Positions 1-39,131 of a stretch of 39,131 nucleotides of DNA are shown here, one piece after another (the stretch's first letter is position 1; the number at the start of each line of letters is the position of its first letter). The notes beneath the pieces are model-generated. The model did not search any database. It was not told the origin of the DNA and was given only the letters and a program-made list of their open reading frames with translations. This DNA is from a virus, in the IMG/VR virus record IMGVR_UViG_3300048597_000082, positions 1 through 39,131 of that record; one strand, 5' to 3'. A program made the position numbers and the translations under genes.

Positions 1-182
1 CGTCTAAGAAATCGGGCGCTAAGTGACTGATTCACAAGCCACGCCGATGATGCGACAGTACCTGTCGGTTCTATGCCTAACGCACTGATCCGACAAGACA
101 TTCGCGATTGCGCCGTCTAAGAAATTCGGCGCGTTGAACCGCGAACGCTCCCTCTGACAGATCGACGACCTGCGCAGGTTCT
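1..182. repeat. Terminal direct repeat, left copy
   Basis: Bases 1-182 match 38950-39131 except at position 55 (a here, g at 39004). The stretch after the mismatch, 56-182, is exactly 127 bases and identical in both copies. The repeat holds the last codons and stop of the integrase gene plus the following non-coding DNA. The likeliest reading is overlap at the ends of a circular assembly. True att repeats of a prophage are the alternative. Confidence 0.95.
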
Positions 183-189
183 TAGACAG
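1..189. other. Candidate phage attachment site region (attP)
   Basis: This non-coding stretch lies between the end of the integrase gene (if the molecule is circular) and the last lysis-operon gene. It carries the 8-mer GTCTAAGA at 2-9 and 115-122 on the plus strand and at 180-187 on the minus strand. A fourth, minus-strand copy sits at 38941-38948. The first two copies lie inside 19-base near-repeats (1-19 and 114-132, 17 of 19 identical). A palindrome ACCTGCGCAGGT lies at 168-179. Repeated short sites beside a tyrosine integrase gene are typical of arm-type binding sites, but the core crossover site cannot be identified from this sequence alone. No other gene is seen here. Confidence 0.55.
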
Positions 190-438
190 CTACCCGTCGT
201 CGCCCGGCCCGGTCACGCTTGGCGCTGACTCAGGTGCAGACCCGCCCACATGCGCAATCGTCAGCTTGATCCTGACGAAGTAGGTCCGGCCACCCAGGAC
301 GACGTGCCGGTACAGATCGATGCGGTGCGCCTTCGGGTCGAAGGGATTGGCAGCGATCAGTTCGGCTGCCGCGCCTTCGGCCAGCTGCCTCACCGTGAGC
401 CAGTCGACCGCGCTGTCTGGCTCGATGATCTTCGTCAC
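190..438 (-). CDS. Hypothetical protein, last gene of the lysis operon
   Basis: An 82-residue protein from a GTG start 4 bases after the Rz stop, so it is very probably translated as part of the lysis operon. No signal peptide, membrane segment or recognised domain is visible. The C-terminus is rich in Gly, Ser, Ala and Pro and looks disordered. It is the last minus-strand gene before the attachment region. Function is unknown, and position alone suggests an accessory role late in infection. Confidence 0.65.
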   Translation of the reverse strand: MTKIIEPDSAVDWLTVRQLAEGAAAELIAANPFDPKAHRIDLYRHVVLGGRTYFVRIKLTIAHVGGSAPESAPSVTGPGDDG

Positions 439-442
439 GGGG

Positions 443-967
443 TCACCGTGGCCAGGCGGACAGCAGCGCTGCTACTTCGGCGGCGCGCTCGTCGTGATCG
501 CGCGCACACGCCGCAAGTAGCTGTCCACCTTCTGCAAGTAGCTCTGCGCCTTCGGCTGCAACGGCTGCAAGGACGCGGGATCGGTCTTCAGGGGTGGCGG
601 CGGGATCCGGGCCGGTTCGACCGGCGGCGTAGGCGGCGAGCTGGTTGCGCAGGCCGCCAGCATCAAGGCGCAGGCTGCTGATGTCGCGCGCCTGCTGAGC
701 GATCGTCTTGCGGGCATCGGTCAAGGCCTCCGTGGCTTGGTTGACTGCGCTCTGGTAGCGCTCCTCGATCTGCCGCTGCTTGGCCTGCTCTTTGCGCAGG
801 GCGGCTTCGGTTGCGGCCTTGGCCTTGGCCTCGCGCAGTTCGTGGTACTCGGTCACTTCGGCGCGCACCCACCATGCGACAGCACAGTGCGTGGCCAGCA
901 GCACGCCTAGGACGGCCGCCCACACCCACGGGCCAAGGTAGCCCGCCAGAACGGCGAGCAGCTTCAC
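443..967 (-). CDS. Rz: Rz-like inner-membrane spanin
   Basis: A 174-residue i-spanin candidate. Spanins join inner and outer membranes and complete lysis after the endolysin has opened the wall. The N-terminus has one hydrophobic segment (about residues 8-33), followed by a long Ala/Glu/Lys/Gln-rich helical region (about 40-100) expected to form the periplasmic coiled coil. The GTG start at 967 overlaps the endolysin stop as GTGA. The open frame continues upstream without an obvious start, but that part lies inside the endolysin gene and is its shadow. A complete Rz1 gene lies within it in another frame, the classical nested Rz/Rz1 arrangement, which strongly supports the call. Confidence 0.88.
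   Translation of the reverse strand: MKLLAVLAGYLGPWVWAAVLGVLLATHCAVAWWVRAEVTEYHELREAKAKAATEAALRKEQAKQRQIEERYQSAVNQATEALTDARKTIAQQARDISSLRLDAGGLRNQLAAYAAGRTGPDPAATPEDRSRVLAAVAAEGAELLAEGGQLLAACARDHDERAAEVAALLSAWPR
472..717 (-). CDS. Rz1: Rz1-like outer-membrane spanin lipoprotein
   Basis: An 81-residue protein wholly nested in the Rz gene in a different frame. It has a basic N-terminus, a short hydrophobic stretch and a lipobox LAAC at residues 20-23, which predicts cleavage before Cys23 and lipid attachment. A proline-rich stretch follows (SSPPTPPVEPARIPPPPLK), the usual mark of Rz1. The C-terminal helix (about 55-72) should contact the Rz coiled coil. The start is ATG at 717. Proline richness, lipobox and nesting together make the call firm without any database match. 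Confidence 0.9.
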   Translation of the reverse strand: MPARRSLSRRATSAACALMLAACATSSPPTPPVEPARIPPPPLKTDPASLQPLQPKAQSYLQKVDSYLRRVRAITTSAPPK

Positions 968-1614
968 ACGATCACCTGCGCAGCGATGCCGAGCTTGGCC
1001 AGCCGGTCCTGCCAGCCGATCGAGTCGCCCACGCGATCCGTCTCCCGGCCCATGTTCCACACGTCGGACACCTTGTCGAAGTCGCCGCGATCGGCCAGAT
1101 CGTTCAGGCCGGCGTCGTACCAGTGGCAGGCGGCACACAGAGCGCCGACCGTCGGCACCTGCCTGACCTGCTCCGGATTGATCTCGAGGTCGAGCCCGAG
1201 CCGCTTGCCGACCGCACGGAAGTTGTTGCGAAACGTCAGTTGACCAGGCCCGGATCCGCGATACAGCCAGCCGTCGCCGGAGTCTCGTGAGCCATTGCCG
1301 CCGCGATTCGCGTAGACCTCGTTGGCAATGGCTTCGGGACGCCTGGCCAGTTCCCATGCGAGATCGTTCGGCGGGCCACCTCGTTTCCCGGTCAGGCTGA
1401 ACCGGGCCCACGTGTTTGCAAGACCCTGCGCCGAGTAGTTCATGTTCTCGACGGTCCGCGTGAGGTTGCCGGACTCATGCAGCAGGGTGGCCAGGAACAT
1501 CTGCGCCCGCTTGCCGACGATCAGAAACTCGCCCATCGCTGAGGCGAGCGGCTGCGCCCACACCTGCGCGCGGTCGGGCGCAACACCGAGGGCGACGAGC
1601 TGCTCCGGCGTCAC
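964..1614 (-). CDS. Endolysin, GH19 chitinase/lysozyme-like
   Basis: A 216-residue peptidoglycan hydrolase. Motifs fit the glycoside hydrolase 19 fold of phage endolysins: ATLLHESGN with the presumed catalytic Glu47, and WLYRGSGPGQLTF around residues 116-127, the substrate-groove segment. It has no signal peptide or SAR-like N-terminal helix, so release should depend on a holin. The GTG start at 1614 overlaps the preceding 33-residue ORF as GTGA, and its own stop overlaps the Rz start as GTGA, so the whole cassette is translationally coupled. Length is normal for single-domain GH19 endolysins. Confidence 0.88.
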   Translation of the reverse strand: MTPEQLVALGVAPDRAQVWAQPLASAMGEFLIVGKRAQMFLATLLHESGNLTRTVENMNYSAQGLANTWARFSLTGKRGGPPNDLAWELARRPEAIANEVYANRGGNGSRDSGDGWLYRGSGPGQLTFRNNFRAVGKRLGLDLEINPEQVRQVPTVGALCAACHWYDAGLNDLADRGDFDKVSDVWNMGRETDRVGDSIGWQDRLAKLGIAAQVIV

Positions 1615-1712
1615 ACGCGCTCCCGGACCGTCAGGTGCGGATAGCGCGCCGCGTAGGCCTTGGTGACATAGCGGCCAGTGATGGCACTGCGGTAGCGGTA
1701 GCGCTTCTTCAT
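1611..1712 (-). CDS. 33-residue basic ORF between holin-like gene and endolysin
   Basis: A very small ORF that starts with MKKRYRYRSAITGRY and ends just inside the endolysin start. Its ATG overlaps the stop of the upstream membrane-protein gene (ATGA at 1709-1712), and its TGA overlaps the endolysin GTG (GTGA at 1611-1614). Perfect coupling on both sides argues that it is translated, or at least that ribosomes pass through it to reach the endolysin. Short basic proteins with an 'SAxTGRYVxKAYA' type sequence are common in phage genomes, as I recall, but have no assigned function. Confidence 0.65.
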   Translation of the reverse strand: MKKRYRYRSAITGRYVTKAYAARYPHLTVRERV

Positions 1713-2005
1713 CGCAGGAACGCCGAGTTGGGGCCGGGCCGATGCAGCGTCGCCGGCCGATGCGTGCCGCGCGCGCCGATGTGCAGCAGCAGCGATGCGC
1801 CGCCGGCCAGGCAGATGGCTGAGAGAGCCGGCGGCAGCCCGTTGTAGGCCTCGAACCAGGCGAACACGCCGGCAGCCGAGAAGAGCAGGAAGGTCACGCG
1901 CCGCAGGTGATTGGTGCGCCTGCTCATTCGGTACAGCGCCACGACCCCGTGCCAGCCGACCACGGTGCAGGACAAGGCGTAGACGATCATCAGGAACTTC
2001 AGCAT
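1709..2005 (-). CDS. Small membrane protein, putative holin or antiholin
   Basis: A 98-residue protein with three hydrophobic segments (about residues 3-23, 39-55 and 59-77) and a basic, Pro/Arg-rich tail. Size, topology and position directly before the endolysin fit a class I-like holin or its regulator. The ATG at 2005 follows the stop of another small membrane protein after one base, so two candidate holin/antiholin genes lie in tandem. Which one makes the lethal hole cannot be told from sequence. Confidence 0.7.
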   Translation of the reverse strand: MLKFLMIVYALSCTVVGWHGVVALYRMSRRTNHLRRVTFLLFSAAGVFAWFEAYNGLPPALSAICLAGGASLLLHIGARGTHRPATLHRPGPNSAFLR

Positions 2006-2006
2006 C

Positions 2007-2348
2007 TCAACCCCCGGTCTTTCGCTCGATCAGGCGGCGGATGTAGTCGGGCGCCCAGACTTTCATGTGCTGCGCGCTGGCATGGATGGCGCCAGCGATG
2101 ACGAAGCCGACAAGCGCCATCACCAGGGCAGCCCCTGCGAGCACGTAGTCGCGGATCTGCGCCGGCGGATCGGCGTAGTGCGTGATGATCGGCGCGGAGA
2201 CCACGCCGAAGGCAAAGCCTGCGCACAGTGCTGCCACCGCGACGACGATGGTCAGCTTCTCGATGAAGGACAGCCCAACGAGCGCGCCCAGCACGGCGAA
2301 GGCTTCGGCGCCGTACTTGCGGATGAAATCTGCGAGCGTGGTGTCCAT
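2007..2348 (-). CDS. Small membrane protein, putative holin
   Basis: A 113-residue protein whose N-terminal amphipathic helix begins MDTTLADFIRKYG, followed by two or three hydrophobic segments (about residues 15-29, 32-54 and 68-88) and a basic C-terminus. The frame is open upstream to a GTG at 2378, but that start would overlap the tail-protein gene and add 10 unconvincing residues, so ATG 2348 (5 bases after the upstream stop) is preferred. Membrane topology and location at the head of the lysis cassette support a holin-type role. No exact family is recognised. Confidence 0.72.
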   Translation of the reverse strand: MDTTLADFIRKYGAEAFAVLGALVGLSFIEKLTIVVAVAALCAGFAFGVVSAPIITHYADPPAQIRDYVLAGAALVMALVGFVIAGAIHASAQHMKVWAPDYIRRLIERKTGG

Positions 2349-2353
2349 GATGG

Positions 2354-3367
2354 CTACGTGAGCGAGACGCGCCGGCACGAGAAGGTCGAGCCAGCATTGA
2401 CGTACAGCGAGGCGGACGTGCTGCCGGAGTGAATGGCGATGGTGTCGCCAGCAGCCAGCCGCATGATCTGCGCGAAGGCGTAGGTGCCGGTCGAACCGTT
2501 GTCCATGCCGGCGCCCTTGGTCACGACGCCGACGCCGTTGATCCGCAGTTCAATGTTCGCGGAGGTGCCAGCGCCGGTGCCGTTGAAGAGCTCGACGCTC
2601 GCCATGACGAGGAAGTCGCCGCCCTGTCCGGTCGGGATGGTCGCAATGCCGGTGCCGGTGGCGTAGAACGAGGAATCGTTGTGGCCGCCGGTGAAGCTCG
2701 TGTCGTTGAACAGGATCAGACCGGCCGTCGTGTAGTTCGTCGATCGACGCGCCGAGAAGCTGAGGTTCGCGGGCGGGGCATATGGCGTTGCTGCTGCAGA
2801 CCAGGCCGGCGCACCGGCGACGACCGTCAGGATCTGCCCGTTCGTGCCAACGCCGAGCCGCTGCGCCACACCCAGTGCGCCGCCGGTGATCAGGTCGCCG
2901 GCCGCCGTCATGGGGTTGGAGAAGCCGACGACCGGCGTCGTCCAGGCCGGCAGCCCTGCCACGACCGAGAGCACCTGCCCGTTCGTGCCGACTGCAAGAC
3001 GGGCCGCTGCGCCTGCAGTGTCGCCGCGGATCAGATCGCCCGGCGTTGTCATCGGATTGACGAAGCCCACCGTCAGGTCACGGGTCGACGGCGCGTACAG
3101 GACCAGGCTGCCGCGCGAGTCGCGCACGGTGAGCGACACCGGTGCGGCGAAGTACAGCAGCGCCGGCGTGTTGCCGTTGCGCGAGGGGAAGCCGTTGAAC
3201 GTGCGCACCGGCTGCGCAGCGGGCTGCGTGCCGGCGGCGTCCCAGTAGACGGTGACCGGGCTCGTTTCCGGGTTGCCGTTTTCGGTGCCGAAGTAAAGCT
3301 CGCCATTGAACAGCGGCTTGCCGTCGAGTCCGACGAAGTACGGGAAGGGTGCTTGCAGCGCTTGCAT
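2354..3367 (-). CDS. Tail spike/fibre: P22-like head-binding domain, tandem repeats, C1q-like tip
   Basis: A 337-residue virion protein with three visible parts. Residues about 5-98 resemble the tailspike head-binding domain of P22-like phages (motifs LFNGELYFGTENGNP, PVTVYWDAAGTQPA, RTFNGFPSRNG, VRDSRGSLVLY), which anchors trimeric spikes to the portal-tail complex. Residues 104-142 and 151-189 are two tandem copies of an NPMT..GDLI...GQxLxVVAGxPAW unit typical of fibre shafts. Residues about 198-337 look like a C1q/TNF-type jelly roll (FLVMASVELFN, IELRINGVGV, AGDTIAIH), probably the receptor-binding tip. There is no parallel beta-helix or enzymatic body as in P22 gp9. An AAAGG ribosome site precedes the ATG. 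Confidence 0.82.
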   Translation of the reverse strand: MQALQAPFPYFVGLDGKPLFNGELYFGTENGNPETSPVTVYWDAAGTQPAAQPVRTFNGFPSRNGNTPALLYFAAPVSLTVRDSRGSLVLYAPSTRDLTVGFVNPMTTPGDLIRGDTAGAAARLAVGTNGQVLSVVAGLPAWTTPVVGFSNPMTAAGDLITGGALGVAQRLGVGTNGQILTVVAGAPAWSAAATPYAPPANLSFSARRSTNYTTAGLILFNDTSFTGGHNDSSFYATGTGIATIPTGQGGDFLVMASVELFNGTGAGTSANIELRINGVGVVTKGAGMDNGSTGTYAFAQIMRLAAGDTIAIHSGSTSASLYVNAGSTFSCRRVSLT

Positions 3368-3372
3368 GGGGG

Positions 3373-5748
3373 TTACCTTTCGCGGCCGCTCTGGTTCTGC
3401 GCCTGCAGCGCCTGCAGCACCCAGCGCTCACGGTTGGACATCTCGCGCGGATTGCCCAGCGCGCGGGCGTAGCGGGTGAACTCGCGCGAGTAGGCGAAGC
3501 GGCGCAAGGCGTCTTGCTTGGCGGCAGCGGTTGCATTGCTGGCCTGCGCGCGCACCATGTTCACGAACTGCGGCGAGGTGATGAGCGAGTCGGCCGCCTG
3601 CGCGATCGTTGGCCGGTTGGAGTTGAGCGCGGTCTGGATTGCGGAGGCGAAGCCGGGGCCGACCGTCGCCGTGCCGATGCCTTCAGCAGCCAGTCCTGTC
3701 CAGCCGCGTCGGCGCACCTCGTCATAGACCCGGCCCATCACCGTGTCGGCCACCTCGAGCGCCTTGGGGTTGATGGCCTTGCCGGTGGCGATGAACTCGC
3801 CTTTGGACATGGAGACACCGCGCGCCACCCGCGCCAGATCGCGCAGCTGCTGCTGGCTGTGCTTCGGCAGGTTGGACATCACGGCCGCGAAGGCGGCCTT
3901 GTTGCGCTCCAGGCCTTCGAACCAGCGGGCAAAGCCGGCGAAGTCCATCTCGCCGCCGCGGGCGGTGCGCTGAAAGAACGTCGAGAGACCTGATGCAACC
4001 GTCTGCTGCCGGAGCTCTTCCGGCACCGCACGGATCAGGTTAACCAGCTTCGAAACATCTCCGCTAGGTAGCGCGCGAACAGCGCCACGCAGATCGCCGA
4101 CGAGAGAGCCATCAAGATTCTTGCCAAAAAGCGAAGCAAGGTCGTCCTCGATCCCTTTGCGCACGCGAACGGCCGTCTTGGCCGCGTCGTAGACCTCGCT
4201 GAGGCCTGCACGAGAGACTACCGCCTCCTGGTCCCGCGTGATCAGTTCGTACAGGCGTTTTGCGAGCCCGCTGTCGGCATCCTTGAACGGGCCCGAGCGT
4301 CCCACCACGGCGCCCACGTCGCGGCGCACATCGTCCAGCAGCGCGTAGGTCGGGTTCGTGAAGCCCTCATCAACCTCGATGCCTGGCACCCGCTCCGACT
4401 TCACCGGCTTGGGCGAGAGCTTGCGCAGGATGGTGCGCTCCATGCTGCTCAGGTTCTGCTCGCCGCCAAGATCGTCGGCCCGCTTCTTCAGGAATGTCAG
4501 CACGAACTCGGCCGGCGCCTCAGTCGCGGCCGGGATCTGCGCGCGCACCTGCGTGTAGAGCTTGTCGGCCTGATCCTCGAGCTGCTTCACCGTGCCGAGC
4601 ATCTGGCGCTTGACGCCGGCATCCAACGCGCTGAGGTCAGACGAGCCGCCGATGCTGGTGATGAGATCGTCGGCGCGCTGCGCGACCTGCAGCAGGCCTT
4701 CTGTCTCAGCCATCTTGGCCGGCGAGCCGGTCTGCGACTTGACCAGCTGCGCGAGCTGCCGGTAGGCGAGGTTCGTCGAGTAGTGGTCCGGCTGCAGGTT
4801 GTCCAGGATGCCGAGGCGTTCAGCGGCGGCAATCGTTTCCTGATCCGGCGCGGCCTGCGCGGCGAGCCGCTCGGTCGCGCCCTTGCTGCCGAAGCCACCC
4901 ATCGCGGCGGTGCGCGCGGTTGCCGTTACCTCGTCTGCGGCGGCGGCCGGCGCGGCGGTGGCAGGCACCGGCTGCGTTGTTGGCACAGCTTCAGCGGCGC
5001 GCGCCTGCGCCGGCTGCGTCGGCTGCGGGCGGAAGCCGGGAGGTGGTGCGGTCGGCGCCACCGGCGGCACCGCGGCAGCCGCATCGTCAGCCCGGCCGGC
5101 AATCGCCTGGCGCACCGCGCCGACACCCGCCTGCCCAGCGCGGACCACGGCGGGCACTGCGCCGCCCGTCAGGGTGGCCACGGCAACCTCTTGCGGGCTG
5201 AACTCGCCGCCGGTTGCCGCCTGCGTTGCCTCGATTGCAGCCTGTGTGGCACCCGCTGCAACAGCAGCGCCCGGGATGGTGGCCGCCCGGCCGGCAGGCG
5301 TGAACGCTGCCACGGCGCCGACCGCGCGCGGGATGTCCGACGTGCGAAAGCCCGGCTTGATCGCGTACTCGTTGCCGTCGATCGACGATCGCAGGAAGAA
5401 GTTGCCGCGCTCGTCCTGGCGCACCTGCACGCCCGGGAAGTTCGCCTGGATGACCTGCACCGTTTCCTGCGGATTGCTCAGCAGCGTGCCAAGGCCGGCC
5501 TTGAAGCTGGCAAGCGAGAAGCTGTTGAGCTCCGGCATCGTCGCCCAGTCCGGCAGCGCTTCGGTCTCAGCGGTCGAGCGCTCGCGGCCGGTGACGGCCT
5601 CTTGCAGGCGGCCAAAGAAGCTCGGCTGCTCCGCCTGCGGTGCGCTGGCCCAGGCCGGCTGCCCAGAGGCTGCAGCGGCAGCAGCCGGTGCGGCCCCGGT
5701 CGCCGCCGCGCGCGCACCCTGAACGACCGGCGCGTCCTGCCAGCCCAT
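3373..5748 (-). CDS. Large ejection (DNA injection) protein, P22 gp16-like position
   Basis: A 791-residue protein with an Ala/Pro-rich, low-complexity N-terminal region, a hydrophobic Ala/Gly-rich stretch around residues 140-210, a second Pro/Ala linker (about 215-275) and a long helical C-terminal part. It is the third of three adjacent genes placed as P22 genes 7, 20 and 16, whose products are ejected with the DNA and help it cross the envelope. P22 gp16 has 609 residues, so this homologue would be larger. ATG follows the upstream stop by 2 bases. Assignment rests mainly on order and composition. Confidence 0.72.
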   Translation of the reverse strand: MGWQDAPVVQGARAAATGAAPAAAAAASGQPAWASAPQAEQPSFFGRLQEAVTGRERSTAETEALPDWATMPELNSFSLASFKAGLGTLLSNPQETVQVIQANFPGVQVRQDERGNFFLRSSIDGNEYAIKPGFRTSDIPRAVGAVAAFTPAGRAATIPGAAVAAGATQAAIEATQAATGGEFSPQEVAVATLTGGAVPAVVRAGQAGVGAVRQAIAGRADDAAAAVPPVAPTAPPPGFRPQPTQPAQARAAEAVPTTQPVPATAAPAAAADEVTATARTAAMGGFGSKGATERLAAQAAPDQETIAAAERLGILDNLQPDHYSTNLAYRQLAQLVKSQTGSPAKMAETEGLLQVAQRADDLITSIGGSSDLSALDAGVKRQMLGTVKQLEDQADKLYTQVRAQIPAATEAPAEFVLTFLKKRADDLGGEQNLSSMERTILRKLSPKPVKSERVPGIEVDEGFTNPTYALLDDVRRDVGAVVGRSGPFKDADSGLAKRLYELITRDQEAVVSRAGLSEVYDAAKTAVRVRKGIEDDLASLFGKNLDGSLVGDLRGAVRALPSGDVSKLVNLIRAVPEELRQQTVASGLSTFFQRTARGGEMDFAGFARWFEGLERNKAAFAAVMSNLPKHSQQQLRDLARVARGVSMSKGEFIATGKAINPKALEVADTVMGRVYDEVRRRGWTGLAAEGIGTATVGPGFASAIQTALNSNRPTIAQAADSLITSPQFVNMVRAQASNATAAAKQDALRRFAYSREFTRYARALGNPREMSNRERWVLQALQAQNQSGRER

Positions 5749-5750
5749 CG

Positions 5751-7076
5751 CTACGGCTTCCGGCGCACGGTGCCGTCCGGCGCGGTGAAGGTGGTGCCGC
5801 TCGGCAGCGCGTTGTACTCAGCATCGGAGGCGATCCGGGTCGGCTGCTGCGGCGCGGCCGGCACGTCCGGAGCAGATGCCGGCACGCCAAGGCGCCGCTC
5901 GATGTTCGTGCGCGCCTTGGTGAGCAGGCGCGAGGCTTCGTTCAGGTTGGCCCGGAACTGCGCCTCGGATTGCACGCGCGTGAGGTTCTGCAACGCGGCC
6001 TGCAGCTTCTCGCCCTCCGCGTTCGACAGTTGGCCCATGCCCTTGATGTTCGGGATCTGCGACAGGAAGGCCTGCGAGCCGAGGGTGTCGATGAGTGCGA
6101 TTGCGTCTGCATCCTCGTCGCTCAGCAGCGCCGGGATCCGCCCCTCGATCGAGCCGACAACATCGTTCAGGCCGGGCGCGTTCAGCACCCGCTGCACGGT
6201 GTTCAGCATGTTGTCGATATTGGTCGTGGCAGCATCGGCCTCTGCCACGCGCTCGCGCAGCCTCGTCTCGCGGGCTGACTTCGCCTCCTCGATCTTCATC
6301 TGCAGTTCGGTGCGCTTGAGCGCGTTCGCCTCGCGCGCGAGCGCGGCCTGCATCGCCTGGATCTGCATGGTCTGGCGCTTGAACTCCGGCTCGAGCTTCA
6401 GCACCTCGATCTCGTAGCCGCGCTTCTCAAGCTCCTGCAGCGCGTTGGATTCCGCGTACTTGGCAGTAACGGCGGCGGTCGTCGCATCCGAGCGCGCCTT
6501 GGCCACGGTCGGCTCTTGCAGCTCATCCGCCCGCCGCTCGCCGCCCAGCGACTTGAACGTCTCGCCGAACTTGTCCGGATCGACTGCGGCGATCTGCATC
6601 CCGACCAAGCGCTCCGCGTAGCGCGGATCCTTTTCGGCCAGCTTGGCGAAGGCGTCGACCGAGTTGGCTTCTGCCTCGTTGCCGCTGTTGCGCAGCGCCT
6701 CTGCGCGCGCCTTCAACTGCGCTGCAACGATGTCCGGCCGGCCAGCCTGGAAGCCTGCATAAATCTGCCCGTTGAACTGCAGCTGGCTGCGCCGCTGATC
6801 GGCCGACAGCGCGTCCCAGCCCTGCTTCAGCTGATCCTTCAGCTGCGGGACAGCGGCCAGCACCTGCGCGTAGTCCTGCGCGCTTGGCGTGGCCTTGGAG
6901 AAGTACTGCTGCAGCGCCTGCTGCTGCTGCGCCTGCGCCTGCTTTTGCGCCTCGATCTGCTGCTGCTTCAGCGCGCGCTCTTCCGCCGTCTGGGCAACAG
7001 CATCGCCAAAGGCGAAGCCCTGCATGGCGCGCTGCAGCGGGTCGGCGACGTCGATCTCATAGCGAATCGGCCCCAC
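5751..7076 (-). CDS. Ejection (DNA injection) protein, P22 gp20-like position
   Basis: A 441-residue, almost entirely helical protein. Residues about 25-60 are a Gln/Ala-rich run, and residues 195-290 are a strongly charged predicted coiled coil. The C-terminal segment ends in a small motif, YNALPSGTTFTAPDGTVRRKP-like, which resembles the short capsid-binding or processing tails seen on many phage internal proteins. P22 gp20 is 471 residues and also helical. A GTG start is preferred because GAGGAGG lies just upstream. It is probably packaged inside the head and released at infection. Confidence 0.7.
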   Translation of the reverse strand: MGPIRYEIDVADPLQRAMQGFAFGDAVAQTAEERALKQQQIEAQKQAQAQQQQALQQYFSKATPSAQDYAQVLAAVPQLKDQLKQGWDALSADQRRSQLQFNGQIYAGFQAGRPDIVAAQLKARAEALRNSGNEAEANSVDAFAKLAEKDPRYAERLVGMQIAAVDPDKFGETFKSLGGERRADELQEPTVAKARSDATTAAVTAKYAESNALQELEKRGYEIEVLKLEPEFKRQTMQIQAMQAALAREANALKRTELQMKIEEAKSARETRLRERVAEADAATTNIDNMLNTVQRVLNAPGLNDVVGSIEGRIPALLSDEDADAIALIDTLGSQAFLSQIPNIKGMGQLSNAEGEKLQAALQNLTRVQSEAQFRANLNEASRLLTKARTNIERRLGVPASAPDVPAAPQQPTRIASDAEYNALPSGTTFTAPDGTVRRKP

Positions 7077-7085
7077 GTCGCCTCC

Positions 7086-7805
7086 TCAGTACGGCAGGCC
7101 TTCGCCGGCCTGCGTCGGGTCGATCGTCCCGTAGCCCATGCCAGACGAGCCGAAGCCGATCGGCATGCGCGGCATCCCGCGCCACATGCCGCCCATGGCA
7201 CCGATGCCGCCGGCCAGGGCGCCGATCTGCTGCATGCGGCCGCGCGCTGCGCCCATGATCCCGCCAGCGTTGGCCGCGCCCTGCTGCGTCATCAGGTTGG
7301 CCACATTGCCCGCAAGCCCAGTGCGGAACTGCCCCTGGTTGTTGGCCGCGTTCAGGCCCATCGCGGACAGGCCGCCAAGCCGCTGAAACTGCTGATCGAT
7401 CGTCTGCGCGAGGAGCTGCGGCCGGAAGGTCATCAGCGCGCCCTGCGTGTTGCCGCCGCGCAGACCGCCGGTCGCCGCGGCGTTCTGCCGGATGGCGTTT
7501 TCGCCTTGCGTGAGCAGAGAGGTGAACTGCGGCGAGGCTTCCAAGCCTGCAAGGGCTGCAGCCTGCGCCTCGGCACCATTGGCGCCGGTCAGATCGAGCT
7601 GGGCATTGAATGCAGAGGTGCCGCCGCTGGAAAACGGCGACAGCAGCTGCTGAATGTCGGTCCAGGCGGCGCGCTGCTCATCGATGCCCATCTGCGCGGC
7701 GCGCATCTGCGCGTCTGCCGCGCTGCGAGCCGCCCGCGATGCGCTCCGGCCCGACATCCACGAGCCGAGCATCCCTGCGCCAATACCGAGAAGTTGTCCG
7801 AACAT
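7086..7805 (-). CDS. Small ejection (DNA transfer) protein, P22 gp7-like position
   Basis: A 239-residue protein starting MFGQLLGIGAGMLGSWMSG, a Gly/Ala-rich hydrophobic helix, followed by helical Ala/Gln-rich sequence and a Gly/Met-rich C-terminus. It is first of the three consecutive ejection-type genes. P22 gp7 is of similar size and is cleaved on assembly. The hydrophobic glycine-rich ends are consistent with membrane insertion during DNA delivery. The 121 bases upstream (7806-7926) show no further gene. Confidence 0.7.
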   Translation of the reverse strand: MFGQLLGIGAGMLGSWMSGRSASRAARSAADAQMRAAQMGIDEQRAAWTDIQQLLSPFSSGGTSAFNAQLDLTGANGAEAQAAALAGLEASPQFTSLLTQGENAIRQNAAATGGLRGGNTQGALMTFRPQLLAQTIDQQFQRLGGLSAMGLNAANNQGQFRTGLAGNVANLMTQQGAANAGGIMGAARGRMQQIGALAGGIGAMGGMWRGMPRMPIGFGSSGMGYGTIDPTQAGEGLPY

Positions 7806-7926
7806 GCCGCGCCCCCGCCGTTACGCGAGCCGCTGGCAGCTCAGACCTCTCTCAGCTTCCCCGACAAGGGGCGCGCGGATTATGGCAGCGGGCTATGCGT
7901 AGCCGGGAAGCGATAGAGAAACGCTA

Positions 7927-8103
7927 CTACTCTGCGGGAGTGTCGGCCGCTGGCTCAGCACCCTGCGGCGACGTCTGCGGTGCCGCTTCGGGCTGCTGGG
8001 CAGGCGGATTGAGCATTGCAACGAGCATCTGCGCGCCGAGCATCTGCTGCTGCAGGGCGAGAGTCAGTTGCAGGCGCTGGTGATCGTTCAGGTCGAGTTG
8101 CAT
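7927..8103 (-). CDS. Hypothetical 58-residue protein
   Basis: A short ORF, ATG at 8103-8101 overlapping the fibre stop by one base (TGATG). It encodes an N-terminal Gln/Leu-rich helix (MQLDLNDHQRLQLTLALQQQ) and a Pro/Gln/Ala-rich, probably disordered tail. The exact overlap and the good third-position GC pattern support real coding. Function is unknown. Being translated right after the fibre gene, it could be a small fibre chaperone or minor structural protein, but that is only positional inference. Confidence 0.6.
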   Translation of the reverse strand: MQLDLNDHQRLQLTLALQQQMLGAQMLVAMLNPPAQQPEAAPQTSPQGAEPAADTPAE

Positions 8104-10487
8104 CAGTGAAGCTCCAGGCTGGAAAGGCGTCGCTCGAATTCCTGCACCTTGGCGACGAGCAGCGGCACGACGCGCTCGTATTGCATGCCATCCGGTCGTC
8201 CTTCCGCATCGAAGTGCACGAGCATCGGTGTGATCTCTGCGACTTCCTCGGCGATGAAGCCGTAGTGACGGCGCTTCGGGTCGTCGGCTGCGGCGCGCGA
8301 GCGGTAGGTTATCGGCCGCAGCTTCAGGACGATGGAACTGTCGTCAACGTCCTTGATGTCTTGCTTGTAGCGGCGCGACGAGGTCGAGCGCAGCAGGTTG
8401 TTGCTTGCGGCCGAATCGAGGAAAGCGTTTGCAGCGCTCGCCGTGGTGCCTATCGATGCGAACGAGACGGCGCCGGCCGTCGAAAACTCCATCGTATTGA
8501 CCACGCTCGCACCCATGCGAAAGCGCAACGGCACAGCAGTGCCCGAACCGACGGTGATGCAGTCAAAGACAGCAAGCGAAGAGCTCGGAATGAGAGCGAA
8601 CTGAATAACAGCGCAATTGGTGACGCTGCTCGCTCCGTACATGCTGAAGCCGACTGTCGTCCCGGTGCCGTTTGGCGCAAAGACGACCGCCGTCTGCCCG
8701 TTTGTCACGTTGGATTGAATCAGCGTGCGATTGGCGACAGTGGCATCGCTAAAGTCGCCGCGGATGAACCGCGACACGCCCGAGACGTTCAGGTTGCCCT
8801 CGACTTGAAACCGGACGCCGGGATCGGTCATCGTGGGGCCGACGTTCATGTTCCCGCTTGGGTGCAGGTGCAGCGCGTTGATAACGCCGCTAGTGTTGTT
8901 ATGCACGCGCCAGCGGTGCGGCTCGCCGTCGCCAGACCCGGAGCCGACATTGAATAGGATCGAATCCCACAGCGCCCCCGTGCCCGGCACGAGCGCACAC
9001 TGCTGCACCTTCGATGCCGTTGCGTAGGTCGACGACGCCCACATGCTGAAGCCCGTGGACGTGGCGGTGCCGTTCGGGATGATGTTGAAGTTCGTATTGC
9101 CGTTCGTCGTCGACGACTGAAACGACAAGCGATTCGAGAAGGTCGCATTCGACATATCGCCGGTGATGCGCCGCCCCGTGCCGGCAAAGGTGATGTCCCC
9201 CGCGATGCCGACCGCCGTAAAGTCGGTGCCGTTGCTCGTGACGTTCGCGATGCCGCCAAACGCGCCGGCGTTGTTGTATTGGACTTGCGTGCTGGAGCCG
9301 CCGGGCGAGCCGCCACCGCCGCCGCTAATGGTCACGGTTACGGTATTGCCGACGCGCGCAGCGCTCACGCCTGCGCCGACGAAGTTCACGACATCAACGG
9401 TGCCGGCGGCGCCGAGGTTGGTGCCCTCGTCTTGAAACTGCACCGACGCTTGACCGGATCCGCTGTTGCTTAGTACGCCCCCCGACAAAGAAAGGCCGGC
9501 CCCGATCGTGATTTCTTGGACGCTTCCGGCGCTCCCCGCAGATCGACCCAAGAGGCGCGCGTCGGTGACGTTCTGAATCTTGGCGTAGGTGACGGCCTGC
9601 GCGTCGATCGCCCAAGTCGCACCGCCGCCCGACACGGTAATGTCGCCCTTGTCGCCGTCACTGACGCCGGCGGCCGACCAAGTCGGGGCATTGCCCGCCC
9701 CTTGCGACGTGAGCACCTGGCCCGCCGAGCCCGCGCTGCCGCTTAGGAAAATGCGCGAGCTCGACGCGTAATTGACTGTCCCTCGGAACTCGACCCCGTA
9801 GCCGGTCGGCGTCGGCAGAGAGTTAAACGTGTTGTGATTGAAAATCCACTGGCCGCCTTCGACCAAAGACGTTGTGTAGGTGCCAGGTTGAAAGGCGAAG
9901 TTGATAGAGTTCCTTCCCGACCATCCGCTTTGCGGATAGCTCAGGATCGTTAGCCCTTGGTCGTCGCCCTGCAACCCGGAGTAGATGAACGCACTTGCGA
10001 CCGACACGTCGCGATTGCGCAGCGTGAGCGCGGCGGATACCTTGCCAGTCGTCGGCCGTATTTGAAGGTTGGCGATGTCGCCCGACCCGACAAGTGCAAA
10101 AGTGTCTGCGTCGCTAACCCCGATGCCGCTTTGCACGTTTACAGTCGTCCCGGCGCCGAACACGACGCGCCGCGTCAGCGGGTTGAAGGTAAAGGCGCTG
10201 CTGCCGTCGAAGGTGTTGCCGTTATTGAACTGAACCGCGAAGTTCGGCCCGCCTGGCGCGGCTTGCGGTGCCGGCGGTGCCGGCGGCGGTGCGATCGGCA
10301 CGGCTACCCACGCGCCGTCCTGGCGCCCGTAGATCGTGCCGTCGCTCGGCGCGTCGCCGATCGAGCGCCGGAAGAGCTCGAGAATATCCTTCTGCGCGCT
10401 CTCAAAAGCGACGACCGTCTGCGGCAGCTTGAACCAGCGCGACAGCTGCTCGCGGTCAACCGGCCGCGTGAGCGGATAGCCGGCCAT
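8103..10487 (-). CDS. Tail fibre with C-terminal S74 intramolecular chaperone domain
   Basis: A 794-residue protein. The first about 65 residues are helical (motif QLSRWFKLPQTVVAFES), followed by a long Gly/Ser/Thr/Asn-rich beta-structured shaft. Two related segments of about 110 residues share GDxSxATxxNR...NG(T).TxxGFSM, which looks like an internal duplication. The last about 95 residues are a Peptidase_S74 domain (SSRRYKQDIKDV, LRPITYRS, HYGFIAEEVAEI), which trimerises the fibre and then cleaves itself off. Start may be GTG 10490 or ATG 10487, both overlapping the previous stop. It occupies the slot of the P22 tail needle, directly after the gp10-like gene. Confidence 0.85.
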   Translation of the reverse strand: MAGYPLTRPVDREQLSRWFKLPQTVVAFESAQKDILELFRRSIGDAPSDGTIYGRQDGAWVAVPIAPPPAPPAPQAAPGGPNFAVQFNNGNTFDGSSAFTFNPLTRRVVFGAGTTVNVQSGIGVSDADTFALVGSGDIANLQIRPTTGKVSAALTLRNRDVSVASAFIYSGLQGDDQGLTILSYPQSGWSGRNSINFAFQPGTYTTSLVEGGQWIFNHNTFNSLPTPTGYGVEFRGTVNYASSSRIFLSGSAGSAGQVLTSQGAGNAPTWSAAGVSDGDKGDITVSGGGATWAIDAQAVTYAKIQNVTDARLLGRSAGSAGSVQEITIGAGLSLSGGVLSNSGSGQASVQFQDEGTNLGAAGTVDVVNFVGAGVSAARVGNTVTVTISGGGGGSPGGSSTQVQYNNAGAFGGIANVTSNGTDFTAVGIAGDITFAGTGRRITGDMSNATFSNRLSFQSSTTNGNTNFNIIPNGTATSTGFSMWASSTYATASKVQQCALVPGTGALWDSILFNVGSGSGDGEPHRWRVHNNTSGVINALHLHPSGNMNVGPTMTDPGVRFQVEGNLNVSGVSRFIRGDFSDATVANRTLIQSNVTNGQTAVVFAPNGTGTTVGFSMYGASSVTNCAVIQFALIPSSSLAVFDCITVGSGTAVPLRFRMGASVVNTMEFSTAGAVSFASIGTTASAANAFLDSAASNNLLRSTSSRRYKQDIKDVDDSSIVLKLRPITYRSRAAADDPKRRHYGFIAEEVAEITPMLVHFDAEGRPDGMQYERVVPLLVAKVQEFERRLSSLELH

Positions 10488-11890
10488 CACTCAAGCCCTT
10501 CGATGCTCGCTTCCAGCCTGGCGAACGAGGCGCGCACGTCGCTTGTGCCGCGGAAGCGCTGCATCCGATAGTTGCGCATCAGCCCTTGCCGGCGCCACAA
10601 GATGCGCTGCAGCGTCTCGCCCTGCTTGCCTGCCTTGGCCGGCATCAAGTTGGACCAGCTGCGCCCGTCGAGGCTGTATTGCGTCCAGACGGTCGGGTCC
10701 GCACCCAAGGCGGCGCCGCCTGGCAGGCTGACGAGCTCAAGGTCGTAGAAGATGGCGCGGCGGCCTTCGTTGTAGACGATCTGCGTGCCGAATTCCCAGC
10801 CGACCGCCGCGCCGTAGTGCGTGCCCACCGTGTCGGACAGGTAGCCGTGCGCCGTGCTTGTCGGGTCGGCGACAAGCCACTTATCGAAGCACCACACGAG
10901 ATCGCGCGCGCGGTACGGCGCTGGCTCGGCAACGCCAGAGTCCAGCGTGAACCAGATCGCCTGCCCGGCTTCACCGGAGGCCTGTGCATCGAACGCCAGC
11001 GTGCGGTCCTGCAGGTGCACGAGCAGCAGCTTGTGCGACTTGTCGATCCGCTCCTCGAGCACCGCGGCCGCCAGCTGCGCCTCGGTGTAGTCCTGCAGCA
11101 GCGTGTCGATCTCGCGCGTGGAGACCTTCTGCGAGGTGCCGCCACCGCCGAACCAGATCGCCGGCGGCTCGTTCAGGCCGCCGCCCAAGAAGGCGATCTT
11201 GTCGGCATCGAACACGATGGCCGCATGCGTGCCGACTGCGCCGCGATGGATCTGCGCGCCCTCGTTGCGGATGAACGGGAAGCCAGGGTTGCCGAGGTTC
11301 GTGTAGACCTCAGTCGTGTAGCGGCCGACAGCGTGCGCCTCGTTGCGCACCTTGAGCACGCGGACCACCGGGTCGGCGTCGAGCTCCGCGCTGCCGTACT
11401 TCAGCGGGTCGACTGCGGTCGGATCGTTCAACTCGGTGACGATCAGAAACTCGCCATCGGTCGTCATGAAGTAGCCGTCGACGTAGGTCACGTCCAGCAC
11501 CTGGCCAAGGTCCGGGTCCGTCACCTGCGTGAGCGTCTGCCCGTTCCAGTAGTACAGGCGCCCGCCACTGGCCACCGCAAGCCGGTCAAACGAGTACGCG
11601 AACGAGCAGCGTCCGCCGCTGCCCACGTCGCCGATCTCGGTATGGCCGCCGCTCGAGTTCACGCGCACGAGCTTCGTGCCCATGACGCGGAAGCACTCGC
11701 CCTTCCAATTGATGCCGCCGCGGCTTAGGCCGGGCCCGGTGCCCCACTGCACCACGCCGTCAGCAGGCCGCAGGTAGCCCGCCGAGATGCCCTGACTGCT
11801 CAGGACCGGGATCAGGTTGCGCGGGTAGGAGGTGCGGAAGTCGACCGAGGCGTTATCGGCGTAGACCCCTGAGAGGATCGGCAGTTGCAC
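10487..11890 (-). CDS. Packaged DNA stabilisation protein, P22 gp10-like
   Basis: A 467-residue protein, close to the 472 residues of P22 gp10. Gp10 forms a hexameric hub under the gp4 ring that plugs the portal after packaging and carries the needle and tailspikes. The N-terminus (MQLPILSGVYADNASVDFRTSYPRN-like) and repeated beta strands with WYW-type blades (RLYYWNGQTL, VDGYFMTTDGEFLIV, AIWFGGGGTSQ) match the Phage_stabilise family as I know it. GTG start at 11890, 6 bases after the upstream stop. Order gp4-like, small genes, gp10-like supports it. Confidence 0.85.
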   Translation of the reverse strand: MQLPILSGVYADNASVDFRTSYPRNLIPVLSSQGISAGYLRPADGVVQWGTGPGLSRGGINWKGECFRVMGTKLVRVNSSGGHTEIGDVGSGGRCSFAYSFDRLAVASGGRLYYWNGQTLTQVTDPDLGQVLDVTYVDGYFMTTDGEFLIVTELNDPTAVDPLKYGSAELDADPVVRVLKVRNEAHAVGRYTTEVYTNLGNPGFPFIRNEGAQIHRGAVGTHAAIVFDADKIAFLGGGLNEPPAIWFGGGGTSQKVSTREIDTLLQDYTEAQLAAAVLEERIDKSHKLLLVHLQDRTLAFDAQASGEAGQAIWFTLDSGVAEPAPYRARDLVWCFDKWLVADPTSTAHGYLSDTVGTHYGAAVGWEFGTQIVYNEGRRAIFYDLELVSLPGGAALGADPTVWTQYSLDGRSWSNLMPAKAGKQGETLQRILWRRQGLMRNYRMQRFRGTSDVRASFARLEASIEGLE

Positions 11891-11896
11891 AGCACG

Positions 11897-12196
11897 TCAC
11901 CAGCCTTCGCCGGTCATGATGTGCAGGTTGCTGGCGCCCGCCGGTGCGATGTAGCCGATGTTGTTGTCGCCGTCGCCCTTGCTGATGATCACCTGCGAGT
12001 TGGGCGGGACGGGATAGTCGGCAGTCGTCGCGGTCTGCGCGCCGTTGCCCACGCGCACGTAGATCGGGTTGGCCGATTGATTGGTGCACGCGACCTGCTT
12101 GGCCTGCGCGTCGATCGCGCGGTTGGCACTGGAGGCAGCGGCCGAAACGATCGCGCCGGAGCCGTAGGTCGGTTGAAACGGAGCCCGGATGCCCAT
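11897..12196 (-). CDS. Small structural protein, hypothetical
   Basis: A 99-residue protein rich in Ala, Asn, Gly and beta-branched residues, with motifs NPIYVRVGNG and PVPPNSQVIISKGDG. It has no signal peptide or membrane segment. It sits between the 63-residue gene and the gp10-like gene in the head-to-tail joining cluster, so a minor virion role is likely. The beta-rich composition resembles small beta-sandwich head or tail proteins, but no family is recognised. Confidence 0.7.
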   Translation of the reverse strand: MGIRAPFQPTYGSGAIVSAAASSANRAIDAQAKQVACTNQSANPIYVRVGNGAQTATTADYPVPPNSQVIISKGDGDNNIGYIAPAGASNLHIMTGEGW

Positions 12197-12203
12197 GCTT
12201 GCC

Positions 12204-12395
12204 TCACTTCTTCCTGATGGCTTTGACCATCTGCATCTGCTTGTTCAGCAGCGACTCTGCAGCGCGGATGCGCGCCGGATTGGACTTCAGCTCGGCCATG
12301 CGCTGCATGGTCCGCAGATCGTCCTCGGCTTGCCAGCGCGCCTGCTCGGCTTTGTTCGGACCCATGACCGCAAGTGCACCTTTCTTCGTCGCCAT
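12204..12395 (-). CDS. Small helical protein, hypothetical
   Basis: A 63-residue Lys/Arg/Gln/Ala-rich protein predicted to be two helices (QARWQAEDDLRTMQRMAELK and AESLLNKQMQMVKAIRKK). Small proteins of this kind are frequent in P22-like tail-assembly clusters, with no defined role. It lies 3 bases after the stop of the upstream structural gene, so it is probably cotranslated in the virion operon. Confidence 0.7.
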   Translation of the reverse strand: MATKKGALAVMGPNKAEQARWQAEDDLRTMQRMAELKSNPARIRAAESLLNKQMQMVKAIRKK

Positions 12396-12398
12396 GAC

Positions 12399-12857
12399 TC
12401 ACCCGATCCTGTACCAGTTGCGGAACACGCCGTCGAAGCGCAGCCGGAAGAACGCGTTCGCCGCCAGCGTTGTCGGCGCGCCGACCACAGTTGCGCCATT
12501 ACCTGCCACGGTGAGCGTGGTCACCGCCTGCGTGCACATGACGATCAGTTCCTGCCCGTCTTGGCACAGCGCCTGCGCGGGCAGCGTGATGGTGCCGGCG
12601 GCATACCCCGCGGCCGGCGTCAGCAGCAGGAACACGCTGGCGCCATCGGCAGGCGGCGCGATCTGCACGTTGAAGCCCGTCGCCACCGGTGCCGCGTACT
12701 GCGCCACCGGGCTGCCTTCCTGAATCTGCCCAAGCACGAAGGCCGACAGCAGCGACAGCGAAGCCTTGCGGGTGTCGCCCTGATCGTTCGCGTAGACCGG
12801 GATCTGATCGCCAGCCGAAAGCGACTGCAGCGCGGAGAGGTTGTTGATCGTTGTCAC
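12399..12857 (-). CDS. Virion-associated beta-rich protein, hypothetical
   Basis: A 152-residue protein. The chosen start is GTG 12857, which overlaps the stop of the gp4-like gene as GTGA. Sequence further upstream in the frame is only the shadow of gp4. The start MTTINNLSALQSLSAGDQIPVY resembles a short module found at the N-terminus of several phage fibre-associated proteins. The rest is beta-rich and ends FFRLRFDGVFRNWYRIG. It is probably a structural or fibre-connecting protein. Confidence 0.7.
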   Translation of the reverse strand: MTTINNLSALQSLSAGDQIPVYANDQGDTRKASLSLLSAFVLGQIQEGSPVAQYAAPVATGFNVQIAPPADGASVFLLLTPAAGYAAGTITLPAQALCQDGQELIVMCTQAVTTLTVAGNGATVVGAPTTLAANAFFRLRFDGVFRNWYRIG

Positions 12858-13342
12858 GAGTGGAACTCCAGGTCGCTGTCGGGGTTCGTGGTCAGCGGCG
12901 CGACAGGCGTCGGGTTGAACACCTCGTCCTGCGACCAGCGGCGATTGCCGGCGCCGACCGGCAGCGTCTGCGGGAACTGCTGCTCCCGGACATTGAGCGA
13001 GGCCACGCGCGACAGCAGCGCGTTGTAGCCAGCCACTGCGGCGGCTTTCGTCTCGCGGCTGACCTGCTTGCCGATGGTCGGACCCAGCCGCACGGCGAGG
13101 TTCGCGATCACCGCCTGCACCGCCTCGTCGCGGATGCCGCTGTCCTGATCCGGATCGCTCTGGCCCGGCTCGGAGGCCTGGTTGTAGCCGATGCGGATGC
13201 CGACCGCGTTCCACGTCGCCATCAAGGCATCAAGCCTGCGCAAGGCGCCCTCGATCTGCTCTGGCTGCAGATCGAACTCATAGTTCGCCACGCCGATCTC
13301 CTCGAACGCGGTGGCGATGAGCTGCGCCTTGGACCAGGCCAC
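12854..13342 (-). CDS. Tail accessory factor, P22 gp4-like (head completion)
   Basis: A 162-residue helical protein, compared with 166 in P22 gp4. It begins MAWSKAQLIATAFEEIGV and has the segments GALRRLDALMATWNAVGIRI and ALVANLAVRLGPTIGK-like helix 3. Gp4 forms a dodecameric ring that extends the portal and receives gp10. Its C-terminus is Pro/Asn-rich and flexible, as in P22. It is placed between the coat region and the gp10-like gene, as expected, and its TGA overlaps the next GTG. Confidence 0.85.
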   Translation of the reverse strand: MAWSKAQLIATAFEEIGVANYEFDLQPEQIEGALRRLDALMATWNAVGIRIGYNQASEPGQSDPDQDSGIRDEAVQAVIANLAVRLGPTIGKQVSRETKAAAVAGYNALLSRVASLNVREQQFPQTLPVGAGNRRWSQDEVFNPTPVAPLTTNPDSDLEFHS

Positions 13343-13344
13343 TG

Positions 13345-13551
13345 CTACTCCTCGGCCTTGCTCTTCTTCGCGGCCTTGGCAGCCTTGGCAGCCTGCTCCG
13401 ACTCGTGCGCAGCGCGCGCTTCCATCGGCGTCAGGTGCCAGCCCTCGCCGGTTGCCGCCTGGATGTCTTCATCGGCGACGACCTTGTAGTCATAGCCGCC
13501 GTCTTGCAGCGGGAACGGGCCCGGGAACTTGTAGACCATCGTGTTCGACAT
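13345..13551 (-). CDS. Small Lys/Ala-tailed protein, hypothetical
   Basis: A 68-residue protein. The N-terminal part has KFPGPFPLQDGGYDYKVV and WHLTPMEAR, suggesting a small folded domain. The last 20 residues are almost all Ala, Lys and Glu, a helical charged tail. A strong AGGAG ribosome site precedes the ATG. The gap before it (13552-13594) carries a small inverted repeat. Such proteins are often found beside head-completion genes, but no function is known. Confidence 0.7.
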   Translation of the reverse strand: MSNTMVYKFPGPFPLQDGGYDYKVVADEDIQAATGEGWHLTPMEARAAHESEQAAKAAKAAKKSKAEE

Positions 13552-13594
13552 CGCGGCTCCTGATAGGCGATCTCTATCGCGCGGCGCAGTGTAA

Positions 13595-14188
13595 TCACGG
13601 CCGCTTGATGACGCGGCGTGGCGTTAGAGGACGGCGCACCCAGTTCTCACCCCCGGTCGGCGGCACGCCGACAAAGCCCGCAGCGTCGATCGTCGCCCCG
13701 GCCAGGGTGCTGCCGAGCATGCCGGTTACAGCAGGCGCGGTAACGGTGCCGGAGGCCGACATCGATGCGCCGGCCAGCGTGCTGGCTAGGGCGGCGCGGT
13801 TGTTGACGATGCCGGCCGCGCTGATCGTGGCGCCAGCGAGCGTGCTGGCCACTGTGCCCAGGACGTTTGCGCTTCCGGTGGCCGACATGGTGACGCCCGC
13901 GAGCGTGGTGGCGAGCGTGCCGGAGACGCCTGCCGAGCCGACCGTGCCGGATGCGGCGCAGGTGACGCCATCGAGGGTTGACGCGAAGGTGCCGCGGTTG
14001 TCGACCGTGCCGGACAGCGCGCCGGTGACGCTGGCGAGGGTAGATCCAAGTGTGCCTGTGACGCCGGCAGGCTCGGTGCCGAAGAACGCATCGCGGGCAA
14101 CGTCACCGGCCGGGCTGGCTTCGCCCCAGACGTAGCTGCCACCGCGCAGCCGTGGGGTGACCTGCGGGTTGCGCCACTCGAGCGACAT
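13595..14188 (-). CDS. Repeat-built structural protein, hypothetical
   Basis: A 197-residue protein. After about 40 residues it consists of six near-repeats of a (G)TLxSTLAGVTxSASG unit spaced 20-25 residues apart, ending about residue 175. The pattern of alternating small and beta-branched residues suggests a regular beta structure, perhaps a thin fibre or spoke. The C-terminus is basic (RRPLTPRRVIKRP). It lies in the head/tail gene cluster. I do not recognise a family. The repeats could be a decoration protein or a fibre shaft. Confidence 0.7.
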   Translation of the reverse strand: MSLEWRNPQVTPRLRGGSYVWGEASPAGDVARDAFFGTEPAGVTGTLGSTLASVTGALSGTVDNRGTFASTLDGVTCAASGTVGSAGVSGTLATTLAGVTMSATGSANVLGTVASTLAGATISAAGIVNNRAALASTLAGASMSASGTVTAPAVTGMLGSTLAGATIDAAGFVGVPPTGGENWVRRPLTPRRVIKRP

Positions 14189-15031
14189 CTAGCCGTGAAT
14201 GATCTTGCCCTGCCCGCGCAGGGTGCCGCTCGACGTGGTCGACGTCAGGCAGACGTACATCAGGCAGGAATCGTTCGGGATGTTCGGCAGCCCCAAGGCC
14301 GCCCAATCGCCCTGCTCGGTCTTGTTCGCCAGCAGCAGCGGCAGCACGGTGCGCTGGCGCGTGCACGTGAACCCGAAGTTGCCCGCCACCGTCGTGCTCG
14401 CGCTCAGGGTCACGCTGTTGATGCCGCGGATGCGCAGGCCTTGCTGCGCGACCGGGATCAGCGGCGTCAGCGGGATCATGCGGCCAGCGCGCAGCGTGCC
14501 GCCGACCGCCTGCACGTTCAGGTTGCCGGTGCTAGCGTCGTTGTACGTGACGTTGATCGTCGCGTTCGATGCCGTGGCGCCGCCGTCGGTGTAGACCTCG
14601 AGGAACCACTGCACGTCGCTGTAATCGCTGGCGCCCAAGCGCGCCGCAGGCGGGTTCAGCGCGGCCGGATCGAGATCGAGGCCGGTGATCGTCTGCGCCG
14701 TCGTGACGTTCAGGACCAGGCCACCCATGTGGGCGATGCGGTCGTGCACCTCGATCGACTGCGTGGCGTTGCCGGACTGCAGCGCCATCCAGCCGAGGTA
14801 GGAGGTCGCTGGCGCGGTCTGGTTGGTGAAGTCCGGCGCCCCCAGGGTGGCTTTTGTCGGCACCGCCGGCGTGGTGCCCGGAATGGCGCCCTGCGCCGGC
14901 TGCCCGGTGGCGCGCCAGAAGGACAGCAGCTGGCCCGCGGCCGCGTTCGCGATGCTCGATTTGTCGATGACCAGCCGCGAGGCGTTGTTGGCCAGCGCGT
15001 CGAGAAACTGATCGAGCGTGGCGATCGTCAT
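14189..15031 (-). CDS. Virion structural protein, hypothetical
   Basis: A 280-residue protein. The start is ATG 15031, overlapping the upstream stop as ATGA. The longer open frame is an Arg/His-rich shadow. The N-terminal 60 residues are helical (MTIATLDQFLDALANNASRL). The rest is rich in Ala, Thr, Gly and Asn and predicted beta (SDVQWFLEVYTDGG, GLRIRGINSVTL). It is conserved-looking and lies between coat and gp4-like genes. A minor capsid or decoration role is possible, but no family is recognised. Confidence 0.72.
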   Translation of the reverse strand: MTIATLDQFLDALANNASRLVIDKSSIANAAAGQLLSFWRATGQPAQGAIPGTTPAVPTKATLGAPDFTNQTAPATSYLGWMALQSGNATQSIEVHDRIAHMGGLVLNVTTAQTITGLDLDPAALNPPAARLGASDYSDVQWFLEVYTDGGATASNATINVTYNDASTGNLNVQAVGGTLRAGRMIPLTPLIPVAQQGLRIRGINSVTLSASTTVAGNFGFTCTRQRTVLPLLLANKTEQGDWAALGLPNIPNDSCLMYVCLTSTTSSGTLRGQGKIIHG

Positions 15032-15429
15032 GCGTTGCCCTCGGTCAGGCTGGCGGATGTGACCGACACCTGCACACCGGCCGTGATGCTCGTGGTGTTC
15101 AGGTTCAGATCCTGGCCGCTGGTGCCGACCGACAGATCGGTCACGAACGCGCCCGTGCTGTCGACGATGCGTGCCCAAGTCGCCGTGCCGGTGGCATTGG
15201 CAGAGGCGTCCGCCGTGATCGCGGAGAGGGTCAGCACGCCGCCGCTGGCCGATGGGGCGCAGGGATCACTCAGCGTGAGCTCAGCGAGCAGCGTGGTTGC
15301 GGCGCCGCCCGTGGCCGGACGGGTGCCGTCATAGATGCGGAGCAGGCCCGCGCCTGCGCCGGCGTCGATCGCGTCGCGGATGACGTTCAGGCGGCTGTTG
15401 CGGATTGCGGTGGCCAGGCCTAGTGCCAT
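15028..15429 (-). CDS. Phage structural-region protein, hypothetical
   Basis: A 133-residue protein with the N-terminal motif MALGLATAIRNSRLNVIRDA, then AGLLRIYDGTRPATGG and beta-rich Ala/Thr/Ser sequence. I recall similar proteins from many temperate phages of GC-rich bacteria, always without a function, near head genes. It overlaps the upstream 90-residue gene by 10 bases and the downstream gene by 4, so it is part of the same translational unit. Confidence 0.75.
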   Translation of the reverse strand: MALGLATAIRNSRLNVIRDAIDAGAGAGLLRIYDGTRPATGGAATTLLAELTLSDPCAPSASGGVLTLSAITADASANATGTATWARIVDSTGAFVTDLSVGTSGQDLNLNTTSITAGVQVSVTSASLTEGNA

Positions 15430-15692
15430 TTGGTCGCCTCGCTTTTCTTGGTGTCTTCAGCCCAGTGCAGCGCAGCGCGCACCGCCTTGCCGCGGGTCGC
15501 TTCCGAGCCGCTGTGCTCGCGCGTGCTGCCGTCGGCCAGATACACGCGGGCCAGCCATGGCCACAGCGCACCCGGTGCAACCTCGGCCGGCACGAAGTAC
15601 TCGTGATAGACGCGGCGGCCGGCGGTCGGGATCGATTCCGCAGGGCGTTTGCGGCGCAACAGGCGGGCAAAGAGCTTGATGAGCTTGCGCAT
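15420..15692 (-). CDS. Small basic protein downstream of the coat terminator, hypothetical
   Basis: A 90-residue protein with a very basic start (MRKLIKLFARLLRRKRP) and a compact second half (YHEYFVPAEVAPG, LARVYLADGSTREHSGS). The longer open frame upstream is a shadow of the coat gene. The gene begins about 10 bases after the T-run of a likely terminator that follows the coat gene, so it needs either readthrough or its own promoter. Function unknown. Confidence 0.7.
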   Translation of the reverse strand: MRKLIKLFARLLRRKRPAESIPTAGRRVYHEYFVPAEVAPGALWPWLARVYLADGSTREHSGSEATRGKAVRAALHWAEDTKKSEATKWH

Positions 15693-15701
15693 GGGAGCCT
15701 T

Positions 15702-15733
15702 GAAAGAAAAAGCGCCCGCACTGAGGCGGGCGC
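15702..15733 (-). terminator. Rho-independent terminator after the coat gene
   Basis: Read on the minus strand: GCGCCCGC, loop CTCAGT, GCGGGCGC, then TTTTTCTTTC. This is an eight-pair GC-only stem directly followed by a T-rich run, in the 68 bases between the coat stop and the next gene. It should stop or thin transcription after the most abundantly needed virion genes. Confidence 0.88.
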
Positions 15734-15760
15734 GTTCTGCTGCTTGCGATGCCCGCCGCC

Positions 15761-17047
15761 TTACGGCTGCGAGAACATCACGATGCCGCTCATCTCCGGC
15801 TGCTTGTTGACCACACCGAAGCGGCAATCGAGGCGGTACTTGGTGATCATGGTGTTGATGTCGAACTGCTTGACCATGACCAGCTCGAAGCCCTGATCCG
15901 TCGACCCGCGCATCACGGCCGCGCCGGACTCGGTCGGCACCGCAAGGCGGGCCGGCAGGATCTCGAGCGCGTTCTTGTGGAAGAACGGGTTCAGGAAGCC
16001 GGCAGCGGTGTTCAGCGCGGTGAGCGCGGCGCCGTTGGCAGGCGTCGCCGTCACGTTCTTGTACTGCTGCTCGGCCTGCGTCGGCGACGAGTCGGCCGCG
16101 ATGATCGGCGGCGAGATCACCCAGACGTTCGCGCCAGCCGTGCCGCCACCGGAGGTGATGCTGATGAGGCGGAAGGTCTTCAGCTGGCCGGTGTCGGCCT
16201 TGGTGATCTGATGCACCGCGTTCACGCCGGCGAGGGTGAAGCTGTCGCCAGCCTTCCACGCGCCGCCCGCGCCGACCGTGATGTTGATGGTCTGGTAGCG
16301 GTTGTCGACGTTCTGCACCTCGCCCGTGCCCGCCGTGCTCGTGGCACGCGGGACGTAGCGCTGGTTGGCACCGTTGACCACCGTGCCTGTGCCCGGGACG
16401 CAGGCAGCCAGGCGCGGCGTGTAGTCCATTTTGTAGGCAGCAAAACCGGCGATGTCGTTGCCGATCAGCGCGCGGCCGTAGGCGTTCTCCGGGCGGCCAG
16501 CCATCGTGCCGCGGCTGGCCAGGTTGCTGGCCATGCCGTTGTAGTCACGGGTGCTGATGCCGATGTGGCGATCGCCCTGCGGCACGCCGATCTCGTTCAT
16601 GCCGGCCTCGCACTGCGCCACGTCATCGAAGCCCGATGCGGCGGCGGTGCGCTTGACCACGATCGTGCCGTGCAGCGAGGCGACGTTCGTGATGGCGACG
16701 TTGATGTCGGAGGCGATCCGCTGGCGGGCGGCGTCGCCCAGGCGGTTTTCCTGCAGCGCGTCGCGCAGCTCGTTGGCATCCATCTGCCACGGTGCGGACT
16801 TGTGGAAGCCGATGGTCGCGGGGACCGACAGCTGGGTTTTATCCGCGAAGTTCGCGGTCTGATTCAGACCGTCGAACGACTGGATGATGTACGGCATCGG
16901 GCGCCAGATGATGTCGCCGGAGCGCGCCATCTCCACGTCGGGCACGCGATAGCGGTCGACGACGTTGGACAGCACGAGGGCGTCCTGAAAGCCCTCCAGC
17001 AGGTTCTCGAATGCGACCCGTTCTTCCCGGGAAAATGCGTTTGGCAT
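15761..17047 (-). CDS. Major capsid (coat) protein, P22 gp5-like
   Basis: A 428-residue protein (430 in P22). It begins MPNAFSREERVAFENLLEG and contains IIWRPMPYI, SVPATIGFHKSAPWQMDANEL, RDYNGMASNLASRG and GIVMFSQP near the end, fitting the P22 coat family with its HK97-type fold plus inserted beta domain. It assembles the T=7 procapsid with scaffold and portal. It lies 19 bases after the scaffold gene and is followed by a strong terminator. A GAGG ribosome site lies before the ATG. Confidence 0.9.
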   Translation of the reverse strand: MPNAFSREERVAFENLLEGFQDALVLSNVVDRYRVPDVEMARSGDIIWRPMPYIIQSFDGLNQTANFADKTQLSVPATIGFHKSAPWQMDANELRDALQENRLGDAARQRIASDINVAITNVASLHGTIVVKRTAAASGFDDVAQCEAGMNEIGVPQGDRHIGISTRDYNGMASNLASRGTMAGRPENAYGRALIGNDIAGFAAYKMDYTPRLAACVPGTGTVVNGANQRYVPRATSTAGTGEVQNVDNRYQTINITVGAGGAWKAGDSFTLAGVNAVHQITKADTGQLKTFRLISITSGGGTAGANVWVISPPIIAADSSPTQAEQQYKNVTATPANGAALTALNTAAGFLNPFFHKNALEILPARLAVPTESGAAVMRGSTDQGFELVMVKQFDINTMITKYRLDCRFGVVNKQPEMSGIVMFSQP

Positions 17048-17066
17048 GGCAGTAGGCCTCGATCAG

Positions 17067-17972
17067 TCAGGCCGCGCGTTTGGTCCGCTGCTGCTGCCGG
17101 TAGGCGAACACTTTCGTGTAGTCCCCGGTGCGCTCAGCTTCCGCGCGCAGGCGCTCAAGCGTTGAATCCACCGTCCCTGAGATCGGGCCGCCGGATGGCA
17201 GCTTCTTCTCTGGCAGTGGGGCTTGCTTTCGGGGCGTCACCTTCAATTGCGTCTCCAGTTTCGCAACCGCGAAAGCGAACTTCACGGGGTCTTTGATCGA
17301 GGCGAGTTCCTTGGCCTTGTTCGGGTTCTTCCCGAGCGCGTAGACCACCAGCTCGGGCCGTTCGGCCCCTTGAAGGATCACGCCCTGCTGCGTGACGTTC
17401 AGCGTCGCCCGGACGTGCTCCTCGGCGTCGTCGAAGTCCTGGACCTTCAGCCCGGCTTTCGCCTGCTGATAGCCCTGCAGCTTGGCCTGCCACGCGGCTT
17501 GCGCCTCGCTTTCGGCCTGTTCGCGTTCCTTGGCTTCCTGTTCCGCCTTGGCCTTGCGGCTGTTCCAGGCAGTCCAGTCGGCCTTGAACTTGTCCGGATC
17601 GAAGTCGCAGCCTTCTAGCGTGGGCTCGTCTCCGACCACTGTCGCCTGCGGGGCGGGCTGGGTCTGATCGAGCTTGGCGCGAAGTTCGCGGTTCTCTTGG
17701 GCAAGTTGCCGGTGTTGCTTCCGCAGCTCACGAACCCATTCGGGCGCGCGGCCTTCATCCTCGTCGGAGGGCGGCGACTCCTCCCCGATGGTGACCAGCA
17801 CTTGATCCGGCGTCTCTGCAGCCTCGGCTGTTGCCTCGGTCGCCTCCGCTTCGGGTTCGCCTTCGGCCTCTTGGGCTTGGGACTGTTCCGCTTCGGGTGC
17901 TTCGTCGGCCTCTTCGCCGACCACAGTGACACTGACCTTCTTTGCTGACCCCTCGGCTGCTGCCTGCGTCAT
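17067..17972 (-). CDS. Scaffolding protein, P22 gp8-like
   Basis: A 301-residue protein (303 in P22). Acidic low-complexity residues fill the first third (Glu/Ala-rich to about 80), a charged coiled coil lies near 150-190 (KAKAEQEAKEREQAESEAQAAW), and a basic C-terminus (YTKVFAYRQQQRTKRAA) fits the helix-turn-helix that binds coat. Scaffold directs procapsid assembly and then leaves. The ATG at 17972 is chosen over a TTG six codons upstream. It lies between portal and coat, as in P22. Confidence 0.87.
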   Translation of the reverse strand: MTQAAAEGSAKKVSVTVVGEEADEAPEAEQSQAQEAEGEPEAEATEATAEAAETPDQVLVTIGEESPPSDEDEGRAPEWVRELRKQHRQLAQENRELRAKLDQTQPAPQATVVGDEPTLEGCDFDPDKFKADWTAWNSRKAKAEQEAKEREQAESEAQAAWQAKLQGYQQAKAGLKVQDFDDAEEHVRATLNVTQQGVILQGAERPELVVYALGKNPNKAKELASIKDPVKFAFAVAKLETQLKVTPRKQAPLPEKKLPSGGPISGTVDSTLERLRAEAERTGDYTKVFAYRQQQRTKRAA

Positions 17973-18074
17973 CGTTCGACCCTGTTTCAACTCGCAGATC
18001 GTGGTTCTGCGGAAACCGTGCGGGGCGAAAGATAGATCAGGGCTATCGCGTAGAGGATCGGCGTTAGAGAAACC
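17973..18074 (-). promoter_or_regulatory. Intergenic gap between portal and scaffold genes
   Basis: This is the longest gap in the virion operon right of the coat gene. It holds an inverted repeat GATAG-N7-CTATC (18031-18047) that is also found upstream of 13551, with the same spacing. On the minus strand the portal stop is followed by GGTTTCTCTAACGC, similar to GCGTTTCTCTATCGC in the 7806-7926 gap. These could mark a late promoter or processing site. No convincing -10/-35 pair was seen. Confidence 0.3.
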
Positions 18075-20183
18075 CTATGCGGGCAGGCCCGCCTGTGCGG
18101 CCGCTGGCTGGGTGTTCGCCTCTCGGATGGCAGCCGTCACGTCAAGCGCGTTCTGCAGTTCCATGCGATCGACGCCGGCCAGGATCTCGGTCGTCTCGGC
18201 GCGCTTTTTCTCGGCTGCGGCGATCGTGTCGATCGTGTCGGCGCGCGCCTTGGCAGCCTTGGCCACGGCCTCCTCGCCCATCGCGGCCATGAGCTGCGCC
18301 TGCGGGTCCGGTCCTTGGCCTTCGGCCTCAGCGGCCATGGCGGCAAGCTCTTCCTCGGTCGGCTTGATGACGCCCATGCGGACCAGGCGGGTGCGGAACC
18401 ACTTGCGCGTGTCCTGCATCCCCTCGCCTTCAAGGTTCGTCATGATCTGCGCAACCAGAACGCGGCGCTCTTCCGGATCCTGGACCAGTTGCAGCAGCGC
18501 GGTCAGGGAGCGGACCAGCGCGGAGCGGCGGGACGAACTGGCCGGCCCGACTTCGACAGTCACGCCGTACTTCGCGCGCTTCAGGTCGTTTTCCATGCGC
18601 TGCTCGCCGGTCTGCTCATCGACGATCGGCCGCAGCAGTTCCACGCTCGACACCTGCCCGTCGGTCGACAGCGCGCGCATCTTGCGGCCTTCCTCGACGT
18701 AGAGCTCCTTAGCCATGGACAGCCACACCTCGCCGGCGCGGCGCAGGCTCTTGGCCATGTTCGAGATGTAGATGAAGGTCTGCATGTCCAGCCGCTGCTG
18801 GATCAGCTCGACGGTCTTCTCGGCGATGTTGCTGACCATCTTCTCGCCGGCCTGCGCGTTGCCAAGCAAGTCCTGCAGATCCTGCTCGGTCACCTGCAGC
18901 AGCGCGGCCAGTGCTGGCGGCACCTGTGGCGGCTGCGTGTACGCCATCGGGCCGGCCGGCATCGGGTTGCCGTCCAGATCGGTGACCGGATTCAGCAGCA
19001 GGTAGGGATAGTTCTTGACGTTGTCCTCTTCCCACATGACGGCGTGGCCGCTGATCTGCTGCGGGGTGAGGATCGGCTTGCCGACGCTCGACAGCGCGGT
19101 GATCTCGCCGAGCTTGCTGCGCTCCATGTTGGCCAGACGCTGCGCGTCCTTGGCGAGGCGCACGTGACCCATGCAGCGCTCGACGCCGTCGATGAACCAG
19201 CGCTTGCCGTAGAACGGGATCACCGGGATGCACGAGCCGGCGATGTAGCCCTCGTCCTCGAGCACCTTGTGCGCGCCTAGCAGGTACTTGTGCACGCGCT
19301 TGCGGGTCAGCCGCTTCTGGCCGACCTTCTTGAAGCCGGTGGCGATCAGCGTCTCCAGCTTGCCCGGCAGCCGCTCCTCGGTCGGCTCGTCGTCCGCGTC
19401 TTCTTCGGCGTCATCCTCCAGCTCGGACTGCGGGACGAGCATCTCCTGCCCGTCCAAGCCCTTGAACCGGTGCACGATCTCGGTCTCGTGCTCGATCTCG
19501 TAGTACTCGCAGAAGTAGACGAGATCGGGAGTAGCCCAGTCGAACTCCTGCTGCGTGACCTCTTTCGGCCACTGGCCGGGGTCGTCGCCGAAATCGTCGA
19601 CGTAGCTCTGACGGTCGCGCGAGTGCAGCACGTAGCAGCGCGTCGCATCGCTCTTGTCCTGCCGCTTGGCGTCCAGATCGAAGAAGACGCAGCTGTCCGC
19701 GTCGAAGATCGGCTCGAAGGCGATCCGCTGCCGATCGTTCTCCTCGTCTTCCTCATCCTCGTAGCAGGCGCGCAGGCGAAAGGCACCAAAGCCGCCGCCG
19801 ACGCCCTCCTCGAACGCGTTGTCGACCGCCTCCTCGCCGCAAGAGTCCGCCATGTCGGCGCGGAACAGCGAGTCGCAGGTGTCGGCCAGGTCGTCGGCGT
19901 CCTCGCCGTCGCGCGGCTGGAAGTCGACCGTGATGCGGTTGTTCCGGTACTCGTTGAAGATGCGGATGACAGCGAGGTGCGTCTTGTTCACCTCGAACCG
20001 CGGCTTGTTGTCGAACTGCTCGGCAAGCGGACCTTCCCACTGCGCGCCCGCGATCGAGTAGAAGCGCCGGTCCTGCAGGCATTGCATGCGCTCATCACGC
20101 TGCGCGGCCTGGATCCGGTTCCATTCGGCCATCGCGCGCTGGTGAACCTCGTTCAGGCGCTGCTCTTTCGACTTGCGCGGCAT
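18075..20183 (-). CDS. Portal protein, P22 gp1-like
   Basis: A 702-residue protein (725 in P22) that forms the dodecameric DNA gate at one capsid vertex and docks terminase. It begins MPRKSKEQRLNEVHQRAMAE, with RRFYSIAGAQWEGPL, NKTHLAVIRIFNEYRNNRIT and PVIPFYGKRWFIDGVERCMG, all typical of P22-type portals. Acidic insert near residues 240-270. The C-terminal about 120 residues are Ala/Glu-rich helix, matching the barrel region. An AGGGG site precedes the ATG. Confidence 0.9.
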   Translation of the reverse strand: MPRKSKEQRLNEVHQRAMAEWNRIQAAQRDERMQCLQDRRFYSIAGAQWEGPLAEQFDNKPRFEVNKTHLAVIRIFNEYRNNRITVDFQPRDGEDADDLADTCDSLFRADMADSCGEEAVDNAFEEGVGGGFGAFRLRACYEDEEDEENDRQRIAFEPIFDADSCVFFDLDAKRQDKSDATRCYVLHSRDRQSYVDDFGDDPGQWPKEVTQQEFDWATPDLVYFCEYYEIEHETEIVHRFKGLDGQEMLVPQSELEDDAEEDADDEPTEERLPGKLETLIATGFKKVGQKRLTRKRVHKYLLGAHKVLEDEGYIAGSCIPVIPFYGKRWFIDGVERCMGHVRLAKDAQRLANMERSKLGEITALSSVGKPILTPQQISGHAVMWEEDNVKNYPYLLLNPVTDLDGNPMPAGPMAYTQPPQVPPALAALLQVTEQDLQDLLGNAQAGEKMVSNIAEKTVELIQQRLDMQTFIYISNMAKSLRRAGEVWLSMAKELYVEEGRKMRALSTDGQVSSVELLRPIVDEQTGEQRMENDLKRAKYGVTVEVGPASSSRRSALVRSLTALLQLVQDPEERRVLVAQIMTNLEGEGMQDTRKWFRTRLVRMGVIKPTEEELAAMAAEAEGQGPDPQAQLMAAMGEEAVAKAAKARADTIDTIAAAEKKRAETTEILAGVDRMELQNALDVTAAIREANTQPAAAQAGLPA

Positions 20184-20223
20184 AGTCTGCCCCTATCACG
20201 ATCCACGTGAAACGCGGCGCAGT

Positions 20224-21696
20224 CTATCGCCGGCGACTGAAGGGCGAGTAGGACGGGCGAGGAACAATGGCCGCCGGCGCAGGCGCTTTCGGCAGCAGGA
20301 CACGGTGCTCGCCCGCGCCAAGCATCAGGTACTGCAACGCCTCGCACGGGTGGCTGTAGGCGTTCTTGACCGGCTCGTTGCGGTAGCGCTCGTCGCCAGC
20401 CACCTTGACGCGGGCGAAGGCGTAGCCGCCCTGCATGCCCTTGCGCGTGACCTTGCAGTCCGGATGGATCAGGAAGCCCGGCTCGCCGTCGATCATCCGC
20501 CGCAGCGCCGCTGCAACCGACTCCGTGCGCTTGGCGAAGTCGTTCGTCGGCGCCGGCTTGGCCGTGATGCCGTTGGCCTCCAGAAGCTGAAACACGGTCC
20601 GCTCCTCGCTGTCGCCTGGCTGGCGCTGATCGCCTGCCGGGTCGCCGGTGATGCGGCGCACGGTGGCTCCGGGAAAGTGCTCGCCCAGGAAGCGCGTGAG
20701 CTCGCCGGCAAAGCGGATCACGCCGGTGTCCTCGGTCACCAGCTCGCGCCGGAAGCGCCACTGGCCGTTCGGCATCTGCTGGCCGATCACCGCGGCCGGC
20801 GTCAGGCCGAAGTCCAGCCCGACATCGATCGGCAGCGTCGGCACGATCTCGAACGGCTTGCAGTGCGTGCTGTCGCGATAGTCCGGGTAGACCGGCATCC
20901 CGTCCTTCACGAAGCCGTACTCGTTCGCGAGGTTGACCTTGATCCAGTCCTCGTCCTTGCCCTCTGCGCCGCGCGTGTAGTAGCCCTTCGGCAGGTTGCC
21001 GATGTTCTCTGCCAGCGGGTTCTCGACCCACGGCGAGTCCTTGTCCTGCCGGATCAGGCCGCCGGGCTGCGTCAGGAACAGCCAGCCCTGCGGCTGCTGC
21101 TCCTCGGCCAGGCGGTAGAACCAGTGATCGGTGTCGCAGGCATTGGTGTCGCCGAAAATCCCGTACCACGTCGGTGCAACGTCCTGCGGGTAGCGCCCGA
21201 CGCGCAGGTCAAGCATCTGCACGACGGCGAACGGAAGCTCCTTCACCTCGTTCAGCCAGCCGCCGGTCAACTGCAGGCCACGCAGCTTCTTGACGTGATC
21301 CTCCTTGTCGAGCGCAAGGAAGATCAACTCGGCCTCGACCCTGCTCCCGTCTTCGAGGTTGAACGCGAGGAAGTGCGTCGGCGGCTCCAGTCCGCCCTTG
21401 ACGAGCCCGTTCGTGCCCCGGCGCTTGTCGCCCAGGTCTTCGAACATCTCGATCCAGTCCTTGACCGTGGTGGTCAGCAGGTCCGGATACGTGTTGCGGA
21501 CGGCAGCCCAGCGTGAGCGGCGCACACCCTGCGCATTCGGTGCCTGCCCGCACATGCGGCGGAACAAGCGCCAGCAGCTGGCGTTCGTCTTGCCGCTGCC
21601 CAGTGGCCCGCGGATGAAGGTGCGCGACTCGTCGGCGAGGATGTAGCGCTCGAGTGTCTCGCCGGCCGGGCGATAGGCGAACTCGACCTGCGGCAT
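20224..21696 (-). CDS. terL: Terminase large subunit (packaging ATPase and nuclease)
   Basis: A 490-residue packaging motor. The N-terminal ATPase has the P-loop GPLGSGKT at residues 30-37 and the adenine-side segment RSRWAAVRNTYPDL. A Walker-B-like strand is around GGWLNEVKEL. The C-terminal RNase-H-like nuclease shows DVGLDFGLTPAAVIG (first acidic cluster) and RRITGDPAGDQR (second). It cuts concatemeric DNA and pumps it through the portal. The ATG overlaps the small-subunit stop as TGATG. Order small subunit, large subunit, portal is standard. Confidence 0.92.
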   Translation of the reverse strand: MPQVEFAYRPAGETLERYILADESRTFIRGPLGSGKTNASCWRLFRRMCGQAPNAQGVRRSRWAAVRNTYPDLLTTTVKDWIEMFEDLGDKRRGTNGLVKGGLEPPTHFLAFNLEDGSRVEAELIFLALDKEDHVKKLRGLQLTGGWLNEVKELPFAVVQMLDLRVGRYPQDVAPTWYGIFGDTNACDTDHWFYRLAEEQQPQGWLFLTQPGGLIRQDKDSPWVENPLAENIGNLPKGYYTRGAEGKDEDWIKVNLANEYGFVKDGMPVYPDYRDSTHCKPFEIVPTLPIDVGLDFGLTPAAVIGQQMPNGQWRFRRELVTEDTGVIRFAGELTRFLGEHFPGATVRRITGDPAGDQRQPGDSEERTVFQLLEANGITAKPAPTNDFAKRTESVAAALRRMIDGEPGFLIHPDCKVTRKGMQGGYAFARVKVAGDERYRNEPVKNAYSHPCEALQYLMLGAGEHRVLLPKAPAPAAIVPRPSYSPFSRRR

Positions 21697-22193
21697 CAGC
21701 GCTTGCGGCCCGTATAGTCCTTGACGATCACGGTCGTCTCGCCTTCGACCTTGAGCTTGTCGTTCAGCATGCCGAGGTGCCGCGCAGCCAGCGTGAGCGC
21801 GGCGACCTTGTCGTGCAGCTTGGCCTTCTTCGTGGTCACCAGTGGCGCGTCGTCGCCGCCCATCTCCGCAACGTCGACCGCGGCCAGGGCCGCAGCGGTG
21901 TCAGCAGAGAGTTCGTTCGGCTTCTTCATCGAACCGTCGGCCCGATACAGTTCGCGCACGTCGGCAAAGGCAATGCGGGCGATCTCCTCCAGCACGCGGT
22001 CGGACGTGATGTTCGTGCGCCGCTCGCGCGCCTTGAACGCCTTCTCAAGGTGCTCTTTCACGTCCGGCCGCTGCAGCAGCTGGTAGCCCTTCTCGGCGGC
22101 CGTGCGCGGGCTGAAGCCGGCGCGGATGGCGGCTTCCTTCGCGTTCAGGTCGACGAGGTATTCGGCGACGAATTGGCGTTGCCTCGGAGTCAT
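21696..22193 (-). CDS. terS: Terminase small subunit, Terminase_2-like
   Basis: A 165-residue protein. The N-terminal helix-turn-helix region has the signature MTPRQRQFVAEYLVDLNAKEAAIRAGFS, followed by AAEKGYQLLQRPDVKEHL, as in the Terminase_2 (XtmA-like) family. It recognises the packaging start on phage DNA and stimulates the large subunit. The middle (ITSDRVLEEIARIAF) is the oligomerisation helix. This family differs from P22 gp3, so the packaging-initiation module is not the P22 type although the capsid is. Confidence 0.87.
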   Translation of the reverse strand: MTPRQRQFVAEYLVDLNAKEAAIRAGFSPRTAAEKGYQLLQRPDVKEHLEKAFKARERRTNITSDRVLEEIARIAFADVRELYRADGSMKKPNELSADTAAALAAVDVAEMGGDDAPLVTTKKAKLHDKVAALTLAARHLGMLNDKLKVEGETTVIVKDYTGRKR

Positions 22194-22214
22194 GGCGTCA
22201 TTTTCCCGCGTCTG

Positions 22215-22448
22215 TCACTTGCCCGACTTGGGCGGTAGAGGCACGACGTAGCGGGCAAAGCGCCGCTGCGCCGCGCGTTGATCCTTCACCCCATGCCCGC
22301 TGCCAAGGTGCACGAACGAGCACGCCTTGCAGCGGTACGGATGGATGCCTTCCTCGGTCTGCCGCCGCACGCGCTTGGCCTCTTTCTCGGCAGCAGCCCA
22401 AGACGTGTAGCTGCGCTTGCCCTTGCAGCCGACCTGCCGGTAGCTCAT
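22215..22448 (-). CDS. Small zinc-ribbon-like protein
   Basis: A 77-residue basic protein with Cys8, then HPYRCKACSFVHLGSGHG. The CxxC followed by a His-containing loop resembles small phage zinc-ribbon proteins that often lie next to terminase or replication genes. It may bind nucleic acid. Its ATG overlaps the upstream stop as ATGA. Function unproven. Confidence 0.68.
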   Translation of the reverse strand: MSYRQVGCKGKRSYTSWAAAEKEAKRVRRQTEEGIHPYRCKACSFVHLGSGHGVKDQRAAQRRFARYVVPLPPKSGK

Positions 22449-22726
22449 TGCAGCGTCCCGCTCGGCTCGAATGTGATGATGTCGCCGGGCTCAGAAGCGA
22501 CAACATCGCCGTCCTTGTCCACGATCACGATGTCTACGCCGGCATGCTTTTCGGCGGCCACCCATGCGGCGTTGTGGCACAGCGTCGCCCATTCGCGCGT
22601 CGGGATCAGGCGCGTCGCCGGATGCACCATCGCGTGCTGATTGGCCAGCATGTAGTCGCGCACGGCGACGAAGATCTCGACCTGCGCATCGGTCCAGCGG
22701 TCGGGCAGTTCGTCGTGATCGCTCAC
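22445..22726 (-). CDS. Hypothetical protein
   Basis: A 93-residue acidic protein with an amphipathic helical first half (WTDAQVEIFVAVRDYMLANQ) and a beta-like second half (VDIVIVDKDGDVVASEPGD). GTG start at 22726 overlaps the RusA-like gene's stop (GTGA), and its own stop overlaps the zinc-ribbon gene (ATGA). No domain is recognised. Confidence 0.65.
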   Translation of the reverse strand: MSDHDELPDRWTDAQVEIFVAVRDYMLANQHAMVHPATRLIPTREWATLCHNAAWVAAEKHAGVDIVIVDKDGDVVASEPGDIITFEPSGTLQ

Positions 22727-23136
22727 AGCAGCACCGCCTGCTGCGGCAGGATCGGTTCCACCTCGATCTCTGCCCGCGGGTTGCGCTTGTCGATCGCGTG
22801 GAACACGTGCTTCTCGCGCACCTGGCGATCGTTGCGGTACACGCCGGCCTGCACGAGATGCCGGTCGAGGTTCTTCGGCTTGGCGTAGCGGTCCTGCAGG
22901 ATGTCGAGGATCAGCGACTCATCGAGATCCGGCAGTTCGGTGGCGTAGAAGATGCGCAGCGTGACGCGCACGGGTCCGGAGAAGCGGCGCCGCGCCATCG
23001 GCGGGATCTGCTTGAGCGCGTCGCGCTCATAGGCCAGCGCCTTTTCGGACTTGATCGAGCTCGGCCGGCCGCCGATCACGACAAGCCGCCGGCTGTTCGC
23101 TTTGCTGGCCGGCTCGCCAAGGATGACCAGGCGGAC
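22723..23136 (-). CDS. RusA-like Holliday junction resolvase
   Basis: About 137 residues read as a RusA-family endonuclease: RLVILGEPASKANSRRL at the start, KSEKALAYERDAL, and PDLDESLILDILQD with the Asp pair expected at the active site, then GVYRNDRQVREKHVF. RusA cuts four-way junctions in phage recombination intermediates. The frame has no ATG, GTG or TTG near the domain start. The nearest upstream starts are GTG 23241 and ATG 23332, both deep inside the neighbouring ORF, which looks like real coding in another frame. The 5' boundary given is therefore where family-like sequence begins, not a proven start. Confidence 0.75.
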   Translation of the reverse strand, partial: VRLVILGEPASKANSRRLVVIGGRPSSIKSEKALAYERDALKQIPPMARRRFSGPVRVTLRIFYATELPDLDESLILDILQDRYAKPKNLDRHLVQAGVYRNDRQVREKHVFHAIDKRNPRAEIEVEPILPQQAVLL

Positions 23137-23336
23137 CGGACCGCTGCCGCATGCTCCGGCGTCGTCTGCGCATCGATCAGCCGCAGCGTGCTTTCGCGAT
23201 GGCCGCTTGGCGTCTGCCGCAGCAATGCCAACGCGCAGCACAGGCGGGAGAGCGGGAAACGCCTCGTCCCCGTCAACGTCCGCTTGCCGCGCTTGTCCGG
23301 CTCGCTCCAGTCCAGGCAGGTCTTGTCGCATGTCAC
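23076..23336 (-). CDS. Hypothetical Cys/Arg-containing protein overlapping rusA-like gene
   Basis: An 86-residue ORF from GTG 23336, overlapping the upstream stop as GTGA. It begins MTCDKTCLDWSEPDKRGKR and is rich in Arg, Leu and Thr. Codon third positions are strongly G/C until about 23135 and then weaken, where the RusA-like frame takes over. The last about 20 residues may be spurious, or the gene may be joined to the RusA frame by a shift. No domain is recognised. Confidence 0.5.
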   Translation of the reverse strand: MTCDKTCLDWSEPDKRGKRTLTGTRRFPLSRLCCALALLRQTPSGHRESTLRLIDAQTTPEHAAAVRSAWSSLASRPAKRTAGGLS

Positions 23337-23556
23337 GCCCGCCCCTGGCGCCACTGCTGCCCGATCTCGGCGCACGCATAGGCCACCGCGATGCACATGG
23401 TCGAGCGGCGCGGCGGCGTGTTGTACGCGCGCAGCATGGCCAGCAGCTCCGGCGTCGCCCGGCGCAGCGGCCTGGCCGTCGGCTGCGGCTTCTCCGGCTC
23501 GGCGAACTGCAGCCCGTAGGCTTGGTGCGCAGCAGGTCGTGGTCGACGAAGCCCAT
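23333..23556 (-). pseudogene. Frameshifted small gene
   Basis: ATG 23556 follows a good ribosome site (AGGGGTGAGG) and reads MGFVDHDLLRTK. The frame then turns into Arg/Ser-rich sequence, while the -1 frame reads YGLQFAEPEKPQPTARPLRR...LLAMLRAYN...MCIAVAYACAEIGQQW to a TGA overlapping the next gene. The -1 frame has no start codon of its own before this. Joining the two near 23520-23530 gives a plausible 74-residue protein. One missing base, real or from assembly, or a ribosomal frameshift would explain it. Confidence 0.6.
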
Positions 23557-23560
23557 CGCC

Positions 23561-23854
23561 TCACCCCTGCACAAGCGCCGACAGCTCAGCATAGGTCGGC
23601 ATCGGCCGCGACTTGTCCCGGTACGCATCGAGCATCCGCGCCAGCTCCGCGAGCCGCGCTTCAGCCGCCTGCCGCTGCGCGAGCAGCACGCCGTTCGCCT
23701 GGCGCAGGCTGTCGATCTCGCGCTGCAGGTCCGCCTCGCGTCGGCGCGCAAGGAACGCGGACTCCTCGGTCTTCGGCCGCCCATCCCATGCCGAAAGCAC
23801 CGCGCGATGCTCTTGCAAAGGATCGACAGTCGCTTGTAAGTCGTTGTTTTGCAT
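23561..23854 (-). CDS. Coiled-coil protein, hypothetical
   Basis: A 97-residue protein starting MQNNDLQATVDPLQEHRAVL, followed by a highly charged helix of about 60 residues (EADLQREIDSLRQANGVLLA) with heptad-like Leu spacing. The frame is open upstream, but ATG 23854 has AGGGGA seven bases before it. It sits in the replication segment of the left operon, between the DUF1376 gene and the frameshifted gene. Function unknown. Confidence 0.65.
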   Translation of the reverse strand: MQNNDLQATVDPLQEHRAVLSAWDGRPKTEESAFLARRREADLQREIDSLRQANGVLLAQRQAAEARLAELARMLDAYRDKSRPMPTYAELSALVQG

Positions 23855-23888
23855 GACTTCCCCTCGAATGAACCGCGATGAACGCACG

Positions 23889-24656
23889 TCAGACGGTGTT
23901 GCCGCGCCAAGCCGAAGCACCGGACGGCCCGCCCGTCAGAGGCAAAACGCCCGGTGCTGGCGCCTCGTACCGCCGCTGGTTCAGCCAGACCGCAGGCGCC
24001 GGGATGAACTGCCCGCCGTCCTTGGTCCAGTCGACCGATCTGGCCCATGCCCGCACCTTGCCGACGATCTCCGCAGACCGTGCCTCGCAGTCGTCCGCCT
24101 GCCATTGCGTCAGGCACTTGGCCTTGTTCGCCTTGCGGTGATGGCTTGGCCATGCCTGCCAGAAGTCGACGAACCCAGGCGGCTCGGCCGCCGGTTGTGT
24201 TTGTCTTTTCTTGGGATTGGGATTGGGATTGGGATTGGGATTGGGAGCATTGCCTTCGCATTGCGTTGGCATATGCGTTGGCATTGCGTCCGCAGCTGCG
24301 TTCGCATTGCCACTTGCATGCGTTCGCATATCGTTGGCATTGCCCCAGCGCTTAGCGGCGGACTGCGCGGCCTTGGTCTTTTTCTCGTTTGCCTTGGCAA
24401 TCTCAGCGTCGCAGCGTGAGTGTCGCCAGCCTTCAGGCGTCTCTGTAAAGAACTCGCGCAGCACGTCCTCTACGGCCTGGCGTTCGTCTTTGGACTGCGC
24501 GCGGACCAGTCGACAGGCTTGGCGCAGATCGGCTGGGATCGGCGCCTCTCTCGTGTAATAGACGTCGAGGAGCCGGCGATAGGCGGCGTCCTCCGTCATA
24601 CTGAGGTGCGCAGTGGCGCTCGTGTAGTCGCCGATGTGGAACGGATAGAAGTTCAC
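23889..24656 (-). CDS. DUF1376/YdaU-like replication protein
   Basis: A 255-residue protein. Residues 1-90 are a clear DUF1376 domain (NFYPFHIGDYTSATAHLSM, AAYRRLLDVYYTREAPIP). Residues 105-150 are low-complexity with Asn-Ala and Pro-Asn repeats. The C-terminal part (FWQAWPSHHRKANKAKCL, WLNQRRYEAP) resembles the tail domain of phage replication initiators. The GTG at 24656 overlaps the helicase stop as GTGA. DUF1376 genes beside a DnaB/Twinkle-type helicase are common in prophages, suggesting a role in loading that helicase. The middle of the gene carries an origin-like repeat cluster. Confidence 0.83.
   Translation of the reverse strand: MNFYPFHIGDYTSATAHLSMTEDAAYRRLLDVYYTREAPIPADLRQACRLVRAQSKDERQAVEDVLREFFTETPEGWRHSRCDAEIAKANEKKTKAAQSAAKRWGNANDMRTHASGNANAAADAMPTHMPTQCEGNAPNPNPNPNPNPKKRQTQPAAEPPGFVDFWQAWPSHHRKANKAKCLTQWQADDCEARSAEIVGKVRAWARSVDWTKDGGQFIPAPAVWLNQRRYEAPAPGVLPLTGGPSGASAWRGNTV
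24211..24246 (+). repeat. Six perfect tandem copies of TTGGGA
   Basis: This hexanucleotide array encodes the Pro-Asn run of the DUF1376 protein on the other strand. The plus strand has six GGG runs separated by three bases, which meets the usual G-quadruplex rule. Unit length is a multiple of three, so copy-number change would keep the frame. Confidence 0.97.
24247..24343 (+). repeat. Iteron-like cluster of GCATTGC, candidate replication origin
   Basis: The 7-mer GCATTGC occurs at 24247, 24258, 24281, 24304 and 24337, with start-to-start spacing 11, 23, 23 and 33 bases, close to whole helical turns. GCATATGCG and GCATGCG variants lie between. The cluster abuts the TTGGGA array inside the replication-protein gene, the position of the origin in lambda-type O genes. 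It is a candidate origin, but the repeats also encode a low-complexity linker. Confidence 0.5.
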
Positions 24657-25585
24657 TGCGCCACCCACCTCTCGAACGCATACGGCATCGGCCCGTCATG
24701 CTTGTCTGCAAGGAACTGCATCGAGCGGGAGTGCTTCCAGAACTTGAACGAGCCCTCGAACGGCGCGTGACGCTGCTTGGCGATCTTTAGGTACAGGTCC
24801 GGCTCGGCGAGCGTGAACGCGTCGTCCTTGCCCTCCTCGATCGCGTCCTCCTTCGGCCGGTTGCGCCAGCACATGATCACGTTGTCGGCCTGGTCCGAGA
24901 TCGTGCTGCTGCCTCGGATGTCATAGCGGCTCGGCTTGGCTTCTCCGGCCGGCTTGCGCACGTGGGCGACGATGTGGATATGCGCGCCAGTGTCCAGTGC
25001 CACGCCGTGCGCGTCATTCAGGAACTGCTGCTGCTCGCCAGCAGCTTCAGTCGACGCGCTCACGATCTTGGTGAGGTTGTCCAGCGCGATGTGATGCATC
25101 TGGCGCTCGATTGCAGCCCAGCGGATCAGCGCAATCGCCTCACGGGTGCGCAGCTGGCCCTGCATGTTCAGGATCACCAGCGTGTCGCGCGTGGCCTCCA
25201 GGAAGTCGCGCACCGCAGTCGGCTTCGGCTGATCCTCGCAGCACGCCTGGCGCGCCATGCGGGCGCCGACTTCGGCTGCCGTCATCTCGAGCGATGCCAG
25301 CATCACCCGGCGCCCCGCCACAGCAAGATGCAGCAGCACCTGCGACAGGACCGTCGACTTCCACGAGCCGTTCTCGCCAGCCCAAACCGTCAGCTCATGC
25401 GGACGCAGCCGCATCAGCCTGTGCGTCTTTGCCCAGGGCAAGGCATCGCCGCGCGCGCCCTGGTCCTGCTGCAGGATGGCGATGATCTCGTCCGCAAAGT
25501 CGGCCAGCGGCCGGACACTGCCGGCCAGCTTCGGCGCTTCTGCCCAGCGGTCTAGATCGCCGAGATCGAGAGATTCGATGCGCAT
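24653..25585 (-). CDS. DnaB/Twinkle-like replicative helicase with altered P-loop
   Basis: A 310-residue RecA-fold helicase core. The P-loop region reads WAGENGSWKSTVL (residues 68-80). The Walker B strand is in HHIALDNLTKIV, followed by the DnaB-type segment GAHIHIVAHVRKP and SSTISDQADNVIM. It should unwind phage DNA at the fork. The glycine before the catalytic Lys76, nearly invariant in this family, is Trp here (TGG codon at 25361-25363). The ATG at 25585 is preferred over a GTG at 25630. The gene overlaps the upstream one by 34 bases. There is no DnaB N-terminal domain. Confidence 0.82.
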   Translation of the reverse strand: MRIESLDLGDLDRWAEAPKLAGSVRPLADFADEIIAILQQDQGARGDALPWAKTHRLMRLRPHELTVWAGENGSWKSTVLSQVLLHLAVAGRRVMLASLEMTAAEVGARMARQACCEDQPKPTAVRDFLEATRDTLVILNMQGQLRTREAIALIRWAAIERQMHHIALDNLTKIVSASTEAAGEQQQFLNDAHGVALDTGAHIHIVAHVRKPAGEAKPSRYDIRGSSTISDQADNVIMCWRNRPKEDAIEEGKDDAFTLAEPDLYLKIAKQRHAPFEGSFKFWKHSRSMQFLADKHDGPMPYAFERWVAQ

Positions 25586-25941
25586 GTGTCTTTGTTGTTG
25601 GATTCGGTTGTCAGGCGGCCGATCAGCCACAGCGCGCCATTAGTCCCGGGCAGCCACTGCACCTCGGGTCCGTAGGTCGGCAGGCCCAGCGCCTTGCAGG
25701 CCGAGCGCAGCCGGGAGGTGTCGTAGAAGACGAAGCCCCAGCGGTGCTTGTCGATGTCGAGCAGCTCAATCGGCCCGGCATCGTTCGCGCACAGGCCTCG
25801 AAGCACGGGCAGCAGAGCCTTCTCGTCGTCAAACACGATCCGCACCGGCTTGCCCTTCAGGCGAGCAAGGTGCTCTACTGGCCAGCGGGTGACTTGATGG
25901 CCGGCGGCGATGCGCAGATCGGCGAGGAGGATGTGAAGCAT
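25552..25941 (-). CDS. Hypothetical protein in the replication operon
   Basis: A 129-residue protein beginning MLHILLADLRIAAGHQVTRW. It has mixed alpha/beta character (PVRIVFDDEKALLPVLRGL, HRWGFVFYDTSRL). ATG 25941 shares its A with the upstream stop (TGATG). The longer frame upstream is a shadow. It lies between a methylase-like gene and the helicase. I recognise no family. Confidence 0.65.
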   Translation of the reverse strand: MLHILLADLRIAAGHQVTRWPVEHLARLKGKPVRIVFDDEKALLPVLRGLCANDAGPIELLDIDKHRWGFVFYDTSRLRSACKALGLPTYGPEVQWLPGTNGALWLIGRLTTESNNKDTCASNLSISAI

Positions 25942-26516
25942 CACGCTGCCTCCAGCGCGCGCACGCGAGCGCCGCGGGCCAGTTCGACAAGCCATTGCGC
26001 CAGCGCCAGCGGCGTGTGCTCGCGTTCGGCCTTGCTGATGTGCGGCCGATAGTCCGTGCGTTTCCGGCTCTGGACGACGTGCGTCGGCTCGTCAATGCGC
26101 ATGGGCATCTCCGGCACGTCGCGTGGCGCAATCCCTACGATGTAGAGCAGCGTCGCCTTCTCGGCACGGTGGCCGAACCAGTGCTGATGAATCGGCAGCG
26201 TCCAGCCGCCCACAGTGTCGAAGCGGCCGGGTGCTGGCAGATCGCAGGCCGCCCACAGTGTCGAAGCGGCCGGGTGCTCAAGCACGCCGCCCCATTGCCG
26301 CACCTGCTCGACTGCCCAGGGCGCAAGTTCCTTCTCGTCTGGCCGCGGCTTGGCAAAGGTCCGCAGCCGACCCCATGCGCGGCACGGCGGGTGTGCCACT
26401 ACGGGCGCGGCACCTGGCCAGCGGCGGGCGTCGCGTTCGATGTCCCAAACATCGCAGCCAAGCAGCGTCTTGTAGACGCTGTCCGAACGTGCAAAAAGGA
26501 TCGCAACTTTGCGCAT
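25941..26516 (-). CDS. DNA methylase-like phage protein, catalytic status unclear
   Basis: A 191-residue protein. VAHPPCRAWGRL (about residues 40-51) resembles the Pro-Pro-Cys motif of cytosine-5 methyltransferases, and GGVLEHPAASTLW the ENV-like strand. Later segments GGWTLPIHQHWFGHRAEK and LLYIVGI recall a family of short phage proteins annotated as methylase-like. A full SAM-binding FxGxG motif is not seen, so it may be a degenerate or different enzyme. Two copies of a 31-base repeat lie inside it. Either GTG 26519 or ATG 26516 may be the start. Confidence 0.55.
   Translation of the reverse strand: MRKVAILFARSDSVYKTLLGCDVWDIERDARRWPGAAPVVAHPPCRAWGRLRTFAKPRPDEKELAPWAVEQVRQWGGVLEHPAASTLWAACDLPAPGRFDTVGGWTLPIHQHWFGHRAEKATLLYIVGIAPRDVPEMPMRIDEPTHVVQSRKRTDYRPHISKAEREHTPLALAQWLVELARGARVRALEAA
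26205..26278. repeat. 31-base exact direct repeat read in two frames
   Basis: Bases 26205-26235 and 26248-26278 are identical, 43 bases apart. Because 43 is not a multiple of three, the same DNA encodes HPAASTLWA in one copy and PAPGRFDTVGG in the other within one continuous gene. Deletion between copies would remove 43 bases and shift the frame. Confidence 0.95.
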
Positions 26517-29053
26517 CACGCCGCCTCGCGTAGATCCGCCAGTTCGTCCAGATCGAACAGGGTCGGCATGGCGACCTCGGCTTCCTTCGCCTTCAGGTAC
26601 TGCACACCGTCGAAGAAGTAGCGCGCGTTCAGTTCATGGCCACGGCCGCGGCGCTTCAGATGCAGCGCCCGATACGGCACCGTCATCAGGCCGCCGAACG
26701 GATCGAACACAAGCTCGCCCGGCATCGTGAACTGCGTAATGGCACGGTCCGCGATGTCGAACTGCATCGGGCACAAGTGCATCTCGCGGCCTGCCGCAGA
26801 CTGCGCACCGTTCAGCGTCAGCATCCGCGTGACGTCCGCCCACACTTCATCGGACCAGGACTGCGGCTGCAGCAGCATGAAGGTCACCGGCAGGCGGCCT
26901 TGCGCCTCCAGCGCCTCGCCCACGCGCACGTGGTGCTCATAGTCGTAGACCTGATGCAGCGAGTAGTCTTTGAACAGCTTGAACAGCTGCTCGTGCGTCA
27001 GCCCGTCCAGTTCTTCGGAGCGCAGCAGGCGGTTGCCGTTGGAGCGGGCAAAAGCGTGGGCATCGATCTGCCAGCGGCTGCGCGAGTACTGGCCCTTGTC
27101 CTTGATGACAGGCTCGTCGGCGTAGCTCTTCTCCGTGCTTGTCGGCGGCTTGCGGAAGATCAGCAAGTACTCCGGCATGCCGACGCCCATCTTCGTGCCG
27201 TCCTTGCATTGCTCCGTCCAGCCGAGGCGGTAGGTCTGGTTGTTCTCCCGCACCACGTCGGTGACGATCGTCTTCATGCCCATGTAGCCGAAGCCGTGGC
27301 GCGTGAAGTGCGCAATCGCGTCGGCGTGAAACGGATAGACGGTCTGGAACCCGAGGCCTGTCAGGCCGCCCGGCACTATCCGGTCCTTGACGTGAATGCA
27401 GCAGATCCGCCCGGGCTTGAGGACTCGGAAGAGCTCCGGCGTCAGGAAATCCATCTGCTGCCAGAAGTGCGCGTTCGAGTCCGTGTGGCCGAAGTCGTTG
27501 TAGGACGGCGTGTATTCGTACTGCGTGCTGAACGGAACCGACGTCAGGATCAGGTGCACGCTCTCGGATTCCATCGCGGCCGTCTCAGTGACCGTGTCGT
27601 TATTGATCGCGGTCCAGCCCTCGCCAGTCACCTCGATGCGCTCCACGCCGATCGACCGTTGCAGCGCCTGCGCGATTGCAGCCTGGCTCATTCCGTACTC
27701 CTTGATGATCGCGGTCATGCGCGCCCTTTGCTCGTTGTGCTGTTGCCACTTCTGCTCAAGGATCCGGCGCACCTCACGCTCGGCTTCCGTGTAGATGAGA
27801 TCGATGCGGACCTGCCGCGTCTGCAGAAAGCGGTGAATGCGGTGAATCGCCTGGATGAAGTCGGCGAACTTGAACCCGATGCCGAGGAAGATCGCCCAGT
27901 GGCAGTGCCGCTGCAGGTTGCAGCCGCTGCCGAGCATCACCGGCTTGGCGGCGAGCTCAAGCATCAGCCCGTCGGCAAAGTCCGCCACGAGCTGCTCGCG
28001 CTCGTCCAAGTCTTGTGCGCCCCAAACACTGGCCACGCCAGGGATGGCCTTTTCGATGGCGTGCCGCTCGGCCTCGAGGTCGTGCCAGATGATCCGGTGC
28101 GCTTGCGGGTTCTCTGCGCGCAGTTCGAGGAGCTTGTCGATCCGCTGCGGCAGGCTCTCGCGCTTCTCGCGCGCGCTGTCCACCACGCCCACCGCCGCAT
28201 GCTTGAGCAGCCGTCCCTGCCCCCAGGCTTCGTGCCCCGCGTCATCGTGATCGCTCGGCAGCTCATGCCAGCGGATGTCTAGCTCCGGCAGTGAGTAGCC
28301 CGCATCGCTGTAGCCAAGGTCGGACGGCCGCTCGATGAAGATCGCCCACGACGCGCACCACAGCCAGAACTCGCGCTCTTTGTGCGGGTGGATCGTCAGC
28401 ACGTCGGCTTTCGTGCTGTCGCGCTTGAAGAAGCGCGTCTTCGCCTGCCCGACATCCATCACGTCGAGGTAGGCGCTGTAGGCCAGCAGCTCGATGTAGT
28501 CATTCGGGCTCGGTGTTGCCGTGGCCACGAAGCGATACTTCACCCCTTCGGTGCGCGTGCCGCTGCGATCGTCGCCAGCAAACAGGCGCATGAAGTTGCG
28601 GAACGTCTTGCTGCCACCAAAGCCGCGCAGCACTGCGGCCTCGTCCAGGCTGCTGCCGATGAAGTGCCGCGGGTCCAGCTTCTCGTCGCGCACCGTCTCG
28701 TAGTTGGTGATGTAGACGCCGGTGGCTTCGGCTTCTTCGATGCGGCGGATAAAGCGCACCTGCAGGCCAAGCATCACGCCGTCGCGGATGAATTCCTGCC
28801 GCACGCCAAGCGGCGCCACGATCAGAAAGCGGCCGCCCGTGTGCTTGACGATCAGCCGCGCGATCTCCAACTGCATGAGCGTCTTGCCGAGGCCGAACGC
28901 GGCAAAGATGGCGCGCCGCCCGCCTGAGAGCGCCCACAGCACGATGTCGCGCTGATGCGGCTTCAGGCAGGGCGACAGTTCGGCAGGATCAACATCGATC
29001 CCTTGCCGGTCTGCGAGCGTGACTTTCGCGCGCAGAAACTCCTCATAGTTCAC
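26516..29053 (-). CDS. SF2 helicase-DNA methyltransferase fusion
   Basis: An 845-residue two-part enzyme. N-terminal: a SNF2-like helicase with P-loop AAFGLGKT (51-58), motif II LDEAAVLRG (about 136-144), motif III VATATPSPNDY (about 176-186) and a motif VI-like QAIHRIHRFL. C-terminal, from about 510: a beta-class N4/N6-adenine or cytosine methyltransferase with a motif IV-like HLILTSVPFSTQYEY and motif I-like ELVFDPFGGLMTVP. Probably it translocates on DNA and methylates it, protecting phage DNA or marking host DNA. The GTG at 29053 is chosen for the AAAGGAG just upstream. It is the largest early gene. Confidence 0.85.
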   Translation of the reverse strand: MNYEEFLRAKVTLADRQGIDVDPAELSPCLKPHQRDIVLWALSGGRRAIFAAFGLGKTLMQLEIARLIVKHTGGRFLIVAPLGVRQEFIRDGVMLGLQVRFIRRIEEAEATGVYITNYETVRDEKLDPRHFIGSSLDEAAVLRGFGGSKTFRNFMRLFAGDDRSGTRTEGVKYRFVATATPSPNDYIELLAYSAYLDVMDVGQAKTRFFKRDSTKADVLTIHPHKEREFWLWCASWAIFIERPSDLGYSDAGYSLPELDIRWHELPSDHDDAGHEAWGQGRLLKHAAVGVVDSAREKRESLPQRIDKLLELRAENPQAHRIIWHDLEAERHAIEKAIPGVASVWGAQDLDEREQLVADFADGLMLELAAKPVMLGSGCNLQRHCHWAIFLGIGFKFADFIQAIHRIHRFLQTRQVRIDLIYTEAEREVRRILEQKWQQHNEQRARMTAIIKEYGMSQAAIAQALQRSIGVERIEVTGEGWTAINNDTVTETAAMESESVHLILTSVPFSTQYEYTPSYNDFGHTDSNAHFWQQMDFLTPELFRVLKPGRICCIHVKDRIVPGGLTGLGFQTVYPFHADAIAHFTRHGFGYMGMKTIVTDVVRENNQTYRLGWTEQCKDGTKMGVGMPEYLLIFRKPPTSTEKSYADEPVIKDKGQYSRSRWQIDAHAFARSNGNRLLRSEELDGLTHEQLFKLFKDYSLHQVYDYEHHVRVGEALEAQGRLPVTFMLLQPQSWSDEVWADVTRMLTLNGAQSAAGREMHLCPMQFDIADRAITQFTMPGELVFDPFGGLMTVPYRALHLKRRGRGHELNARYFFDGVQYLKAKEAEVAMPTLFDLDELADLREAA

Positions 29054-29066
29054 GTGCAGTCTCCTT

Positions 29067-29237
29067 TCAGACGCCGAGGCGCTTGGCAATGGCGCGCAGA
29101 GCGGCATCGCGCTGCTCAGGCGTCAGTTCGGGGTGTTCGCGGTCAAGCTCGGCCTTGGCGCGCTCGTAGGCCCAGTAGGGGTTGCCACGCTGCGGAGCAG
29201 GCCGTCGGATCAGCGGAAACTCGCGCGGCTTATTCAT
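29067..29237 (-). CDS. Small hypothetical protein
   Basis: A 56-residue basic protein, MNKPREFPLIRRPAPQRG, then a charged helix (WAYERAKAELDREHPELT) ending RAIAKRLGV. GGAG lies 9 bases before the ATG. It overlaps the upstream tiny membrane-protein gene by 8 bases. It lies just before the helicase-methyltransferase fusion gene. No function can be assigned. Confidence 0.6.
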   Translation of the reverse strand: MNKPREFPLIRRPAPQRGNPYWAYERAKAELDREHPELTPEQRDAALRAIAKRLGV

Positions 29238-29328
29238 CGCGGCGGCTCCAGAAGTACAGACGGATCGCCTCGCCAATCAGCGCAACGGCGAGCACGGCGA
29301 GCAGCACGAAGAACCAGCGCGCGTCCAT
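29230..29328 (-). CDS. 32-residue single-span membrane peptide
   Basis: A tiny ORF: MDARW, then a hydrophobic helix FFVLLAVLAVALIGEAI and a basic end LYFWSRRDE. Its ATG shares a base with the upstream stop (TGATG at 29326-29330) and it overlaps the next gene by 8 bases. Coupling on both sides supports translation. A small inner-membrane peptide in an early operon could modify host membrane or physiology, but this is unproven. Confidence 0.55.
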   Translation of the reverse strand: MDARWFFVLLAVLAVALIGEAIRLYFWSRRDE

Positions 29329-29609
29329 CACAGCACCGTCCAGAACTGGATCCGGCGCCGGCCGCGATGCGCCTTGCGCTTGCCTGCGCGGCGAACAAGA
29401 CGGCGCTTGCACAGAGAGAAGAGCGTCGTGTGCGTGTACTGCAGCGGCAGGCCAGTGCGCGCCGCGATGTCGTATGCGGACAGGCGCACGCCCTTCAGCA
29501 CGGCGATGATCTGCGTCACCCGCTCGGACTCGACGGTCGATTGCCGCTGCTCTTCCCACGGACCGAGCGGCGAGATCACGCGCGAGGGCAGATCGTTCAT
29601 CCTGCTCAT
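29328..29609 (-). CDS. Winged-helix-like DNA-binding protein
   Basis: A 93-residue protein. The middle, TQIIAVLKGVRLSAYDIAARTGLPLQYTHTTLFSLCKRRL, reads as a helix-turn-helix plus wing strand, and the C-terminus is very basic (RRAGKRKAHRGRRRIQFW). ATG 29609 overlaps the upstream stop as ATGA. It is probably a small transcription or replication regulator of the leftward early operon. Confidence 0.6.
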   Translation of the reverse strand: MSRMNDLPSRVISPLGPWEEQRQSTVESERVTQIIAVLKGVRLSAYDIAARTGLPLQYTHTTLFSLCKRRLVRRAGKRKAHRGRRRIQFWTVL

Positions 29610-30124
29610 GGCCGCAAGCCGTCGAAAGGCGTCGTGATGCGGCGCGCCTGGTTCTTGACGATCCGATGCGCGTAGGAGTGATGCACGCCAAACTCGCGCG
29701 CAACCAGAGCGGCGTTCGCGGTCTCCGCATACCGTGCCCGCATCGCCTGCACGGTCTGCTCCGGCACCTTCGGCCCCTTGCCGCGCCTGATCTGCCCAGC
29801 GCGGATCGCGGCCGAATGCCGCAGGCCAGACGACAGCAGCCCCAGTCGGGCGGCGTGCTGGATCGCTTCTGTGCGCAGCATGTAGCGCTGGTGAGCGGGC
29901 TCGAGACAGCGCATCTCGCCGCAGCTCGGCTTCGAAAAGACGTGGCCGTGCTTCAGCTTTCGGCCGCTGGCAGTCCACAGGACGACGCGCGGATCGCGTG
30001 TGCCGCAGCAGGCCATGCGAAAGACAGGACGGCCGCCGGTGTTGACGGCGCCGGGCCACAGCAGGCAGGCATCGTCGCGGCGGCAGCGGCCGACGACGTA
30101 GACGCCGAGTTCGGCCAGCGTCAT
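29606..30124 (-). CDS. HNH-like protein with C-terminal helix-turn-helix
   Basis: A 172-residue protein. The first half has the Cys/His layout of phage HNH homing-endonuclease relatives (DDACLLWPGAVNTGGRP, LKHGHVFSKPSCGEMRCLEPAHQRYML). The C-terminus has ALVAREFGVHHSYAHRIV, a recognisable HTH like those that end HNH/NUMOD proteins. The central HH of the active site is not obvious, so it may bind but not cut DNA. ATGA overlaps link it to both neighbours. Confidence 0.6.
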   Translation of the reverse strand: MTLAELGVYVVGRCRRDDACLLWPGAVNTGGRPVFRMACCGTRDPRVVLWTASGRKLKHGHVFSKPSCGEMRCLEPAHQRYMLRTEAIQHAARLGLLSSGLRHSAAIRAGQIRRGKGPKVPEQTVQAMRARYAETANAALVAREFGVHHSYAHRIVKNQARRITTPFDGLRP

Positions 30125-30327
30125 TGCTTGCCTCGCAGACGCGGATGCAGCACGAAGCGCCGCGGCTTGGACTCCGGCACGCCCGTGACTAGGCGCAGAT
30201 CGAGCAGCCGCTGCACGCCCGCATGCACCGCGTTCGGCCAGCGATCAAGGTGATCGGCCAGCTGCGCGCGCGTCAGCCCGTCCGGCTGCTCAGCGAGTAG
30301 GGTGAGGATGCGCAGCGGCGTGGTCAT
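30121..30327 (-). CDS. Small winged-helix protein
   Basis: A 68-residue protein: MTTPLRILTLLAEQPDGLTR, then AQLADHLDRWPNAVHAGVQRLLDLRLV, a classical winged HTH of the MarR/ArsR-like shape. It starts at ATG 30327, overlapping the RHH gene's stop (ATGA). It is likely an early regulator or nucleic-acid-binding accessory factor. Confidence 0.65.
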   Translation of the reverse strand: MTTPLRILTLLAEQPDGLTRAQLADHLDRWPNAVHAGVQRLLDLRLVTGVPESKPRRFVLHPRLRGKQ

Positions 30328-30551
30328 CGCTTGCGTGCATCGCATTGCGATGCGTTGTTGTGCAGACAGGCAGGCGGCTCTTCCAACACACTGACCGCAT
30401 GACCAAACGCATGCCGCTCGAGCACCAAGCGCAGGTAGTCGGACAGCGCACGGTCATCGCGCGCCGCCAGACGCATCAGCGCCTGCTCAAGGCGCTCGCT
30501 GACGCGTAGCGGCGGGAGTTGCGAGGTGCACTTCATGTCTGGATTGGTCAT
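30324..30551 (-). CDS. Ribbon-helix-helix protein, Arc/CopG-like
   Basis: A 75-residue protein. LPPLRVSERLEQALMRLAAR followed by DDRALSDYLRLVLERH fits the ribbon-helix-helix fold used by small phage repressors such as Arc. ATG 30551 is the natural start. The frame further upstream is a shadow across the attenuator-like hairpins. As the first gene beyond the cro-like gene and its hairpins, it may set the level of the leftward operon. Confidence 0.65.
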   Translation of the reverse strand: MTNPDMKCTSQLPPLRVSERLEQALMRLAARDDRALSDYLRLVLERHAFGHAVSVLEEPPACLHNNASQCDARKR

Positions 30552-30586
30552 GGCAGAACACGCGAGCGAGACGCCCTGCGCGCAGA

Positions 30587-30630
30587 GAAGAAAGAAGGCC
30601 GCGATCGGCTGCGGCCGGAAACTGCCGGCC
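30587..30630 (-). terminator. Attenuator-like overlapping hairpins with T-rich run
   Basis: Read on the minus strand: GGCCGG-CAGTTT-CCGGCC (30613-30630) is followed by an overlapping stem GGCCGC-AGCCGATC-GCGGCC (30597-30616) and then TTCTTTCTTCT (30587-30596). The two stems share four bases (30613-30616) and cannot form together. The second looks like a weak rho-independent terminator. It lies between the cro-like gene and the RHH gene, the place of tR1 in lambda. Confidence 0.5.
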
Positions 30631-30746
30631 CATGAGGAGGAGAGGCGTACCGGCAGAGGAGACACAAGGGAGCCCGTGCGCGGTTGCACTACGCAACTTC
30701 CGGCGCGAGGACGAATGAGGGCGACGCACGGGGTGCTTTCAGTGCG

Positions 30747-30956
30747 TCAGTGGGGCTGGCCTTGAGGCGGGGCGCCGAGTTCGTCGCAGGCGACGATCAC
30801 CTTCTGCAAGGTGTTCGCGCCGGGGTTCTCGACGTGACCGTTGAAGAACTTCGAAAGCCACGAATAGCTGACGCCAGAGCGCGCGGCCACCGTGTCCCAT
30901 TGCCCCTTGCAGCGATCAAGGGCGCTGCGGGCTCGTGTGATGTCGGGGTGTTCCAT
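30747..30956 (-). CDS. Cro-like helix-turn-helix protein
   Basis: A 69-residue protein with an HTH around residues 19-40 (QWDTVAARSGVSYSWLSKFFNG). It is the first gene leftward from the immunity intergenic region and diverges from the repressor gene, the position of Cro. ATG 30956 has no ribosome site upstream. The predicted start of transcription from the overlapping promoter falls at or next to the ATG, so the mRNA may be leaderless. It likely binds the same TTAGCAA-type operators. Confidence 0.72.
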   Translation of the reverse strand: MEHPDITRARSALDRCKGQWDTVAARSGVSYSWLSKFFNGHVENPGANTLQKVIVACDELGAPPQGQPH

Positions 30957-31005
30957 GGCGCGCACGTTAGCAAAACGTTGCTAAGCACGCAAGCAACTTA
31001 TTGCT
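30957..31005 (-). promoter_or_regulatory. Left operator-promoter block (OL1/OL2-like with early left promoter)
   Basis: Operator 1 is the perfect inverted repeat TTAGCAA-AACG-TTGCTAA at 30967-30984. Operator 2 is AGCAA-CTTA-TTGCT at 30992-31005. Their centres are 23 bases apart. On the minus strand, TTGCGT, 17 bases, then TAACGT (30964-30969) forms a promoter-like pair covered by operator 1. The 49-base block is 38/49 identical to 31861-31909 in mirror orientation. Confidence 0.72.
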
Positions 31006-31028
31006 ACAAACAGGCGCGACGATCCGGC

Positions 31029-31379
31029 ATGGCAAAAGAGTCGCTAACTCAGATATTTGCGCGCAACCTGGCGGCGGCAATGGCTGAGTTCGACTCCGGC
31101 CGCGGCATCAGTCAGAACCAGCTAGCCAAGGATTCCGGCGTCGGGCAGACAACGATCAGCCTGTACCTGTACCCGCAGCGGCGGGCTGCAACCGGCGGCA
31201 AGAGCCCGCCGGGGCCCACCCTAGAGCGCGTGGCGTTGCTGGCCAAGATCCTGCACATCGAGCCCTACCTGCTGTTGCATCCGGACATGCAGCGCGCCCG
31301 CCGTGAGCAGGAGATGTATCGCAAGATCGAGGAGGAGTACCGGCAACTGCCTCCAGTGCGCGAAAGGATCGGCGCTTGA
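31029..31379 (+). CDS. XRE-family phage repressor (CI-like, short form)
   Basis: A 116-residue protein. Residues about 27-47 (ISQNQLAKDSGVGQTTISLYL) form the XRE HTH. Later helices (TLERVALLAKILHIEPYLL) complete the lambda-repressor-like domain, and the rest is a charged helix that may dimerise. There is no S24/LexA-type protease domain, so RecA-stimulated self-cleavage is not expected. It lies between the two operator blocks and diverges from the cro-like gene, so it is the best candidate for the immunity repressor. Confidence 0.8.
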   Translation: MAKESLTQIFARNLAAAMAEFDSGRGISQNQLAKDSGVGQTTISLYLYPQRRAATGGKSPPGPTLERVALLAKILHIEPYLLLHPDMQRARREQEMYRKIEEEYRQLPPVRERIGA

Positions 31380-31606
31380 ACTGGACAGAATTTTGGCGGC
31401 GCGTCGCCAAGGCCTGCTACGCCTTTGCATGGGCGATCTTCCTTTGCGGAGCCGGCGTGGTCTTCTACAAGTTCTGGTTCACCAGCGAGAGCTGGGCTGA
31501 CAGAATCGCTCTATGGGCAGCGTTCGTCATTGCCTCTGCGCCGTTCTGGCTTGCTTGGTGGCTGCTGAGCGGCCTGACGCAGCCGAAAGACGCCCGGCAG
31601 CAGTAG
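31376..31606 (+). CDS. Two-span membrane protein in the immunity operon
   Basis: A 76-residue, Trp/Phe/Ala-rich protein with hydrophobic segments at about 14-33 and 43-64. The TTG start at 31376 overlaps the repressor stop as TTGA, so it should be made in the lysogen with the repressor. Small membrane proteins coexpressed with a repressor often act in superinfection exclusion, which is a reasonable but untested guess. Its 3' third overlaps the next gene by 94 bases. Confidence 0.62.
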   Translation: MNWTEFWRRVAKACYAFAWAIFLCGAGVVFYKFWFTSESWADRIALWAAFVIASAPFWLAWWLLSGLTQPKDARQQ

Positions 31607-31818
31607 CCGAGTTCCGCCGCGCCAATCCCTGCCCTTCTACCGGCCTGCGCGCCGGTGCCTGCCCAGGCTGGCAGGTTGACCACGTTCTAGCCCTCTGCGC
31701 AGGCGGCCGCGATCACGCCAGCAACATGCAATGGCTGCGCGATTCCGAGCACAAGATCAAGACCCGCTCGGACCTGAAAGCCTGCCGCCTCCGGCAGCCC
31801 CCTCCCCTGGCTGATTAG
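31513..31818 (+). CDS. Probable exported HNH endonuclease
   Basis: A 101-residue protein. Residues 1-24 look like a signal peptide (MGSVRHCLCAVLACLVAAER). The rest is a small HNH nuclease: CPGWQVDHVLALCAGG with the Asp56-His57 pair, SNMQWL with Asn71, and EHKIKT with His80. Cys40, 50, 62 and 91 could form disulphides or bind a metal. I recall similar exported HNH proteins in other phages. Overlap of 94 bases with the membrane-protein gene places it in the lysogenic transcript, a setting that suggests destruction of incoming DNA in the periplasm. That role is inference. Confidence 0.7.
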   Translation: MGSVRHCLCAVLACLVAAERPDAAERRPAAVAEFRRANPCPSTGLRAGACPGWQVDHVLALCAGGRDHASNMQWLRDSEHKIKTRSDLKACRLRQPPPLAD

Positions 31819-31909
31819 CAACTCCCGTAAGTCCTTGACGGATAAGGCGCGCCTTTTCCTAGCAATTTCTTGCTTGACTGCTTAGCAATCCGTTGCTAAC
31901 GTGCTCCCC
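31815..31909 (+). promoter_or_regulatory. Right operator-promoter block and early right promoter
   Basis: A half-site TTAGCAA lies at 31815-31821. TAGCAA-TTTC-TTGCT lies at 31860-31874, and the perfect TTAGCAA-TCCG-TTGCTAA at 31882-31899, with centres 23 bases apart. Promoter elements TTGACT (31874-31879), a 17-base spacer and TAACGT (31897-31902) overlap the last operator. Transcription would start near 31909, before the gene at 31936, which has GGGAG as its ribosome site. Confidence 0.72.
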
Positions 31910-31935
31910 ACTGCCTGACCAAACGGGAGCACCGA

Positions 31936-32091
31936 ATGACCGAACAACAGCAGCACGACGCCGCGATCACCGAGACGATCGCCGCCCAGTTGCGCAACGA
32001 GATCGCCCTGCGGCGCGCGTGCGAGCAAGCCCGCGCCGAGCGGCCCGAAGCCGCCTCTGCCCTGCTGCGCCGTCCGCTGGAGCTGGCATGA
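31936..32091 (+). CDS. First gene of the rightward operon, small helical protein
   Basis: A 51-residue protein, MTEQQQHDAAITETIAAQLR, then a charged Arg/Ala/Glu helix. GGGAG lies 8 bases before the ATG. It is the first ORF after the right early promoter, and its TGA overlaps the next ATG. Function unknown. Confidence 0.6.
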   Translation: MTEQQQHDAAITETIAAQLRNEIALRRACEQARAERPEAASALLRRPLELA

Positions 32092-32270
32092 AGCGCATGA
32101 CCTGCCGCTGCCCGCGCCTGTCGTTCCCGCATCGGGAAGACCGCAAGTGCTGGGAACTCGCCGATGCCGTCCTGCAGGCCGAAGAAGCCGGCGCCTGGCG
32201 CGCCAATCAGCCCGGCCATGAGCACTTCGACTCGCAGGCCGATTACCTCGCTGCCGTCCGGAGCCGCTGA
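32088..32270 (+). CDS. Small Cys-containing protein
   Basis: A 60-residue protein. MKRMTCRCPRLSFPHREDRKC carries three Cys and a His that could bind zinc. The second half is helical and acidic. ATG overlaps the upstream stop (ATGA) and its TGA overlaps the next start (TGATG). No family is recognised. Confidence 0.62.
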   Translation: MKRMTCRCPRLSFPHREDRKCWELADAVLQAEEAGAWRANQPGHEHFDSQADYLAAVRSR

Positions 32271-32491
32271 TGAGTGTCTCGCCAATGATCGAACGGGAAG
32301 ACGACTGCGCCGTCGTGCGCGGCGCAGAGGCGCGGTTCTACGCCTCGCCTTGGAGCACGCACGCGACCGGGGCCAATGACGCGGTGCACGTCGGCGTCTA
32401 CATCCGCGGCGCCAGCGTGAGCGCGGTGCTGACGCGCGAGGAAGCCCTTGCGGTGGCAGAGGTGTTCCGCCGCGTTGCGGAGGCGTCATGA
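32270..32491 (+). CDS. Hypothetical small protein
   Basis: A 73-residue protein with a beta-rich first half (CAVVRGAEARFYASPW, VHVGVYIRGASVSAVLT) and a C-terminal helix (REEALAVAEVFRRVAEA), the look of a compact alpha/beta fold. It shares bases with both neighbours' start/stop codons. Function unknown. Confidence 0.62.
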   Translation: MSVSPMIEREDDCAVVRGAEARFYASPWSTHATGANDAVHVGVYIRGASVSAVLTREEALAVAEVFRRVAEAS

Positions 32492-32694
32492 CCCCGCGCC
32501 GCGACCGTCAGGCCTATGACGACATGACGCGCTGGGCAGCGTCTGCCGCAACCGATGTCGGCGCCGATCAGCGGCAGTCCTGGCTGCGCACGCTCGGCAG
32601 GCAGGTCAACCTCGGCGACGTGGCGCTGGCCGTGATCGCGATCCTGTTCTGGGTGATCTTGCTGCACCTCGTGCTGCGGGAGCTGATGCGATGA
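32488..32694 (+). CDS. Single-span membrane protein
   Basis: A 68-residue protein with a polar N-terminal half and one strong hydrophobic helix near the C-terminus (LGDVALAVIAILFWVILLHL), ending LRELMR. Probably a C-tail-anchored inner-membrane protein with its N-terminus in the cytoplasm. Overlaps the upstream stop as ATGA and the downstream gene by 4 bases. Role unknown. Confidence 0.62.
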   Translation: MTPRRDRQAYDDMTRWAASAATDVGADQRQSWLRTLGRQVNLGDVALAVIAILFWVILLHLVLRELMR

Positions 32695-32867
32695 AGCCGC
32701 TGCGCTCAAGTGCGCCTCACACCTCGATCCTCAATCCGCGGTTCCGCTACACGCCGGCCGCCGCGCATGAGCCTGTCACCAACCCGCTGCTAGAGAAATT
32801 TCGCGCGATGCAGCCGCAACAGCCGGCCAAGCTGCAACGCGTGGTCGACATTCGGAGGAAGCGATGA
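32691..32867 (+). CDS. Small basic protein, hypothetical
   Basis: A 58-residue basic, Pro/Gln/Arg-rich protein (MKPLRSSAPHTSILNPRFRY, ending VVDIRRKR), probably largely disordered. It starts within the previous gene's stop region and ends in the next ATG (ATGA). Its support is the exact overlap and codon pattern only. Confidence 0.5.
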   Translation: MKPLRSSAPHTSILNPRFRYTPAAAHEPVTNPLLEKFRAMQPQQPAKLQRVVDIRRKR

Positions 32868-33049
32868 GCGTCATGCGCTGCAAGCGATGCGATCTGCACG
32901 TCGACACCGACTACTGCGACACCGGCATCTTCGACGATGGACCGCCCTACGGCTTCACCTGCGGCGACTGTGTGGAGCGCGAGGAGATGGAAGCCGCCGA
33001 TTACCTGAGCACCAAGCCGGCCGCGGGCATCAGCGGCGCCGCTAGCTAA
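32864..33049 (+). CDS. Small zinc-finger-like protein
   Basis: A 61-residue acidic protein with two CxxC pairs (MRCKRCDLHV and TCGDCVERE) about 25 residues apart plus Cys18, a layout for one zinc knuckle. CGGAGGAAG precedes the ATG. It is the last of the small-gene train before the recombinase gene. Likely a nucleic-acid- or protein-binding accessory factor. Confidence 0.65.
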   Translation: MSVMRCKRCDLHVDTDYCDTGIFDDGPPYGFTCGDCVEREEMEAADYLSTKPAAGISGAAS

Positions 33050-33065
33050 CCCACAGGAGATTGCT

Positions 33066-34097
33066 ATGGCGGGATTTCGCAAGGCCAAGGCCGAACAGGC
33101 CGCACTGAAGATGGGCATGTACGGGCCACCTGGCGCCGGCAAGACCTTCACCGCGCTGTTGCTGGCTGAAGGCCTGGCCGCTGCCACCGGCAAGCGCATC
33201 GCCTACGTCGACACCGAGCACGGCACCGACTTCTACTGCAAGGCGGTTCCCTCGCGCGACGTGCACCCGGAGGCGTTCGACTTCGACGCGCTTTACACCC
33301 GGTCGCTGACCGAGACCCTGGCCGCTGTGAAGTCCGTGAAGCCGGACGAGTACGGCGTCGTTGTGCTCGACTCGATGACTCACCTGTGGGAGGCCGCGAT
33401 CGCTGCCTACAACGGGCCGAAGACGCGCGCCGGCACGATCCCGATGCAGGCCTGGGGCCGCATCAAGAAGCCCTACAAGGACTTGATGGCCTACCTGCTG
33501 TCGAGCCCGCTGCACGTCATCATCTGCGGCCGGCAGGGCGCCGAGTACGAGACCGACGAGGAGACCGACGAGCTCAAGGCGGTGGGCTACAAGATGAAGG
33601 CCGAGGGCGAAACGCCCTACGAGCCGCACATCCTGATCCGCATGGAAGCCATCAAGCCGCGCAAGACCGGCGAGAAGGCCACCATCATCGCCTACGCCGA
33701 GAAAGACCGCACCGGCGTGCTGTCAGGCCGCACGTTCGCGAACCCGACCTTCCAGACGCTGTGCGCTCCGCTGCTGCACCTGCTGGGCGACACCCAGGCG
33801 CAGATCAACACCGCGGACGAAACCGCCGCCCTCGACGCCGAGAAGTTGGCCGAGCAGGAGCGCGCACGGCAGGCATCGTCGGCCACGCACCTGAAGACCT
33901 TCAGCGCGCGGATCCAGCTCGCCGCGGACGAGAAGGCGCTGAAGTCGATCGGCAAGGAAATCACGCCGCAGGTCAAGGCGCAGATGGTCCCGGCCGACGT
34001 GGCCGCCCTGCGTGACGCCTACCAGCGGCGCGAGGACGAGCTGAAGGGTAAGGCAGTCGACAGCCCGGCCACCGTCGACGACGACGTGCCGTACTGA
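33066..34097 (+). CDS. Sak4-like RecA-fold recombinase (AAA ATPase)
   Basis: A 343-residue protein. P-loop GPPGAGKT at residues 20-27, Walker B strand YGVVVLDSMTHLW around 99-111, and KPYKDLMAYLLSSPLHVIICGR match phage AAA proteins of the Sak4 group, which pair single strands in phage recombination. The C-terminal third is a charged helical region ending DDDVPY, an acidic tip that could contact a single-strand-binding protein. CAGGAG precedes the ATG. Grouping with NinB and a Ref-like nuclease supports a recombination module. Confidence 0.83.
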   Translation: MAGFRKAKAEQAALKMGMYGPPGAGKTFTALLLAEGLAAATGKRIAYVDTEHGTDFYCKAVPSRDVHPEAFDFDALYTRSLTETLAAVKSVKPDEYGVVVLDSMTHLWEAAIAAYNGPKTRAGTIPMQAWGRIKKPYKDLMAYLLSSPLHVIICGRQGAEYETDEETDELKAVGYKMKAEGETPYEPHILIRMEAIKPRKTGEKATIIAYAEKDRTGVLSGRTFANPTFQTLCAPLLHLLGDTQAQINTADETAALDAEKLAEQERARQASSATHLKTFSARIQLAADEKALKSIGKEITPQVKAQMVPADVAALRDAYQRREDELKGKAVDSPATVDDDVPY

Positions 34098-34471
34098 TGG
34101 CGCTGTTTCGCATCTCAAGCGAGCAGGTGCGCATGCGCATCGTGTCGGCAGTGATGGAAGCCCCCATCGGCCACACGGTGCGCATCAGCGAGCCACCGCG
34201 GTCCCTTGAGCAGAACGCGCTGCTGCATGCGCTGCTGACCGAGATCGCGGACAGCGAGGAATGGGCCGGCCAGAAGTGGGATGTCGAGACCTGGAAGCGG
34301 CTGCTGATCGCCGCCTGGTCCCGCGCCGAGCGCCGGTCGATCCCTGCCCTGCCGGCACTGGACGGGCACGGCGTCGACATCGTCTACAAGCCGTCGAGCT
34401 CGCTCACGCGGTCGGAGATGACGAGCCTCATTGACTACATCCAGGCATGGCGTGCAGGGGGTGCGACGTGA
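34097..34471 (+). CDS. ninB: NinB (Orf)-like recombination protein
   Basis: A 124-residue protein resembling lambda NinB/Orf: RSLEQNALLHALLTEIAD, KWDVETWKRLLIAAW and GVDIVYKPSSSLTRSEMTSLIDYI are the family landmarks. NinB binds single-stranded DNA and lets phage recombination bypass host RecFOR. The ATG shares a base with the Sak4-like stop (TGATG), and its TGA overlaps the next start (GTGA). Confidence 0.87.
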   Translation: MALFRISSEQVRMRIVSAVMEAPIGHTVRISEPPRSLEQNALLHALLTEIADSEEWAGQKWDVETWKRLLIAAWSRAERRSIPALPALDGHGVDIVYKPSSSLTRSEMTSLIDYIQAWRAGGAT

Positions 34472-34731
34472 GCCGGGGCCGCACCCTTTCCGAGCACATG
34501 CACCGAGTTGCCGAGTTGGGCTGTCTGATCTGCGGCAGCCCGGCGCAGCTGCATCACCCGCGCGAGGGCCAGGGCAAGGGCCAGCGCGCGCAGGACTGGC
34601 TTGTGGTGCCGCTGTGCCCCGACCACCACACCGGCCCCGAAGGCATTCACAACCGCCGCACCTTCTATACGCGGCACCGCATGGACGAGTGGGATCTGCT
34701 CGCGCTCACGATCCAACGCCTCAACACATAG
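34468..34731 (+). CDS. Ref-like RecA-dependent nuclease (HNH)
   Basis: An 87-residue protein. LSEHMHRVAELGCLICGSPAQLHHPREG, then PLCPDHHTGPEGIHN and WDLLALTIQRL match P1 Ref-type nucleases, which cut DNA within RecA filaments. The CxxC, HH and HH groups would bind zinc and the catalytic metal. GTG 34468 (GTGA overlap with ninB) is preferred. An ATG at 34447 inside ninB is possible. It lacks the long N-terminal part of P1 Ref, as usual for short phage homologues. Confidence 0.8.
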   Translation: MSRGRTLSEHMHRVAELGCLICGSPAQLHHPREGQGKGQRAQDWLVVPLCPDHHTGPEGIHNRRTFYTRHRMDEWDLLALTIQRLNT

Positions 34732-34744
34732 GAGAAACGCGGCA

Positions 34745-35242
34745 ATGCTCACCCTCGAAAAGCAAAAAGCGAAGCTCACCAGCCTGAACCCGCGCGCCGA
34801 GAAGCACGGCGACGAAAACGTGCCGGCGGCGGATCTGAAATTCACGTTCGACGCGCCGAACACGATCCTCAGCGAGTTCCACCCGGAACTGAAGAGCTCG
34901 TTCTATCGCAAGGCCGACGCCAGCGACGCGCAGGGCGAGCTGGTCGACGGGCCCGGCCACCTGCCGAAGCTGCGCTTCCCGCGCGTGCCTGGGATCAAGT
35001 GGGATGGCGACATGGTCGGCGCGGCCCTGACGGTGCACTACGGCACCGGCGGCAAGAGCGACATCGAGCTCGAGGTGGATGTCGACGGCTTCTCCTTCGA
35101 CTTTAAGGACGGCGGCACGGTAACGACCAGCTTCCGCGCGAAGGCGAAGCCGGACGACAAAGAGATTGCCAAGCTGTACCGGCTGATCCAGTGCGAGGTC
35201 GACATCAGCTTGGCGCCGGCGCAGAGCGAGGTGGCGTCGTGA
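34745..35242 (+). CDS. Conserved-looking phage protein of the recombination cluster
   Basis: A 165-residue protein: MLTLEKQKAKLTSLNPRAEK, then beta-rich sequence (KFTFDAPNTILSEFHPEL, AALTVHYGTGGKSDIELEVD, GGTVTTSFRAKAKPDD) and a C-terminal helix-strand. I recall similar unassigned proteins beside single-strand annealing genes in other phages. The beta-rich core could be a DNA-binding partner of the Sak4-like protein, but nothing visible proves it. AGGAG lies upstream of the ATG. Confidence 0.68.
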   Translation: MLTLEKQKAKLTSLNPRAEKHGDENVPAADLKFTFDAPNTILSEFHPELKSSFYRKADASDAQGELVDGPGHLPKLRFPRVPGIKWDGDMVGAALTVHYGTGGKSDIELEVDVDGFSFDFKDGGTVTTSFRAKAKPDDKEIAKLYRLIQCEVDISLAPAQSEVAS

Positions 35243-35439
35243 CCTGCTACGCCTGCGGCAGACAGCCCGGCGACGTGTGCCGGAACAAGAACGGGTGCAG
35301 CGCGAGCGACGCGCCCGTGCATAGCTCACAGCCAGCGCCGGTTGACAAAGTGCGCACCGAGCCGGTTGACAAAGCAGCGCAAGTGCAAGGCCAAGGCGGC
35401 GAGTGCAGCGTCTGGCCCTTTCCGCCGAGGGAGCGATGA
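35239..35439 (+). CDS. Small Cys-rich protein with tandem PVDK repeat
   Basis: A 66-residue protein. MTCYACGRQPGDVCRNKNGC suggests a zinc- or disulphide-bound N-terminal knuckle. The middle has two EPVDK/APVDK copies from a 14-base direct repeat (35337-35350 and 35361-35374). The GTG start overlaps the upstream stop (GTGA) and its TGA overlaps the next ATG. Function unknown. Confidence 0.58.
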   Translation: MTCYACGRQPGDVCRNKNGCSASDAPVHSSQPAPVDKVRTEPVDKAAQVQGQGGECSVWPFPPRER

Positions 35440-35879
35440 GCCTGCCATACGAGAACAGCAGCAGCGGCGAGCGCGCGCTGGCCGACCTGCAGAAGATCCT
35501 GCGGCAGTTCGGCTGCAACAAGTTCGGCAGCATGGTCGACGACGGCGCGCAGGAGATCCTTGTGCAGTTCGAGTACCGCGGCCGCCCCGTCACGGTCAAG
35601 GCGTCGATGCGCGGCTACGCGGCAGCGTGGCTGCGGTCGCACCCGTGGACGACGCGCGTGCGCGCCACCAAGACCGACCACGAGCGCAAGGCGATGCAGG
35701 TGGCCAGCGTCGCCGTGTATTCGATCCTGCGCGACTGGATCAAGGGACAGATCACCGCGATCGAGTGCGGCATCCTGACCTTCGAGGGCGCGTTCCTTGG
35801 GCAGATCATGCTGCCCAACGGGAAGACGGTGCTCGACGTGATCCAGACCGACAAGCTGCTGCCGCCGCCAGTGCAGTGA
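35436..35879 (+). CDS. Hypothetical phage protein
   Basis: A 147-residue protein. RALADLQKILRQFGCNKFGS, EILVQFEYRGRPVTVKAS and AMQVASVAVYSILRDWIKGQ suggest an alpha/beta fold with a beta-sheet face. It resembles unassigned proteins found in recombination or modification clusters of temperate phages. ATG 35436 is chosen for the GAGGGAG before it and the ATGA overlap. Confidence 0.65.
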   Translation: MSLPYENSSSGERALADLQKILRQFGCNKFGSMVDDGAQEILVQFEYRGRPVTVKASMRGYAAAWLRSHPWTTRVRATKTDHERKAMQVASVAVYSILRDWIKGQITAIECGILTFEGAFLGQIMLPNGKTVLDVIQTDKLLPPPVQ

Positions 35880-36367
35880 TGAAACGCAGCGCCACGATCA
35901 GCCAGTGCGGCCGCTACCGGTACGAGCTCGCGCGCACGTGGGTCGAACCGGACAGCGCGATCGCCGATGCGTATGCCGTCTTCATCATGCTCAACCCGAG
36001 CACGGCAGACGCATCGCAGGACGACCCGACGATCCGCCGCTGCATCAGCTACGCGAGGCAGTGGGGCATGGGCGGCCTCGTCGTCGTGAATCTGTTCGCG
36101 TGGCGCGCCACAGACCCGCGCGAGCTCTACGAGCACCCGGACGAGAAGATCGGCGAGCAGAACGACGAATACATCGTCGCGAACTGCCGCATGGCGCGGA
36201 TCGTCGTCGCTGCATGGGGCACGCGCGGCGCGCTGCTCGACCGCGGCCGCCAAGTGCGCGCGCTCGTCGAGGACCTGCACGTGCTGCGACTGACCAAAGA
36301 CGGCCACCCGGCGCACCCGCTCTATCTGCCGAAGTTCCTCGATCCGATCCCTTGGAGCCAGCAATGA
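35879..36367 (+). CDS. DUF1643-family protein
   Basis: A 162-residue protein: CGRYRYELARTW, FIMLNPSTADASQDDPTIRR, GGLVVVNLFAWRATDP and RIVVAAWGTRG are the landmarks of DUF1643. Its biochemical role is unknown. Members occur in phages and plasmids. It lies just before a one-gene gap from the DpdA-like gene, so a nucleotide- or base-related role would fit the context, but that is inference. The ATG shares its A with the upstream stop. Confidence 0.82.
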   Translation: MKRSATISQCGRYRYELARTWVEPDSAIADAYAVFIMLNPSTADASQDDPTIRRCISYARQWGMGGLVVVNLFAWRATDPRELYEHPDEKIGEQNDEYIVANCRMARIVVAAWGTRGALLDRGRQVRALVEDLHVLRLTKDGHPAHPLYLPKFLDPIPWSQQ

Positions 36368-36600
36368 CCACCGTCACCATCGACCAGCAGATCGCCTGCG
36401 TCAAGCGCGAGCTCGCGCAGCGCCGACGCGTCTATCCGCGCTGGGTGCAGTCCGGACAGTTCGGCTACACCCAGCAGAAGGCCGATCAAGAGATCGCCGG
36501 CATGGAGGCAGTGCTCGCCACGCTCGAGCGGGTGAAGTCGGAGAACGAAGCGAAGACGGCGCCCGCGCTCGATCTCGGCGACTGGCCGCTGCCCAGCTAA
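36364..36600 (+). CDS. Small helical protein, hypothetical
   Basis: A 78-residue protein starting MTTVTIDQQIACVKRELAQR, with a long charged helix (KADQEIAGMEAVLATLERVK) and an acidic end LDLGDWPLPS. It overlaps the DUF1643 stop as ATGA and shares a base with the next start (TAATG). Short helical proteins of this type are common in phage early operons; no function is known. Confidence 0.62.
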   Translation: MTTVTIDQQIACVKRELAQRRRVYPRWVQSGQFGYTQQKADQEIAGMEAVLATLERVKSENEAKTAPALDLGDWPLPS

Positions 36601-37277
36601 TGCTTCACTACCACGGCACCCCAATCACCCCGCGCGCGCAGTTGCTGCGCATGACGGGCCGGATGTTCTGCGTGTCGTTCGCCAGGCCTGAAGACCTGCG
36701 GACCTGCCTGCAGATCGGTCAGTCCGTCATGTTCGACAACGGCGCCTTTTCGGCCTACACGCGCGGCGAGCCGTTCGACGAGAGCGGGTTCTATCGGTGG
36801 ATCGAGCCGATGCTGTCGCACCCGCATTGGGCCGTCGTTCCCGACGTGATCGGCGGCAGCGTCGAGCAGCAGCGCGAGCTCGTCGCCCGCTGGCCCTTCA
36901 GCAGGCAGCTCGGCCTGCCCGTCTGGCACCTTGGCGCGCCGCTCGATTACCTGCTCGAGCTCGCCGACGGGTGGCCACGCTTGTGCTTCGGTTCGTCCGG
37001 CGAGTTCTGGCGGATCGGCAGCCCGGCATGGTGCGGCCGGATGGACGAGGCATTCAACGCGCTCGCGCAGCGCGGCCTGCGTCCTTGGGTGCACGGCCTG
37101 CGCATGCTGGGCATGGCCGGCAACCACTGGCCACTCGCGTCGGCCGACTCGACCAACGTCGCGCAGAACTGGCACCGGGACACCGGCTGCGCGGAATGCA
37201 AAGCGGCGCAGGTCGACGCCGTGCAGTGCCCGACCACTTGGACCCTTCAACCTACTCAGAGCACCCTATGCCTTTGA
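36600..37277 (+). CDS. DpdA/TGT-like protein (7-deazaguanine DNA transglycosylase candidate)
   Basis: A 225-residue protein that reads as a tRNA-guanine-transglycosylase-like barrel. Landmarks: QSVMFDNGAFSAY (Asp46), HWAVVPDVIGG (Asp82), LGLPVWHLGAPLDYLLEL, WPRLCFGSSGEFW, MDEAFN, VHGLRMLG and SADSTNVA (Asp183). Asp46, Asp82 and Asp183 are placed like the substrate and nucleophile Asp residues of TGT. The C-terminal HRDTGCAECKAAQVDAVQC could bind zinc as TGT does. DpdA enzymes swap guanine in DNA for preQ0-type bases and protect against restriction. The next gene, a YhhQ-like transporter, supports this. It is shorter than most TGTs. Confidence 0.66.
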   Translation: MLHYHGTPITPRAQLLRMTGRMFCVSFARPEDLRTCLQIGQSVMFDNGAFSAYTRGEPFDESGFYRWIEPMLSHPHWAVVPDVIGGSVEQQRELVARWPFSRQLGLPVWHLGAPLDYLLELADGWPRLCFGSSGEFWRIGSPAWCGRMDEAFNALAQRGLRPWVHGLRMLGMAGNHWPLASADSTNVAQNWHRDTGCAECKAAQVDAVQCPTTWTLQPTQSTLCL

Positions 37278-37780
37278 TCCTTGCTTGTCTGCTGTACGCC
37301 GGCGCCATGATTGCCGCCAACCTATCGATCGCGGCCTTCGGCCCATGGGTGAGCCCAATCAATTCGTTCCTGCTGATCGGCCTCGACCTGACGCTGCGCG
37401 ATCGCCTGCACGACGCATGGAGCGGCCGCGGCCTGCGGTGGAAGATGCCGATCCTGATCCTCGTGTCGGCACTGGCCACGTACCTGCTCAACCCGGCGGC
37501 CGCGCAGATCGCCATCGCGTCCGCGCTCGCCTTCGGACTGGCGGCAGCGACCGACGGCCTCGTGTACCACCGGCTGCGCACGTCCGCGCGCTGGGGCGAG
37601 TACCTGCGGCGCACCAACGGCAGCAACGCGGCCGGCGCCATGGTCGACTCGATCGCGTTCCCGACGATCGCCTTCGGCGTGCTGATGCCGCACATCATCG
37701 CGATGCAGTTCGTCGCCAAGGTGGCCGGCGGATTTGTGTGGTCGCTGATCCTGCGGCGCGCAGTGATCGAGGCGCGCTGA
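37268..37780 (+). CDS. YhhQ/VUT-family transporter for 7-deazaguanine precursor
   Basis: A 170-residue inner-membrane protein with about five or six hydrophobic helices. NSFLLIGLDLTLRDRLHD, the Ala-rich ASALAFGLAAATDGLVY, and a later NGSNAAGAMVDSIAFPTIAFG are landmarks of the VUT (DUF165, YhhQ) family, known to import the queuosine precursors preQ0 and preQ1. Its start overlaps the DpdA-like gene end by 10 bases, so the two are coupled. Together they would let the phage feed a base-modification enzyme with imported precursor. Confidence 0.78.
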   Translation: MPLILACLLYAGAMIAANLSIAAFGPWVSPINSFLLIGLDLTLRDRLHDAWSGRGLRWKMPILILVSALATYLLNPAAAQIAIASALAFGLAAATDGLVYHRLRTSARWGEYLRRTNGSNAAGAMVDSIAFPTIAFGVLMPHIIAMQFVAKVAGGFVWSLILRRAVIEAR

Positions 37781-37794
37781 CGGAACGCACGCAG

Positions 37795-38001
37795 ATGCTG
37801 TTCTTGACCGAGCTCGAACTGCGCGAACTGACGCGCCTGCAGCGGCCGTCGGCGATCGCCCGGTGGCTGCGCGAGCACGGTTATCCTTTCGACATTGCTG
37901 CCGACGGCTGGCCCCGCGTCCTGCGGGCCTACGTCGAGCAGCGCCTGAGCGGCGACACCACGCCGACGAAGAAACGCGAGCCAGCCCTGCGCCTTGTATG
38001 A
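37795..38001 (+). CDS. DUF4224 protein, excisionase-like position
   Basis: A 68-residue protein. FLTELELRELTRLQRPSAIARWLREHGYPF matches DUF4224, small proteins commonly found just before phage tyrosine integrase genes. Their role is unproven, but position and small basic helices suggest a directionality or regulatory factor. Its TGA overlaps the integrase ATG. The 14 bases before its start contain no strong ribosome site. Confidence 0.8.
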   Translation: MLFLTELELRELTRLQRPSAIARWLREHGYPFDIAADGWPRVLRAYVEQRLSGDTTPTKKREPALRLV

Positions 38002-38975
38002 AACGCGATCGGCACCTGCCGGCAGGCATGTACTTCAAGCACGGCCGGCACTGGCTCGTGCGTCGCAACAAGTGGCACCCGCTGCCCGTCGAACTAGGTC
38101 CCGCCCTTGCCGAGTACGCCCGCCTGCTGAACGCGCCGCGCGCCGGCATGGACGCATCGATCGATCAGGCGCTGGCCAACGCCAAGGCGCGCGGACTGGC
38201 CGAGAACACGCTGGCACAGTACGGAGCAATCGCCCCGCGGCTGAAGCACATATTCGCCGAGTTCACGCCGGCCGACGTGCGCCCAGTGCACGTGCGCAAG
38301 ATGCTCAACGCGATGGCCGACACGCCGAACATGGCCAACCGGTTCCGCAACCTGCTCGTGCTGGCGCTGCAGGCCGCCGTCGACGCCGGCGAGATCGACC
38401 GCAACCCGGCCAAGGAAGTCGAGCCGCTGCGCGAGGCAAAGCGCGATCGCTATATCACCGACGACGAGTTCGCCCGGATCTACGACGCGGCCCCGCCCGC
38501 CGTGCAGATCTTCATGGGACTGGCCTACCTCACCGGCCAGCGCATCGGCGACGTGATCGGCATCAAGCATGCGGACCTGCTCGAGCAGGGCATCGCGTTC
38601 CGCCAGCAGAAGACCGACGCGAAGTTGATCATCGCGTGGACGCCGGAACTGCGCGCGATCGTCCAGCGCGCGAAGGATCTGCGCCAGGTGCGCGGATGGT
38701 GGCTGCTATGCAAGCGCAACGGCCAGCCGTACAGTTACAAGGGCATGCGCGATGCGTTCGACCGCGCCACGATCAAGGCCGGCGTCGAGGATTGCACGCC
38801 GCATGATCTGCGCGCCAAGAGCGGCACCGACGCGAAGAAGCAGGGACTCAACCCGACGCTGCTGCTCGGCCACAGCAGCGAGCAGCAGACGAAGCGATAC
38901 ATCCGTCAGCGCCTCGTCGATGTCGTGCACGGCCCGCGTCTCTTAGACGCGTCTAAGAAATCGGGCGCTAAGTGA
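37998..38975 (+). CDS. int: Tyrosine integrase
   Basis: A 325-residue site-specific recombinase that would join phage and host DNA. The N-terminal 50 residues are a short DNA-binding module. Residues about 55-140 are the core-binding domain. The catalytic residues are in order: Arg182 (LTGQRIGDV), Lys205 (RQQKTDAK), His269 and Arg272 (CTPHDLRAKSG), His292 (LLGHSSEQQ) and Tyr301 (TKRYIRQ). The gene end runs into the terminal repeat and holds an 18-base palindrome. ATG 37998 overlaps the upstream stop. Confidence 0.93.
   Translation: MKRDRHLPAGMYFKHGRHWLVRRNKWHPLPVELGPALAEYARLLNAPRAGMDASIDQALANAKARGLAENTLAQYGAIAPRLKHIFAEFTPADVRPVHVRKMLNAMADTPNMANRFRNLLVLALQAAVDAGEIDRNPAKEVEPLREAKRDRYITDDEFARIYDAAPPAVQIFMGLAYLTGQRIGDVIGIKHADLLEQGIAFRQQKTDAKLIIAWTPELRAIVQRAKDLRQVRGWWLLCKRNGQPYSYKGMRDAFDRATIKAGVEDCTPHDLRAKSGTDAKKQGLNPTLLLGHSSEQQTKRYIRQRLVDVVHGPRLLDASKKSGAK
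38941..38958. other. Perfect palindrome inside the integrase 3' end
   Basis: TCTTAGACGCGTCTAAGA is an 18-base perfect palindrome within the last codons of int. Its two halves are a minus-strand and a plus-strand GTCTAAGA, the same 8-mer found twice more in 1-189. It could be a site for integrase or an excision factor, or simply a hairpin at the int transcript end. Confidence 0.75.
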
Positions 38976-39131
38976 CTGATTCACAAGCCACGCCGATGAT
39001 GCGGCAGTACCTGTCGGTTCTATGCCTAACGCACTGATCCGACAAGACATTCGCGATTGCGCCGTCTAAGAAATTCGGCGCGTTGAACCGCGAACGCTCC
39101 CTCTGACAGATCGACGACCTGCGCAGGTTCT
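38950..39131. repeat. Terminal direct repeat, right copy
   Basis: Identical to 1-182 except g39004 for a55. It starts inside the integrase gene and includes its stop codon at 38973-38975. The perfect part, 39005-39131, is exactly 127 bases long. Confidence 0.95.

Follow-up and report, generated by a model that had tools for sequence, protein, structure and literature searches.

The window (the whole stretch of viral DNA analysed here, a record of 39,131 bases with a G+C content of 66.5%) carries two overlapping genes, ORF A and ORF B, directly upstream of an excisionase and an integrase. The features of this region are as follows:

36364-36600, plus strand: 78-aa phage ORF upstream of ORF A, with no more than a weak match to phrog_19667 (E=0.0033)
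36600-37277, plus strand: ORF A, 225 aa, short DpdA-type (phrog_887) guanine transglycosylase with D46, D82 and D183 invariant
37268-37780, plus strand: ORF B, 170 aa, Vut_1/YhhQ (QPTR)-family membrane protein
37795-38001, plus strand: excisionase, directly 3' of the pair (phrog_4764, 9.2e-14)
37998-38975, plus strand: tyrosine integrase (phrog_1, 9.6e-47)

The overlap between ORF A and ORF B is exactly 10 bases, as a sequence-only reading of this DNA had described for a TGT-like gene and a VUT/YhhQ gene, and the start of ORF B lies inside the end of ORF A. Upstream, the TAA of the 78-aa ORF shares one base with the ATG of ORF A (TAATG), which suggests translational coupling of the 78-aa ORF to ORF A. 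Given the TAATG and the 10-base overlap, translation of ORF A and ORF B is probably coupled; no clear ribosome site was seen at the coupled genes. The portal, head-closure and injection-type proteins of the window match P22-like families, and the earlier description of a P22-like temperate phage with the pair beside int is borne out. Elsewhere in the window, an 863-aa protein (26516-29107, minus strand) matches both phrog_16 (phage DNA helicase) and phrog_67 (DNA methyltransferase), and is possibly an anti-restriction protein.

In profile searches, residues 1-190 of ORF A match phrog_887, annotated 'queuine tRNA-ribosyltransferase', at E=4.2e-43, and homologues occur in 108 phage records and in no fewer than 232 stretches of viral contigs; ORF A is therefore not a chance ORF. 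Pfam and NCBIfam gave no significant match, and the Pfam DpdA family PF23859 did not match ORF A at E<=10; the protein at locus L085 matches PF23859 at 1.9e-36. In an alignment of 56 diverse relatives, D46 (DNGAF), D82 (PDV) and D183 (SADS) are invariant, in agreement with the three well-placed Asp residues noted earlier in a TGT-like protein, and H3, H5, H110 and H165 are likewise invariant. The zinc-like C-terminus noted at the same time fared differently: C197-x2-C200 is confined to close relatives and absent beyond them in the same alignment, so that a structural zinc site was dropped as support for a TGT relationship.

The AlphaFold2 model of ORF A (pLDDT 94.8) has eight strands in barrel order, a predicted TIM barrel of the kind that the proposed enzyme would have. 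Phage queuine tRNA-ribosyltransferases are among the best viral matches to this model by Foldseek (best named match, E=6.7e-9). Against the PDB, TIM barrels in general top the list, and the archaeosine TGT 1j2b (prob 0.98, E=0.014) stands at rank 13 after other TIM barrels. PDB sequence searches with ORF A returned nothing credible, and hhalign comparison of the ORF A family with 12 bacterial TGT gave no signal; because of the latter, the link of ORF A to TGT rests on the fold and on intermediates. The phrog_15826 family, members of which are annotated as DpdA-like transglycosylase in some phages, aligns with the ORF A family along 147 columns (hhalign 90%), and its three Asp fall at matching positions. 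At the profile level, the DpdA/TGT assignment proposed earlier has a match in phrog_887, none in PF23859 and no signal against bacterial TGT. Sequence comparison places ORF A firmly in the short phage DpdA family (phrog_887, MED16/7-11 type), and its model, of high confidence, is a (beta/alpha)8 barrel as in the tRNA-guanine transglycosylase superfamily.

The closest tested relatives of ORF A are the DpdA proteins of Pantoea phage MED16 (41% identity) and Salmonella phage 7-11 (36% identity), DpdA-only phages (Hutinet 2019 group 3; MED16 'DpdA/TGT_1' cluster) whose enzymes belong to phrog_887 like ORF A; MED16 DpdA has the same three Asp residues. By LC-MS, dADG makes up about 0.13% of G in MED16 DNA (PMC8306585) and 50 per 10^6 nt in 7-11 DNA (PMC6884629). 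By analogy, these measurements support DNA as the target of the window's enzyme. MED16 DpdA differs in being longer (261 aa) and solo, where ORF A is paired with a Vut gene; a search of the MED16 record yielded no Vut. If the enzyme acted on tRNA instead, the pair would salvage queuosine precursor, alter wobble bases of host or phage tRNA and tune translation in infection or lysogeny. The TGT-like fold of ORF A, the annotation of phrog_887 and the known part of YhhQ in salvaging queuosine for tRNA (PMC11130926) would all fit such a role. We nevertheless consider it unlikely, since ORF A has only 225 residues and no conserved zinc site, all sampled hosts carry their own TGT, and 7-deazaguanine is found in the DNA of the homologous phages 7-11 and MED16.

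For ORF B, the Pfam search gives Vut_1 at 9.6e-13 (49.2 bits, cut-off 27.2), over residues 77-154 only, and phrog_4899 is matched at 5e-38. Its score against TIGR00697, the queuosine precursor transporter equivalog, is 27.7 bits, under the cut-off of 50.95. The VUT/YhhQ assignment made earlier therefore stands at the level of the Pfam family and falls short of the equivalog. The AlphaFold2 model (pLDDT 94.4) has six long helices, predicting a polytopic membrane protein, and Foldseek found no significant match to it in the PDB. Residues D45, R115, S119, D127, F131 and A135 are common to 16 phage proteins and four bacterial YhhQ-type proteins, and membership of ORF B in the Vut_1/YhhQ family is firm on these comparisons. 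E. coli YhhQ (COG1738/QPTR, TIGR00697), a preQ0/preQ1 transporter, is a member of the same Vut_1 family, but it has about 220-260 residues to the 170 of ORF B, in which the N-terminal half has diverged. Because ORF B scores under the TIGR00697 cut-off, its substrate may differ from preQ0.

The pair also recurs elsewhere. A search of viral contigs with ORF B alone yielded 11 loci, and a DpdA-type gene touches the Vut gene in all 11: six, of which one is truncated where its contig stops, are of the ORF A family, one is of the PF23859 type and four are of the phrog_15826 type. The PF23859 / phrog_1279 enzymes (phiLM21-type DpdA) are TGT-like transglycosylases by annotation and adjoin a Vut gene in some phages (L085, L207), as ORF A does; they differ in that PF23859 does not hit ORF A and comparison of the two profiles gave no alignment. 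In GenBank, the pair occurs in phages of Rhizobium, Sinorhizobium, Pectobacterium, Acinetobacter and Escherichia/Klebsiella/Enterobacter, and further carriers are phages of Mycobacterium, Rhodococcus, Arthrobacter and cyanobacteria. Both gene orders are found, with Vut upstream in some phages and downstream in others. One or two genes intervene in a few, and in Erebus and RHph_Y55 the DpdA gene lies at another genome site, away from Vut. In the phage ReqiPine5, a PAPS reductase adjoins the Vut-DpdA pair.

Viewed from DpdA, a Vut gene lies within 1 kb on the same strand in 98 of 182 loci, and Vut is the commonest neighbour family. The pair state changes at least 16 times on a tree of 76 dereplicated rows, a count inflated by dereplication that kept differing states, and pairing is most frequent in the clade to which the window belongs (13 of 18 rows at >=55% identity). 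Hutinet 2019 reported DpdA-only phages and mentioned that some have YhhQ, but saw 'no correlation'; by the present counts, the correlation between Vut and DpdA is strong. These data also bear on the idea that the importer is a lysogenic-conversion gene that aids queuosine-precursor salvage by the lysogen, its nearness to DpdA being a loose association of the moron region. The phage is temperate, the genes lie beside xis and int, and DpdA without Vut (solo DpdA) is common, all of which such a gene would accommodate. It would not readily account for the tight overlap, the occurrence of both gene orders, the pairing with three DpdA families in phages that include Drexlerviridae and mycobacteriophages, or the presence of DpdA at every Vut-anchored contig locus, and we regard it as quite improbable.

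The only complete phages examined that have Vut and no DpdA are the mEp021 group (the 8.8-kb fragment MT837598 is not counted). In Enterobacteria phage mEp021 and six relatives, the Vut gene overlaps a gene for a phrog_757 'DNA methyltransferase' (L101:2968-4235). We considered this neighbour as a cryptic DpdA and rejected it, as it belongs to phrog_757 and is unlike ORF A and MED16 DpdA; no DpdA of the three types was found elsewhere in the mEp021 genome. The phrog_757 protein is perhaps another enzyme that uses the imported base.

At DpdA loci lacking Vut, QueD or an 81-aa phrog_37496 protein frequently takes the neighbouring position. QueD is an enzyme of preQ0 synthesis. The QueD neighbours match Pfam PTPS at 1e-18 to 1e-30 (the protein at L112 exceeds the TIGR03367 cut-off), and at 8 of the 76 loci it is QueD, and not Vut, that adjoins this DpdA family (L002:5594-5998, L010:6531-7076, L112:5627-6052, L137:4675-5004, L097:3684-4001 and others). 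Vut is present in 31 of the 76 rows and the two never occur together (0/76; hypergeometric p=0.011, uncorrected for ancestry), an exchange that fits a precursor either made or imported. For example, L002, which is among the nearest tree rows to the window, reads QueF-like, QueD, DpdA, xis, int, where the window reads DpdA, Vut, xis, int; the L002 record yielded no Vut. In four importer-less close relatives, a PP-loop ATPase lies one gene past DpdA (L013:2464-3282, L014:5550-6398, L016:5448-6266, L019:5711-6562), and the L013 protein matches phrog_424 (PAPS-reductase-like).

The exchange between Vut and QueD also bears on the substrate. The importer might carry a different purine or deazapurine, with DpdA inserting a base other than a preQ0 derivative, and the sub-threshold TIGR00697 score of ORF B, the confinement of its Vut_1 match to part of the protein, the variation in substrate among QPTR members (PMC11130926) and the phrog_757 neighbour of Vut in mEp021 phages all lean that way. 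That loci without Vut have a gene of the preQ0 route next to a DpdA of this family argues for a preQ0-type base, and a different substrate seems to us a rather slim prospect.

The phrog_37496 gene lies at L154:4759-5004, L134:4756-5004, L048:3976-4230, L002:5350-5601 and some 30 other loci; it frequently shares 4 bases with the DpdA gene, and in GenBank phages was found only adjoining DpdA. Its product has an invariant Cys, VE and HE, and its alignment with QueF takes in the catalytic Cys and the His-Glu, with hhalign giving 66-79% and scores of 31-34. Column shuffles scored at most 16 in 60, and a smaller profile of 11 sequences gave a weaker score of 19.7. The alignment is suggestive of a minimal QueF, and the protein may convert an inserted nitrile base. 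We see as evenly balanced the proposal of a modular system, in which one short DpdA family works with swappable partners (Vut, QueD, phrog_37496) that set the source or fate of the base. Compared with a literature set that lacks the two most relevant recent papers, both the exchange of partners beside DpdA and the recurrent coupling of Vut with three DpdA families appear new.

The sequence-only reading had listed no preQ0 synthesis genes. Profile searches found no QueC, no PTPS/QueD and no QueF-like gene in the window, which may be an incomplete record; this upholds the claim for queC and queD. MED16 and 7-11 resemble the window in this respect, having no reported preQ0 synthesis genes. A restriction of the importer to hosts unable to make preQ0 was rejected: a strong QueC is present in 12 of 14 hosts with a paired prophage and in 28 of 30 unpaired hosts. 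Because 12 of the 14 have their own QueC, the importer is no simple substitute for missing host synthesis; the effect of import would then be a larger supply of precursor in the infected cell, and not a stand-in for an absent pathway. Mycobacteriophages with the pair depart from this host pattern, as M. smegmatis reportedly has no preQ0 genes.

The analysis shows how the two genes are built, which families they belong to, which residues are conserved, what fold is predicted and that the genes are repeatedly coupled; substrate, DNA target, final base and benefit are inferred as follows. The pair is fairly probably a scavenging-type 7-deazaguanine DNA-modification cassette, in which precursor import is followed by DpdA exchange into phage DNA. 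The Vut/YhhQ-family protein would carry a 7-deazaguanine base, with preQ0 or preQ1 as the likeliest, into the cell, whether infected or lysogenic. Judging from its homologues, the short DpdA would then swap guanine in phage DNA for the imported base by a transglycosylase mechanism, its conserved Asp residues presumably serving as nucleophile, acid/base and base-recognition residues. DpdA relatives are established to exchange bases in the TGT manner, leaving the strand unbroken. The inserted base may next be converted to dADG, as found in the two related phages, by an activity of the host or of the phage. The phage would make no precursor, relying on import and the host pool. Of the scavenging pair as first proposed, both families, the barrel and the absence of QueC and QueD from the window have held, and the zinc motif has not; neither protein passes the strictest curated models (PF23859 and TIGR00697), and insertion and substrate keep the conditional form given here.

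The expected benefit would be partial evasion of restriction or of another nuclease. Against the cassette reading stand the trace level of dADG in the relatives and, in MED16, the lack of clear protection from restriction enzymes (PMC8306585); nor is a transporter known to be needed by MED16 or 7-11. The trace level might also mean that one gene of the phage's pair, or both, has stopped working or is decaying, which is very unlikely given that both frames are intact, the catalytic residues are kept and the models are of high confidence.

If the scavenging cassette is real, some phages shield their DNA with a base whose precursor comes from their surroundings, and both modification and escape from restriction would depend on what neighbours release. 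It would explain the supply of DpdA-only phages and give a role to phrog_4899, which has no assigned function. The effect could then be tested in hosts that lack preQ0 synthesis; M. smegmatis is one, and some of its phages carry a Vut-DpdA pair.

The sequence-only reading had called such a cassette notable. Its novelty is lower than that: DpdA-only phages, phage YhhQ homologues (both described in 2019), the scavenging hypothesis and YhhQ in dpd islands are already in print, and the DNA of two homologous phages has been measured; to these the window contributes a well-preserved example. In bacteria, YhhQ occurs in about 9% of dpd islands (GATOR-GC preprint, PMC11888242), where, as in the window, a Vut/YhhQ transporter is linked to a DpdA-type enzyme. 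The islands differ in that dpdAB are required and further dpd genes are usual, whereas none was identified in the window, dpdB-K lying outside the profile searches. On bacterial chromosomes we also observed a QueC copy about 1-6 kb from a Vut gene (G005:C1:43712-44937, G006:C16:31591-32821, G010:C6:47378-48600), in two further cases together with a TGT-like gene (G007:C2:1146482-1149673, G023:C24:473050-479173). These five regions are probably dpd-type islands with their own importer.
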